Translations under genes and position numbers: made by a program
Shown here: in pieces, positions 1-50,596 of the stretch
Position numbering within the stretch: the first letter of the stretch is position 1
Layout of the letters: each line of letters starts with the position of its first letter
The notes under the pieces: generated by a model
Databases searched by the model: none
Seen by the model: the letters and a program-made list of their open reading frames with translations, nothing else
What the model was told of the DNA's origin: nothing
Assembly (NCBI GenBank): GCA_021199305.1
Contig: JAJQIH010000037.1
Span: 64,001-114,596, forward strand
Length of the DNA: 50,596 nucleotides
Origin: Ruminococcus sp.
GTDB lineage: Bacteria; Bacillota; Clostridia; Oscillospirales; Ruminococcaceae
Direction of reading: 5' to 3'

Positions 1-974
1 TAGGGATTTTAGGAACAGGTTCTATTGCAAGAACAATGGCGTACACAATAAACAATATGCAGGAGGCTACCCTTTACGCCGTCGCTTCAAGGACACCCGA
101 CAAGGCAGAAAGCTTTGCAGAGGAATTTTCAGCAGCAAAAGCATACGGCAGCTATGAGGAGCTTGTAAAAGACGATAATGTTGAGCTTGTATACATAGCG
201 ACACCTCATTCAAGGCATTATGAGGACTGCTTGCTTTGCCTTGAGAATGGAAAAAACGTAATCTGTGAAAAAGCGTTTACTGCAACTCTGGATCAGGCGG
301 GCATAGTTTTGAGCTTGGCTGAGGAAAAGGAGCTTTTTATTACCGAAGCTATGTGGACAAGATTTTTGCCGATGAGGTATACGCTTGACGAAATTATCAA
401 AAGCCGTATAATCGGTAGAATTACCTGGCTTGAAGCAGAGCTTGGCTACGATTTGCACGATGTTGAGCGGCTTCAGAATCCGGAGCTTGCTGGCGGAGCG
501 CTTCTGGATTTAGGAGTTTATCCTATAAACTTCGCTCTTATGGCTTTTGGAACTGATATTCTGAAAGTTGAAGCTGAATGCGAAAAGAATGAGTACGGAG
601 TTGATTCGTCTGATATAATTACGCTCAGCTATGATATTACTGCGAACTGCAAATTAGCATTCTTAAAATGCAATATGAATAAAAACCTCGAAAACAATGC
701 CGTTATCAATGGCACCAAGGGACAAATCATATTTAAAAACATAAACAACTGCGAGGGTATCGAGGTAAGATTGAATAGCGGCGAGGTTATAAAGTACGAA
801 ACGCCAGAGCAGATAACAGGTTATGAGTACGAAATCCGCGCTGCTATAAAGGCAATTTCCGAAGGTAAAATTGAGTGTGATGAAATGCCGCACAGCGAAA
901 CAATTCGTGTTATGAATATTCTCGACGAGATAAGAGAGAAGTGCGACAGTGAATTGCCGTTTGACGAATACTAA
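1..974 (+). CDS. Gfo/Idh/MocA-family NAD(P)-dependent oxidoreductase (5' truncated)
   Basis: The reading frame is already open at base 3, so the gene begins outside the window. The first visible residues, GILGTGSIA, are the Rossmann GxGxxA nucleotide-binding loop, so only a few N-terminal residues are missing. Further along are the family's EKAFT segment (normally EKP, the Lys being catalytic; here EKA keeps the Lys) and a GGALLDLGVYPI motif that carries conserved residues of the C-terminal alpha/beta substrate domain. Members oxidise or reduce sugars, inositols or dihydrodiols. The substrate here cannot be told. The first in-window ATG, at 36, lies inside the Rossmann fold and is not the start. 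A strong terminator follows directly, so it is the last gene of its transcript. Confidence 0.85.
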   Translation, partial: GILGTGSIARTMAYTINNMQEATLYAVASRTPDKAESFAEEFSAAKAYGSYEELVKDDNVELVYIATPHSRHYEDCLLCLENGKNVICEKAFTATLDQAGIVLSLAEEKELFITEAMWTRFLPMRYTLDEIIKSRIIGRITWLEAELGYDLHDVERLQNPELAGGALLDLGVYPINFALMAFGTDILKVEAECEKNEYGVDSSDIITLSYDITANCKLAFLKCNMNKNLENNAVINGTKGQIIFKNINNCEGIEVRLNSGEVIKYETPEQITGYEYEIRAAIKAISEGKIECDEMPHSETIRVMNILDEIREKCDSELPFDEY

Positions 975-994
975 ACACAAGATGTTGTATTTAC

Positions 995-1034
995 GCTTGC
1001 CAGCATACATTTTGTATGCTGGCAAGCTTTTTTT
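995..1034 (+). terminator. Intrinsic terminator after the oxidoreductase gene
   Basis: Arms 995-1009 and 1013-1027 pair perfectly (GCTTGCCAGCATACA with its complement) around a 3-nt loop and are followed by seven T (1028-1034). Confidence 0.9.
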
Positions 1035-1209
1035 GTCCCCGAGTATTTTAGTGAATTGTTTTAATCAAAAAAGCGAGGGAAAAAGTGCCAAAAATTACAA
1101 ATTCGTTGCCAAAATCGTTAAGAATTTCAAACCAGCTGAAATATTGCACAAATTTCGGAGCAATAATTTGTGAGAAACGTAGAAATAAATCGTAAATGTT
1201 TTAATTTTA
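1035..1209. other. Intergenic region upstream of the pilus promoter, with a shared motif
   Basis: AT-rich non-coding stretch. It holds the 18-mer TGCCAAAAATTACAAATT at 1086-1103 and TGCACAAATTT at 1145-1155. Both recur, in the same order, upstream of the cohesin-like gene (49793-49810 and 49841-49851). They may be binding sites for a shared regulator. No gene is supported here. Confidence 0.5.
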
Positions 1210-1239
1210 TTGACAATTTCCACAAAAAGGGTGTATAAT
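1210..1239 (+). promoter_or_regulatory. Promoter of the pilus operon
   Basis: TTGACA (1210-1215), 18-nt spacer, TATAAT (1234-1239): a near-consensus housekeeping promoter. Transcription should begin near 1246, about 53 nt before the first gene. Confidence 0.85.
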
Positions 1240-1298
1240 GCTATATATAAATAGAATACCAAGCGTATATCCATCCATAGAATTATCGGAGAATATGA

Positions 1299-1613
1299 AT
1301 GACTGAAAAGGAACTTAAAAAGCTCAGCAGGCGAGAGCTTGTTGAACTGTTACTATATTTAAGAAAAGAGCTTGATGAGGTTAAGCTCGAAAACGAACGA
1401 CTTAAAACACAAGCTACTGAGCGGGACGGAAATATTGATAAGATTTTAAAGACGGTTGAGAAAATGAACGGTCAGCTCAGCAGATTAGCAAGAACGCAAA
1501 AGGGCGAAGCGACAGAAACTAAGCCTGGCGCTGAACCTCGAAATAATAAACGGAAAAACAACAACAAGCGGAGGGCTCAGAACGTTGGAAGACAAGAAGA
1601 TACAACTGCCTGA
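1299..1613 (+). CDS. Small coiled-coil protein of unknown function, first gene of pilus operon
   Basis: A 104-residue protein with GGAG at 1288-1291 before the ATG. Residues 1-65 are highly charged with a heptad-like Leu pattern (LVELLLYLRKELDEVKLENERL), so a coiled coil is expected. Residues 75-104 are basic, Asn/Lys/Arg rich and probably disordered, which would suit binding to nucleic acid or to acidic phospholipids. It has no signal peptide or membrane segment, so it should be cytoplasmic. It overlaps the signal peptidase gene by 29 bp, which implies translational coupling and a role in pilus assembly or its control. I do not recognise a named family. Confidence 0.75.
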   Translation: MTEKELKKLSRRELVELLLYLRKELDEVKLENERLKTQATERDGNIDKILKTVEKMNGQLSRLARTQKGEATETKPGAEPRNNKRKNNNKRRAQNVGRQEDTTA

Positions 1614-2184
1614 AGCGGACGTTTTACAGCATGAGCTTAACAGACTTAACAACCGCAGAGCTTTCTTAAAGGTGCTTTACAGCACGATAGCATCGCTTTT
1701 GGTTGTGGCGGCGCTGGCGGTACTTATTTCAATGCTTTTTCTTCCGGTTTTACGAGTTACAGGAACAAGCATGATGCCAACTCTTCAGAATGAAGATCTG
1801 GTGGTCTGCCAGAAGCGGGGTAGCTTCGAGCAGGGCGACGTTATAGCGTTCTACTATAACAATAAAATTCTTCTCAAGCGTGTTATCGCAGTTTCGGGAG
1901 ATTATGTAGATATTGACGATAACGGAAACGTCTGGGTGAAAAAACAAGGCGAGGACGAATACAAAATGCTCGACGAGCCTTACGTTACCGAAAAGGCTCT
2001 CGGCGAATGCGATATAACTCTACCATATCAGGTTCCCGACCAACGTATTTTCGTAATGGGAGATAACAGAGCTACCTCAATCGACAGCCGTTCAACTACC
2101 GTTGGCTGTGTTTCCGAGGAATCGGTCGTTGGAAAGGTAACCTTGAGACTCTGGCCACTCAGCAGCATTGGCCTGGTAGGGTAA
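1585..2184 (+). CDS. Signal peptidase I (pilus-associated, SipA-like)
   Basis: Type I signal peptidase of 199 residues. The start is TTG at 1585 with GGAGGG at 1570-1575, inside the end of the preceding gene. One membrane helix spans about residues 30-55. The catalytic Ser is S62 in TGTSMMPTL, the general-base Lys is K98 in LLKRVIA, and box E is GDNRATSIDSRS (159-170). Gram-positive pilus islands often carry a dedicated signal peptidase that processes pilins or acts as a non-catalytic chaperone. Here the Ser/Lys dyad is intact, so activity is likely. Its probable substrates are the three sortase-anchored pilins that follow. SipA-like is inferred from context. Confidence 0.9.
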   Translation: MEDKKIQLPEADVLQHELNRLNNRRAFLKVLYSTIASLLVVAALAVLISMLFLPVLRVTGTSMMPTLQNEDLVVCQKRGSFEQGDVIAFYYNNKILLKRVIAVSGDYVDIDDNGNVWVKKQGEDEYKMLDEPYVTEKALGECDITLPYQVPDQRIFVMGDNRATSIDSRSTTVGCVSEESVVGKVTLRLWPLSSIGLVG

Positions 2185-2221
2185 TTTACAAATTTTGAAA
2201 TCATAAAAGGAGGTGTGCAGA

Positions 2222-5200
2222 TTGAACAAGCTTATCAAGGCTTTTAAAAAGCTCGGTTCGCTTTTTTGCGGAAAAAGAGCGCATAGAGTAATTGCGGCGG
2301 TTTTATCGCTTGTCGTTGTCGTATCGGTCTGCACAAGCCTTATTATGCCAGCTATAAGCGCCGACGACCCCGAAGAGGTTACTACGCTTACGGCTTCAAG
2401 CGATGAGTTCGCTGCTTTCTGGGATAGCTATAATTCTGGCGACTGCCAATATTTTGATATTTCAAGCTACGTTACCGCAACGGTAAACTCAGCAACAGCA
2501 AGTGAAGACGGAAATTCAGTTGATGTTAATATTACAGCAAGCTTCAGCTGCTATGATTATGCTGTTATTGCGGCTCAGGATCGTACATACCTGTACTTTT
2601 CAATAGACCCGAGAATCTTTTCTTCAATGACAGCTGAGGAAATAGCAGAGCTTACATTATCAGGAACCGTTTATAACGGAAGTGTAGCGATGGGTTCTTA
2701 CGTAATCGACCCTGATACAGGTCTTGTAATTATCAAGGTCGCTGACGGAGTAGATTTAACCAATGGTTTCCAGGGCGCCGTTACGTTTAAAGCTACAGTT
2801 GAACGAACTGATGAAGAATCATCCGACTTTACTCAGGTTACAATCGGAACGCAGACTGTAAAGATTACAGGCTTTACAAAGAAACAACTAGGAATTGAAA
2901 AAACTGGTGTTGTTAATTATACAGAGGGCGAAGCTCCAACAGTTACCTGGACGGTTGTTATTACCAATCCTTATAATATGATAGATGGCGGCAACGGAAC
3001 TATTACTTATGAGGCAAACGATTTAGGCGGCTATACAATCAGCGATACTATGTTTGGTACAGACACTACCGTTACATCAGATCCTGCCAATGCCGGAACT
3101 TATGACGATACATCTGAGACTTACACATTTAATAGTGGTGTAACCGATCAGACAATAACGCTCACCTATACAACTACGCTTACAGCAGATCAGCTTACCG
3201 ATGCGTCGGCAACACTTTCAAATACCGCAACGCTTAAAGATACTGATGAAACTGAATACACCGACACAGCAAGCGTAACTTATGACCTCGGCTTTTCAAT
3301 TGAAAAAACTGCTTCGACTAAGTATACAAGTGCGGGTGCTGAAGTTACCTGGACAATTACAATTACCAATAAGTACGGTTTAGCGATCGATGACTTAAAG
3401 CTTTACGACTCAATGTTCGGAAGTAAAGTCACTGATATTACTGACATAACAGTTGAACCTGGCGACAGCGTAACAGCGGAGTTTGTTGACGGCGACAGTT
3501 CAAGAATTATCTTCTCGTCAGTTGACACGACTAACCCATACACAGGCGATATTACAATAACATATACAACTACTGAGGAAACCAGGACAGAAGTTTCAAA
3601 TACAGCTCAGGTTGAAAAGGATGAGCCGTTGGATAGCGTAACCAAGAAAGTTACAACAAGTGCTATCTCGGGGATTTACAAGAGTGGTTCTGCTTACTAT
3701 GGCTTAAACCTTTGGAAGATTTCACTTGGTATAAACGTATCAAGTAATGAAGAACTTAACGGCTTTAGCATTCAGGATGATATGCTTCAATCGGTTGAGT
3801 CTGTATCAGAGTGGGTAACGTATGATGAGAACAACCTTCATATAGCATACAATTCAAACAATGCAGACAACAGTAAAATACTTTCAACCTACTACTACGA
3901 TTATGACGCTGAGACAGGCACAATCACATTTAAAAATCTTGAGAATCTAGGCGTTGATCTTACAAGCTTATACATTCAATATTACACAGAGCCTGAGGGT
4001 GTTGAAAACGGATACGCAACAGGTGAAGAAAACGTAGTTATTACAAATGAAGCTACTGTTATCGGTCCTGACAATGAAAACTATGGTTCTGCTTCGGGCG
4101 AAGTAACCTGGAAGCCTGAAACTACAACAGAATCTACCGAAGCGACTTCAAGCTATGGTGTTTATAAGAGCTATGATTCAACTTCAACCACAGTAGTCGA
4201 AACAGAAGGAACGGTAGCCATTTCCTGGTCGATTACCGCAGAGCAAGCAAACGATACCTTTGCAAACAAAACGATAACTGACGTTATTACAACTGAAACT
4301 GAATCTGCCAACATCACTCACTATATGACACTTGATCAGCTTGAGAATATCAAAATAACCAACAACTACAATTGGCAGGAAGTACCGTCAGGCTACTACA
4401 ACATCACATATACTACAGCTACTGACAATGACAAAATAGTTACAAGCTTTACAATTACATTTACCGCCGAAGCGACACTCGCCAACTACGGAAAAGTCTA
4501 CATCAGTTACTATACTACAGCTCTGATAGGCGATGTTTCTCCGGGCGAAACGGTATACTATAATAATACGGTTAGCTTCGAGGGCGAAGAAGATTCAGAA
4601 GATTATCCGTATACGGCGATTGACTATACAGTCGCCCCGTATGTAAAGACCGACTCAAGTGGAAGCACTTCAACTACAAACAGCAGCACCGCCGACCTCA
4701 CAACGATAACGATTGACGGGGTAGAGTATTACAAGCTTGACTATGTAATAACCGTAAACGACGGTGACGCCAAGTATACAAGTGCATATACCTTAGTCGA
4801 TGTATTCCCCGAAGGTTGGTCGCTATATCAGGGTAAAACTGAAAATACTTATCCGAGCATTACGGGCGGCTATGTAGTGGGTATGATTTACAATAATGGC
4901 AGCCCTTGGGATGTCTGGGAGTGGAATGATACAGTAGTTCCTACGTTATCTTCGGACGGAACAACGCTTACAATTTACAATCAAAAGAATTACAGCGGAA
5001 CTATTTCGTTCTACTATAGCCTTATAATGGCAAAGGAAACGCTGGATGCGAAGCTTGCAGACGACCCGGAGTATAAAATAGTAAATACTCTGAGCGAATC
5101 AACTGGCAAGTATCCAGAGGTTACTCAGACGCAGGAGTTTGAAGAAGCTACCATTACGAAAAATATGACGCAGAATGCGGCGACAGGATATATTTCGTAC

Positions 5201-7699
5201 GAGGTTTATGTAAACCCGGAGGGAGCTACTCTTTCGACCGACGGAAAGCTGGTTGTGACCGACGTAATGACCTCAACAGACAATTCGTCGTTGAAGGCTT
5301 ATCTTGAATCCATTACGCTTTACACAACCGATGCTGACGGCAATTACACAGTCGAACTCGACTCCAGCCAGTACACCTATATTCTTGATAATGATCCGGA
5401 AGCGTCTGCGGGTACGGAAACAGAAATTGATTTATCAAATGCTGGTTCTTTGGGCCACTATAGTACGTATTTATCTGGATTAAGCTCAGGTGAATATACA
5501 GTTTACTTTACAGGAGAAGCTAATACAACATATAAAGGAAACGCATATATAAATTATGGAAATTATGGCACAACTACAGTAGAGGCTACTACAGATGAAA
5601 ACGGTCAAGGCTCATTCACATTTAGCTGCGATACAGACAGTTTCAGCTTGAATTTATACTTCACGAAAGAAGTTGAAAGTTATGGTTGGACTTGGGATGA
5701 AGATTGTACTTCTGAAATAACCATAAACAGCGTAACCACAACAGTTGGTGCTGGCGAGCTACCTTATATCGCTAAGCTAACGCTTACAATTCCTGACTCT
5801 ATACCAATCAAGATTGTCTACACCTATATGGGTTATGATACGGAGTATGATTATACTAAATTTGAAAACGCAAGCTGTACGATTACAAATACAGTTGATG
5901 TTACAACCTCTTACGGAGTCGAATCGGACAGCACAGAGGAAACCTTCAACATCAACTCCGAAACGGGAGCGTCGCTTTCAACCCAAGGTTTAATCACCAT
6001 ACAAAAGGTTGACGTCGCCGACTACTCGAAAAAGCTGGAAGCAGGCTTCTACCTTTACAAGTACGTTGGTACGGGTTCAGAAACCACCTTCGACGAAACG
6101 ATAAGCTCGATTACCTATAACTTTACGGTAACAAACGATGCTACTGGCACGGTGACGTTTTATAACCAAAACGCAAACTGGGAGGTTGCATCAGGCAGTG
6201 TCGATATAAATGGCAACGGCGACTATTCAGTAACCTTAACGGGAATTGACGCTGCGGCGCTTAACAATCTCGGCTACTTCCAGTCGACAGCTACTACTGA
6301 ACTTGCCGTAACATCTATTGTTGTAAACGGAATCTATGAGTTTACTATCAATTCAGATCTCTTGTACGACCTTGACAAGGTAACAGAAGATGAAGAGGGA
6401 GTTGTTTCTGATGGAAACTGGCAAAACGGTTTACCGAATGTCTGGTGGTATGACTCAGAGGACGATCCTGAGGAGCTTTACACAACAATAGGTTCTGACA
6501 ACAACGCAGCATCAATTATCGGCAGCAGCGAATCTATCGTCCTTCAGGTTACCGAAACCACCACCGAAGCGTGGATGTCTGTAACGAGCGTTACCTACAG
6601 CGACGTTGGTAAGTATTATATGGTCGGCTGGGGAAGCACCAGCGAAAGTCCGGTAGAAATAACAGTTCCGGTAAGCGGCTTTAACGTCGCACTTGAAGAC
6701 GACGTTTTATACAAGCTCGTGGAGGTAACCGTTCCTGGCGGATACGACGACGATAACAAGGGTAATACCGTTTACTTCTCGACTGGAATATATGCATATT
6801 CACTGCCTGCCGGGGTAACAAGCTACACTATCGTTGGTTCGAGCGGAACGCTGAACGTTCCAAACTACAAGGATATCGATGTTACGGTTCAGAAGATCTG
6901 GGCGGACGGAGCTTCAACTCACGGAGATATAACAGTTACCCTTTACCAGTCTACTACCCTTGTAACCAACGGTTTCCCTGACGATAGCGATTTAGTGGAA
7001 ATCAATACACAAACGCTGAACAGCTCAGACGGCTACACATATACGTGGACAGAGCTTCCGAGCGGAACGACAGGCGGAAAGGTTTATTACTACTACGTTA
7101 AGGAAGCTGATTACTCTGAGGGCGAAGGCGAAAGCGCAGTAAGCTACACCGCTTACTATGTTGGAAACGCAACCGATGAAACCTCAACGATTACCGTTAC
7201 CAACACGTCGGGATTGACAGTTGAGAAAAAGTGGCTCGACTACGACGGAAATTCAACCTCGGCGGCGGCAACTCAGATTTACTTCAAGCTTTACTATTCA
7301 ACAACTCAATCAACAAACGGCTCGCTTCCAAGCGATGCAGTTGAATACACATCGGGCACAGATTATATTTCTGGTTATGGCTACCTGCTAAGCTCAAGCA
7401 ATGACTGGATGATGACATTTGCTAACGCACCGCCCGAAGATGGTGAAGGAAATGATTACTATTACTACGTTGTTGAAGTTACGGACCTTAGCGACAACAA
7501 GGTAAGCTATATCGGAAACGGTTCAGGTTTGACAGGAGTAATTGAAATCTATAATAAATCCACAAAAATTGTGGTTGGCGAAATGCCGGAAACCGGCGGC
7601 CCTGGCACCTTCGCCTATACATTAACGGGGGGACTTATCATTGCCCTATCGGCAGCCGCTTACATTCTTCGCAAACGGTTTTTGTGCGAACGCTCTTAG
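2222..7699 (+). CDS. Giant LPXTG-type pilus tip adhesin with isopeptide (DUF11/CnaB-like) modules and inserted CBM-like domains
   Basis: About 1825 residues. Start is TTG at 2222, eight bases after AGGAGG (2208-2213); the GTG at 2213 lies inside the Shine-Dalgarno and is rejected. Signal peptide 1-47 (cleavage ISA/DD). Residues 48-220 form an adhesin head of unknown fold. Six tandem Ig-like modules begin near 223, 357, 483, 644, 804 and 976, each opening with a Lys in an IxK[TS]-like strand, typical of intramolecular isopeptide domains. A CnaB/SpaA-like domain spans about 1255-1530, with two more CnaB domains at about 1549-1660 and 1663-1770. The sorting signal is MPETG at 1788-1792, then a membrane helix and RKRF. 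Two non-repeat inserts (about 1064-1179 and 1290-1446) interrupt host modules; the second resembles ruminococcal carbohydrate-binding modules. Size, single copy and position before the shaft pilin suggest the tip subunit. Confidence 0.85.
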   Translation: MNKLIKAFKKLGSLFCGKRAHRVIAAVLSLVVVVSVCTSLIMPAISADDPEEVTTLTASSDEFAAFWDSYNSGDCQYFDISSYVTATVNSATASEDGNSVDVNITASFSCYDYAVIAAQDRTYLYFSIDPRIFSSMTAEEIAELTLSGTVYNGSVAMGSYVIDPDTGLVIIKVADGVDLTNGFQGAVTFKATVERTDEESSDFTQVTIGTQTVKITGFTKKQLGIEKTGVVNYTEGEAPTVTWTVVITNPYNMIDGGNGTITYEANDLGGYTISDTMFGTDTTVTSDPANAGTYDDTSETYTFNSGVTDQTITLTYTTTLTADQLTDASATLSNTATLKDTDETEYTDTASVTYDLGFSIEKTASTKYTSAGAEVTWTITITNKYGLAIDDLKLYDSMFGSKVTDITDITVEPGDSVTAEFVDGDSSRIIFSSVDTTNPYTGDITITYTTTEETRTEVSNTAQVEKDEPLDSVTKKVTTSAISGIYKSGSAYYGLNLWKISLGINVSSNEELNGFSIQDDMLQSVESVSEWVTYDENNLHIAYNSNNADNSKILSTYYYDYDAETGTITFKNLENLGVDLTSLYIQYYTEPEGVENGYATGEENVVITNEATVIGPDNENYGSASGEVTWKPETTTESTEATSSYGVYKSYDSTSTTVVETEGTVAISWSITAEQANDTFANKTITDVITTETESANITHYMTLDQLENIKITNNYNWQEVPSGYYNITYTTATDNDKIVTSFTITFTAEATLANYGKVYISYYTTALIGDVSPGETVYYNNTVSFEGEEDSEDYPYTAIDYTVAPYVKTDSSGSTSTTNSSTADLTTITIDGVEYYKLDYVITVNDGDAKYTSAYTLVDVFPEGWSLYQGKTENTYPSITGGYVVGMIYNNGSPWDVWEWNDTVVPTLSSDGTTLTIYNQKNYSGTISFYYSLIMAKETLDAKLADDPEYKIVNTLSESTGKYPEVTQTQEFEEATITKNMTQNAATGYISYEVYVNPEGATLSTDGKLVVTDVMTSTDNSSLKAYLESITLYTTDADGNYTVELDSSQYTYILDNDPEASAGTETEIDLSNAGSLGHYSTYLSGLSSGEYTVYFTGEANTTYKGNAYINYGNYGTTTVEATTDENGQGSFTFSCDTDSFSLNLYFTKEVESYGWTWDEDCTSEITINSVTTTVGAGELPYIAKLTLTIPDSIPIKIVYTYMGYDTEYDYTKFENASCTITNTVDVTTSYGVESDSTEETFNINSETGASLSTQGLITIQKVDVADYSKKLEAGFYLYKYVGTGSETTFDETISSITYNFTVTNDATGTVTFYNQNANWEVASGSVDINGNGDYSVTLTGIDAAALNNLGYFQSTATTELAVTSIVVNGIYEFTINSDLLYDLDKVTEDEEGVVSDGNWQNGLPNVWWYDSEDDPEELYTTIGSDNNAASIIGSSESIVLQVTETTTEAWMSVTSVTYSDVGKYYMVGWGSTSESPVEITVPVSGFNVALEDDVLYKLVEVTVPGGYDDDNKGNTVYFSTGIYAYSLPAGVTSYTIVGSSGTLNVPNYKDIDVTVQKIWADGASTHGDITVTLYQSTTLVTNGFPDDSDLVEINTQTLNSSDGYTYTWTELPSGTTGGKVYYYYVKEADYSEGEGESAVSYTAYYVGNATDETSTITVTNTSGLTVEKKWLDYDGNSTSAAATQIYFKLYYSTTQSTNGSLPSDAVEYTSGTDYISGYGYLLSSSNDWMMTFANAPPEDGEGNDYYYYVVEVTDLSDNKVSYIGNGSGLTGVIEIYNKSTKIVVGEMPETGGPGTFAYTLTGGLIIALSAAAYILRKRFLCERS

Positions 7700-7752
7700 C
7701 AAGGCGACAAAATCGTTAATATAAAAAAATTCTTTAAAAAGGAGAAAAAACT

Positions 7753-9375
7753 ATGAAAATGGCAAAAATTTTGAAAGCTGTAGCATCAGCTTTCGTAGCA
7801 GGCGCACTCGCTGCAACTGCAATGTTCTCAGCTGTTTCAGCTTCAACGCAAACTGCTGACTTAACTATCACAGGCACAAACGACAACCACTCTTATGAGG
7901 CTTACCAGATTTTCGCTGGTGACCTTGAAGGCTCAACCCTTTCAAACATTGTATGGGGTTCAGGAATTGCTGACGGAGACGCTCTTTTAGCAGCTCTTAC
8001 AACAGCTGACACAGTTGGCGGCGTTGACTATTCATCAGCTACAAGCGCTGCAGAAGTAGCAGAGCTACTCGCAACCAATGGTTCAGACTATGATTTAACA
8101 GCAGCTCAGGCATTCGCAGACTTTATCAGCGATTATCTTGCAGCTACACCTTCAGCTACAGCAACAGTAGAATCAGGCGATACATCAGCAACATTTACAG
8201 GCATCGAAGTTGGTTACTATCTTGTAAAAGACGCTGACGACACACTTGACGGTGAAGACGAAGCTTACACAAGATTTATCATCAAGATTGTTGGTGATGC
8301 TTCAGCAGCAGTAAAATCCAGCACACCAACAGTTGATAAGCAGGTTTATGACGATGACGATTCAGCTGCATGGAATGAAGTAGCTGACTATGACATCGGC
8401 GATGCAGTACCATTTAAGCTGATTGGTACAATGCCTTCAACACTTGGCGACTATGAGACTTATAAGTATATCTTCCACGATACACTGTCAGACGGTCTTA
8501 CACTTGATGCAAGTTCTATCGTAGTAACAATTGATGGCACTACAATTGATAGCTCACTTTATACAGTTAATACAGATCCTAGTGACTGCACATTTGAAGT
8601 AGCATTTACAGACATCATTTCAGCAGGTACAAATAATAGCACACCAGTAACAGTTACAACAACTTCACAGGTAGTAGTTACTTACAACGCTACACTTAAC
8701 TCAGACGCAGTTGTCGGCTTGAACGGTAACCCGAACGAAGTTTATCTTGAATACTCAAATAACCCGAATCAGGGCGGCGAAGGCGAAACAGGTCAAACAC
8801 CTGAAGAATATGCTTTAGTATTTACTTATGAGCTTGACGTAACTAAGGTTGACGGCGACGACAATACAAAGGTTCTTGAGGGCGCTGAATTCGTTCTTTA
8901 TGATGAAGATGGAAATTATGCAATCGTTGATTTGACAACAAACAAGATAACAGGCTGGACAACTGATCCTGACTCTGCTACAACTCTTACATCAGATTCA
9001 CTTGGTAACTTCGTAGTAATTGGTCTTGACGAAGGCACATACTATTTGAAGGAAACAAAGGCTCCTTCAGGATATAACCTCCTTTCAAGCCCAATCAAAT
9101 TAGTTATCGACGCAGCAGACGTTCATAATCTTGAATATGACGGAACAAACGCTTCTTCAGAGCTTACAGGTATTGAAATTACAGTAAACGGCTCTACAAA
9201 TAGTGGCGATCCTGATTTAGGTACAGTTTCAGCTAAAGTAGAAAATAACTCAGGTTCAGTTCTTCCAGAGACAGGTGGAATTGGTACAACTATCTTCTAC
9301 GTTGGCGGCGCTATCATAGTAGCAGGCGCAGTAATTCTCCTTATCGTTAAGAGAAGAATGAGAACAGCTGAATAA
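7753..9375 (+). CDS. Major shaft pilin (SpaA-type, isopeptide-forming fimbrial protein)
   Basis: A 540-residue pilin with an ATG eight bases after GGAG. Signal peptide 1-31 (VSAS region). The N-terminal D1-like domain holds the SYEAYQIF and GYYLVKD motifs common to clostridial fimbrial shaft proteins. After it comes TPTVDKQV (about 194-201), a candidate pilin-motif Lys for sortase C cross-linking. A central isopeptide domain and a C-terminal SpaA/CnaB domain follow. The E-box is YYLKETKAPSGY, with E434 as the expected isopeptide catalyst. The sorting signal is LPETG (504-508), then a hydrophobic helix and KRRMR. Sortase C should polymerise it into the fibre. The gene is more Ala/Ser/Thr biased and codon-uniform than its neighbours, consistent with high expression. 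Confidence 0.92.
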   Translation: MKMAKILKAVASAFVAGALAATAMFSAVSASTQTADLTITGTNDNHSYEAYQIFAGDLEGSTLSNIVWGSGIADGDALLAALTTADTVGGVDYSSATSAAEVAELLATNGSDYDLTAAQAFADFISDYLAATPSATATVESGDTSATFTGIEVGYYLVKDADDTLDGEDEAYTRFIIKIVGDASAAVKSSTPTVDKQVYDDDDSAAWNEVADYDIGDAVPFKLIGTMPSTLGDYETYKYIFHDTLSDGLTLDASSIVVTIDGTTIDSSLYTVNTDPSDCTFEVAFTDIISAGTNNSTPVTVTTTSQVVVTYNATLNSDAVVGLNGNPNEVYLEYSNNPNQGGEGETGQTPEEYALVFTYELDVTKVDGDDNTKVLEGAEFVLYDEDGNYAIVDLTTNKITGWTTDPDSATTLTSDSLGNFVVIGLDEGTYYLKETKAPSGYNLLSSPIKLVIDAADVHNLEYDGTNASSELTGIEITVNGSTNSGDPDLGTVSAKVENNSGSVLPETGGIGTTIFYVGGAIIVAGAVILLIVKRRMRTAE

Positions 9376-9639
9376 TTTAAATCACGGATTAAAATCTGAC
9401 ATTCCGCAAAAGCGGAGAAATTAAAAATTTAAGATTTGAAGTACGTGCTGGCATATTTTCTATAGCTTCTTAAGAGACAAATAAATAATTTATCCGCCCG
9501 CCGCTTATTGCGGCGGGAGTGGATAAATAAAAGCCTGCAAGTACCGAATCTGAATTACAAACAATTTGAAAATAATTTTTTTCACCTTATACGTCTGCTG
9601 AGAATCTGAATATTCTCAGCAGGCATTAGGGAGGGCTTC
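9376..9639 (+). promoter_or_regulatory. Intergenic RNA hairpins between shaft pilin and sortase C
   Basis: This 264-nt gap inside the operon holds three hairpins: TCCGC/GCGGA (9403-9416); a long one at 9489-9527 (TTTATCC plus CCCGCCGC pairing with GCGGCGGG plus GGATAAA); and CTGCTGAGAAT/ATTCTCAGCAG (9595-9622), which ends seven bases before the sortase Shine-Dalgarno. None has a proper T-run. They may protect or punctuate the mRNA so that pilin is made in excess over sortase, a role known for hairpins elsewhere but inferred here. Confidence 0.55.
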
Positions 9640-10563
9640 ATGAGAAAGAAAAAAGGCAGATTATCAACAATTCTCTTAATTGTCGCCTTACTGGTGGGGC
9701 TCTCCGTAATGCTATATCCAACAGTCAGCGACTGGTGGAATTCAAAAACGCAGTCGAGAGCGATTGCGGAATACGTTGAGCAGGTAGAAAAGCTTGACGA
9801 AGTAGATTATGATGCAATTCTGAAACTTGCAAACGAATACAACGAGCAGATTAAACAGCTAAGCTCGCCCTTTACCGACTATGACGAGGTAGAAGGCTAC
9901 GAGGATATACTTGACGTTGCAGGGAACGGCGTAATGGGATATATATCCATTCCGCAGATAAACGTAGAGCTTCCTATTTATCACGGCACAAGCGAGGGAG
10001 TTTTAAACGTAGCGGTCGGACACCTTCAGGGTTCAACCCTGCCGGTAGGAGGCGAGGGAACACACGCTGTAATCTCTGCACACAGAGGTTTACCGTCGGC
10101 AAAGCTGTTTTCCGACCTTGACGATTTAGTGGTTGGCGACACGTTCACAATCACAGTCTTAAAAGAGGTTTACACATACGAGGTCGAGGAGATAAACATA
10201 GTAGAGCCTGACCAGATGGATAAGCTTTTGTGCGTTGACGGCGAGGATTTAGTAACGCTGATGACCTGTACCCCTTACGGAGTAAACACGCACAGATTGC
10301 TTGTCAGAGCGCACAGAATTGATACAATCTACGATAAAGAAACTAAAACTGCGTCGGTTGACGCAATACAGCTTGATTCGCTTCTTGTTGTGCCGTTTAT
10401 AGCGGCTCCGCTACTGATACTTCTGATAATTTACTGGGTATGGGGCGGAAGAAAAGGCAAGAAGAAAAAATCAGTTGATAAATTAGCCAGTGACTTTATG
10501 TCAGCTGACGAAAAGGCAAATCCGCCTGATAAACAAGATGAGGATTACGATACAAAAACGTAA
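9640..10563 (+). CDS. Class C sortase (pilus polymerase)
   Basis: A 307-residue sortase with GGGAGGG four bases before the ATG. It has an N-terminal membrane helix (10-28), the sortase beta-barrel from about residue 97 (GYISIPQINVELPI), catalytic His148 in SAHRGLP, Cys210 in TLMTCTPYG, and Arg219 in NTHRLLVRA. A second C-terminal membrane helix (about 242-266, followed by a Lys/Arg-rich tail) is typical of class C. The lid that normally carries a DP[FWY] motif reads SPF (76-78), so the lid Asp appears to be absent. It should cleave the pilin sorting signals and join subunits through the pilin Lys. It sits between shaft and basal pilin genes. Confidence 0.93.
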   Translation: MRKKKGRLSTILLIVALLVGLSVMLYPTVSDWWNSKTQSRAIAEYVEQVEKLDEVDYDAILKLANEYNEQIKQLSSPFTDYDEVEGYEDILDVAGNGVMGYISIPQINVELPIYHGTSEGVLNVAVGHLQGSTLPVGGEGTHAVISAHRGLPSAKLFSDLDDLVVGDTFTITVLKEVYTYEVEEINIVEPDQMDKLLCVDGEDLVTLMTCTPYGVNTHRLLVRAHRIDTIYDKETKTASVDAIQLDSLLVVPFIAAPLLILLIIYWVWGGRKGKKKKSVDKLASDFMSADEKANPPDKQDEDYDTKT

Positions 10564-10575
10564 AGGAGGGATAAT

Positions 10576-11859
10576 ATGCGAGCAAAGAGATTTAGCTTCG
10601 GGACAGCTTTATGTCTTATTGGAATGCTGATGCTAATATTGTCGGCTGCATTTATCCCGGCAAGCTATGTATTTGCAGCAGACGACTGTTCTTTGACTAT
10701 CAGCTATTCAGCAAACAGTACGACCACGCCGCAGACGACCTGGAGTGCATATAAAATCGGTTCAAGAAATCCTTATGGCGGCTTTACGCTTGAAGGAAGC
10801 TTCGCCGACACATCCATTACCCTTGAGGGCTTAACGACCGAAGCGCTTAGTGAAGCTGCATACTCGCTTGAAACCTATGCAATAGCAAACGGCTTGAAAG
10901 CAGATGCAACCGGCAAGACAAATACGTCCGGAACGCTCACGCTCAGCGGCCTTGAGGAAGGAATTTATCTTGTATTTTCCGAGGACGTAACGACTGACGA
11001 TTATATTTACCAGTCGCAGCCGTCTATAGTTGAGGTTGGCGGCTTCGAGGACAAAAACGTAACGATATCCCCGAAAACCTCTATAACGACGATAACTCAC
11101 GAAACCACAACCTATTCGGTAAGAAAGGTCTGGACGAACGAAACGTCTGACGCTGCTCGTCCGACTTCCCTGAAGATTGAGCTTTATAAGGACGGCGCTC
11201 TTTACGATACTATTACGCTTGATTCGTCGAACGGTTGGTATTACGAGTGGGAGTCTGACGACTCAGCTGTATGGCGTGTAGCCGAGAAGAATATTCCAAC
11301 CGACTACACAGTAAGCTACACTTCAAGCGACACGAAGTTTTACATTACAAATACCTATTCGACAACTACAACTACTACCGAGCCGACGACTACAACCACG
11401 GCGCCGACCACCACAACAACTGTAACCACAACCACCACAACTGATACAACCGAATCTACGACTACTACGACTACAAGCTCGCAGCAAACGACAACCACAA
11501 CTACCGTTTCAACAGTAGCTACAACGACGACCACAGTGCCTCCAAGAGAGGAGCTTGAGCGACTGATTGACGAGCTTGAGGAGCTCAACGAGTTTGATTA
11601 TACCGAAGAAAGCTGGGCGGAATTTAAAGAGATTTTAGATCGTGCAAAGCTGATTCTGAGCGGCGGTGACGCGACGGATGAGGAAATCACAGCAATTTTG
11701 CAGGAGCTAAAAACTGCACAGAGTAAGCTTGTTTATAGCTCGCTTCCACAGACCGGACAGCTTTGGTGGCCCGTTCCTATATTTGCCGGCGGAGGACTTG
11801 TACTGATTGCCACAGGAGTAAGGCTAAACAAGAAGAAGGACGGCAAAGATGACGAATAA
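10576..11859 (+). CDS. Minor (probably basal) pilin with Thr-rich stalk and LPQTG anchor
   Basis: 427 residues; Shine-Dalgarno AAGGAGGG at 10563-10570. Signal peptide 1-35 (VFAA). An N-terminal D1-like pilin domain contains TWSAYKIG and GIYLVFSE. A CnaB-like domain at about 175-255 starts SVRKVWTNE and ends in FYITNTY. Next is a Thr stalk of roughly 70 residues (about 260-320), then a helical bundle of about 60 residues (REELERLIDELEELN..., like FIVAR repeats), and the sorting signal LPQTG (390-394) with membrane helix and Lys-rich tail. The long Thr stalk just before the wall anchor suits a basal subunit spanning the peptidoglycan; that assignment is inferred. The gene overlaps the next sortase by 11 bp. 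Confidence 0.85.
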   Translation: MRAKRFSFGTALCLIGMLMLILSAAFIPASYVFAADDCSLTISYSANSTTTPQTTWSAYKIGSRNPYGGFTLEGSFADTSITLEGLTTEALSEAAYSLETYAIANGLKADATGKTNTSGTLTLSGLEEGIYLVFSEDVTTDDYIYQSQPSIVEVGGFEDKNVTISPKTSITTITHETTTYSVRKVWTNETSDAARPTSLKIELYKDGALYDTITLDSSNGWYYEWESDDSAVWRVAEKNIPTDYTVSYTSSDTKFYITNTYSTTTTTTEPTTTTTAPTTTTTVTTTTTTDTTESTTTTTTSSQQTTTTTTVSTVATTTTTVPPREELERLIDELEELNEFDYTEESWAEFKEILDRAKLILSGGDATDEEITAILQELKTAQSKLVYSSLPQTGQLWWPVPIFAGGGLVLIATGVRLNKKKDGKDDE

Positions 11860-12460
11860 GCTAGGAAAATGTTTTATACTTGTAGGGGCAGTGCTGCTTA
11901 TAGCAGCCTTGTCCCTTGTTTTGTTCAATAAATATCAATCCGATTCAGCTTACGATAAAGCACAGTCGATACTGTCTGAGCTTCAGGAAAAAATGCCGAG
12001 CGAAACGATTGACAGCACCGACTCCAAAGCTTTAGAGCAAATTGAGCTGGAGCAGGGTTACGTTCCAACAATTGAGGTTGACGGAAACGAGTATTTGGGA
12101 GTTATATACATTCCTTCGATTGACACAGAGCTTCCTGTAATCAAGGACTGGAGCAACGACAATCTCGATATAGCGCCCTGCCGTTATTACGGAAGCGTTG
12201 CGGAGAATAATCTGATTATTGCGGCGCACAACTATGCGACCTACTTCGACAAGGTTGAAAATCTTGTTCCTGGCGACATAGTAATTTTCGTTACCGCCGA
12301 CGGGATAAAGTACGAATACGAGGTTTCAACCACCGAGCTTATCGGCGGCGGAAATCCAGCACGAATGAAAAGCGATTTTGATTCGTGGGATTTAACGCTT
12401 TTCACCTGTACGTGGAGCGGAAGATCCCGTGTGACAGTCCGCTGTGTTCTGAGAGGATAA
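11849..12460 (+). CDS. Second sortase of the pilus operon (wall-anchoring candidate)
   Basis: 203 residues; the ATG at 11849 overlaps the basal pilin gene by 11 bp, so the two are translationally coupled. One N-terminal membrane helix (8-26), then a sortase domain with GVIYIPSIDTELPV, catalytic His127 (IIAAHNYATYF), Cys187 (LTLFTCTWS) and Arg194 (GRSRVTVRC). There is no C-terminal helix, so it is not class C; its size and TLxTC context fit a class B/D-like sortase. It may attach the finished pilus, through the basal subunit's LPQTG, to peptidoglycan. It is the last gene before the operon terminator. Confidence 0.88.
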   Translation: MTNKLGKCFILVGAVLLIAALSLVLFNKYQSDSAYDKAQSILSELQEKMPSETIDSTDSKALEQIELEQGYVPTIEVDGNEYLGVIYIPSIDTELPVIKDWSNDNLDIAPCRYYGSVAENNLIIAAHNYATYFDKVENLVPGDIVIFVTADGIKYEYEVSTTELIGGGNPARMKSDFDSWDLTLFTCTWSGRSRVTVRCVLRG

Positions 12461-12477
12461 AAAATAAAAAACACATA

Positions 12478-12507
12478 AAAAGCGACAGACTAAAATCTGC
12501 CGCTTTT
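12478..12507. terminator. Bidirectional terminator between pilus operon and flavin reductase gene
   Basis: Arms AAAAGCGACAGA (12478-12489) and TCTGCCGCTTTT (12496-12507) pair with one mismatch around a 6-nt loop. A/T tracts on both sides let it serve both converging transcripts. Confidence 0.75.
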
Positions 12508-12532
12508 ACTTTTATGACTAATATAAGCTCAG

Positions 12533-13096
12533 TTACTTTATATCCAAGCCATCTTTAAATGCTTCACCTATCCTTTGAGTTACTTTGTAGTAACCGTGAG
12601 TATATGGGTCAAATGCAATAGCTGCTACCTTTTCAATATCAATGTTATTGCCATTCATAACTGATTCATCAGCAGTTGTGTTTACCACCTTGCCAATAAC
12701 TCCACAGCCGTACTTGCCGTCTTGATATTCAATGAATTCACACTCCATACAAAGAGGAAATTCGATGATAACAGGAGCGTCAATGTTTTCAGACTTCTTT
12801 GCAGTCAATCCGCTTTTTGCAAACTTGTCAGGTGTATTATTTCCTGAAACAACTCCAAAATAGTCAGCTTCCTTCATGTGCGCCGCGTCAGCAATACTTA
12901 CTGTGAAAGCTTTTCTCGCCTTGATATTTTTTACTGTCTTGTGGGTTTCTGTGAGGTTTAAAATCACGTGATCTCTCGCAAGCATTGTGCCCCAAGCGGC
13001 GTTCATAACATCGACGCTTCCGTCCTCATTGTAGGTTGCTATCATAAGCACTGGCATTGGAAAAATCGCTTCTGTTGTTTTGATACTTTTTCTCAT
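12533..13096 (-). CDS. Flavin reductase-like (FMN-binding) protein
   Basis: 187 residues; ATG at 13096 behind AAAGGAG. The sequence MPVLMIATYNEDGSVDVMNAAWGT followed by HVILNLTETHKTVKNI is the N-terminal FMN-binding half of the flavin reductase-like/flavoredoxin family (split beta-barrel), and the length fits the family. Such proteins bind FMN and pass electrons from NAD(P)H or another donor to an acceptor not identifiable from sequence. It is divergent from an HxlR-family regulator across a 105-bp gap with a palindromic operator, so it is probably that regulator's target. A -10-like TATAAT lies on the minus strand at 13133-13128, without a clear -35. Confidence 0.88.
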   Translation of the reverse strand: MRKSIKTTEAIFPMPVLMIATYNEDGSVDVMNAAWGTMLARDHVILNLTETHKTVKNIKARKAFTVSIADAAHMKEADYFGVVSGNNTPDKFAKSGLTAKKSENIDAPVIIEFPLCMECEFIEYQDGKYGCGVIGKVVNTTADESVMNGNNIDIEKVAAIAFDPYTHGYYKVTQRIGEAFKDGLDIK

Positions 13097-13159
13097 AAAA
13101 CAAATCTCCTTTGTTGCAATTTTGATAATTATATGTTATCATAGAACCGAAAAAATTAC

Positions 13160-13186
13160 AAGTACCTACATTTGTGTAAGGTACTT
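13160..13186. promoter_or_regulatory. Inverted-repeat operator in the HxlR/flavin reductase divergent region
   Basis: AAGTACCT (13160-13167) and AGGTACTT (13179-13186) are perfect inverted arms separated by 11 bp. HxlR-type regulators commonly bind GTAC-containing palindromes next to their own gene. A second palindrome, TGATAA/TTATCA (13123-13128 and 13136-13141), lies nearby. Confidence 0.7.
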
Positions 13187-13201
13187 TCTCGGAGGTAAGT
13201 T

Positions 13202-13534
13202 ATGGGAGAAAAAACAATAGCTAATGCAAATTTTGAGGATACAGGTTACAGCTATACGCTGTCTTTGATTTCAGGAAAGTACAAGCCTGTAATTCTCTAT
13301 TGCTTGATGGAATACGAACCCGTTCGTTTTAATGAAATGCAGAGATACCTCAAAAGGGTTGCTGATAAAACACTGAGTCAAAATTTAAAGGAGCTTGAAG
13401 CCGACGACTTGGTAATACGTCGAGTGTATCCACAAATTCCGCCGAAGGTGGAGTATTCTCTTACGGATAGGGGACATTCTCTTGTTTCTGTTTTAGATCT
13501 TTTATGTGAATGGGGAAACGAAAACAGAAGATGA
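13202..13534 (+). CDS. HxlR-family winged-helix transcriptional regulator
   Basis: 110 residues with GGAGG at 13191-13195. It shows the full HxlR pattern: LISGKYKPVILYCLMEYEPVRFNEMQRYLKRVADKTLSQNLKELEADDLVIRR, that is, helix, recognition helix and wing, then VEYSLTDRGHSL. These dimeric regulators often respond to electrophiles, quinones or redox state and control a divergent oxidoreductase. Here that partner is the FMN-binding protein on the other strand. No Cys is seen in the N-terminal helix where redox-sensing HxlR proteins carry one, so the signal may be a ligand rather than thiol oxidation. Confidence 0.92.
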   Translation: MGEKTIANANFEDTGYSYTLSLISGKYKPVILYCLMEYEPVRFNEMQRYLKRVADKTLSQNLKELEADDLVIRRVYPQIPPKVEYSLTDRGHSLVSVLDLLCEWGNENRR

Positions 13535-13546
13535 TTTGTACACAAA

Positions 13547-13584
13547 AAATCAGCCTCACCGATTCAGGTGGGGCTGATTTTTTT
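13547..13584. terminator. Bidirectional intrinsic terminator between hxlR-type gene and metH
   Basis: Arms AAATCAGCCTCACC (13547-13560) and GGTGGGGCTGATTT (13567-13580) pair with one G-T, loop GATTCA, with T-runs on both strands. Confidence 0.88.
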
Positions 13585-15940
13585 ATTCACTGAAAATCTT
13601 CTTTGCAAGGTCCGCCGATTCCTTAGCGTCCTTTGTATAGTAATCTGCGCCTATCTTTTTGGCGTATTCGGGAGTTAAAACTGCGCCGCCAACCCAGACT
13701 ATCGTGTCTGGCTTTTTAGCTTTAAGAAGCTTTATCGTTTCCTCCATTGCGCCGAGCGTCGTCGTCATCAATGCTGAAAGTCCAACAAGCTTTATGTTTT
13801 CCTTTATCGCCGTATCAACAACCACCTCAGGCGGTACGTCCTTTCCGAGATCAATTACGGCAAAGCCGTAGTTTTGCAAAATTACCTTTACGATATTTTT
13901 TCCAATGTCGTGAACGTCGCCCTTTACTGTGGCGATGATAATTCTGCCCTTTGAAACGTTTTCCTGCTGGGTTTTTGAAAGCTCATTTTTGATTACTTCA
14001 AAGCAAGCCTGTGCGCCGGACGCCGCAAGAATAAGCTGCGGCAGGAATATTTTTCCCTTTTCAAAATCATCTCCAGCCTTGTCAAGAATAGGTATAAGCT
14101 CGCCGTTTACAATTTCTAGCGGTTCTTTTGTCGAAAGGAGATTTTGCGTTATCTGCTTAGCTTCGATTTTAAGTCCGTTTGAAACGGCGTAAGAAAGCGT
14201 TATTTCGTTACTTTGCGGCTTTGAAGCTGCTTTGCTGTTGTCGCCCGAATAAGCGGCAATAAACTCAGTTGAATTTTTATCATAGCCTTTCAGCAGCTTG
14301 AACGCTCTCACTGCTCCGCTCATTCCTTCAATGTTAGGGTTTATAATTGGAAGGTCGAGTCCGTATGTCAGAGCCATTGTCAGAAAGTTCTGATTTACAA
14401 GCGGGCGGTTAGGAAGTCCAAAGCTTATATTTGAAACGCCGAGTACAGTTTTAAGCCCAAGCTCGTTGTGAACTCGCCCAAGCGCTTCAAGCGTTTGCAT
14501 AACTCCCTCCTGCTCAGCGGAAGCTGTAAGCGTCAGGCAGTCGATATAAACGTCCTTATCGGGTATCCCAAGCTCCCTTGCCCGATTTAAAATCTTCTTT
14601 GCGATTTCAAACCTCTCGTCCGCACTTTTTGGTATTCCGTTTTCGTCAAGTGCCAGACCAACTACTGCCGCCGAATATTTCTTTACAATCGGCAAAACTG
14701 TGCTTAAAGACTTTTCCTCGCCGTTTACAGAGTTTACTATTGCCTTGCCGTTGTAAATACGAAGGGCAGCTTCAATTACCTCAGGGTTTGTAGAATCTAT
14801 CTGCAATGGAAGGTCGGTAATGCCTTGAATCGCCTTTACAACCCGCACCATCATTTCCTTTTCGTCGACTCCAGGAAGTCCGACGTTTACGTCTAAAATA
14901 TCAGCTCCAGCATCCGCCTGCTCTATCGCCTGAGCAAGTATGTAGTCTACGTCGTTTGCAAGAAGTGCTTCCTTGAAACGCTTCTTGCCGGTAGGGTTAA
15001 TCCTCTCGCCAATTATTCTGGGGCAGGAGATAACCACCGTTTTTGAATTAGAGCAAACGGCGCTTATCTGCTCTGGCGTATTTTTCTGATAGCGTTCGTT
15101 TTCAAAACACTTTTTCAAAAGAGAAATGTACTCAGGTTTAGTGCCGCAGCAGCCGCCGACAATTTTTGCGCCAAGCGGAATAGTCTTAGCCATTTGTTCA
15201 GCAAACGTTTCAGCGTCTGTTGAATAAAGTCCGGTAACAGGGTCGGGAAGACCAGCGTTTGGCTTTACAATAATCGGCAGCGAGCAGTATTTTGAAAACT
15301 CCTTGATAACGTCGATAAGCTCGTCTGGCCCTCTTGAACAGTTAAGTCCGAGCGCAGAAACTCCTAATCCTTCAAGCGTAGTTATCATTGAAATCGGGTC
15401 GCAGCCTGTAAAGGTTCTGCCGCTTTCTTCAAATGTCATAGAGCAGAGTATCGGCTTGTCAGAATTTTCTCTTGCCGCCAAAACGCCAGCCTTTAGCTCG
15501 TACAGGTCGGTTTGCGTTTCAAGGAAAATAACGTCCGCTAAGTCGGCGCAGACAATCTGTTCCTTGTAGTATTCGTAAGCCTCCTCAAACGTCATAGTGC
15601 CGTTTGGTTCGCAAAGCTTTCCGACAGGTGATAAATCAAGAGCTACCAGAGCCTTGTCTCCCGCGCATTCCTTTGCAATTTCCAAGGCTTTGGGAATTAT
15701 ATCGCAGGGTTTGTACCCTGAGCCTGCAAGCTTGTACGAATTACAGCCGAATGTGTTGGCCGTTACTATGTCGCTTCCAGCTTCAACATAAGACGAAATT
15801 ACCGTCTTTATCATTTCAGGATTTTTGACATTCAGCAAAACCGGGTTCTCACCAGGTTCCATACCCAGTCGCTGAAGCTCAGTTCCAAAGCCGCCGTCCA
15901 AAAATATAAAATCCTTTTCAAGTAGTGTTTTAAAATCCAT
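13583..15940 (-). CDS. metH: Methionine synthase, cobalamin-dependent, lacking the reactivation domain
   Basis: 785 residues, against about 1200 for full MetH. The homocysteine-binding barrel (about 1-290) has Zn-ligand cysteines in GLNCSRGP and GGCCGTKPE. The methyltetrahydrofolate (pterin) barrel starts at about 305 with IGERINPTGKKRF. The cobalamin module (about 565-785) has the helical cap and the DVHDIGKNIV signature whose His coordinates cobalt. The C-terminal SAM-dependent reactivation domain is missing but is encoded by the upstream gene, which overlaps this one by 11 bp. The enzyme transfers a methyl group from methyl-THF to homocysteine; metF at 27882 supplies methyl-THF. It is the last gene of a six-gene minus-strand operon. 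Confidence 0.93.
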   Translation of the reverse strand: MDFKTLLEKDFIFLDGGFGTELQRLGMEPGENPVLLNVKNPEMIKTVISSYVEAGSDIVTANTFGCNSYKLAGSGYKPCDIIPKALEIAKECAGDKALVALDLSPVGKLCEPNGTMTFEEAYEYYKEQIVCADLADVIFLETQTDLYELKAGVLAARENSDKPILCSMTFEESGRTFTGCDPISMITTLEGLGVSALGLNCSRGPDELIDVIKEFSKYCSLPIIVKPNAGLPDPVTGLYSTDAETFAEQMAKTIPLGAKIVGGCCGTKPEYISLLKKCFENERYQKNTPEQISAVCSNSKTVVISCPRIIGERINPTGKKRFKEALLANDVDYILAQAIEQADAGADILDVNVGLPGVDEKEMMVRVVKAIQGITDLPLQIDSTNPEVIEAALRIYNGKAIVNSVNGEEKSLSTVLPIVKKYSAAVVGLALDENGIPKSADERFEIAKKILNRARELGIPDKDVYIDCLTLTASAEQEGVMQTLEALGRVHNELGLKTVLGVSNISFGLPNRPLVNQNFLTMALTYGLDLPIINPNIEGMSGAVRAFKLLKGYDKNSTEFIAAYSGDNSKAASKPQSNEITLSYAVSNGLKIEAKQITQNLLSTKEPLEIVNGELIPILDKAGDDFEKGKIFLPQLILAASGAQACFEVIKNELSKTQQENVSKGRIIIATVKGDVHDIGKNIVKVILQNYGFAVIDLGKDVPPEVVVDTAIKENIKLVGLSALMTTTLGAMEETIKLLKAKKPDTIVWVGGAVLTPEYAKKIGADYYTKDAKESADLAKKIFSE

Positions 15941-16532
15941 AATCCTTTATCCCCATTACTGCCGTAACTGATTTTCGTGGAATCATAATAAGCGTATCAG
16001 TCATACAAATTCCGATTTCCTTCGTAGCGTCAACCGCCTTTAAAAACTCGCCCTGACTTTCAAGCGGCAAATCTCCGTAGCCGCAGGAAAAACGAGTTGT
16101 AAGTGTGACGCTTCCTAAAGCGTTTGCAATTTCCTTTTCCGTCTGGTCGCAAACCTGCTCGATAAGAGCGGATGCTAAATTGTCAGCAATAAAGCCGCTT
16201 GTTATATCCGCCGCTTCAAGCTGCCGTATTAGCGTATCAACTCCAACGCCGAGCGTCGCCGCAAAAATTCCTGCGTGGCGGCAGCCGCCGAGCAGCTTTT
16301 TTATATTTTGCCCTTTAAGAAAAAGGGAACTGCCTTTAAGCTTAACGCCGTCGTCTGTAAAGTCATCTGTCTCAAAAACTCTGTAAACCATTTTAGGCTT
16401 TGCCACTTTAAGAAGCTTCTTTTCACACTCCAGTGTCATAGCTATAAAGCTGTCCGACGGAGTTGAACCTCGAAATCCCATATATCGGTACGCTTCACGT
16501 TTGTTTATTTCATTGATTCCAGTTATATTCAT
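15930..16532 (-). CDS. Stand-alone methionine synthase reactivation (activation-domain) protein
   Basis: 200 residues. The segment TTRFSCGYGDLPLE matches the conserved SAM/cobalamin contact region of the MetH C-terminal activation domain (RxSxGYG type). Its ATG directly abuts the stop codon of ppk (TAAATG at 16535-16530), and its end overlaps the truncated metH by 11 bp, so translation of all three is coupled. It presumably supplies in trans the reductive methylation of cob(II)alamin that MetH normally performs with its own C-terminus. Split MetH systems of this type are known in some Firmicutes and Thermotogales. The electron donor is not visible. Confidence 0.85.
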   Translation of the reverse strand: MNITGINEINKREAYRYMGFRGSTPSDSFIAMTLECEKKLLKVAKPKMVYRVFETDDFTDDGVKLKGSSLFLKGQNIKKLLGGCRHAGIFAATLGVGVDTLIRQLEAADITSGFIADNLASALIEQVCDQTEKEIANALGSVTLTTRFSCGYGDLPLESQGEFLKAVDATKEIGICMTDTLIMIPRKSVTAVMGIKDYGF

Positions 16533-18677
16533 TTACGTCCTTTTCCTTGTAAACAGATTCAGTATTCTTCTGAATATGCCTTGCTTTGAAGGCTTGGACT
16601 GCTTATCTTCAAACAGCCTTGCCTTTTCAACCGCTTCACGATAGAATACCTCCTGAGCGTTTATAACCTCTTCGCCGTTTGGAGAACGCTTTGAATAAAT
16701 TCCGTCGCCTCCTAAAACTCTCGCCTTGATATTATCGTTAAGCATTGTGTTAAACATATCTATAATTCTCGCCTTTATTTCCTTGTCATAAATAGGCGCT
16801 GCAACCTCAACACGGCGAATTGTATTTCTTGTCATAAAGTCAGCAGAGGATATGTATACCTTTCTGGTTTCCTCATCTGCGCCGAACATATAAAATCTTG
16901 CGTGTTCAAGATACCTTCCAACGATAGATACTACCGTTATGTTGTCGGTATATCCTTTAACCTGTGGAATAAGACAGCATATTCCTCTTATCACAAGATT
17001 TACCTTAACGCCTGCCTGCGAGCATTCTATAAGCTTGTCTATGAGGACCTTGTCGGTCAGGGAATTAAGCTTAGCTCCAACAAAAGCCTCCTCGCCACGC
17101 TTTGCCTTTGCAATTTCAGCGTCCATAAGACGTACAACCGCCGGTCTTAATGTAAGCGGCGAAACCAGAAGGTAGCGTGATTCTTCAACAAGTCTGTCGG
17201 TAGACAGACAGTTAAACACCTCTGCGGCTTCCTTTGCAATATTCTCATTAGCAGTCATCAAAGAAACGTCCGTATACAAAGCGGAGGTTTTCTCGTTGTA
17301 GTTTCCCGTTCCAATCTGAGTGGTATACTTTATACTGCTTCCAATCTTTCTGGTAATAAGCAAAAGCTTTGAGTGAACCTTGAGCTCTTCAGGTCCGTAA
17401 ATGACCCGAACTCCCGACTGCTCAAGTCTTTTGGACCAGCCGATGTTGTTTTCTTCGTCAAATCTTGCCCGAAGCTCTACTAAAACCAGAACGTCCTTGC
17501 CGTTTTCAGCGGCGTCAATCAACGCCTCAACCACCTGCGAATTTTTGGCAACACGATAAAGGGTTATTTTGATTGAAACAACGTCCTTGTCTGTCGCTGC
17601 TTCCTTCAGCAAGCGTATAAACGGCTTTATGCTTTCATAAGGATATGAAAGGAAAATGTCCTTGTTGTCTATCTGCGAAATCATCGGCAGATTATCGTTT
17701 ACCATTATTGATTTTTGTGGTGTGTGCGGCTGATAGAAAAGCTCAACCATTTTCTTGTCTCTCAATATATCGAGCAGGTCTGATGTAAACGACATATCAA
17801 GAGGGGAGCTTTGAATAAAAATCTGCGACTTGTGAATGTCGAGCTTTTTCTTTAAGGTGTTTAAAGAATTGTCGTCAAGCGGAGCAGAAAGCTGAAGTCT
17901 TACAGCGCAAAGCTTTTTTCTCTTTTTTATAAGCTCGCTCATTATTGAGCGAAAATCAAGCTCGTGGTCAAAAAGCGCTTCGTTTACGTCGATGTCCGCA
18001 TTTCTTGTAACTCTCGCTAATGCCTTTGAGCAAATTTCATAATCAGGGAAAAGCTTGTGGACCTTGCTTAAAATCAAGTCCTCAGCAAGCATATACCTGA
18101 CCTCGTGCTTTTCAGTAGGCGGAAGCAGAATAAGCCGTTTGAATACTCCTGCCGTCGGAACAATACCGAGCATTGTTTCGTTTTCCGTCTTTAAGCCAAC
18201 CGCAATAAACACAGTTTTTCCGCTTAAAAATGGGAACGGCTGACGGGAATTTACAACAAACGGTGACAGGAAGGGACTTACCTCGTGCTTGAAGAATTTG
18301 TCGATAAATTCCTTGTCCTCCTTTGAAGCCTTTTCGGGGTTGACCTTTTTAACGCCGTTGTTTTCAAGCTGCGAGCAAATCTTTTCAAAGCTTTTGTCCT
18401 GCATTCTTGAAAGCTCCATTACCCTGTAAAGGATAGCGTCAATCTGTTCGCTCGGACGCATATTCGTTTTTCCGTCACGGTCGTCATCGTCAATCAGCAT
18501 TTTGTCGTGCAAAGAGCCTACTCTCACCATAAAAAACTCGTCTAAGTTGCTGGAAAAGATAGACGAGAACGACAGTCGCTCGCCGATAGGCGTAGCCTTG
18601 TCGTTGGCCTCCTCCATAACTCGCTCGTTGAATTTAAGCCAGGAAAGTTCTCTGTTTTCGTAAACTTGTGTTTCCAT
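16533..18677 (-). CDS. ppk1: Polyphosphate kinase 1
   Basis: 714 residues, the usual Ppk1 length. The N-terminal domain opens with NRELSWLKFNERV and LSFSSIFSSNLDEFFMVRVG, both family hallmarks. The catalytic phospholipase-D-like core has the autophosphorylated His in KVHSKLLLITRK and the ELRARFDEENNI segment. Another conserved segment is ISSADFMTRN. It makes inorganic polyphosphate from the gamma-phosphate of ATP, reversibly. It lies 73 nt downstream of the exchanger gene, with GGAGAATG before the ATG, and abuts the MetH activator gene. The link between polyphosphate and methionine synthesis in one operon is unexplained. Confidence 0.95.
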   Translation of the reverse strand: METQVYENRELSWLKFNERVMEEANDKATPIGERLSFSSIFSSNLDEFFMVRVGSLHDKMLIDDDDRDGKTNMRPSEQIDAILYRVMELSRMQDKSFEKICSQLENNGVKKVNPEKASKEDKEFIDKFFKHEVSPFLSPFVVNSRQPFPFLSGKTVFIAVGLKTENETMLGIVPTAGVFKRLILLPPTEKHEVRYMLAEDLILSKVHKLFPDYEICSKALARVTRNADIDVNEALFDHELDFRSIMSELIKKRKKLCAVRLQLSAPLDDNSLNTLKKKLDIHKSQIFIQSSPLDMSFTSDLLDILRDKKMVELFYQPHTPQKSIMVNDNLPMISQIDNKDIFLSYPYESIKPFIRLLKEAATDKDVVSIKITLYRVAKNSQVVEALIDAAENGKDVLVLVELRARFDEENNIGWSKRLEQSGVRVIYGPEELKVHSKLLLITRKIGSSIKYTTQIGTGNYNEKTSALYTDVSLMTANENIAKEAAEVFNCLSTDRLVEESRYLLVSPLTLRPAVVRLMDAEIAKAKRGEEAFVGAKLNSLTDKVLIDKLIECSQAGVKVNLVIRGICCLIPQVKGYTDNITVVSIVGRYLEHARFYMFGADEETRKVYISSADFMTRNTIRRVEVAAPIYDKEIKARIIDMFNTMLNDNIKARVLGGDGIYSKRSPNGEEVINAQEVFYREAVEKARLFEDKQSKPSKQGIFRRILNLFTRKRT

Positions 18678-18750
18678 TTTTTCATTCTCCGTTTCATCAA
18701 TTTTATGCTTTAAAATTCCCCCAAAAATCCTTTATCAGCATATATTGAAG

Positions 18751-19821
18751 CTATCCCACCGATGAAAGAACTATAAACAGCAAATAGCAGGCGATTATCA
18801 AAAATCCTAATATTCTGTAGGCTAAAACTGCGCCGCCGCTTTTTGATGACTTCCTGTGAAGCAAAAGTGTTGCTCCCGTACAAAGCGTTGCAAGTGTTCC
18901 GAAGAGCGCTAAGATTCCTGTGCTGTTAAGCTCTTTTATGTGACTGAAAATTTGTGATATACCAACCTGTTTGCCAAGAGCAGTATCGCTTCCGTAAACC
19001 GAGCCGCCTACATATAGTATATCAGCAATGGCGAGGATACAGAAGTTAAAAACTCCGCTTCCCAGTAAATTTCCTGTCGTTGCGTTGAAGTTTTTCTTCT
19101 TAACCAAAGCTAGCGAGCTTGTAAGCTCTGGTAAGCTTGTCGCAATTCCAAGGAATATAGCTCCTGCTACTGTCTTGCCTAAGTTTATTCCAACGCCTTC
19201 AAGATTTTGCTGAAGCGAATCTGTAACGAGCGTCAGCATAATCGACGACGCAACAAGCACTACCGCTAAGATAATAAAGCGAACTGTAATTTGCTTTATT
19301 GTAAGAGGCGAGTCGGTTGACTCGTCGTTATCCGAGTCGTCGTTTGCCATATATTTAATTGACAGCGCATAAGCTATGATAATAATTACCGAGAATATAC
19401 TTATGTGAAATACCGTGTAGTCAATTCCTAAGACGGAAGTCAGAATCATCAGCAGGAATATAAAAATTGAAAAGCCTGTTGTTATCAGGTGACTTTTTCC
19501 GATTGATGCCTTTGAAAAGCCTTTGGCGCAAAACAATAGCACAACTCCCAGCACCGTTTCGTTAAATAAATTGCTTCCGAGTATATTTCCGATAACGAGG
19601 TCAGGCTGCCTTACAATCGCTACCGCTGAAATTGAAGTGAAAAGCTCCGGCAGGCTTGTAACAGCCGCCAGAATTACTCCGCCGATAAAGGCACCGCTTA
19701 TGTTAGTCTTTTTGTCAATAAGGTCAACGTAGTTTGCAAGCTTGTTGGAAACCAGCACAACTATAATTGCAAGAACAACATAAGAAATTATTGATACTGG
19801 AAGGTTAACAGGAAGTGTCAT
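18751..19821 (-). CDS. CaCA-family calcium (cation)/sodium or proton antiporter
   Basis: 356 residues from ATG at 19821, which follows AAAGGAGAAG. A longer frame reaching 19908 would overlap the upstream gene and has no ribosome site. The protein shows the two inverted alpha-repeats of the CaCA superfamily: VTSLPELFTS with GNILGSNLFNETVLG in the first half, and ATSLPELTSSLAL with GNLLGSGVFNFCILA in the second, where the acidic residues bind the ion. About ten membrane helices are seen, with an acidic cytoplasmic loop (NDDSDNDESTDS) at the centre. It likely exports Ca2+ or another cation. Polyphosphate chelates such cations, so its position next to ppk1 may be functional; that is inference. 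Confidence 0.9.
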   Translation of the reverse strand: MTLPVNLPVSIISYVVLAIIVVLVSNKLANYVDLIDKKTNISGAFIGGVILAAVTSLPELFTSISAVAIVRQPDLVIGNILGSNLFNETVLGVVLLFCAKGFSKASIGKSHLITTGFSIFIFLLMILTSVLGIDYTVFHISIFSVIIIIAYALSIKYMANDDSDNDESTDSPLTIKQITVRFIILAVVLVASSIMLTLVTDSLQQNLEGVGINLGKTVAGAIFLGIATSLPELTSSLALVKKKNFNATTGNLLGSGVFNFCILAIADILYVGGSVYGSDTALGKQVGISQIFSHIKELNSTGILALFGTLATLCTGATLLLHRKSSKSGGAVLAYRILGFLIIACYLLFIVLSSVG

Positions 19822-19840
19822 TGCTACTTCTCCTTTTTGC

Positions 19841-20647
19841 TTAGTCTGTGATGTTAAAAAATCTTTTGAAGTTTCCCGAGAGGATTTTCTTGTTTGTTTC
19901 CTCGTCAAAGCCTAAAGCTAAAAATCTTTCAAGCTCTGAAACGTGGTCCCACATTGGAAAATCCGTTCCGAAAAATATTCTGTCTGTGCCGTAAGTTGAA
20001 ATTAACTCTTTGGCAAATTCAGGCGTAATAAACGCTAAAGATGAGGATGTATCAAAATACACGTTTTCCGAGTAAAGACAGGTTATAGCTTCTTCCCAGC
20101 GTTCATAGCCGCCGAGATGTGCAGCGATTACTTTAAGCTTCGGAAAAGCGTTTACAACCCTTTCAAGCCGATATGGACGTGAGTAGTCGTACCTTGAGTC
20201 GCCCATATGAATCAGAACAGGCAGTCGCCCTTCAATTCTTTCGTAAATTTTCATCGCTCGCTCATCGTCAATGTTAAAACGCTGAAAATCGGGGTGAAGC
20301 TTTATTCCCTTGATGCCAGACGCTATAAGCTTTTCGATTTCCTCGTCTGTGTCGTCGCAATCGGGATGAAGCGTTCCAAGTCCGACAAACTCAGGATGCT
20401 CCTTGCACTCGTTTAAGATAAAGCTGTTTATGCTTTTTACCTGATGTGGAACTGTCGCTACCGAACATACTAAATAATGCGTGACTCCGATTTTCCTTCC
20501 GCCCTCAATAAGAGAAGCAGGTGAGCCTGAATTGTAGTACATATCGAGCGAATAAAAATCGCCGATTGATGTTACAGCCTTTTGTGCTATAGCCTCCGGG
20601 AAAATATGTGCGTGTGCGTCGCAAACCTCATAGTTTAATGTATTCAT
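19841..20647 (-). CDS. Amidohydrolase-superfamily metal-dependent hydrolase
   Basis: 268 residues. It has the metal-binding HxH near the N-terminus (CDAHAHIF), GIKLHPDFQRF, LIHMGDSRYD, VIAAHLGGYERW and FFGTDFPMWD, which are the successive strand ends of an amidohydrolase_2 (PF04909-type) TIM barrel. Members are hydrolases or decarboxylases. The substrate cannot be inferred from the sequence. The ATG overlaps the PP2C stop codon (ATGA, 20647-20644), so translation is coupled to the phosphatase. Confidence 0.85.
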   Translation of the reverse strand: MNTLNYEVCDAHAHIFPEAIAQKAVTSIGDFYSLDMYYNSGSPASLIEGGRKIGVTHYLVCSVATVPHQVKSINSFILNECKEHPEFVGLGTLHPDCDDTDEEIEKLIASGIKGIKLHPDFQRFNIDDERAMKIYERIEGRLPVLIHMGDSRYDYSRPYRLERVVNAFPKLKVIAAHLGGYERWEEAITCLYSENVYFDTSSSLAFITPEFAKELISTYGTDRIFFGTDFPMWDHVSELERFLALGFDEETNKKILSGNFKRFFNITD

Positions 20648-21450
20648 TTTTCGTTTTCTGCGTTTCCTTTCTCTTGTTCATTTTGTTTTTGCGTTTGTTC
20701 GTCAAGCGATACAAATACAACCGATAAATTGTCCTTTGAACCGCCTTCGAGCGCTGAATCAATAAGCTTTTTCTGCTTGTCGAGCAGCGTCAGATCCGAA
20801 TTTAAAACCTCTATAAAAGTATCGTCTGAAATGTAGTCTGTTATTCCGTCCGAGCAAAGAATAAACAAATCCTCGCTTGTGAGCTTCCCACCGCAGGAAA
20901 ACAAATCAATCATCGGGTACTGCTTCGGGTTTCCAACGGAAGAAATAATAATGTTCTTGTAGCTTTTTAAGTCTATGTCAAACTTCTCAGCTCGTCCTGT
21001 TTCTGTAAGATATTGAGCGAGCGATTGGTCTGTTGTTATCTGAGTAAGCGTTTTATCTCTGAAAATATAAGCTCTGCTGTCGCCGACGTTCAGGCAAAAG
21101 GCGTTGTCCTGCTTGTCCACCATAATAAGACAGAGAGTCGTCTGCATATTAAAAATCTCGCTTTTAGCGTCGCCAGCTTTAACAAGCTTGTCGTGAATTT
21201 CAAATATACGGTTTTTAAGCTCCGACGTATTTTTGTATTCGCAGACTGACAAAAGCTCAGCTGTCATTCTTGATGCGACCTCGCCTGCGTTTTCGCCGCC
21301 GACTCCATCGCAAACAGCGCACAAAAAGGGCGGGAAAATATTCCTTTGTCTGCTGCCGTCAAGCAAAACGCTTTCGCCGAGCAAAATAGCGTCCTCGTTG
21401 TGATTTCTGTAATTTCCGACAGATGTAGTCGCCGTCAACAAATACTTCAT
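20644..21450 (-). CDS. PP2C-family serine/threonine protein phosphatase
   Basis: 268 residues from ATG at 21450, with AAAGGA seven bases upstream; a longer frame from TTG at 21483 starts inside a hairpin and is rejected. PP2C motifs in order: NYRNHNEDAILL, CDGVGGENAGEVASRM (metal-binding Asp), NVGDSRAYIF, CSDGITDYI and GSKDNLSVVFV. This is the soluble bacterial PrpC/Stp type that reverses Hanks-type kinase phosphorylation. Usually it is next to a PASTA kinase gene; no kinase is present in this window. It is the first gene of the operon running to metH. The last 20 residues are charged (QTQKQNEQEKGNAENEK) and likely disordered. Confidence 0.93.
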   Translation of the reverse strand: MKYLLTATTSVGNYRNHNEDAILLGESVLLDGSRQRNIFPPFLCAVCDGVGGENAGEVASRMTAELLSVCEYKNTSELKNRIFEIHDKLVKAGDAKSEIFNMQTTLCLIMVDKQDNAFCLNVGDSRAYIFRDKTLTQITTDQSLAQYLTETGRAEKFDIDLKSYKNIIISSVGNPKQYPMIDLFSCGGKLTSEDLFILCSDGITDYISDDTFIEVLNSDLTLLDKQKKLIDSALEGGSKDNLSVVFVSLDEQTQKQNEQEKGNAENEK

Positions 21451-21479
21451 AACATATCCTTTGCAAAAAATTTCTCTTA

Positions 21480-21509
21480 GCAAAACGGTGTGAAATCATA
21501 CCGTTTTGC
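21480..21509 (-). promoter_or_regulatory. Perfect hairpin in the 5' leader of the PP2C operon
   Basis: GCAAAACGGT (21480-21489) and ACCGTTTTGC (21500-21509) pair perfectly around a 10-nt loop. It lies between the predicted transcription start (about 21527) and the phosphatase start codon, without a following T-run. It may be an mRNA stabiliser or a protein-binding operator. Confidence 0.55.
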
Positions 21510-21533
21510 CATTGGTCATAACGACCCTAGAAT

Positions 21534-21562
21534 ATTATACTATTAAAGCAGGCATAAGTCAA
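21534..21562 (-). promoter_or_regulatory. Promoter of the PP2C-amidohydrolase-antiporter-ppk1-metH operon
   Basis: On the minus strand: TTGACT (21562-21557), 17-nt spacer, TATAAT (21539-21534). Confidence 0.8.
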
Positions 21563-21571
21563 TCTTAACTC

Positions 21572-21600
21572 TTGAAATAAGTCGGATGTTATGGTAAAAT
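21572..21600 (+). promoter_or_regulatory. Promoter of the C_GCAxxG_C_C/yitT operon
   Basis: TTGAAA (21572-21577), 17-nt spacer, TAAAAT (21595-21600). It is back to back with the PP2C promoter, the two -35 boxes being 9 bp apart. Confidence 0.7.
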
Positions 21601-21634
21601 TACCGTAAAGAATCTTCTGAGGAGAGTGAATTTT

Positions 21635-22075
21635 ATGACTCATGCAGATAAAGCCAGGGAGCTTTTTTTAAGCGGATATAATTGCGCTCAGGCGGTTTTC
21701 TGCGCTTATTGCGACGAGCTTTCAATCGACCTCGATTTAGCTCAGGCTATTTCCTCGTCGTTTGGCGGCGGAATGGGAAGAATGCGAGAGGTGTGCGGAG
21801 CTGTAAGCGGCGCTTTAATGGTTTTAGGCGCAAAATATGGGTATACTGATAAAAGCGAGCCTGATAAAAAAGCGGAGCATTACAAGCGGGTTCAGGAGTT
21901 CGCAAAATATTTCAAAGAGGAAAACGGCTCGATAATCTGTCGGGAGCTTTTAGGTCTTTCAAAGAATGAAAACAACGATCCGAACCCCTCCGCCAGAACC
22001 AAGGAATACTATAAAAAGCGTCCTTGCGCTGAGATAGTATATACTGCCGCAAAAATTCTTGAGGAGAAATTTTAA
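21635..22075 (+). CDS. C_GCAxxG_C_C family protein
   Basis: 146 residues from ATG at 21635, with GGAG at 21621-21624; the GTG at 21626 is too close to that site. The signature cysteines are seen in order: YNCAQAVFCAYC, the glycine-rich FGGGMGRMREVCGAVSGA, IICRELLG and a late RPCAEIVYTAA. The family is small, soluble and Cys-rich, probably binding a metal or redox cofactor; its function has not been established to my knowledge. The stop codon overlaps the ATG of the yitT gene by one base, so the two are coupled. Confidence 0.88.
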   Translation: MTHADKARELFLSGYNCAQAVFCAYCDELSIDLDLAQAISSSFGGGMGRMREVCGAVSGALMVLGAKYGYTDKSEPDKKAEHYKRVQEFAKYFKEENGSIICRELLGLSKNENNDPNPSARTKEYYKKRPCAEIVYTAAKILEEKF

Positions 22076-22935
22076 TGAAGCTCATAAACAAGAAGCTTGT
22101 TCACAATGCCGTTATGGCAATAATCGGCTCTGTTTGCTATGCTATTGGAATCAGTCTGTTTTTAGAGCCTAACAACTTAGCGCCAGGCGGCGTTTCAGGT
22201 ATTGGTATTATGGTAAATTACCTGACTCCTCTGAGCGTTGGATTTGTAACGGTTGCTTTAAATATTCCGCTTATGATAATAGGTCTTATAAAGCTCGGGC
22301 GTTCATTTGTGTTAAGCACAGGCGTTTGCGTTTTGCTGACGTCAGTTCTTGTAGACTTGTTTTCACTAATTAAACCGATAACCGACGATCGGCTTTTAGC
22401 TTCCCTTGCTGGTGGCGCTATATTAGCTGTAGGACTTGCGCTTATATTCAAAACTGGCGCAACTACCGGCGGCGGAGATATAGTTATAAGACTTTTGCGC
22501 CTTAAATTCAAGCACGTAAAATCGGGAACTATTATGTTTATGATAGACGGAATTATCTCGCTGCTTTCGTATTTTGTCTATCGTGACATAAATGTTGCAC
22601 TCTATGCTGTGCTGTCGCTTGTAGTTTCAAGCGTTGTTATGGATATTATTCTCTACGGCGGCGATGAAGCAAAGCTTGCATTTATAGTAACCGAGAAGCA
22701 GGACGAAATTGTAAAGAATATATTAGAAGAGCTTGATATAAGCGCCAGTATTTTAGACGCAGTAGGCGCATATTCAAAGCAAACCAAGCACATCGTTATG
22801 TGCGCTACAAGAAAGCAGCTTTTGCCAGGACTTGAAGAAATGGTTTTGAAAATTGACAAGAACTCGTTTATGATTGTTACCTCAGCGAGTGAAATATACG
22901 GCGAAGGCTTTAAGGAAAATATGAACCTGTATTAA
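22075..22935 (+). CDS. YitT-family membrane protein (DUF161/DUF2179)
   Basis: 286 residues. The N-terminal half has five or six membrane helices with the family motif LFLEPNNLAPGGVSGIGIM and KTGATTGGGDIVIRLLRL. The C-terminal 80 residues form the soluble DUF2179 domain (AFIVTEKQDEIVKNILEEL, IVMCATRKQLLPGLEEMVLKID, FMIVTSASEIYGEGF). Family members are common in Firmicutes, often in several copies; transport of an unknown solute is suspected. Translation is coupled to the preceding Cys-rich protein. Confidence 0.92.
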   Translation: MKLINKKLVHNAVMAIIGSVCYAIGISLFLEPNNLAPGGVSGIGIMVNYLTPLSVGFVTVALNIPLMIIGLIKLGRSFVLSTGVCVLLTSVLVDLFSLIKPITDDRLLASLAGGAILAVGLALIFKTGATTGGGDIVIRLLRLKFKHVKSGTIMFMIDGIISLLSYFVYRDINVALYAVLSLVVSSVVMDIILYGGDEAKLAFIVTEKQDEIVKNILEELDISASILDAVGAYSKQTKHIVMCATRKQLLPGLEEMVLKIDKNSFMIVTSASEIYGEGFKENMNLY

Positions 22936-22941
22936 AAGAAA

Positions 22942-22966
22942 CAGCCGCTTGATTACCAAGCGGCTG
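22942..22966 (+). terminator. Terminator-like hairpin after yitT
   Basis: CAGCCGCTTG (22942-22951) and CAAGCGGCTG (22957-22966) pair perfectly, loop ATTAC. Only a weak T-tract (CCTGTTTGG) follows, so termination may be partial. Confidence 0.6.
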
Positions 22967-23007
22967 CCTGTTTGGAATGTCCAAAGCACAAAAAATATAG
23001 GGGAGAA

Positions 23008-23104
23008 GCTTGATATGAAAAAATCAAGCATTTATATAAAGGCTAGGGGTAAAAGCCTTTATACCATTTTTCATAGAGGTTACTTCCTAACCTCTGACTA
23101 TTAG
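23008..23104 (+). other. Three tandem hairpins with a 29-codon ORF, upstream of rsmE
   Basis: Three perfect stems follow each other: GCTTGAT/ATCAAGC (23008-23029), TATAAAGGCT/AGCCTTTATA (23035-23063) and AGAGGTTA/TAACCTCT (23075-23095). The same stretch contains ATG at 23015 (in the first loop), preceded by AGGGGAG, opening a 29-codon frame that ends TAG at 23102-23104. It could be a leader RNA of rsmE, a leader peptide, or a small RNA. Whether the peptide is made is unknown. Confidence 0.4.
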
Positions 23105-23172
23105 TTTATAGTTCATTTGTGATAGGTTTGTGTTAATGATTTGAACGGATATTGAAAAGAAAGGAGCGTACA

Positions 23173-23901
23173 ATGCCAAGATTTTTTGTAGAAAAAAAGA
23201 ATATTTCTGATACATATATTACCATATCCGGTGACGATGCAAGACACATCGGCAGGAGCCTCAGGATGAAGCTTTCCGAGAAAATTACCGTCTGCTGTCA
23301 GAATACAGATTATGAGTGCGAAATTAAATCAATCTCTGACGAGGAGGTTGTCGCAAGTATTATTTCCGTAAAGAAAAATATTTCAGAGCCTGATATTTCG
23401 CTTACTCTTTTTCAGGCGGTTCCAAAGGCTGACAAGCTGGAGCTTATAGTTCAGAAGGCTGTCGAGCTGGGAGCGGCGCAAATAGTCCCTGTGCTTACCA
23501 GAAGATGCGTTGCGAAGTACGATGAAAAGTCGTTTGCAAAAAAGCTTGTGCGGCTTCAGAAAATCGCTAAGGAAGCGGCTATGCAGTCGGGCAGGGGAAT
23601 AGTTCCCAAAATAAGTAGCGTTATTACACTTAATGACTACTGTGAACGTATTGACGACTTTGATTTAAACCTTTTGTGCTATGAGGGCGGCGGCAGGAAA
23701 TTCAGCGAGATCGATTCTCTTAAAGAAGCAAAATCCGTCAGTCTTTTTATCGGAAGCGAGGGCGGCTTTGACGAGGAGGAGGTTTTAAAAGCCACTCAAA
23801 GGGGAGCTGTTCCTGTAACTCTCGGTAACAGAATTTTACGCTGCGAAACTGCGCCGATTTGCGCTATTTCTATAATTATGAATCTGAGCGGAAATATTTA
23901 A
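23173..23901 (+). CDS. rsmE: 16S rRNA (uracil-1498-N3)-methyltransferase
   Basis: 242 residues from ATG at 23173, with AAGGAG at 23161-23166; the frame extending back to 23152 lacks a ribosome site. An N-terminal PUA-like domain (MPRFFVEK, DARHIGRSLRMKLSEKI) is followed by a SPOUT methyltransferase with the trefoil-knot motifs LFIGSEGGFDEEEV and VTLGNRILRCETAPI that bind SAM. It methylates U1498 of 16S rRNA in the assembled 30S subunit. In many Firmicutes rsmE follows prmA; no prmA is here. Confidence 0.95.
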   Translation: MPRFFVEKKNISDTYITISGDDARHIGRSLRMKLSEKITVCCQNTDYECEIKSISDEEVVASIISVKKNISEPDISLTLFQAVPKADKLELIVQKAVELGAAQIVPVLTRRCVAKYDEKSFAKKLVRLQKIAKEAAMQSGRGIVPKISSVITLNDYCERIDDFDLNLLCYEGGGRKFSEIDSLKEAKSVSLFIGSEGGFDEEEVLKATQRGAVPVTLGNRILRCETAPICAISIIMNLSGNI

Positions 23902-23987
23902 ACCAACTGCCCACTTGTCACTTTGTTTAAGTAAATTGCTTTGTTTTTAAAGAAAGTGTACGAATTGCCGAATTTGCTCTGAATCAC

Positions 23988-24015
23988 TTGAAATTTCAGG
24001 TAAATGATATATAAT
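23988..24015 (+). promoter_or_regulatory. Promoter of candidate small RNA
   Basis: TTGAAA (23988-23993), 16-nt spacer, TATAAT (24010-24015). No coding region follows on this strand before the terminator at 24122. The preceding 86 nt after rsmE (23902-23987) show nothing recognisable. Confidence 0.6.
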
Positions 24016-24021
24016 AGGAAT

Positions 24022-24156
24022 TGTAAAAGACTCATAAAAGTATCTGCACTTTTTGCGTATATTCTTCATAACTTCATATTCCCCCCTAGTTATATATTAC
24101 AATTTAGATACTGGAGTCTTAAGCCTGACTTTTGCGTTAAGTCAGGCTCTTTTTTT
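24022..24156 (+). ncRNA. Candidate small RNA (about 135 nt) with a C-rich apical loop
   Basis: A promoter and a strong terminator bracket a non-coding stretch with nested complementary arms: AAGACTC/GAGTCTT (24027-24033 with 24114-24120), AGTATCT/AGATACT (24039-24045 with 24106-24112) and ATAACT/AGTTAT (24068-24073 with 24088-24093). The inner loop is TCATATTCCCCCCT, so six C would be exposed. C-rich loops in Firmicute sRNAs can pair with Shine-Dalgarno sequences. A 75-codon frame (24004-24231) crosses the terminator and has no ribosome site, so a protein is unlikely. No known RNA family was recognised. Confidence 0.5.
24122..24156 (+). terminator. Intrinsic terminator of the candidate small RNA
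   Basis: AGCCTGACTT (24122-24131) and AAGTCAGGCT (24139-24148) pair perfectly, then C and seven T (24150-24156). Confidence 0.88.
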
Positions 24157-24171
24157 GCTTTAAAAGAACAA

Positions 24172-24197
24172 CCCTCGCACCATTTCTGGTACAAGGG
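24172..24197 (-). terminator. Terminator of the perR-rubrerythrin transcript
   Basis: Read on the minus strand, CCCTTGTACC and GGTGCGAGGG form a 10-bp stem with two G-U pairs (24197-24188 with 24181-24172), followed by TTGTTCTTTT. Confidence 0.7.
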
Positions 24198-24219
24198 GCA
24201 TTTTTGTATAGCTTATCGT

Positions 24220-24762
24220 TTAATAGTTTGAAGCCTTTAGTTCAAAGTATGCCTTCGGATGAGCGCATACAGGGCAAACCTCTGGTGCCTTCGGGCCAAT
24301 TACAATGTGACCACAGTTTCTGCAAACCCAGATAGCGTCGCCGTCCTTTGAGAATACAAGGCCGTTTTCAAGGTTGGCAATAAGCTTTCTGTAACGATCC
24401 TCGTGTTCCTTTTCAATCTTTCCAACCATTTCAAATAATGCTGCAATCTTAGTGAAGCCTTCTTCCTTAGCTTCCTTTGCGAATGTAGCGTACATATCTG
24501 TCCACTCGTAGTTTTCGCCAGCAGCAGCGTCTTCAAGATTTTCGCTTGTAGACGGAATGTCGCCGTCGTGCAAAAGCTTGAACCAGATCTTTGCGTGTTC
24601 CTTTTCGTTGTTGGCAGTTTCTTCAAAAATTGCTGCTATCTGCTGATAGCCTTCCTTCTTAGCCTTGCTTGCGTAATAGGTGTACTTGTTTCTTGCCTGA
24701 GATTCGCCTGCAAATGCCGCCATAAGATTAGCTTCTGTTTTTGTTCCTTTTAATTCTGACAT
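24220..24762 (-). CDS. rbr: Rubrerythrin
   Basis: 180 residues, ATG at 24762 behind AGGAGG. The N-terminal four-helix ferritin-like domain supplies the di-iron ligands in [37 protein letters not shown] and [14 protein letters not shown]. The C-terminal rubredoxin domain (about 144-180) has CRNCGHIV and [11 protein letters not shown] for one FeS4 iron. Rubrerythrins reduce hydrogen peroxide to water in anaerobes using NADH-derived electrons. The gene overlaps the upstream perR-like gene by 13 bp, which makes it the direct target of that repressor's autoregulated promoter. Confidence 0.96.
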
Positions 24763-25151
24763 GATTTATCCTCCTTTAAACATTCGGGACATAGCCCTGA
24801 AAATACTATGCTGTGCGATTTGATAAGAAAATCGTCCATATCTGTAATCCGTTTTTCAATGTCGTCAAAGTAGGGGATGTTCACATCAAACACATTGTTG
24901 CATTTTGTACACTTGAAATGATAATGCTCTGTGTTTGTGTGGTCAAACCTGTCCGCTGAATCAAACATCGGAACGTGCAAAATAGTTCCGTCCTCAGCCA
25001 AACTTTTTAAATCTCTGAAAACGGTAGCTCTGCTCATGGAAGGATATTTCTCATTGATACGAGTATATACCATTTCAGCAGTAGGGTGGTTTCCCATTTC
25101 TCTTAACGTCTCCAAAACAATTTTCTTTTGAATAGTATTCCGCTTATTCAT
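24750..25151 (-). CDS. perR: Fur-family peroxide-responsive regulator (PerR-like)
   Basis: 133 residues. The N-terminal winged helix reads [32 protein letters not shown]. The dimerisation domain has [16 protein letters not shown] with the His-rich metal site, and two CxxC pairs, CTKC and CPEC, for structural zinc. The context, directly before rubrerythrin and overlapping it, argues for the PerR subgroup rather than Fur or Zur. PerR uses an iron atom whose reaction with peroxide oxidises a His ligand and releases DNA. A palindrome covers the promoter, which supports autoregulation. Confidence 0.88.
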
Positions 25152-25171
25152 TTTCTTACCTCAACATAGTT

Positions 25172-25209
25172 CTTATTGATATTATATATCAGTAAGTTAT
25201 ATATGTCAA
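25172..25209 (-). promoter_or_regulatory. Promoter and PerR-type operator of perR-rbr
   Basis: On the minus strand TTGACA (25209-25204), 17-nt spacer, TATAAT (25186-25181). A 25-bp imperfect palindrome (25172-25196, 11-bp arms with one mismatch, core TGATAT-TAT-ATATCA) covers the -10 box. It is AT-rich and of PerR-box character, though not the Bacillus consensus. Confidence 0.75.
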
Positions 25210-25265
25210 TAGGCAAATGTTACAAATATAGCGCTATCCCTTTAGTTATTTTTACCAAAACACGG

Positions 25266-25748
25266 CTATATATTCCTGTCCTTTACAATATCATAAAGCT
25301 CAAAGGGCACTATCTTACTTAAATCGTCAGGAGTTAGCTCCACCTGATAACCTACCTTGCCGGCGCTGAAAATAATGGTTTTGAATTTCTCTGCGCTTTG
25401 GTGAACGGTAAGGCGGTAGCTTTTTTTCATACCAATTGGCGAACAGCCGCCGTGAATGTAGCCAGTTACCTTTAAAAGCTCCTTCTGAGGAATCATTTCA
25501 AGCGCCTTTTCACCAACCGCCCGAGCCGCCTTCTTTAAATCAAGCTCGCAGCATACAGGAACCATAAAAACGTAATACTCCTTGCTTTTAGCTTGCGTTA
25601 CAAGCGTTTTAAACACTCTCTCAGGGTCCTGCTGCAGGTAATTTGCAACGTCGCCGCCGGAAATCACATCGCTTTTTGAGTAGTCGTAGGTTTTATATGT
25701 TATTTTCGCCGAGTCGAGAATCCTCATTACGTTGGTTTTCAAAGGCAC
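25266..25748 (-). CDS. ybaK: Cys-tRNA(Pro)/aminoacyl-tRNA deacylase (YbaK type)
   Basis: 160 residues; GTG start at 25748, nine bases after AGGAG. The sequence follows the YbaK/EbsC fold: VFKTLVTQAKSKEYYVFMVPVCCELDLKKAARAVGEKALEMIP, then TGYIHGGCSPIGMKKSYRLTV, where the conserved Lys and the GGCSP loop form the deacylase pocket. It hydrolyses mischarged Cys-tRNA(Pro). It is 25 bp downstream of htpG on the same strand and probably co-transcribed with it. Confidence 0.92.
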   Translation of the reverse strand: MPLKTNVMRILDSAKITYKTYDYSKSDVISGGDVANYLQQDPERVFKTLVTQAKSKEYYVFMVPVCCELDLKKAARAVGEKALEMIPQKELLKVTGYIHGGCSPIGMKKSYRLTVHQSAEKFKTIIFSAGKVGYQVELTPDDLSKIVPFELYDIVKDRNI

Positions 25749-25773
25749 TTGTCTTCACTCCTGTTTAGTAAGT

Positions 25774-27651
25774 TTAAATCATCAGGTCGCAGATTTTATT
25801 TGAAAAATCAAGAGGGTTTTCTATTGATATACCCTCAATCAGAAGAGCCTGATTGTACAAAAGCTCTGTGTAAACGTCAAGCTTTTCCTTGTCGCTTTCA
25901 TAAAGCGACTTGAGCTTTGCAAAAATCGGGTGGTTAGGATTTATCTCAAGCGCCTTCTGACTCTTGATGCTTTCGTTGTTGTTTGGCATAGAGTTTAAAA
26001 CCTTCTCCATTTCAAGAGAAACCTCTCCGTCTGCTGTGAGGCAAACCGGGTGAGATTTCAGCTTGTTTGAAAGGCGAACGCTCGATACCTTGTCGCCAAG
26101 AGAGTTTTTCATATACTCAAACATATCCTTTGAGCTTTCCTCTTCCTTTTTAACCTCTTCCTTTTCGGTTTCGGTAGAAAGGTCTAAGTCGCTTGCGCTT
26201 ATCGACTTAAATTCCTTTTCCTTGTAGTTGCCAAGCATTTTAATTGCAAACTCGTCAACATCGTCTGTAAAGTACAAAAGCTCGTAGCCGCTGTCCTTGA
26301 CAGCTTCAGCTTGTGGAAGCATATCAATTCTCGCTGCACTTTCGCCGCAAGCGTAGTAGATGTACTTCTGATCCTCAGCCATTCTTGAAACGTACTCCGA
26401 AAGTGTAACAGGCTTGTTCTCAAAGCTTGATGTGAACATCAGAAGATCCTCAAGAGTATCCTTAGCTGCTCCGTACGATTGATAGATGCCAAATTTAAGC
26501 TGTAGTCCAAATTCTTTGTAGAACTTCTCGTAGTCCTCACGCTTGTTCTTTAGCATTTTATTAAGCTCGTTCTTTATCGATTTCTCAATATTCTTAGCAA
26601 TAATCTTCAGCTGTCTGTCGTGCTGAAGCATTTCTCTTGAAATATTAAGCGATAAATCCTGCGAGTCAACCAGACCCTTTACAAAGCTAAAGTAATCAGG
26701 TAAAAGATCCGAGCAGTTTTCCATAATCATAACGCCACTCGAATAAAGCTGAAGACCCTTTTCGTAGTTCTTTGAATAGTAGTTGTAAGGAGCCTTTGAA
26801 GGGATAAACATCAGTGCGTCGTAGGTTGCAACGCCCTCGTTCTTAGCATGAATGTGTGCAAGCGGCGGCTGATAATCCATAAACTTATCGGTATAGAATG
26901 CGTTATAATCCTCGTCTTTAAGCTCGGACTTATTCTTCTTCCAGATAGGAACCATACTGTTGAGAGTTTTAATCTCTTTGGTGTAGGTTGTTTCCTTGTC
27001 CTCTTCAAAATGTGGAACCTCTACCTCCATTTTGATAGGGAAGCGGATATAATCGGAATACTTTTTAATCAGCGATTCAATTTTGTACTGCTCAAGATAT
27101 TCGTCGTAGTTTTCGTCATCCGTATTGTCCTTGATCTTCAATGTGATAACTGTGCCGACTGTATCCTTTTCGCATTCGTCAATAGTATAGCCTGAAACGC
27201 CCTCAGACTTCCAGACATAAGCGGTATCACTTCCAAAGGCCAGGCTCTTTACCTCAACCTCTTTAGCTACCATAAACGCTGAATAAAAACCTACTCCGAA
27301 CTGACCGATAATATCTATATCCTCAGAAGCGTCGTTTTCCGACTTAAAGGCTAACGAACCGCTCTTGGCGATTGTACCTAAATTGTTTTCAAGCTCGTCC
27401 TTTGTCATACCTATTCCGTTATCCCTGATAACAAGAGTACGGTTGTCCTTGTCAAGCTCTAAAAATATTTCAAAATCGTCCTTTTTAAGTCCGACAGAGG
27501 AGTCTGTCAATGATTTGAAATATAGCTTGTCAATAGCGTCGCTGGCGTTAGAAATAAGCTCCCTTAAGAAAATCTCCTTATGAGTATAGATAGAGTTAAT
27601 CATCATTTCCAAAAGCCTTTTTGATTCCGCTTTAAATTCTTTCGTTTCCAT
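25774..27651 (-). CDS. htpG: Molecular chaperone HtpG (Hsp90)
   Basis: 625 residues, ATG at 27651 behind AAAGGAAG. The GHKL ATPase domain starts at the N-terminus ([42 protein letters not shown]); the middle domain has NISREMLQ; a C-terminal dimerisation domain follows. The usual length is 620-630. It refolds and matures client proteins in the cytoplasm. A perfect CIRCE element lies in the leader, so HrcA control is expected; in Bacillus subtilis htpG is not a CIRCE gene. Confidence 0.96.
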
Positions 27652-27676
27652 AGTTTATAACTTCCTTTCACAGCAT

Positions 27677-27703
27677 TTAGCACTCTCATCATCCGAGTGC
27701 TAA
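27677..27703 (-). promoter_or_regulatory. CIRCE element (HrcA operator) of htpG
   Basis: TTAGCACTC (27677-27685), nine bases, GAGTGCTAA (27695-27703): a perfect match to the CIRCE consensus, just downstream of the htpG -10 box. Confidence 0.95.
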
Positions 27704-27707
27704 ATAC

Positions 27708-27735
27708 ATTATAACGCTTAAATACTGAAAATCAA
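27708..27735 (-). promoter_or_regulatory. htpG promoter
   Basis: On the minus strand TTGATT (27735-27730), 16-nt spacer, TATAAT (27713-27708). The CIRCE operator begins 4 bp downstream of the -10. Confidence 0.75.
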
Positions 27736-27823
27736 GCAAAAGCAATGAAAATACACATTTTGTTTACACATTAGTCACATTTCCACCCCTTTATCAGTTT
27801 ACAATAGAAAAAGTATCATTATT

Positions 27824-27849
27824 GTTGTGCTTGCACGCACAGCTTTTTT
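27824..27849 (+). terminator. Terminator-like hairpin in the metF leader
   Basis: GTTGTGC (27824-27830) and GCACAGC (27837-27843) form a 7-bp stem with one G-T and a TTGCAC loop, followed by six T. It sits 32 bp before metF, so it could be an attenuator. No competing fold or clear upstream promoter was found. Confidence 0.5.
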
Positions 27850-27881
27850 GAATAAAACACTATCGAAAGGATTTGATATAT

Positions 27882-28748
27882 TTGAGAATTTCTTCAGCTT
27901 TTAAAAGCGGCAAAACGGTTTTTTCTCTTGAAATTTTTCCGCCAAAAAAGGAAACAGGGGATATAAGCACAATTTACAAAACGCTTGACGGACTTGAAAG
28001 CATAAAGCCGGACTTTATTTCAGTAACCTACGGAGCTGGCGGAAACAGGGCGGACTTAACCACCTTTGAAATTTGCAAAATTATAAAGGAAAAGTATAAT
28101 CTTGAAGCTTTAGCGCACTTAACCTGTGTTAATTCTACCCGCGAGGACATAGACTATATACTACAAAAGCTTAACGAGAGCAATATAGAAAACATTCTTG
28201 CGTTAAGAGGCGATATTCGTGAGGGCGTTACGCCAAAGGAGGATTTCAGGCACGCAAGCGACTTAGTTGAGTATATAAAAAACAGCGGCTATGATTTTTC
28301 AGTAAGCGGAGCTTGTTACCCTGAGGTTCATAACGATGCTGAAAGTCCTGTCAGCGATATTTTAGCTTTAAAGAAAAAGGTTGAGTGCGGTGCAGAGCAT
28401 CTGGTTTCACAGCTTTTCTTTGACAACAACGCATTCTATTCCTTCCTCGAAAAGGCGAGAATAGCAGGAATTGATGTTCCTATTGAAGCTGGAATTATGC
28501 CTGTTGTAAACGTACATCAGATAAACAGAATGGTTTCAATGTGCGGCGCAAGCCTGCCCGCTAAGTTTTCAAAAACTATGAGCCGCTTTGCTGACAATCC
28601 GCAGGCGCTTTTCGACGCAGGAGTAGCTTATGCCATTGACCAGATTATAGATCTGATTTCAAACGGTGTGGACGGAATACACCTGTACACTATGAACAAC
28701 CCCCAGGTTGCTCAAAGAATTTTCAGCGCAATAGATTCTATGAGGTAA
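27882..28748 (+). CDS. metF: 5,10-methylenetetrahydrofolate reductase
   Basis: About 288 residues. The start is taken as TTG at 27882, 11 bases after AAAGG; an alternative TTG at 27873 is only two bases from it. Family motifs: FSLEIFPPKKE (catalytic Glu), FISVTYGAGG, EALAHLTCVN, ILALRGD, GACYPEVH, and QLFFDN. It reduces methylene-THF to methyl-THF, the methyl donor for the cobalamin-dependent MetH encoded at 13583-15940. The CPBP protease gene follows after 5 bp. Confidence 0.93.
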   Translation: MRISSAFKSGKTVFSLEIFPPKKETGDISTIYKTLDGLESIKPDFISVTYGAGGNRADLTTFEICKIIKEKYNLEALAHLTCVNSTREDIDYILQKLNESNIENILALRGDIREGVTPKEDFRHASDLVEYIKNSGYDFSVSGACYPEVHNDAESPVSDILALKKKVECGAEHLVSQLFFDNNAFYSFLEKARIAGIDVPIEAGIMPVVNVHQINRMVSMCGASLPAKFSKTMSRFADNPQALFDAGVAYAIDQIIDLISNGVDGIHLYTMNNPQVAQRIFSAIDSMR

Positions 28749-28753
28749 GTTAT

Positions 28754-29779
28754 ATGAATGATGAAATGTATGAAGGTGAACCAGGGGTAGCAGAGGTTCA
28801 GAAAAGGGGACTTGCAAAAAATGCAGCGAAGCTTGGAATCATCCTGATTTTATACGACATCGTATTTTTGTATCTGTCAAAAAAAGCGTTTCTGTATCTT
28901 TATTACTGGTGCGCAACCCGAAACCTTACGAGAGATAAAACTGTAATAAATGCCTTTTACGCAAATACGGATAACTTCTCGTCTTATACAGCCTTTGAGA
29001 TGATTTATTCATGCAGCGTTGTGCTGATGTCGCTTATCCTGGTTTTAATAGCTGCAAGAATAATGGGAATCAAGCTGCTTTCCGTTTTCAAGTCGGAAGA
29101 AAAGGGAGCGGCAAAGGCTGGAATTACTGCCTTTCCTGTTGCTCTTATAATAAATAGCGCAGTTACCACTATCGTAAGCTTTGTCGTCAATCGCATAGAA
29201 AGCAGCGGAGCTGTTATTCCATCGGCTGATTTTTCAATTTCCGATCCTAATGCGGCAGCAATTGTCTTTGAAGCCTTGTACCTTGTGGTTGTAGCGCCGC
29301 TTGCTGAGGAGCTTATTTACAGAGGACTGGTGCTTAAAACCATTGCGCCTTACGGAAAGAAGATAGCTATATTTGTTTCAGCTTTGTTTTTCGGCCTGAT
29401 GCACGGAAATATAAAGCAGTTTATCGGAGCGTTTATCTGCGGAATTATTTTTGCGTCGGTTGATATAAAGTACGGTTCAATTATTCCGTCGCTTATAATT
29501 CACTCGCTTAACAATGCGCTTCCTACCATTTACAATATCGGCTCGGCGGTAGACTCGAACATTTTAATGGTTGCTTACTATGTGCTTTTGTATTCGATAA
29601 TGTTTGTGGGAATTTATATTTTCCTCTCAAAGTACAAAACCTTCACCATTGGCGAGGAACCCAAAACCTCGCTTACAAACGGCGACAAGATAAAAGCTAT
29701 AACGCTTAACATTCCAACCCTTTACGCAATATATCTGGTGTATGTTCTGATTGGAGCTATCGTTACAGCAAACGTGTAA
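28754..29779 (+). CDS. CPBP-family intramembrane metalloprotease (CAAX protease-like)
   Basis: 341 residues, its Shine-Dalgarno GAGGTAAG overlapping the end of metF. About eight membrane helices. The three CPBP motifs are present: EELIYRGLVLKTI (paired Glu and Arg), FGLMHGNIKQF (His) and SLIIHSLNN (His plus Asn). Family members act as type II CAAX prenyl proteases in eukaryotes and as bacteriocin-immunity or membrane-signalling proteases in Firmicutes; the substrate here is unknown. Confidence 0.9.
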   Translation: MNDEMYEGEPGVAEVQKRGLAKNAAKLGIILILYDIVFLYLSKKAFLYLYYWCATRNLTRDKTVINAFYANTDNFSSYTAFEMIYSCSVVLMSLILVLIAARIMGIKLLSVFKSEEKGAAKAGITAFPVALIINSAVTTIVSFVVNRIESSGAVIPSADFSISDPNAAAIVFEALYLVVVAPLAEELIYRGLVLKTIAPYGKKIAIFVSALFFGLMHGNIKQFIGAFICGIIFASVDIKYGSIIPSLIIHSLNNALPTIYNIGSAVDSNILMVAYYVLLYSIMFVGIYIFLSKYKTFTIGEEPKTSLTNGDKIKAITLNIPTLYAIYLVYVLIGAIVTANV

Positions 29780-29789
29780 TTAAAAAATT

Positions 29790-29824
29790 AAGCCTTGCAG
29801 GAATTTTTCCAGCAAGGCTTTTTT
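29790..29824 (+). terminator. Intrinsic terminator after the CPBP gene
   Basis: AAGCCTTGC (29790-29798) and GCAAGGCTT (29812-29820) pair, with an inner GGAA/TTCC helix, followed by a T-run to 29824. Confidence 0.85.
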
Positions 29825-29850
29825 ATTTCAAGACAGAGCAGGGAAGTAAA

Positions 29851-29892
29851 AGAAAGAAGCCCCACTGCCTTTCGGCAGCAAGGCTTCTTTCT
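29851..29892 (-). terminator. Intrinsic terminator of the amt-PII gene
   Basis: AGAAAGAAGCC (29851-29861) and GGCTTCTTTCT (29882-29892) pair around an inner CTGCC/GGCAG hairpin. On the minus strand a T-rich tract follows. Confidence 0.8.
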
Positions 29893-29939
29893 ATATAAGT
29901 GGGATGGGCTTAGTTAATGTGTTTATCCCTTGAACTCAA

Positions 29940-31673
29940 TTAGTCCTCATCCTGTAGTGCGTCGTAACCAACTTCGCCTGTTCTTACCTTAACAACCTCA
30001 GTTACAGGGTAAACGAAGATCTTACCGTCGCCGATGTGACCAGTGTAAAGAGCGCTCTTAGCAGTTTCAATGACCTTGGAAACAGGTACCTTGCAAACTA
30101 CAACCTCAACCTTTGTCTTAGGAAGCAGGTTAGATTCAAGCTCAACTCCTCTGTAGTATTCAGGCTGACCCTTCTGCATACCCATACCGAGTACGTTTGT
30201 AACAGTAACGCCAGTAACTGAAATAGCTTCAAGAGCTGATAGCAACGAATTGAGCTTCTGTCTCTTACAAATCATTACAACCTTAGAAATCTCTGAGTTC
30301 GGAGCTACATAGCTTTCAACCTCAACAGCCTTTTCAACCGGAACCTTAGGAGCAATTGGCGGCTCAGGAATGCTTGATTCGTGCTCAACAGTAGTCTGAG
30401 TGATTTCGATAGCTGGTGCAAAGTCTGCGTAAGAAGATACAAGACCATGCTCTGTAGCGTCAAGACCGATGATTTCTTCTTCACGTGAAGCACGAAGACC
30501 AACAGTTTTCTTGATGGCGAAGAATACGATTACCATTGTTACTATCGTCCAAGCAGCTACTGTAACAACACCGAGTGCCTGCTTGCCGAGAAGTGAGAAT
30601 CCTCCGCCGTAGAAAAGACCAACTAAGTCGTTTCCTGGAGCTGAATCTGTTGCGAATAGTCCAACTGCAAGTGTTCCCCAGATACCGTTCATCATATGTA
30701 CGGCTACTGCACCAACAGGATCGTCAACGTGAAGAACGTAATCTAAGAACCAAACGCCGAATACAACTAGCAATCCAGCAACTAGACCTACGATGAATGC
30801 ACCTGTGCAGTCCATAACATCACAGCCAGCTGTAATTCCTACAAGTCCTGCAAGCGATGCGTTCAGGCACATTGAAACGTCAGGCTTGCCATATTTAATC
30901 CAGGTAAAAATCATACAAGTTACTGTCGCAACAGCAGGAGCAATAGTTGTTGTCAGGAAGATTGAACCGAGCTGACTAACGCTTGTAGCAGCAGCACCGT
31001 TGAATCCGTACCAACCAAACCATAGGATAAAGCAACCTAAAGCTCCAAGTGTAAGGTTGTGTCCCGGGAATGCGTGAACCTTGATTTTTCCGTCCTTGCC
31101 CTTTGTAAACTTACCAATTCGAGGTCCGAGTATAGCTGCACCAACGAGAGCTGAAATACCACCAACCATATGAATAGCACAGGAACCAGCGAAATCGTGG
31201 AAGCCAAGATCAGCTAACCAGCCGCCGCCCCAGATCCAGTGAGCTTCAATCGGGTAAATAAGTCCTGAAATTACCGCCGAGTAAATACAGTAAGAAAGGA
31301 ACTTTGTTCTTTCTGCCATAGCACCCGAAACGATAGTAGCAGTAGTAGCACAGAAAACAAGGTTAAATACGAAGTTTGACCAATCGAAGTTCTCGTATTG
31401 TGTCAAAATGTCAAATCCAGGTTTTCCGATAAAACCTACAAGGTCCTCTCCAAGCAACAAGCTAAATCCGATGATGATGAACATTACAGTACCAATACAG
31501 AAGTCCATCAGGTTCTTCATTATAATGTTACCTGCGTTTTTTGCTCTGGTAAAACCAGTTTCTACCATTGCAAATCCAGCCTGCATCCAGAATACCAAGG
31601 CTGCGCCGATCAGAAACCAGACGCCGAACACTTCAGTATCAACGGCTTCTAAAATTGTTTCAAGTGAATCCAT
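29940..31673 (-). CDS. amt: Ammonium transporter fused to a P-II signalling domain
   Basis: 577 residues; GGGAGAG lies seven bases before the ATG. Residues 1 to about 405 are an Amt channel with 11 helices and conserved segments WMQAGFAMVETGFTRAKNAGN, HMVGGISALVGA and DYVLHVDDPVGAVAVHMMNGIWGT (pore His). A Pro/Glu-rich linker follows, then a complete P-II domain (about 461-577): KVVMICKRQKLNSLLSAL, T-loop GMQKGQPEYYRGVELESN, GDGKIFVYPVTEVVKVRTGE. At the T-loop position of the uridylylated Tyr51 (YRGAEY in GlnB) there is Leu (YRGVEL), so uridylylation at that site is not possible. The fused P-II probably gates the channel directly in response to ATP/ADP and 2-oxoglutarate. It lies downstream of glnN on the same strand. 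Confidence 0.94.
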   Translation of the reverse strand: MDSLETILEAVDTEVFGVWFLIGAALVFWMQAGFAMVETGFTRAKNAGNIIMKNLMDFCIGTVMFIIIGFSLLLGEDLVGFIGKPGFDILTQYENFDWSNFVFNLVFCATTATIVSGAMAERTKFLSYCIYSAVISGLIYPIEAHWIWGGGWLADLGFHDFAGSCAIHMVGGISALVGAAILGPRIGKFTKGKDGKIKVHAFPGHNLTLGALGCFILWFGWYGFNGAAATSVSQLGSIFLTTTIAPAVATVTCMIFTWIKYGKPDVSMCLNASLAGLVGITAGCDVMDCTGAFIVGLVAGLLVVFGVWFLDYVLHVDDPVGAVAVHMMNGIWGTLAVGLFATDSAPGNDLVGLFYGGGFSLLGKQALGVVTVAAWTIVTMVIVFFAIKKTVGLRASREEEIIGLDATEHGLVSSYADFAPAIEITQTTVEHESSIPEPPIAPKVPVEKAVEVESYVAPNSEISKVVMICKRQKLNSLLSALEAISVTGVTVTNVLGMGMQKGQPEYYRGVELESNLLPKTKVEVVVCKVPVSKVIETAKSALYTGHIGDGKIFVYPVTEVVKVRTGEVGYDALQDED

Positions 31674-31705
31674 GAAAATCTCTCCCTTTTCTTTAAAATA
31701 AATAA

Positions 31706-31755
31706 AAGTGCAATCCCGAAAAGGAGGTTTTAATTACATTTTCGGGTTTGCACTT
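31706..31755 (-). promoter_or_regulatory. Long hairpin between glnN and amt (terminator or attenuator)
   Basis: AAGTGCAA plus CCCGAAAA (31706-31722) pairs with TTTTCGGG plus TTGCACTT (31739-31755), giving 16 bp with one mismatch. On the minus strand a discontinuous T-tract follows, then the amt ribosome site. It could end most glnN transcripts and let some read into amt. Its loop contains CCTCC, complementary to a Shine-Dalgarno. Confidence 0.65.
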
Positions 31756-31799
31756 CATTGTACATTATTATTCAGTTTTTTCTATTTCATACCTTTGAA

Positions 31800-33881
31800 T
31801 TATACGTAGAACAGCATCTTTCCATATGTTGGATATGGCCAATACTTTTCGCCGCAGAGCTTTTCAGCTTCATCAGCAGGAGCTCTCAGCTCACCCATTG
31901 CTGTAAATACTACATCGTGGTAGTAGTTAGCAGCTTCCTGAATGTCTTCGATTCCTGTAGCTGTTGTAATGTCGCTCTCAAGAGCTGAAAGCTTAGCATA
32001 AATGTCAGCTTCAAGACCTGATAGCTTCTTGACAAGCTCTGTTTCAAACGAAGCCTCAGCACCACATTCCTTAGAAAGCTTGGCGGTAGACGCTAACTCC
32101 TTGATGTAGGTTGCAATAGCAGGAAGAATATCCTTCTTAGACATATCAACCATCGTAAGAGCTTCGATGTTCAGAATCTTAATGTATTCTTCAAGAAGAA
32201 TCTCAACACGGGAATGAATTTCCGTTTCGGTATAAACGCCGTGTTTTTCAAAAATTTCTACGTTCTTCGGATCAGCAAAGTGAGGAACAGCTTCTGGAGT
32301 AGACTTCAGATTTAAAAGTCCTCTCTTCTCAGCCTCTTCAGGCCATTGTGCGCTGTAGCCGTCGCCGTTGAAGATTATGTTCCAGTTTTCATTGATTGTT
32401 CTCTTGATAAGCTCGTGTAGAGCAGCGTTAAAGTCCTCAGCACCCTCAAGCTCTTCATAGAATTCATCCAGAACATCAGCAACGATTGTATTAAGGATTG
32501 TGTTAGGACCTGCGATTGAAAGCTTGGAACCAGGCATTCTGAATTCGAATTTGTTTCCAGTGAATGCGAAAGGCGAGGTTCTGTTTCTGTCTGTATTGTC
32601 CTTCGGGAAGGAAGGCAATACGTCAACACCGATCTGCATATCCAGAACTCCGTCACCGTCGTAGTCAACATCGTTTCTGATAGCGTCAAGAATTGCTGTA
32701 AGCTCATCACCCAGGAAGATTGAAATGATAGCCGGAGGAGCTTCGTTAGCACCTAATCTGTGGTCGTTACCAGCAGTAGCAACTGAAAGTCTTAGAAGGT
32801 CCTGATGCTCGTTTACCGCCTTGATAACTGCTACTAAGATAGTTAAGAACTGTGCATTCTCAGAAGGAGTAGTACCAGGATCTAACAGGTTTATGCCTGT
32901 ATCTGTTGAAATAGACCAGTTGTTGTGCTTTCCGCTTCCGTTAACGCCAGCGAATGGCTTTTCGTGAAGCAAGCACTTGAAGCCGTGCTTCTTCGCAACC
33001 TTTCTCATAGCCTCCATCATCAGCTGGTTGTGGTCGGTTGCAATATTTGTAGTTGAAAAGATAGGAGCAAGCTCGTGCTGTGCAGGAGCAACCTCATTAT
33101 GCTCGGTCTTAGCCATAATTCCAAGCTTCCATAGCTCCTCGTCAAGATCCTTCATATAAGCGGAAACTCTCATCTTAACGGAACCGAAGTAGTGATCCTC
33201 AAGCTCTTGTCCCTTAGGAGCAGGAGCACCGAAAAGAGTTCTTCCTGTATAAATAAGGTCTTTTCTCTTAGCGTAATCCTCTCTCTCAATCAGGAAGTAT
33301 TCCTGCTCTGCGCCGACTGTTGAAGTTACGCGCTTAGCATCGCTGCCAAACAGCTTCAAAATTCTGAGCGCTGATTTGTTGATAGCTTCCATTGAACGAA
33401 GAAGAGGTGTCTTCTTGTCAAGCGCTTCTCCTGTGTAGGAACAGAAGGCTGTTGGAATACAAAGTGTACCATCCTTGATGAATGCGTAAGAGGTAGGATC
33501 CCATGCGGTATATCCTCTTGCTTCAAATGTCGCTCTCAAGCCACCAGATGGAAAGCTTGAAGCGTCAGGCTCACCCTTGATAAGCTCCTTTCCGGAAAAC
33601 TCCATAATTACCTGACCGTCAACGGTAGGGGAAATGAAGCTGTCGTGCTTTTCAGCTGTAATGCCTGTCATTGGCTGGAACCAGTGAGTAAAGTGCGTAG
33701 CGCCCTTTTCAATCGCCCAGTCCTTCATTGCGTTTGCAACGACATTTGCAACTGTGGTGTCAAGTGTTGTCCCATCCTCGATTGTCTTTTTGATAGCTTT
33801 AAAGGTTTCTTTTGGAAGGCGTTCTTTCATAACCTTAAGGTTGAACACGTCTTCTGCAAATAGCTCAGGAACATTGCTCAT
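31800..33881 (-). CDS. glnN: Glutamine synthetase type III
   Basis: 693 residues from ATG at 33881, nine bases behind GGAGG; the frame extending to 33932 runs through the leader terminator and is rejected. It has GSIII hallmarks: [74 protein letters not shown] and [16 protein letters not shown], plus a large C-terminal domain. It makes glutamine from glutamate, ammonia and ATP. The active-site Glu and His residues appear intact, unlike those of the divergent GS-like gene. Its leader carries a terminator/antiterminator pair and its promoter faces the ANTAR operon. Confidence 0.96.
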
Positions 33882-33911
33882 ATGCTTTGTCCTCCATTCA
33901 TAAAATAAAAT

Positions 33912-33956
33912 AAAAAAAGACACTGCGAGCATAATTACTCACAGCGCCTTTGCTGT
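33912..33956 (-). promoter_or_regulatory. Transcription attenuator with ANTAR-type hexaloop hairpin in the glnN leader
   Basis: On the minus strand the leader starts with ACAGC-AAAGGC-GCTGT (33956-33941), a 5-bp stem with a six-base loop having A at position 1 and G at position 4, the signature of ANTAR-protein RNA sites. Its 3' arm is also the 5' arm of an intrinsic terminator, CGCTGTGAG/CTCGCAGTG (33946-33938 with 33929-33921, two G-U pairs), followed by TC and seven T (33918-33912). The two folds exclude each other. Only one hexaloop hairpin is clear; classical ANTAR sites have two. Confidence 0.65.
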
Positions 33957-33967
33957 TTACAATAAAC

Positions 33968-33996
33968 AGTATATTCCAATATTTTTGATTTGTCAA
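33968..33996 (-). promoter_or_regulatory. glnN promoter
   Basis: On the minus strand TTGACA (33996-33991), 17-nt spacer, TATACT (33973-33968). The predicted start, near 33963, puts the hexaloop hairpin at the very 5' end of the RNA. The rest of the divergent gap (33997-34173) is AT-rich and shows no gene. Confidence 0.8.
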
Positions 33997-34173
33997 GACT
34001 TTTTTGCGTTTTTTGTGAGATTTGTGCAATTTCATAACTGAAAAGCAAAACTTACAGGAATTTTGATACAATTTTTACAAAACGACAGTTTAAATTTGCC
34101 GCCTCAGATATTTTTCTCAGACTTTAAGTTCGCACAATTTCAACTCCGCTTGATTTTTTAATCTGCAAACATC

Positions 34174-34202
34174 TTTACAGCGAGAATTAAATGTGTTAAA
34201 AT
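34174..34202 (+). promoter_or_regulatory. Promoter of the GS-like/ANTAR operon
   Basis: TTTACA (34174-34179), 17-nt spacer, TAAAAT (34197-34202). The leader contains CAAGGC-GTCA-GCCTTG (34222-34237 region), a small hairpin without an adjacent T-run. Confidence 0.6.
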
Positions 34203-34270
34203 AGGAAACGGAGATTAACGCGCAAGGCGTCAGCCTTGAACATACTGATTTTAAATTTTTGGAGGTCAAT

Positions 34271-35545
34271 ATGATTTACACTCAAACGGACGTGCTTCAA
34301 TATGTCAGAGAAAATGATGTAAAATTTGTAAAGCTTCAGTTTTCTGATATTTTCGGCTTTCAGAAGAATATATCTATAAACAGCTCTGAGCTTTACGACG
34401 CTTTTTCAAAGGGCTTTTCCTTAGACGCCTTTTATCAGAGAGGACTTTTAAACTGCGAGAAAAATCTTCTTCTGATTCCCGACGCTTCAACTCTGTCGAT
34501 CCTTCCCTGGCGTCCTCATCAGGGCGGCGTTGCAAGGCTTCTTTGCGATGTCAGAACCTTAGACGGAAACGATTATATCGCCAACAGCCGAACAATACTC
34601 AATAAGGCTGTAAAGGCTGCAAAGCAAAAGGGAATTACATTTAAAATAAAGACCTCCTGCGAATTTTACCTGTTTAAAAACGACGACGACGGAAATCCAA
34701 CTAAAATTCCTCAGGATAATGCAGGATATATGGACGCCGCACCAATGGACAGAGGTGAAAATGTAAGAAGAGAAATCTGCCTGGCACTCGAACAAATGGA
34801 CTTTTCTCCCGAAGCTTCAAGTCACGAGGCAGGCCCTGGACATAATGAGATCGATTTTCAGTATGCTTCTCCTTTGAGTGCTGCCGATAACTTTATTACA
34901 TTTAAATCTGCAGTTAAGAATATTTCCGACATAAACGGTCTGTACGCTACTTTTATGCCAAAGCCGTTTGACGACAAGCCGGGAAGCGGACTTCACATCG
35001 GTATAAAGCTTTACAAAGACAAAAAGAACATCTTCGAGGTTTATCAGCCTGAAAAGGATAAGCTTCAGGAAAACATTATCGCTGGTATTTTAAACAGAAT
35101 AAGCGATATGGCGCTGTTTGCAAGTCCTACTGTCAACAGCTATAAGCGCTTCGGAAAATTCAATGTTTCAAAGGATATTTCCTGGAGCAACAATAATACA
35201 GCTGAGCTTTTAAGAGTTCCCGTAGCGGCGGACAAGAGCGCAAAGCTTATTTTGCGTTCGCCAGACTGCGCTTGCAATCCTTATATTGTATTGGCGCTTA
35301 TTATCTACGCTTGCCTTGAAGGAATTGAAAACGACGAACGCTTATCAGTCGCTTCGTCAAAGCAGATTCCTGAAAATGTAGTCAAAGCAGCAGAGATAGC
35401 CAGCGACAGCGAATTTATAAAGAAGTATATGGACGACGAAATTACAAAGGCTTATAGCGAAATTGCTAAGGAGCAGTATTTAAAATACGAAAACGCCGAG
35501 GATAAGGCGGCATTTGAAACGGAAAATTACTTTTTGACGCTTTGA
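34271..35545 (+). CDS. Glutamine synthetase type I-like protein, probably catalytically inactive
   Basis: 424 residues from ATG at 34271, GGAGG at 34261-34265. The fold is clearly GSI: beta-grasp start VKFVKLQFSDIFGF, then SSHEAGPGHNEIDF, MPKPFDDKPGSGLH, PTVNSYKRF and LRSPDCACNPY. Aligned by eye to enterobacterial GS, E131, E212, E220, H269, R321 and R359 have counterparts (E131, E186, E193, H242, R293, R329). E129 is Ser129, the E327 flap (GYEAP) is replaced by an unrelated stretch, R339 is Asn or Thr, R355 is Lys and E357 is Ile327. The n2 metal site thus loses two of three ligands. It is co-transcribed with the ANTAR regulator and divergent from a normal GSIII, so a sensing role is plausible. 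Confidence 0.85.
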   Translation: MIYTQTDVLQYVRENDVKFVKLQFSDIFGFQKNISINSSELYDAFSKGFSLDAFYQRGLLNCEKNLLLIPDASTLSILPWRPHQGGVARLLCDVRTLDGNDYIANSRTILNKAVKAAKQKGITFKIKTSCEFYLFKNDDDGNPTKIPQDNAGYMDAAPMDRGENVRREICLALEQMDFSPEASSHEAGPGHNEIDFQYASPLSAADNFITFKSAVKNISDINGLYATFMPKPFDDKPGSGLHIGIKLYKDKKNIFEVYQPEKDKLQENIIAGILNRISDMALFASPTVNSYKRFGKFNVSKDISWSNNNTAELLRVPVAADKSAKLILRSPDCACNPYIVLALIIYACLEGIENDERLSVASSKQIPENVVKAAEIASDSEFIKKYMDDEITKAYSEIAKEQYLKYENAEDKAAFETENYFLTL

Positions 35546-35588
35546 TAAATGCTTATCGGTACAAGCTCTGGTTCGGAGGTGATGCTAA

Positions 35589-36158
35589 GTGGAGAGTGTT
35601 TTGATTGTATCGGGAAATGAAAAAGCAACAAATGCCCTCGTCCCGATGCTCAGAGAGTTTGGACATATCAGTATATCGTCAGCGAAAAGCGCATCCGAAG
35701 CTAAAAGAGCTATTTTGTCAAACGATTATGATCTGGTAATGATAAATGCGCCGCTTAGCGATGAGTACGGCTTTGAGCTTGCAGGTCAGGTTTTAAGCAA
35801 TTCTCTGTCGAGCTGTCTTTTTATAGTAAAGGCGGAGCATTTTGAAAGCGCAAGCGCAAAGCTTGAAGGACTCGGAGGCCTTTGCATTTCAAAGCCTGTA
35901 AACAGACTTATGTTCATTCAGGCGTTAAGGTGGATAAGCGCAACAAGAAACAGACTTTTAGGCCTGAAGCAGGAGAACATCAAGCTTCAGAACAAGATAG
36001 AGGAAATGCGAATTGTCAACAGAGCTAAGTTTGCCCTGATGCAATATTTAGGCTTTGACGAAGCGCAGGCACACAGATATATTGAAAAACAGGCAATGGA
36101 TAAACGAGTTACAAAGTACCAGATAGCCACACAGATAATAAAAACATACGAGAACTGA
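35589..36158 (+). CDS. ANTAR-domain RNA-binding antiterminator with degenerate receiver domain
   Basis: 189 residues; GTG start at 35589, eight bases after GGAGGT. Residues 1-118 follow the receiver fold (VLIVSG, DYDLVMINAPLSDEYGFEL, CISKPV with K102), but the phospho-acceptor Asp is Asn53 and the N-terminal acidic pair is missing, so phosphorylation is unlikely. Residues 120-138 form a coiled coil, and 139-189 are an ANTAR domain (NRAKFALMQYLGFDEAQAHRYIEKQAMDKR in two overlapping motifs). ANTAR proteins bind paired hexaloop hairpins and prevent terminator formation. The best target in the window is the glnN leader. NitR, which acts on glnA in solventogenic Clostridium, is a comparable case from the literature as I recall it. 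Confidence 0.9.
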   Translation: MESVLIVSGNEKATNALVPMLREFGHISISSAKSASEAKRAILSNDYDLVMINAPLSDEYGFELAGQVLSNSLSSCLFIVKAEHFESASAKLEGLGGLCISKPVNRLMFIQALRWISATRNRLLGLKQENIKLQNKIEEMRIVNRAKFALMQYLGFDEAQAHRYIEKQAMDKRVTKYQIATQIIKTYEN

Positions 36159-36219
36159 AAGTTAACAGTTTCTTTACAGACAAGCGTGTGAAATTGTAGT
36201 ATAATAAATAAGAAACTAA

Positions 36220-36264
36220 AAGCCAGGATGCTATACCGCTTTCGGGCGGCAAAGCTACCTGCTT
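36220..36264 (+). promoter_or_regulatory. Structured leader RNA of carA
   Basis: A TATAAT -10-like box (36200-36205) is followed by a four-helix hairpin: AAGC/GCTT (36220-36223, 36261-36264), AGG/CCT (36225-36227, 36258-36260), GCT/AGC (36230-36232, 36253-36255) and CCGC/GCGG (36236-36239, 36246-36249), with small symmetric internal loops. No terminator follows and no PyrR-type loop is recognised. It may be a translation-level switch or a protein site. No known family was identified. Confidence 0.5.
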
Positions 36265-36299
36265 ACATAAAAAATTTAAGGAAGAAAGGGGATTTTCTC

Positions 36300-37373
36300 G
36301 TGCAAAAAGCATATCTCATACTTGAAAATGGGACAATTTTTGAGGGAAAAAGCTTTGGTAAAAGCGGCGAGACTGTTGGCGAAATTGTTTTTACAACAGC
36401 CATGACCGGTTATTTGGAAACCTTGACTGATCCCAGTTATTACGGACAGATAGTTGTTCAGACATTTCCTCTTATAGGAAATTACGGAGTTATTCCTTCC
36501 GATTTCGAGAGCGGCCATCCGTATGTTAAGGGTTATATTGTTAGAGATTGGTGTCAAGAGCCTTCAAACTTTCGTTGTGAGGGTGACCTTGACACTTTTT
36601 TAAAGCAGTCAGGAATTGTAGGACTTTATGGAATTGACACCAGAGCGCTGACAAAAATCGTTCGTGAATCAGGAGTAATGAACGGAAAAATTGTAATGGA
36701 GGGTACTACCGATTTCGGCCTTACCGAGCTTAAAAATTATAAAATCATAGGTGCTGTTGAAAATACAACCTGCAAGGAAGAAACGGTTATGCCAGCCATC
36801 GGGGAAACCAAAAGAAGAGTTTGCCTTCTGGACTATGGCGCTAAGAGAAATATTTGCAGAGAGCTTCAGAAGCGTGGTTGCGAGGTAACTGTTCTGCCAG
36901 CAAGCACAACTGCAAAGAGAGTACGCGAGCTTAACCCTGATGGAATAATGCTTTCTAACGGACCGGGCGACCCGGCAGACAACACCGAAATAATCGAGCA
37001 GCTAAAGGAAATGTGTACATTTAATATTCCAATCTTCGGAATTTGCTTAGGACATCAGCTTTTGGCTCTTTCACAGGGAGCCAAAACCGAAAAGCTCAAA
37101 TACGGACACAGAGGAGCTAACCAGCCTGCTTCATACAAGGATACAGGCAGAGTTTATATAACAAGCCAGAATCACGGATACGCTGTAGTTTCAAGCACGT
37201 TGCCTGAGGGAGCTGTTGAAAGCTTCTTTAACGCAAACGACGGAACCTGCGAGGGAGTGGATTACAACTATATGCCGGCATTTTCAGTACAGTTTCACCC
37301 TGAGGCTTGCGGCGGACCGCTTGATACAGGATTTTTGTTCGACAAATTTATCGATATGATAGATAATAACTAG
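36300..37373 (+). CDS. carA: Carbamoyl-phosphate synthase small (glutaminase) subunit
   Basis: 357 residues from GTG at 36300, eight bases after GAAAGGGG; the frame reaching back to 36228 crosses the structured leader. The N-terminal domain (AYLILENGTIFEGKSFG, FTTAMTGYLETLTDPSYYGQ) is followed by a class I amidotransferase with nucleophile Cys in FGICLGHQLLALS and His/Glu in VQFHPEACGGP. It hydrolyses glutamine and passes ammonia to CarB for arginine and pyrimidine synthesis. The carB fusion gene follows after 39 bp. Confidence 0.95.
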   Translation: MQKAYLILENGTIFEGKSFGKSGETVGEIVFTTAMTGYLETLTDPSYYGQIVVQTFPLIGNYGVIPSDFESGHPYVKGYIVRDWCQEPSNFRCEGDLDTFLKQSGIVGLYGIDTRALTKIVRESGVMNGKIVMEGTTDFGLTELKNYKIIGAVENTTCKEETVMPAIGETKRRVCLLDYGAKRNICRELQKRGCEVTVLPASTTAKRVRELNPDGIMLSNGPGDPADNTEIIEQLKEMCTFNIPIFGICLGHQLLALSQGAKTEKLKYGHRGANQPASYKDTGRVYITSQNHGYAVVSSTLPEGAVESFFNANDGTCEGVDYNYMPAFSVQFHPEACGGPLDTGFLFDKFIDMIDNN

Positions 37374-37412
37374 CTACTTGACAAGAAATTTTTTTGAGAA
37401 AGGAAATTGGTT

Positions 37413-40400
37413 ATGCCTTTAAATAAAGAGCTTAAAAGAGTTCTTGTAATCGGTTCGGGTCCTATTGTAATAGGACAGGCGGCGGAGTTTGACTACGCCG
37501 GAACACAGGCTTGCAGGGCTCTTAAAGAAGAGGGACTTGAGGTAATACTTGTAAACTCAAACCCTGCTACAATTATGACAGATAAGGCTATGGCGGACAA
37601 AATTTATATTGAGCCGCTTACCCTTGAAACGGTAAAGAGAATAATTAAAAAGGAGCGTCCGGACAGCCTGCTTTCAACTTTAGGAGGACAGACAGGACTT
37701 ACCCTTTCAATGGAGCTTGCAAAGGAAGGCTTCCTCGATAAATACGGAGTCAAGCTTTTAGGCGCAAGACCAGAAACCATAGATAAAGCTGAGGACAGAC
37801 AGATGTTCAAGGACACTATGGAGTCGATAGGTCAGCCTTGCATTCCTTCAACCGTTGTAAACGACGTTGAGTCGGCGGTTGAATTTGCAAACAGCGAAGG
37901 AATTGGCTACCCGCTTATCATTCGCCCTGCGTTTACGCTCGGCGGAACAGGCGGCGGTATTGTAAACAACGAAGCTGAGCTTCGCGACGTAACAAGAAAC
38001 GGACTTTACTTATCTCCGATCACTCAGGTTCTGGTTGAAAAGTGTATCGCAGGCTGGAAGGAAATCGAGTTTGAGGTAATGCGTGACAGCAAGGGAAATG
38101 TTATTACTGTCTGCTCAATGGAAAACTTCGACCCGGTAGGCGTTCACACAGGAGATTCTATCGTTATTGCGCCAACAGTAACGCTCGCTGATAAGGAATA
38201 TCAGATGCTTCGTTCAGCGGCTTTGAAAATTATCGATACCCTTGAGGTTGAGGGCGGCTGTAACTGTCAGTTTGCATTAAAGCCTGATTCGTTTGAGTAC
38301 GCAGTAATCGAGGTAAACCCGAGAGTTTCACGTTCATCAGCGCTCGCTTCAAAGGCAACAGGCTATCCAATCGCAAAGGTAGCAGCTAAAATTGCAATCG
38401 GCTATACGCTTGACGAAATCAAAAACGCCGTCACAGGAAAAACTTACGCTTGCTTTGAGCCTGCTCTTGACTATGTTGTAGTAAAGCTTCCGAAGTGGCC
38501 GTTTGATAAATTCGTTTACGCTAAGAGAACTCTTGGTACACAGATGAAGGCGACAGGCGAGGTAATGGCAATAGGCACTACCTTTGAGCAGGCAATTATG
38601 AAGGCGGTAAGAGGAGCTGAAATCGGACACGACTGCCTTATAAGCGAACCGCTTCTATCCCTTTCAGACGAAGAGCTGAAGAGCAGAATAAGCGAATGCA
38701 ACGACGAGCGTCTGTTTGTCATTTACGAAAATCTGAGAAGAGGCGTAACGCCTGAATATATTCACGATATTACAAAAATCGACCTTTGGTTTTTGTATAA
38801 GCTCGAAAAGCTTATCGACACAGAAAAGGAGCTGAGAAAGGGCGTTCTGACCGACGAGCTTTATCTTACAGCTAAAAAGCAGGGCTATCTCGATAAGGTT
38901 ATCAAGGAGCTTTCAGGTTGCGAGATTGAAAATCCAAGGCACGCTTCGTTTAAAATGGTTGATACCTGCGCCGCTGAGTTTGCAGCTCAGACACCGTATT
39001 TCTATTCAACATTTGACGACGAGGACGAAGCTTCAAAGCATATAGCGGCTGGTAATTCAGAAAATAAAACGGTTATCGTTTTCGGTTCAGGCCCTATAAG
39101 AATCGGACAGGGAATTGAGTTTGACTATGCGTCGGTACAATGCGTGTGGGCACTGAAACGTCAGGGCTTTGACGTTGTAATTGTAAACAACAACCCGGAA
39201 ACCGTTTCAACAGACTTCGACACAGCGGACAGACTGTATTTTGAACCGCTTACAAACGAAGATGTAATGAACATTATAAATGTCGAAAAGCCATACGGCG
39301 TAGTTGTTGCCTTTGGCGGACAGACCGCTATCAAGCTTACAAAGCATATGGCGGCAAACGGAGTTAATATTTTGGGAACTCCTCCTGACAGCATTGACGC
39401 TGCAGAGGACAGAGAGCGTTTCGACGAGCTTTTAGAGCTTCATAAAATCAAGCGTCCTCAAGGCTTTACTGTTATGACAACAGACGAGGCTTTGGAGGTT
39501 GCAAACAAGCTTCACTACCCGGTATTGATGCGTCCTTCATACGTTTTAGGCGGACAGAATATGATTATCGCCTTTAACGACGACGACATCAAGGAGTATA
39601 TGGCTATTATCTTAGCTCAGGAAATTGAAAATCCAATACTTATTGATAAGTATCTGATGGGACCGGAGCTTGAAGTAGACGCTATTTGCGACGGAGAGGA
39701 TATTTTAATTCCTGGAATTATGGAGCACGTCGAAAGAGCGGGAATACACTCGGGCGACTCAATCGCTGTATATCCTGCATGGAATCTCCCTGACGAAATG
39801 GTAAACAGAATTGTAGAATGTTCAAAGAACCTTGCTGTTTCGTTAAAGACAAAGGGACTTGTAAACATTCAGTATCTGATTTATCACGGCGAGCTTTATG
39901 TAATTGAGGTTAATCCTCGTTCATCGAGAACTATTCCGTACATTTCAAAGGTAACGGGAGTTCCGATGGTTGAGCTTGCTACAAGAGCAATGCTCGGAGA
40001 AAAGCTAAGAGATATGGGCTATGAGCCTGGACTTTATCCGCACTCGCCTTATATGGCAGTAAAGGTTCCTGTTTTCTCGTTCGAGAAGCTTACAGACGTT
40101 GACAACCACTTAGGACCTGAAATGAAGTCAACAGGAGAGGTCTTAGCACTTGCAAATACCCTTGAGGAAGCTTTGTATAAAGGACTTATTGCTGCTGGTT
40201 ATACGCTTGAGAAAAACGGCGGAGTATTTATCACAGTAAGAGATTCAGACAAGCCTGAAATCTCAGAGGTAGCCAAGCAGTTTGAGGATTTAGGCTTTAA
40301 GATTTACGCTACGAGAGGAACCGCTAAAACGCTTGCGGACAACGGAATCAAAGCTCAGGTTGTTGATAAGATCCACGAGGGCGAGAACAATACGCTGAAG

Positions 40401-41462
40401 CTTATCGAAAGCGGAGATATTCAGTATGTAATTTCTACCTCTTCAAAGGGCAGAATGCCATCAAGAGACAGCGTTAAGATAAGAAGAAAAACTGTCGACA
40501 GAAATATTCCTTGTCTTACATCTATCGATACGGCAAACGCAATAGTTTCGTCAATCAGAAGCAAATATTCAGAGCAGTCGACAGAGCTTGTTGATATAAA
40601 CAATATGAGAACCAAAAAGCAAAAGGTTAAGTTCTCAAAAATGCACGGTTGCGGAAACGATTACATTTACTTTAACTGCTTCGACCAGAGAATTGATAAT
40701 CCTGAAGGACTTTCTATCAGACTTTCGGACAGGCACTTTGGCATCGGCGGCGACGGAGTAATTTTAATCTGCAAGTCAAAGGTAGCCGACGGAAAGATGA
40801 GAATGTTCAATCTTGACGGAAGCGAAGGAAAAATGTGCGGCAACGGAATAAGATGCGTCGCTAAGTTTATGAGAGATAACGGACTTGTCGACAAGGATAA
40901 GTTTGAAATCGAAACGCTTAGCGGAATTATCGGCGTTGAGCTTATGAGGCATTACGGCGAGGTTGTCGGCGCAAGAGTAGATATGGGCAAGGCGGTTCTG
41001 AACCCTGCTGAGATTCCTGTAAAGTTTGAGGGCGACAAGGTAATAAACAAGCCTGTTACAATTGGCGACAGGGAATGGAACATTACCTGTGTTTCAATGG
41101 GTAACCCTCATTGCGTTACATTTATAAAGAACGTCGATACGTTTGAGCTTGAAAAGTACGGACCGATGTTTGAATACAATGAGCTTTTCCCTGAAAGAGT
41201 AAACGCTGAGTTTATTCAATTTATTGACAAGAATACTCTTAAAATGAGAGTATGGGAAAGAGGAAGCGGCGAAACCTGGGCTTGCGGAACAGGCGCTTGT
41301 GCAAGCGTTGTAGCAGCTTGTGAAAACGGATACTGCAACAGAGATGAGGACATAACCGTTAAGCTCTTAGGCGGAAATTTAACTGTCAGGTATTCGTCGG
41401 ACGGCGAAGTGTTCTTATCAGGAGATGCTGTAAACGTATTTGACGGAGAGGTTATTATATAG
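37413..41462 (+). CDS. carB-dapF: Carbamoyl-phosphate synthase large subunit fused to diaminopimelate epimerase
   Basis: 1349 residues from ATG at 37413 (AAAGGA at 37399-37404). Residues 1-1064 are a full CarB: two ATP-grasp halves (GSGPIVIGQAAEFDYAGTQ and GSGPIRIGQGIEFDYASVQ) and the MGS-like allosteric domain near 930-1055. Without a stop codon it continues into DapF (about 1065-1349): FSKMHGCGNDYIYF, catalytic Cys in KMCGNGIRC and Cys in WACGTGACAS, both present. An internal ATG (40605) has no ribosome site, so the epimerase is made as a fusion. It joins carbamoyl-phosphate synthesis to LL- to meso-diaminopimelate epimerisation for lysine and peptidoglycan. The following gene, dapL, makes the epimerase's substrate. 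Confidence 0.93.
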   Translation: MPLNKELKRVLVIGSGPIVIGQAAEFDYAGTQACRALKEEGLEVILVNSNPATIMTDKAMADKIYIEPLTLETVKRIIKKERPDSLLSTLGGQTGLTLSMELAKEGFLDKYGVKLLGARPETIDKAEDRQMFKDTMESIGQPCIPSTVVNDVESAVEFANSEGIGYPLIIRPAFTLGGTGGGIVNNEAELRDVTRNGLYLSPITQVLVEKCIAGWKEIEFEVMRDSKGNVITVCSMENFDPVGVHTGDSIVIAPTVTLADKEYQMLRSAALKIIDTLEVEGGCNCQFALKPDSFEYAVIEVNPRVSRSSALASKATGYPIAKVAAKIAIGYTLDEIKNAVTGKTYACFEPALDYVVVKLPKWPFDKFVYAKRTLGTQMKATGEVMAIGTTFEQAIMKAVRGAEIGHDCLISEPLLSLSDEELKSRISECNDERLFVIYENLRRGVTPEYIHDITKIDLWFLYKLEKLIDTEKELRKGVLTDELYLTAKKQGYLDKVIKELSGCEIENPRHASFKMVDTCAAEFAAQTPYFYSTFDDEDEASKHIAAGNSENKTVIVFGSGPIRIGQGIEFDYASVQCVWALKRQGFDVVIVNNNPETVSTDFDTADRLYFEPLTNEDVMNIINVEKPYGVVVAFGGQTAIKLTKHMAANGVNILGTPPDSIDAAEDRERFDELLELHKIKRPQGFTVMTTDEALEVANKLHYPVLMRPSYVLGGQNMIIAFNDDDIKEYMAIILAQEIENPILIDKYLMGPELEVDAICDGEDILIPGIMEHVERAGIHSGDSIAVYPAWNLPDEMVNRIVECSKNLAVSLKTKGLVNIQYLIYHGELYVIEVNPRSSRTIPYISKVTGVPMVELATRAMLGEKLRDMGYEPGLYPHSPYMAVKVPVFSFEKLTDVDNHLGPEMKSTGEVLALANTLEEALYKGLIAAGYTLEKNGGVFITVRDSDKPEISEVAKQFEDLGFKIYATRGTAKTLADNGIKAQVVDKIHEGENNTLKLIESGDIQYVISTSSKGRMPSRDSVKIRRKTVDRNIPCLTSIDTANAIVSSIRSKYSEQSTELVDINNMRTKKQKVKFSKMHGCGNDYIYFNCFDQRIDNPEGLSIRLSDRHFGIGGDGVILICKSKVADGKMRMFNLDGSEGKMCGNGIRCVAKFMRDNGLVDKDKFEIETLSGIIGVELMRHYGEVVGARVDMGKAVLNPAEIPVKFEGDKVINKPVTIGDREWNITCVSMGNPHCVTFIKNVDTFELEKYGPMFEYNELFPERVNAEFIQFIDKNTLKMRVWERGSGETWACGTGACASVVAACENGYCNRDEDITVKLLGGNLTVRYSSDGEVFLSGDAVNVFDGEVII

Positions 41463-41488
41463 CGAAATAGACGAAAGGATGATACATA

Positions 41489-42688
41489 ATGCCATCAATC
41501 AATGAAAACTTTTTGAAACTTGAAAAGAACTATCTTTTTATCAACATTGCAAAAAAGGTAAACGCTTATAAGGAGGCAAATCCCGATGCTGATATTATCA
41601 GAATGGGAATAGGCGACGTAACTCAGCCTATCGCTAAGTGTGTTGTTGACGCTATGAAAAAGGGCGCTGACGAAATGGGCGTTAAGGAAACCTTCAAGGG
41701 CTATGAGGACAGCGGTACAGGCTACGACTTTTTAAAGGAAGCAGTTTCAGGCTACTACAATAGCTTTGGCGTTACCGTTTCACCTGATGAAATCAGAATT
41801 AACGACGGCGCAAAGGCTGACTGTGGAAATATCGTTGACATTTTCGGCGACGACAATGTAGTTTTGATTACCGACCCTGCGTACCCTGTATATGTTGATA
41901 CAAACCTTATGAATGGCAGAACTGTAATTTACGCTGATTCCAACGAGGAAAACGGCTTTGCGGCAATGCCTGACGAAAGCGTTCACGCAGACCTTATTTA
42001 CCTCTGCTCGCCAAACAACCCGACAGGCTCGGCATATACTGCTTCGCAGCTAAAGACCTGGATTGACTACGCTTTAAAGAACAAGGCAATAATAATTTAT
42101 GACGCTGCTTACGAAGCTTTCATCACAGAAGATATTCCGAGAAGTATTTTCGCTGTTGAAGGCGCAAGACAGTGCGCTATTGAAATGTGCTCGCTTTCAA
42201 AAACAGCAGGCTTTACCGGTATGAGATGCGGTTATACGGTTATTCCAAAGGAGCTTTCAGTAATCGCAAGCAACGGAACAGAAGTCAGCATTTCAGACCT
42301 CTGGGGAAGGAGAGAAGGCTCAAAGTTCAACGGAGTTTCGTATCCTGTTCAATGTGCTGCAGCAGCAGTATTTTCCGAAGAGGGCTTGAAGCAGACTAAG
42401 GAAAATATAAAGTATTACCAGCAAAACGCAAAGGTAATCTCAGCCGCTTTGGACGAGCTTGGAATCAAGTATACTGGCGGCAAAAATTCACCGTACATCT
42501 GGTTGAAATGCCCGAATGGCATGGGAAGCTGGGAGTTTTTTGACAAGCTTTTAAATGAAGCTAACGTAGTTGGAACTCCAGGCGCTGGTTTTGGCAAAAA
42601 CGGAGAAGGCTGGTTCAGATTAACAGCCTTCGGCGACGCAGAACGAACCAAAGAAGCAATGGAAAGATTTAAGAAGATGAAGTTCTAA
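41489..42688 (+). CDS. dapL: LL-diaminopimelate aminotransferase
   Basis: 399 residues; AAAGGATG precedes the ATG. It is a class I PLP aminotransferase of the DapL type: ENFLKLEKNYLFINIAKKV, IRMGIGDVTQPI, CSPNNPTGSAYT, YDAAYEAFI, and the PLP Lys in SLSKTAGFTGMRCGY. It converts tetrahydrodipicolinate to LL-diaminopimelate in one step, bypassing acyl intermediates. The product is the substrate of the DapF domain encoded 26 bp upstream, so consecutive lysine-pathway steps are co-transcribed with carAB. Confidence 0.95.
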   Translation: MPSINENFLKLEKNYLFINIAKKVNAYKEANPDADIIRMGIGDVTQPIAKCVVDAMKKGADEMGVKETFKGYEDSGTGYDFLKEAVSGYYNSFGVTVSPDEIRINDGAKADCGNIVDIFGDDNVVLITDPAYPVYVDTNLMNGRTVIYADSNEENGFAAMPDESVHADLIYLCSPNNPTGSAYTASQLKTWIDYALKNKAIIIYDAAYEAFITEDIPRSIFAVEGARQCAIEMCSLSKTAGFTGMRCGYTVIPKELSVIASNGTEVSISDLWGRREGSKFNGVSYPVQCAAAAVFSEEGLKQTKENIKYYQQNAKVISAALDELGIKYTGGKNSPYIWLKCPNGMGSWEFFDKLLNEANVVGTPGAGFGKNGEGWFRLTAFGDAERTKEAMERFKKMKF

Positions 42689-42700
42689 CCCCAACCACCA

Positions 42701-42736
42701 ACCCCGCAAGCGAGAATTCTCGCTTGCGGGGTTTTT
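42701..42736 (+). terminator. Intrinsic terminator of the carA-carB/dapF-dapL operon
   Basis: A perfect palindrome at 42702-42731 (15-bp arms beginning CCCCGCAAGCGAGAA) followed by five T (42732-42736). Confidence 0.93.
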
Positions 42737-42754
42737 AACATCTGACTACAATTT

Positions 42755-42943
42755 TTACTTAGCTGAACCTGTCTTGTAAGCGTCGATCATCTTCTTGACC
42801 ATCTGACCTCCAACGCTTCCAACTTCTCTTGCTGTAAGATCACCGTTGTATCCCTGCTTGAGGTTAACTCCTACTTCGTTGGCAGCTTCAATCTTGAACT
42901 TTTCAAGAGTCTGTCTGCCCTGCTCAGTTGTAATTCCTTTCAT
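42755..42943 (-). CDS. Alpha/beta-type small acid-soluble spore protein
   Basis: 62 residues, ATG at 42943 behind AAAAGGAG. The C-terminal half, GDLTAREVGSVGGQMVKKMIDAY, is the DNA-binding helix pair of alpha/beta SASPs. The segment KFKIEAANEVGV contains a plausible GPR protease site. Such proteins coat spore DNA, turn it A-like and protect it from UV and heat. It is a single-gene unit preceded by a sigma-G-like promoter, which indicates a sporulation-competent lineage. Confidence 0.92.
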   Translation of the reverse strand: MKGITTEQGRQTLEKFKIEAANEVGVNLKQGYNGDLTAREVGSVGGQMVKKMIDAYKTGSAK

Positions 42944-42977
42944 TATTTTTCACTCCTTTTCTGGTTATTTCGGGTTG

Positions 42978-43012
42978 CAAAAGTATTATGTGAAATACTT
43001 TTGTTTTTATCA
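42978..43012 (-). promoter_or_regulatory. Sigma-G-like promoter and palindrome upstream of the spore protein gene
   Basis: On the minus strand TGATAA (43012-43007), 16-nt spacer, CATAATA (42990-42984), close to the forespore sigma-G pattern. A perfect inverted repeat, CAAAAGTATT-N6-AATACTTTTG (42978-43003), overlaps the -10 and could bind a repressor or SpoVT-like regulator. Confidence 0.55.
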
Positions 43013-43062
43013 GCGGTAATTTTTATCAAGATTTCTGCATTATTTTAAATTTCAAAAAACAG

Positions 43063-43091
43063 TTGCTCAAATAAAAAATATATGCTAGAAT
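43063..43091 (+). promoter_or_regulatory. Promoter of mnmA-hydE
   Basis: TTGCTC (43063-43068), 17-nt spacer, TAGAAT (43086-43091). Transcription would start near 43098, which rules out a start codon at 43093. Confidence 0.65.
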
Positions 43092-43134
43092 AGTGAAGAA
43101 CGAAAATTTAAAAATCGGGATAAATGGTGAGATA

Positions 43135-44220
43135 ATGAATAAGAAGGCAATAATAGCAATGAGCGGCGGAGTTGATTCCTCCGTTGCGGCATATTTGATA
43201 AAGAAGCAGGGTTACGAGTGTATCGGCGCTACAATGAAGCTTTTTTCAAATGACGATGTAAACGTCAGTCGGGAAAAAAGCTGCTGCTCGCTTTCTGACG
43301 TTGAGGATGCAAGAAGCGTTTGCCTGAGACTTGATATACCTTATTATGTTTTCAATTTTTCCGATAAATTCAACGAGTGCGTTATCGACAAATTTGTTAA
43401 TGCTTATCTTTCCGGCGCAACGCCAAACCCTTGTATCGAGTGCAACAGAAGCCTTAAATTTGACAAAATGTTTTTGCGAATGAAGGAGCTGGGTTACGAT
43501 TGTGTTGTAACGGGCCATTACGCTGTAATCGAGCAGGATGAAAATACGGGCAGGTATCTTTTGAAAAAGGCGAGGGACCTGACAAAAGACCAGAGCTATG
43601 TTTTGTATATGCTGACTCAGGAGCAGCTAAGCTCGATAATTTTCCCGCTGGGTAAGCTTTTAAAAAGCGAAGCGAGAGAAATCGCCCTTCAGAACGGCTT
43701 TGTCAACGCTTCCAAAAAGGACAGCCAGGATATATGCTTTGTTCCCGACGGAGATTATTCAGCTTTTATCGAAAAATATACAGGCAGAAAGGATAAGTGC
43801 GGAAGCTTCGTTTCTTCGGACGGACATATTTTTGGCGAGCATAAAGGAATTTCTCACTATACAATAGGGCAGAGAAAAGGACTCGGAATTTCCTATAGTT
43901 GTCCGCTTTACGTTACTGATATAAGACCCAGCACAAACGAGGTCGTTTTAGGAACGGAGGAGGAGCTTTACAGCAGCTCCCTGATAGCGGAAAACGTAAA
44001 TCTTATAAGCGTCGGGAAAATTTCTTCGCCAATGAGAATCAAAGCGAAGGTGAGATACCGTCATACCGAGCAGCCTGCCGTTGTTACAGGACTTGAAAAT
44101 GGAAGAATTCACATAAAATTTGACCAGCCGCAAAGAGCAATAACCAAAGGTCAGGCGGTCGTTATGTACGACGGCGATACGGTTGTCGGCGGCGGAACTA
44201 TTTGCGAGGTGAATGTTTGA
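43135..44220 (+). CDS. mnmA: tRNA-specific 2-thiouridylase MnmA
   Basis: 361 residues from ATG at 43135 (weak GGTGAG). It has the PP-loop SGGVDSSVAA, catalytic Cys in TPNPCIECNRSLKF and second Cys in SKKDSQDICFVPDG, GHYAVI, and the C-terminal tRNA-binding beta-barrels. It adds sulfur at position 2 of wobble uridine in tRNAs for Glu, Gln and Lys, with sulfur from a cysteine desulfurase. Its stop codon overlaps the hydE start by one base. Confidence 0.95.
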   Translation: MNKKAIIAMSGGVDSSVAAYLIKKQGYECIGATMKLFSNDDVNVSREKSCCSLSDVEDARSVCLRLDIPYYVFNFSDKFNECVIDKFVNAYLSGATPNPCIECNRSLKFDKMFLRMKELGYDCVVTGHYAVIEQDENTGRYLLKKARDLTKDQSYVLYMLTQEQLSSIIFPLGKLLKSEAREIALQNGFVNASKKDSQDICFVPDGDYSAFIEKYTGRKDKCGSFVSSDGHIFGEHKGISHYTIGQRKGLGISYSCPLYVTDIRPSTNEVVLGTEEELYSSSLIAENVNLISVGKISSPMRIKAKVRYRHTEQPAVVTGLENGRIHIKFDQPQRAITKGQAVVMYDGDTVVGGGTICEVNV

Positions 44221-45254
44221 TGTCAGTAATAAGCAAAATTGCAAGTAGCCATAGCTTTAGCGATAAAGCTCTTCTGGAGGTTTTATCAGATGATAAGTAT
44301 GACCAGGAGTTATTTTCTTCAGCGGACGAAATTCGCCGAAGCGTTTACGGTACTGATGTTTATATAAGAGGCTTGATTGAATTTACAAATTATTGCAAAA
44401 ACGACTGCCTTTACTGCGGAATAAGAAGGTCAAATTCAGACTGCGACAGATACAGACTTACAAAAGAGGATATTTACGGCTGTTGCGAGGAAGGTTATTC
44501 ACTGGGATTTCGGACCTTCGTGCTTCAGGGCGGCGAGGATATGTCCTTTAAGGACGACGACATCTGTGAGATTGTATACAATATCAAAAGCCGTTATCCC
44601 GACTGCGCCGTCACGCTTTCTATTGGTGAAAGGTCAAGAGAATCCTACTCGGCTTTTAAATCAGCAGGTGCCGACCGCTATCTTTTGCGCCACGAAACCG
44701 CTAACGCTGAGCATTATTCAAAGCTTCATCCGCAGTCTATGAGCCTTGAAAACAGAAAAAATTGCCTGTTTACTCTAAAGGAGCTGGGCTATCAGGTCGG
44801 CTCTGGATTTATGGTCGGAAGTCCTTTTCAGACTCTTGAAAATCTGGTTGAGGATTTTAAATTTTTGCAAACGCTCGGCCCTGATATGATAGGAATAGGA
44901 CCATTTATTTCGCACAAGAACACGCCGTTTAAGGACTTTCCAAACGGTAGCCTTGAACTTACGCTCCGCCTGGTCGCTCTGTTAAGGCTCGTTTTCCCGA
45001 AGGCTTTGATACCAGCGACTACTGCTTTGGGAACGCTTCATCCAAACGGCAGAGAGCTGGGGCTAAAATGCGGCGCAAATGTCGTAATGCCAAATTTATC
45101 TCCCGTTCGCTTCAGGGAAAAGTACGAGCTTTACGACAATAAGATTTGTACTGGCGAGGAATCTGCTCAATGCAGAGATTGCCTTGACCGACGAGTAAAA
45201 AGTGTCGGCTACAAAATTGTAACAGACAGAGGCGACGCCAGAACAATCAAATAG
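44220..45254 (+). CDS. hydE: [FeFe]-hydrogenase maturation radical SAM protein HydE
   Basis: 344 residues from ATG at 44220, seven bases after GAGGTGA. The radical-SAM cluster motif is CKNDCLYC within FTNYCKNDCLYCGIRRSN, followed by FVLQGGED, YLLRHETAN, GSGFMVGSPFQT, IGIGPFISHKNTP and ANVVMPNLSPV, all typical of HydE rather than BioB or PylB. It helps build the dithiomethylamine-containing di-iron subcluster with HydF and HydG, which are not in this window. It implies that the organism makes an [FeFe]-hydrogenase and hence H2. Confidence 0.93.
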   Translation: MSVISKIASSHSFSDKALLEVLSDDKYDQELFSSADEIRRSVYGTDVYIRGLIEFTNYCKNDCLYCGIRRSNSDCDRYRLTKEDIYGCCEEGYSLGFRTFVLQGGEDMSFKDDDICEIVYNIKSRYPDCAVTLSIGERSRESYSAFKSAGADRYLLRHETANAEHYSKLHPQSMSLENRKNCLFTLKELGYQVGSGFMVGSPFQTLENLVEDFKFLQTLGPDMIGIGPFISHKNTPFKDFPNGSLELTLRLVALLRLVFPKALIPATTALGTLHPNGRELGLKCGANVVMPNLSPVRFREKYELYDNKICTGEESAQCRDCLDRRVKSVGYKIVTDRGDARTIK

Positions 45255-45270
45255 CTTTAATATACAAAAA

Positions 45271-45299
45271 CGGCAGGTACTGATAATCAGTGCCTGCCG
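45271..45299 (+). terminator. Terminator after hydE
   Basis: CGGCAGG (45271-45277) and CCTGCCG (45293-45299), extended inward by TACTGA/TCAGTG, form a continuous stem with a 3-nt loop. AAGC and six T follow. Confidence 0.8.
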
Positions 45300-45317
45300 A
45301 AGCTTTTTTGCTTGTTA

Positions 45318-45779
45318 TTATTCGTAGAAGTAGTAGTAATCTTCACCGAGAATGTTTACCATAAGCTTGTCCAAAACCGCCATACAAGTGTCAATTTCTT
45401 CCTGAGTGATGTCCTTCATCATCTTTTCGTCGATAACCTCAGCGTACTCTTTGATCTCGTCGTCAACTTCCTTACCCTTGTCGCTGAGATAAACGTCGAT
45501 ATTTCTCATATCAATATCGCAGGTTTCTCTTCTGACAAGACCCTTCTTTTCAAGTCTTCCAAGAGATACAGAAATTGTTGGTGCTTTGAGCTTTGTCTTG
45601 TTTACAATATAAAGCTGGTTTACCGGCTCCTTTGATGAAAGATAAAACAGAATCTTTCTTGTAGCTGGTGTAATTCCCATAGTTGCACACTTTGCGTTAA
45701 GCTCGTCGTTAAATATTTTTGAAACGTCATTGATCTTAGCAGTAAGCTTGTTCAATGTTCCTCTTTCTTCGTAATCCAT
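45318..45779 (-). CDS. MarR-family transcriptional regulator
   Basis: 153 residues from ATG at 45779, nine bases after AAAGGAG. The winged-helix core is ILFYLSSKEPVNQLYIVNKTKLKAPTISVSLGRLEKKGLVRRETCDIDMRNIDVYLSDKGKEVDDEI, the standard MarR pattern with wing DxRNxxV. The C-terminal helix bears an acidic DYYYFYE tail. The regulated gene is not obvious: neighbours converge (hydE) or are co-directional but unrelated (dinB upstream). It has its own promoter and a leader of about 107 nt. Confidence 0.9.
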   Translation of the reverse strand: MDYEERGTLNKLTAKINDVSKIFNDELNAKCATMGITPATRKILFYLSSKEPVNQLYIVNKTKLKAPTISVSLGRLEKKGLVRRETCDIDMRNIDVYLSDKGKEVDDEIKEYAEVIDEKMMKDITQEEIDTCMAVLDKLMVNILGEDYYYFYE

Positions 45780-45892
45780 ACCTGTTTGCTCCTTTCGCAA
45801 TGTTGATTTACAATAATAGTATCACGGCTTGTCCGCCTTTTGGAAAAACTAAAAATTGTGTTAAAGACGGAAGGCTGATACTTCATATCTAC

Positions 45893-45921
45893 ATTATAAA
45901 TAGAATATTTCGCATTGTCAA
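45893..45921 (-). promoter_or_regulatory. marR-type gene promoter
   Basis: On the minus strand TTGACA (45921-45916), 17-nt spacer, TATAAT (45898-45893): consensus. TGATACT (45876-45882) and AGTATCA (45818-45824) are complementary and could close a leader hairpin or be operator half-sites. Confidence 0.8.
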
Positions 45922-45938
45922 CAGGTTTCACAGAAATT

Positions 45939-47216
45939 TCACATTGATTTCATAAAGCTAACTGGGTGAATCTCGTTCTGAATCTGAGTTGAAAAGCCTT
46001 TGAAGTAATCGTCAATCAGAATTATACCCCTTCTGACGCAGGAATAGCCGTACTTTTCCCGAAGAGTATCAACTGCGTTATTGAGTCTTTTCTTTTTTTC
46101 GCTTTGCTCGATGCTTTCAAAAAGAGTAAGCTGTTCGCAGGCATTTTCACATCTTAAATCGCCAGCACTTATTCCAATGCTCCGTATCGGCTGATTGTTT
46201 GCCTTCGGAAGCGACTCCTTATAAAGAGAAAATGCAAAATCCGCTATGTCCTTAGCGTCATTTGTAAAGAGGTCTGTATGCCGCTGCTTTGAATAAACGC
46301 ACAAAAGCTTGTTTCGTACGCTTACTGTTATAACTCCCGACTTGACGTTAAGTTCCCTGAGCCTTGTAGCAACGCTTTCGCTCAGCGCATTGAGCACAAT
46401 TTTTACATCAGTATCGTTGCACAGATCCCTGGGGGAGGTCGTTGAATTTCCAACAGATTTAACCGCCGCCGTTTCGCCGTCAAGCGATACCTTGCTTTTG
46501 TCCTCGCCCCTTGCAAATCTTTTGAGCTTTAAGCCGTTTACGCCAAGAGCGCATTGCAGCATTTTATCGTCGGCGTTTGCTAAATCTCCTATCGTCAGTA
46601 TTCCTCGCCGCCTCAAAAGAGCTTTTGTCTTCCTGCCGACGTATAAAAGCTCTCCACAGTCAAGCTCCCATACCTTTTGCTTGTAGTTTTCTCTTGAAAT
46701 TACAGTAACGGCGTCCGGCTTTTTGAGGTCGGAGCCAAGCTTTGCAAAAATCTTGTTAAAGCTGACCCCGACCGAAACGGTAATGCCAAGCTCTTTAAAC
46801 ACACGCTTTCTGATTTCATTTGCAATTTCCTCTCCATCAGCTTGTCTGCCGTTTCTGTAAAGCCCTGTTATGTCAAGCCACGCTTCGTCTATTCCGAACG
46901 GTTCTATTCTGTCTGTGTAGTCGGAATATATTTTTCTTGCGGCTTTTGAAAACTTGAGATACAGGTCGTAATGCGGCTCGCACAAAATAAGTCCAGGGCA
47001 TTTAGCCTTAGCTTCAAATATAGCTTCGCCAGTTTTTACACCCATTTTCTTTGCAAGCTCGTTTTTTGCTAAAATTATGCCATGTCTGTCCTCAATGCTT
47101 CCTGAAACGGCTACAGCCTTTCCTTTAAGCGACGGATTCATTCTGCATTCGATAGACGCATAGCAGTTGTTTATATCAACGTGAAGTATAACTCTTTCTT
47201 CAAATGTGCTTTTCAT
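45939..47216 (-). CDS. dinB: Y-family DNA polymerase (DNA polymerase IV / DinB type)
   Basis: 425 residues from ATG at 47216, seven bases after GGAGG. It has the palm motifs ILHVDINNCYASIECRMNP (first catalytic Asp) and IEPFGIDEAWLDITG (Asp-Glu pair), the helix-hairpin-helix region LRRRGILTIGDLANAD, and a little-finger domain. It performs translesion synthesis and so contributes to damage-induced mutation. Two SOS-box-like palindromes flank its promoter, which supports LexA control. It is a single-gene unit. Confidence 0.93.
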   Translation of the reverse strand: MKSTFEERVILHVDINNCYASIECRMNPSLKGKAVAVSGSIEDRHGIILAKNELAKKMGVKTGEAIFEAKAKCPGLILCEPHYDLYLKFSKAARKIYSDYTDRIEPFGIDEAWLDITGLYRNGRQADGEEIANEIRKRVFKELGITVSVGVSFNKIFAKLGSDLKKPDAVTVISRENYKQKVWELDCGELLYVGRKTKALLRRRGILTIGDLANADDKMLQCALGVNGLKLKRFARGEDKSKVSLDGETAAVKSVGNSTTSPRDLCNDTDVKIVLNALSESVATRLRELNVKSGVITVSVRNKLLCVYSKQRHTDLFTNDAKDIADFAFSLYKESLPKANNQPIRSIGISAGDLRCENACEQLTLFESIEQSEKKKRLNNAVDTLREKYGYSCVRRGIILIDDYFKGFSTQIQNEIHPVSFMKSM

Positions 47217-47231
47217 AGCCCTTCCTCCATA

Positions 47232-47281
47232 AAACAAATGTTCCACATGTCAATACTAGCACAGAAACATATGTTTGTCAA
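47232..47281 (-). promoter_or_regulatory. dinB promoter with two SOS-like boxes
   Basis: On the minus strand TTGACA (47281-47276), 17-nt spacer, TAGTAT (47258-47253). Box 1, GAAACATATGTTTG (47264-47277), is a near-perfect palindrome next to the -35. Box 2, GAACATTTGTTT (47243-47232), lies at the start of the transcript. Both fit the Gram-positive LexA pattern GAACnnnnGTTC with one or two deviations. Confidence 0.75.
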
Positions 47282-47338
47282 TGCCTTTTTTTGGACAGTT
47301 AAAAAATTTCTGATACGCCCTCGAAAAAATTTTTCCTT

Positions 47339-47366
47339 TTCACAAATTTTTCAACAATTCTATATA
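47339..47366 (+). promoter_or_regulatory. Possible promoter of a structured RNA
   Basis: TTCACA (47339-47344), 16-nt spacer, TATATA (47361-47366). It is weaker than the other promoters in the window. Confidence 0.4.
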
Positions 47367-47372
47367 TCACTC

Positions 47373-47700
47373 ACACCTGAGAGCTTTATTATATGGTTGT
47401 AGCAAGGGAAAGGTTATCCCAGACATCTGATAAGTCATTGGATGAAAGCTAGATAAATAGAAGGCGCAAGAGGAACTTGGTTGCTTTAAGTCGTTAAATA
47501 CTTCTCCTAAAGTAGACAAACGCAAAATTTTTCATTCGGGGAGGCATACCCCGAAAAATGATCTCTTCCTTAAACATTTTGCTTATTGCAGTCAAGCGGC
47601 CCCGCCTTCGTCAAACAATAATCTCTTTTTAAAGATTTTCATAAAACTCCTTAATAGTAAAAATGCTCGATTTTAAAGTCGGGCATTTTATTTTATCAAG
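47373..47700 (+). ncRNA. Candidate structured non-coding RNA (about 330 nt)
   Basis: This is most of a 600-bp gene-free stretch. It has many short stems: GGGA/TCCC at 47415-47430, AAGGC-CAAG/CTTG-GCTTT around 47461-47488, CGGGG-N7-CCCCG near 47538-47553, and a closing intrinsic terminator near 47666-47697 (AATGCTCGA/TCGGGCATT, then TTTATTTTA). Base composition is clearly less AT-rich than in the surrounding spacers, and it has no long ORF. I find no tmRNA, RNase P, SRP or 6S signature. The next gene has its own promoter, so this is probably a stand-alone RNA. Confidence 0.45.
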
Positions 47701-47730
47701 AATCCCCTTTAAATAAATCTATGATTTTAC

Positions 47731-47759
47731 TTGACAAGTTATGTCATAAAGCTTAAAAT
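47731..47759 (+). promoter_or_regulatory. Promoter of the FNT/yoaK operon
   Basis: TTGACA (47731-47736), 17-nt spacer, TAAAAT (47754-47759). Confidence 0.8.
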
Positions 47760-47816
47760 GAGAAATGGAAAGATAAAAGTCGAAATCATGAAAATATAAA
47801 ATTATTGAGGTGGATT

Positions 47817-48470
47817 ATGGGTAAAAGATTAACGGCGGTTACAATCAAGGCGATACTTGCAGGAATGTCCATTGGCATTGGCGGCGTGCTTTATCTCTCG
47901 GTCGACAACAAATATATAGGCGCTTTCCTCTTTGCGATTGGTCTGTTTTGTATCTTTTCTTTTGGATTTAATCTTTATACTGGCAAGATAGGATTCTTGA
48001 TAACTGAGAAAAATAAGCGGAGCTTTGCACTCGATTTACTTTTTATCTGGCTTGGAAATATTATAGGAACAGGCTTTGTAGCGCTCTGTCTGCGGTTTAC
48101 AAGAGTGTCAAGTGCACTGTCTGCAAAAGCCCAGTCGCTTTGCGAGGTAAAGCTTGCTGATAATCCGCTTTCAATATTTATTCTGGCGATGTTTTGCGGA
48201 ATGCTGATGTATATTGCCGCATACAGCTATAAAAACGGCACCAGTCCGCTTCAGAAATACATAGCGACATTTATCTGCGTAGCGGTAGTTATTCTTTGTT
48301 CGTTTGAGCACTGTGTTGCAAATATGTTCTACTTCTGGATTTCCTTCTCGTTTAGTCTGAAAACTCTTGCGTACCTTATTATAATGACGATTGGAAATTC
48401 AGCAGGCGCATTTATAATACCGGCTTTGCAAAAGCTATGTAAAGAAAGCGACAGGAGTGATAACAATTAA
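47817..48470 (+). CDS. Formate/nitrite transporter (FNT) family channel
   Basis: 217 residues from ATG at 47817 (GAGGTG just upstream), shorter than the typical 260-280. It has six membrane helices with the FNT half-repeat signatures AGMSIGIGGVLYLS, GFNLYTGKIGFL, CSFEHCVANMFYF and IGNSAGAFIIPA; the central pore His lies in the EHCVANM element. It likely conducts formate, nitrite or hydrosulfide; in a hydrogen-producing fermenter formate is the best guess. The last four codons overlap the long form of the next gene. Confidence 0.85.
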   Translation: MGKRLTAVTIKAILAGMSIGIGGVLYLSVDNKYIGAFLFAIGLFCIFSFGFNLYTGKIGFLITEKNKRSFALDLLFIWLGNIIGTGFVALCLRFTRVSSALSAKAQSLCEVKLADNPLSIFILAMFCGMLMYIAAYSYKNGTSPLQKYIATFICVAVVILCSFEHCVANMFYFWISFSFSLKTLAYLIIMTIGNSAGAFIIPALQKLCKESDRSDNN

Positions 48471-49152
48471 ACTTTCAATTTCAACAACACACGAAACTGA
48501 TATGTCACAGTCCTATTTAATAGGAATACTTTTAGCGGCGGCTGGCGGATTTATTGACGCTTATACTTATATAACCCGTGGCGGCGTATTTGCTTATGCG
48601 CAAACGGGAAATATAGTTTTAATGGGAATAAATATGGGAAAAGGGCAGTACCTTCAGGCTCTTGTGTATTTAATACCGATAGTTACGTTTGTACTGGGAG
48701 TTTTTATTGTGGAGCTTTTCCGCAAAAATTTTTCCACCCATCCAAGACATTGGCGGCAGGCGGTACTGGTTATTGAAGCGATAATAGTTGTGGTCGTTTG
48801 CTTTATCCCGGTAGGGGAATCGACAAACCCGTTTGCTATTATTTTAATCTCTCTTGTCAGTGCGCTTCAGTACGAGTCGTTTCACACACTCAGAGGAAAA
48901 GCATTTGCGTCGACAATGTGTACAGGAAACTTAAGAAGCGGCTCTGAAAATCTGTTTTTGTTTTTTGAAACGAAGGACAAATACTACCGCAACAAGGCAA
49001 TTCAATATTTCGGAATAATTTTTGTATTTGTTCTCGGCGCAATACTTGGAACCGAGCTTGCTGGATTTTTTGAGCTTAAAGCGGCGCTGTTTTCTATAAT
49101 ATTTTTAGGCGGAGCTTTTATCTCGCTGTTTTTCCACAAGAGCTTTATTTAA
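48457..49152 (+). CDS. YoaK-family (DUF1275) membrane protein
   Basis: Up to 231 residues. It has the family pattern: GGFIDAYTYITRGGVFAYAQTGNIVLMGI near the N-terminus, then ALQYESFHTLRGKAFASTMCTGNLRSG, with six membrane helices. Function unknown. The start is uncertain: GTG at 48457 touches the only Shine-Dalgarno (AGGAG, 48452-48456). ATT at 48466 would be ideally spaced but is a rare start codon. ATG at 48502 keeps the whole conserved domain but lacks a ribosome site and may depend on coupling. Confidence 0.85.
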   Translation: MITIKLSISTTHETDMSQSYLIGILLAAAGGFIDAYTYITRGGVFAYAQTGNIVLMGINMGKGQYLQALVYLIPIVTFVLGVFIVELFRKNFSTHPRHWRQAVLVIEAIIVVVVCFIPVGESTNPFAIILISLVSALQYESFHTLRGKAFASTMCTGNLRSGSENLFLFFETKDKYYRNKAIQYFGIIFVFVLGAILGTELAGFFELKAALFSIIFLGGAFISLFFHKSFI

Positions 49153-49212
49153 CAGTCTGCAATTTTTGCTCTTTGAGCGTTTGATAGTTTCACACAGAAG
49201 GAGGAAATTACT

Positions 49213-49728
49213 ATGAATGAAACAGTAAAAAATATCATAACCAGAAAAAGCTGCAGAAGCTATAAGAAGATGCACGTTCCTGCCGAGTGTGTCGATGAAA
49301 TTGTTGCAGCAGGACTAAATGCGCCTAGCGGAATGAACAAGCAAACACCACGCTTTGTAGTAGTTCAGAACGACGAAATGGTTAAAAAGCTGTCGAAGCT
49401 AAACGCTGGCGTTATGAATGCTGACGTCGACCCGTTTTACGGAGCACAGGACGTTATAGTAGTCCTTGCAAAGAAGGAATGCACATATCTCTATGACGGA
49501 AGCCTGGCAATGGGAAATCTTATGAATGCTGCATGGTCAATGGGAATTGACAGCAGGTGGATTCACCGTGCCAAAGAGGTTTTTGAAAGCAACGAGGGAA
49601 AGGCGCTTCTCAAGCAATGGGGAATTGAAGAAGATGTCGAAGGTATCGGCTTTTGCATTTTAGGCTATGCTGATGAGGAAAAGGAAAAGACAGAAATCGT
49701 TGACGGCAGAGTTTATTACTGCAAGTAA
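49213..49728 (+). CDS. Nitroreductase-family FMN protein
   Basis: 171 residues; GGAGG lies before the ATG. It opens with IITRKSCRSYKKMHVPAECVDEIVAAGLNAPSGMNKQTPRFVVVQ, the FMN-binding Arg-Ser and Asn-Ala-Pro-Ser segments of the family, then AMGNLMNAAWSMGIDSRWIH and GIGFCILGYADEE. It is smaller than NfsB-type enzymes and fits the short anaerobic group. It reduces nitro compounds or other electrophiles with NAD(P)H; the natural substrate is unknown. Confidence 0.92.
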   Translation: MNETVKNIITRKSCRSYKKMHVPAECVDEIVAAGLNAPSGMNKQTPRFVVVQNDEMVKKLSKLNAGVMNADVDPFYGAQDVIVVLAKKECTYLYDGSLAMGNLMNAAWSMGIDSRWIHRAKEVFESNEGKALLKQWGIEEDVEGIGFCILGYADEEKEKTEIVDGRVYYCK

Positions 49729-49745
49729 AGCTATTAAGATGAAAT

Positions 49746-49778
49746 AATCCGTAGACGAGGGATTCCTGTCTGCGGATT
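49746..49778 (+). terminator. Terminator after the nitroreductase gene
   Basis: AATCCGTAGAC (49746-49756) and GTCTGCGGATT (49768-49778) pair with one G-T around an 11-nt loop. A weak T-rich tail (TATATTTTCT) follows. Confidence 0.65.
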
Positions 49779-49792
49779 TATATTTTCTGTCC

Positions 49793-49851
49793 TGCCAAAA
49801 ATTACAAATTTTACGTCAAAAATTACATAACTGTGCAAACTGCACAAATTT
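49793..49851 (+). promoter_or_regulatory. Shared upstream motif pair
   Basis: TGCCAAAAATTACAAATT (49793-49810) and TGCACAAATTT (49841-49851) exactly repeat sequences at 1086-1103 and 1145-1155 upstream of the pilus promoter. A third partial copy, CAAAAATTACA, is at 49817-49827. Confidence 0.5.
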
Positions 49852-49878
49852 TCAAAAATATTTTGGCTAATCTGCAGA

Positions 49879-49907
49879 TTGACGAAAGCGCGTATTGGTG
49901 TTAAAAT
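49879..49907 (+). promoter_or_regulatory. Promoter of the cohesin-like gene
   Basis: TTGACG (49879-49884), 17-nt spacer, TAAAAT (49902-49907). Confidence 0.7.
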
Positions 49908-49982
49908 GATATTGAAATCAGCAAATGGCTCGGCTGATAATTTTTAAAGGTATATGGATAATATTTTTCAGGAGGTTTTCTG

Positions 49983-50596
49983 ATGAAGTTAAAAAAATTA
50001 TTAAGTGGAATTCTTGCGACTGTAGTTGCAGTTTCAACAATTTCGATGGCAACAATGACAGCTGCTTCTGCTGAGGATTCGGATGTTGCCATATATGTGA
50101 CTCTTGATACTGATGCGTCAGGTACAGGCAACGAAGCAACCTATACAATTTCTATTGTTCCAAATCAGCAGATTGGTACGCTGCAGATGCAAATGGATTT
50201 TCCGGAAGGACTTGAGTATGTTGCCGATTCGTTTGAGGTTAGTTCTACTGCTGCTACAGAGTTAGGATGGCAGGGTGGAAAAATAATTGAATGGACTGAA
50301 TCCACTTTGATAGTCAACGGCTATTGCTCATCTGCGTTGTTTGACGATTATACAGCAGGTACGGAAGTCGTTATCGGAACATTCAAGGTAACAGTTGCAG
50401 ACGATAGCGTATACACTCCAACGCTCACATATTGCGAGTTCACAGACACGGATTATAGCATCATAACTTACGAAATGGTTCTGACAACAGCATCATACAC
50501 ATCTGACGGCGTAACAGCAGGTGATACTGTAACGATAACCTCTGAAGAAATTGAAGCTGCAGAAAACAGTGCAACTACAGCGGCTGAGTCTGATGG
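49983..50596 (+). CDS. Secreted cohesin-domain-like protein (3' truncated by window edge)
   Basis: The frame opens at ATG 49983, seven bases after GGAGG, and runs to the window end without a stop, giving the first 204 residues. The signal peptide is MKLKKLLSGILATVVAVSTISMATMTAASA (cleaved before EDSD). The mature start, VAIYVTLDTDASGTGNEATYTISIVPNQQIGTLQMQMDF, followed by FPEGLEYVADSFEVS and GTEVVIGTFKVTVAD, resembles cohesin and related beta-sandwich modules of cellulosomal scaffoldins. A Glu/Ala/Thr linker begins at about 185. If it is a cohesin it would bind dockerin-bearing enzymes at the surface. Downstream sequence is needed for the rest of the protein. Confidence 0.75.
   Translation, partial: MKLKKLLSGILATVVAVSTISMATMTAASAEDSDVAIYVTLDTDASGTGNEATYTISIVPNQQIGTLQMQMDFPEGLEYVADSFEVSSTAATELGWQGGKIIEWTESTLIVNGYCSSALFDDYTAGTEVVIGTFKVTVADDSVYTPTLTYCEFTDTDYSIITYEMVLTTASYTSDGVTAGDTVTITSEEIEAAENSATTAAESD

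Follow-up and report, generated by a model that had tools for sequence, protein, structure and literature searches.

The window, which is the whole 50,596-nucleotide stretch of Ruminococcus sp. DNA that was analyzed, carries a gene for a glutamine synthetase (GS)-like protein (P0001) followed on the same strand by a gene for a REC-ANTAR protein (P0002). The GTG start codon of the second gene (35589) lies 43 bp past the P0001 stop codon, which confirms the spacing given in the original prediction. A gene for a GSIII is encoded divergently from this pair, with a putative leader RNA at its 5′ end and an ammonium transporter gene downstream (Table 1). The host genome (G000; 1.74 Mb, 99.96% complete) was found to contain two genes with a Gln-synt_C domain, those for P0001 and GSIII, and one ANTAR gene, that for P0002 beside P0001.

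Table 1. Features of the locus, with coordinates in the window
Feature	Coordinates	Strand	Remarks
GS-like protein P0001	34271..35545 (ORF); 34271-35542 (residues)	+	424 aa, ATG start; GSI-alpha fold (predicted)
Losses in P0001			both n2 carboxylates, flap glutamate, R339; from alignment to E. coli GlnA
REC-ANTAR protein P0002, NitR-type	35589..36158	+	189 aa, GTG start; pseudo-receiver (N53)
GSIII (glnN-type)	31800..33881	-	probable target gene; GS motifs present
Predicted GSIII promoter	33968..33996	-	TTGACA-17-TATACT
Single hexaloop hairpin, proposed antiterminator	33941..33956	-	ACAGC-AAAGGC-GCUGU; A1 and G4
Intrinsic terminator	33912..33951	-	reuses the hairpin's loop and 3′ arm; precedes the GSIII start codon
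Second, weaker hexaloop candidate with terminator	31700..31764	-	UGUAC-AAUGAA-GUGCA; between GSIII and amtB
Ammonium transporter (AmtB) with C-terminal PII domain	29940..31673	-	downstream of GSIII

P0001 matches the Pfam models Gln-synt_C (246 bits) and Gln-synt_N (54 bits), and its score against the NCBIfam GlnA model (271 bits) is below the cut-off of 429 bits. Its closest solved relative is the GSI of M. mazei (E 5.5e-86). An AlphaFold2 model built from P0001 and 34 relatives (mean pLDDT 86.7, pTM 0.91) superposes on GSI-alpha structures with TM scores of 0.88-0.92 at 32-37% identity among the 50 matches listed, in agreement with the GSI fold that had been proposed. By the homology of its N- and C-terminal domains and its modeled fold, P0001 would be counted as a member of the GSI group.

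The active site was read from a MAFFT alignment that includes relatives, using the residue numbering of E. coli GlnA (L134). In enterobacterial GS, the roles of the residues considered here in binding the n1 and n2 metals, forming the flap and binding phosphate are established. At the six metal-ligand positions 129, 131, 212, 220, 269 and 357, P0001 has S, E, E, E, H and I, so that E131, E212, E220 and H269 are kept, as are R321, R344 and R359. Position 327 is N, position 339 is T, and positions 352 and 355 are both K. The stretches around 129 (KTSCEFY versus GSECEFY in intact relatives) and 357 (KLILRSPD versus RMELRSPD) align free of gaps, and the losses at these two positions are therefore not alignment artefacts. 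The flap is the sole such region that differs in length, with KFNVSK in P0001 versus GYEAP in E. coli; intact linked relatives of the same spacing as P0001 have FEAP here. All the substitutions listed in the original prediction (Ser for E129, Ile for E357, Asn or Thr for R339, Lys for R355 and a replaced flap) are recovered by this alignment, with Thr at 339, and the four retained ligands named there have the counterparts claimed. When GSI membership is judged by the metal ligands together with E327 and R339, P0001 falls outside the group (E129S, E357I, E327N, R339T).

Without its two n2 carboxylates, R339 and the glutamate of the flap, P0001 is very unlikely to synthesize glutamine, on the evidence of the alignment. 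In the presumed alignment column of Arg62 of Bacillus GS, placed with the Bacillus sequence, P0001 has N, and R is present in 2 of 119 linked proteins (those encoded upstream of an ANTAR gene in the survey below) versus all five unlinked GSI-alpha proteins. In Bacillus, GlnR is described as binding in the active-site cavity of feedback-inhibited GS, where Glu304 (equivalent to E327) and Arg62 help to hold glutamine (PMC9249791). The absence of both residues speaks against P0001 as a simple glutamine-feedback sensor, and glutamine, if it is sensed, would have to be held differently. The earlier view, in which P0001 cannot make glutamine and would sense glutamine, glutamate or a nucleotide for the ANTAR protein, is partly supported: it stands in its catalytic part, at the strength just given, and is disfavored in its simplest sensory form.

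P0002 has a C-terminal ANTAR domain (PF03861, 57.6 bits versus a cut-off of 27.3) and an N-terminal match to the receiver domain (PF00072, 24.4 bits) that is under the cut-off of 30.2. This arrangement of an ANTAR domain behind a receiver-like domain would correspond to the NitR-type layout, a label that is taken from gene order and the literature on C. saccharobutylicum NitR. The phospho-acceptor aspartate is replaced by N53 and the acidic pair is absent, which makes the domain a pseudo-receiver and not a phosphorylatable receiver of the two-component type. The same is common among relatives: the phospho-acceptor position is N in 107 and D in 2 of the 119 linked partners, and among the 79 partners at named loci 60 have N and 11 have D, while the acidic pair of the linked partners has D or E at its first position in 0/119 and at its second in 11/119. 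The signal for P0002 should then come from a protein or ligand and not from a kinase, and the missing phosphorylation site favors a protein partner as the input. P0002 probably controls nitrogen genes.

The original prediction proposed a search for GS-like/ANTAR gene pairs in other Clostridia, and this search was positive. Among 197 genomes of the family, 144 matches were listed in 130 genomes, of which 14 were left out (contig-end or GSI-beta pieces in G128, G173, G196 and G077, and GSIII cross-hits) and 130 loci were read. A REC-ANTAR open reading frame follows on the same strand in 119 of these loci, at a distance (to the stop-to-stop frame) of no more than 100 nt in 114. The 11 loci that have no ANTAR gene comprise five canonical GSI-alpha and six GSI-beta genes, and all 11 proteins keep the six metal ligands and E327. 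At the named loci (the 80 of 541 that rank closest to the P0001 group), an ANTAR match lies downstream in 79; L280 ends 115 nt past the gene, and the ANTAR match of L297 is an 84-aa piece. The pair is kept in many Clostridia and some Treponema. In four Ruminococcus loci (L261, L264, L265 and L288) the two open reading frames are 700-930 nt apart. Five genomes have two GS-like loci, each with an ANTAR gene of its own (L034/L103, L028/L106, L049/L121, L021/L037 and L072/L127).

The linked proteins differ widely in what remains of the active site. All six metal ligands and E327 are kept in 54 of the 119, and these proteins may be active enzymes to judge by their residues. In 27 the metal ligands are kept and E327 is lost (K in 22, D in 3, G in 1, R in 1), and 38, in 36 genomes, miss at least one metal ligand. 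The proteins with K at position 327 (L038, L065, L071, L072, L080, L083, L090, L093, L097-L103, L107, L109, L110 and L112-L115) or R (L096) possibly bind nucleotide and glutamate without using ammonia. A metal ligand is lost in 38/119 linked versus 0/11 unlinked proteins (Fisher p 0.03), and a metal ligand or E327 in 65/119 versus 0/11 (p 0.0006), both p values being uncorrected for kinship. Dismantled sites at named loci include those of R. albus AR67, R. bicirculans 80/3 and R. flavefaciens YL228, and sites that look intact include those of Clostridium celatum, Niameybacter, most Treponema loci and others.

In a quick maximum-likelihood tree, computed without a mixture model and with the active-site stretches left out, the 119 linked proteins form one clade (SH-aLRT 98). 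P0001 is placed inside a group of 12 rows (SH-aLRT 92), all of which have E129S and I, L or V at position 357, and in which positions 327 and 339 vary freely. Metal-ligand loss accounts for at least 12 changes on this tree (nine for E129 alone and four for E357 alone), twelve being a rough figure because the tree is quick, has no mixture model, and the count is blind to gain versus loss. This repeated loss of catalytic residues in relatives suggests an enzyme turned nitrogen sensor.

The host’s GSIII was originally put forward as its genuine GS, which agrees with the GS motifs read directly in its sequence, presumably the counterparts of known GS active-site motifs, and with its being the only other GS gene found. 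GSIII was found in 183 of the 197 family genomes and in 113 of the 114 genomes that have a linked GS-like gene, which offers a reason why catalysis by the GS-like protein could be lost. In the single exception (G141, 98% complete) GSIII was not found; its linked protein (L027) has all six metal ligands, E327D and R339T, and is either the sole GS of that genome or the result of an assembly gap. Two genomes without GSIII (G102 and G123) are among the five that carry a canonical unlinked GSI-alpha. Adjacency to GSIII was considered as the key linkage of the GS-like gene and dropped, GSIII having been found in the 1.5-2 kb flanks of only 20 of the 119 linked loci.

The predicted GSIII leader has the hallmark of an ANTAR target, a hexaloop with A at position 1 and G at position 4 that overlaps a terminator. 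The loop and 3′ arm of the hairpin form the 5′ side of the terminator, which ends in seven U. In folding calculations, the initial 20 nt of the predicted transcript give the hexaloop hairpin, and the longer transcript gives the terminator. A dual hexaloop (P1 and P2) was found on neither strand of the window with stems of at least 4 bp, at least two GC pairs and a linker of 2-20 nt; the hexaloop of the GSIII leader is close after the −10 box, and the predicted start site, if right, leaves no room for P1. The weaker candidate between GSIII and amtB is present at L234 too. Upstream of P0001, no leader was found by pattern or by model, nor in positions 33861-34290 aligned with eight near relatives, and the same type of leader precedes the GS-like gene in other lineages.

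Leaders of this class also occur in relatives. Among hairpins with 6-nt loops that lie 10-22 nt past a promoter and overlap a terminator, in the set of loci used for this count, 64 have the A1/G4 letters and the 15 remaining letter pairs occur 0-2 times each. At GSIII loci, 22 of the best 30 carry such a leader (loop AANGRY) on the gene’s strand of the fetched stretch, in some cases before asnA or another upstream gene, and these leaders occur in 21/26 loci of ANTAR-containing genomes versus 1/4 of genomes that lack ANTAR genes. Leaders also precede asnA, amtB, carA, gdhA, pyrG, purA and dapF (one or two representatives of each were checked), and genes for LL-diaminopimelate aminotransferase, glmS, N-acetyl sugar amidotransferase and a protein with a class-II glutamine amidotransferase domain (representatives checked). 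The leader targets in relatives are ammonia and glutamine genes. Paired leader matches, one on each strand and separated by less than 200 nt, occur on G187:C111, G114:C1, G115:C12, G051:C1 and G131:C17, an arrangement that suggests shared control of two divergent transcripts.

A model of the leader (R1), which includes the promoter, was built from 43 sequences of 36 genomes with and one genome without an ANTAR gene; its E-values are rough. Covariation counts are inflated, the sequences having been picked for pairing, and the loop-letter control and co-occurrence tests are independent of them. At E<=1e-4, R1 matches 79 of 144 family genomes with an ANTAR gene versus 0 of 53 without (relatedness uncorrected), or 49/108 versus 0/52 when the 37 training genomes are removed; at E<=1e-3 the counts are 107/144 versus 6/53. 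No match at 1e-4 was found in 65 of the 144. The zero count for ANTAR-free family genomes at E<=1e-4 is not explained by lack of the GSIII target, because 40 of the 53 have GSIII. In the class outside the family, R1 matches 40/141 ANTAR-containing versus 5/146 ANTAR-free genomes at E<=1e-4 (relatedness uncorrected) and 62/141 versus 10/146 at E<=1e-3. In the host genome the GSIII leader alone is a strong match (57.4 bits); in the next seven (28.3-24 bits), inspection by eye found no hexaloop joined to a terminator.

A GS-like partner is not obligatory, since in 28 ANTAR-containing genomes none of the loci found is a linked GS-like gene (G128 and G173 not counted). No GS match was present at the 20 partnerless ANTAR loci inspected (L214-L233), where the ANTAR gene is often beside look-alikes, identified by eye, of dapF, LL-diaminopimelate aminotransferase, purA, pyrG or carA. 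Because eleven of the 28 genomes carry R1 matches at E<=1e-4, the ANTAR-RNA arm does not need the GS-like protein in order to exist.

GS genes were already known to pair with ANTAR genes. In the glnA-nitR system of C. saccharobutylicum, the GS is an active enzyme. Both there and in the window an ANTAR antiterminator is tied to GS/GOGAT genes; the window differs in that the active site of P0001 is dismantled and the GS motifs are carried by GSIII. NitR is reported to work by antitermination and to switch on GS/GOGAT genes when nitrogen is limiting (PMC6316151). In C. thermocellum, the ANTAR gene Clo1313_2030 is described within a cluster (Clo1313_2030-2036) that contains GS-GOGAT genes, with Clo1313_2031 annotated as a glutamine synthetase (PMC4676874), which looks like the same gene pair. 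The feedback-inhibited GS of Bacillus that signals to GlnR and TnrA is a GSI-alpha protein acting on a transcription regulator, as P0001 would be; P0001 differs in that its partner would be an RNA-binding antiterminator, in lacking Glu304 and Arg62, and in that no catalysis is expected of it. AmiC-AmiR and NasS-NasT are described as ANTAR proteins under a neighboring ligand-binding protein related to a metabolic protein (PMC3795266, PMC3369936), and AmiR as having a non-phosphorylated pseudo-receiver (PMC3369936). P0001 and P0002 resemble AmiC-AmiR in their adjacent genes and pseudo-receiver, and differ from both systems in that the candidate sensor has a GS fold in place of that of a binding-protein relative. 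Known ANTAR targets are reported to have two conserved letters in the hexaloop, A1 and G4 (PMC8934654, PMC3369931), and to be dual hexaloops, EutV having bound a single stem-loop less well (PMC3369931). The GSIII leader shares with EutV and NasR leaders an A1/G4 hexaloop that overlaps an intrinsic terminator upstream of nitrogen genes, and departs from them in having one hexaloop, close after the −10 box. Searches of the open-licence literature found no description of ANTAR leaders with a single hexaloop, nor of a GS that has lost catalysis and has an ANTAR protein as its partner.

The preferred reading, with a probability of about 0.6, is that P0001, a GSI homologue without catalytic activity, has been retained because it regulates the NitR-type ANTAR antiterminator encoded next to it, as its partner. 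A GS-like partner, an ANTAR protein that cannot be phosphorylated and leaders on ammonia and glutamine genes are pieces that fit a nitrogen switch, for which we infer the physical complex, the ligand, the direction of switching and the binding of the ANTAR protein to RNA. In such a switch, the activity of the unphosphorylated P0002 would be set by its binding to an oligomer of the GS-like protein, whose remodeled active-site cavity would read nitrogen status. Under nitrogen excess, the GS-like protein would hold the ANTAR protein inactive, as AmiC does AmiR, NasS does NasT and feedback-inhibited GS does TnrA. When nitrogen is short, the ANTAR protein would be released to bind the 5′-terminal hexaloop of its target transcripts and block the overlapping terminator, allowing transcription of GSIII and, in relatives, of other ammonia and glutamine genes. 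The alternative to sequestration would be templated activation of the kind seen with GlnR. The single strong R1 leader in the host genome, at GSIII, and the lack of one before P0001 count against the preferred reading. So do the ANTAR-containing genomes without a linked GS-like gene, the 54 linked proteins with all metal ligands and E327, the dual form of the known ANTAR target, the genomes in which R1 matches and ANTAR genes do not coincide, and the linked gene of G141, where GSIII was not found. A broader reading is more tentative, at somewhat less than an even chance: throughout the class, Clostridia would use a nitrogen switch whose sensor is a GSI paralogue, working through an ANTAR protein that cannot be phosphorylated and that reads single-hexaloop leaders on ammonia and glutamine genes. 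Takeover of glutamine synthesis by GSIII would have freed the sensor from catalysis, and the active site would have been dismantled about a dozen times while the regulatory pair was kept. On this view P0001 would be a pseudoenzyme devoted to sensing, and R. albus, R. bicirculans and R. flavefaciens would have its counterparts.

Other explanations differ in whether P0001 has a function at all, and in which one. P0001 is under strong purifying selection: comparison with a 96% identical protein (L234, Ruminococcus sp. AH.5_1) gives a Ka/Ks of 0.069 at a dS of 0.25, and eight further pairs within dismantled groups give 0.025-0.073, with dS saturated in some. A decaying pseudogene was ruled out by these nine values, all far below 1. 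The loss of catalytic residues could be expected of a useless duplicate in decay, but the Ka/Ks ratios, the intact frame and an entire group of relatives with the same losses reduce the chance of this to almost nothing. Selection, together with the four retained metal ligands and R321, R344 and R359, would also suit an enzyme of altered chemistry or substrate, such as another gamma-glutamyl ligase. This is highly improbable: P0001 has lost the two n2 carboxylates, the glutamate of the flap and R339, which binds phosphate, and the free variation at 327 and 339 in the 12-row group is unlike a new active site.

If P0001 is a regulator, its partner might be a protein other than P0002. It could join or inhibit the adjoining, divergently encoded GSIII, or bind the AmtB-PII fusion encoded after it, but the quaternary structure of GSIII differs from that of GSI. 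GSIII was found in the flank of 20/119 linked loci and AmtB in that of 5/130 (flanks of 1.5-2 kb), versus 119/130 for ANTAR genes. Contacts between archaeal GS and GlnK are reported (PMC6316151), and this kind of partnership is judged distinctly doubtful for P0001. It is a little less doubtful, and still unlikely, that the ANTAR protein functions independently of its GS-like neighbor, the shared operon reflecting common nitrogen metabolism only and P0001 doing something else. Co-transcription with a regulator is common, and genomes that lack a linked GS-like gene can still have ANTAR genes and leaders; against this, linkage outlives catalytic death in many lineages, the two GS-like loci of five genomes each have their own ANTAR gene, and a pseudo-receiver needs some non-phosphoryl input. 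The preferred reading remains the dead GSI homologue as partner of P0002.

Several gut and rumen Ruminococcus genomes carry a gene of the P0001 type, which annotation would tend to call glutamine synthetase. If the protein is a sensor, models of nitrogen metabolism in these organisms count an enzyme that is absent. If catalysis was lost again and again while the regulator was kept, nature would have done an experiment that parts the signaling role of GS from its enzymatic role, a question raised by work on Bacillus. The leader element provides the ANTAR protein with a defined, testable regulon, and it suggests ANTAR targets with one hexaloop, which searches for dual hairpins would miss.

A search of positions 29500-37500 against Rfam gave three matches up to E 1, all under their gathering scores; one of these, to the trpB motif (29743-29829 on the forward strand, 34 bits versus a cut-off of 59), is at the end of the open reading frame 28754-29779. 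Further along the forward strand (37407-41462), a single frame of 1351 aa joins carB (carbamoyl-phosphate synthase large chain) to dapF (diaminopimelate epimerase), with Pfam matches in the order CPSase domains, MGS and two DAP_epimerase matches.
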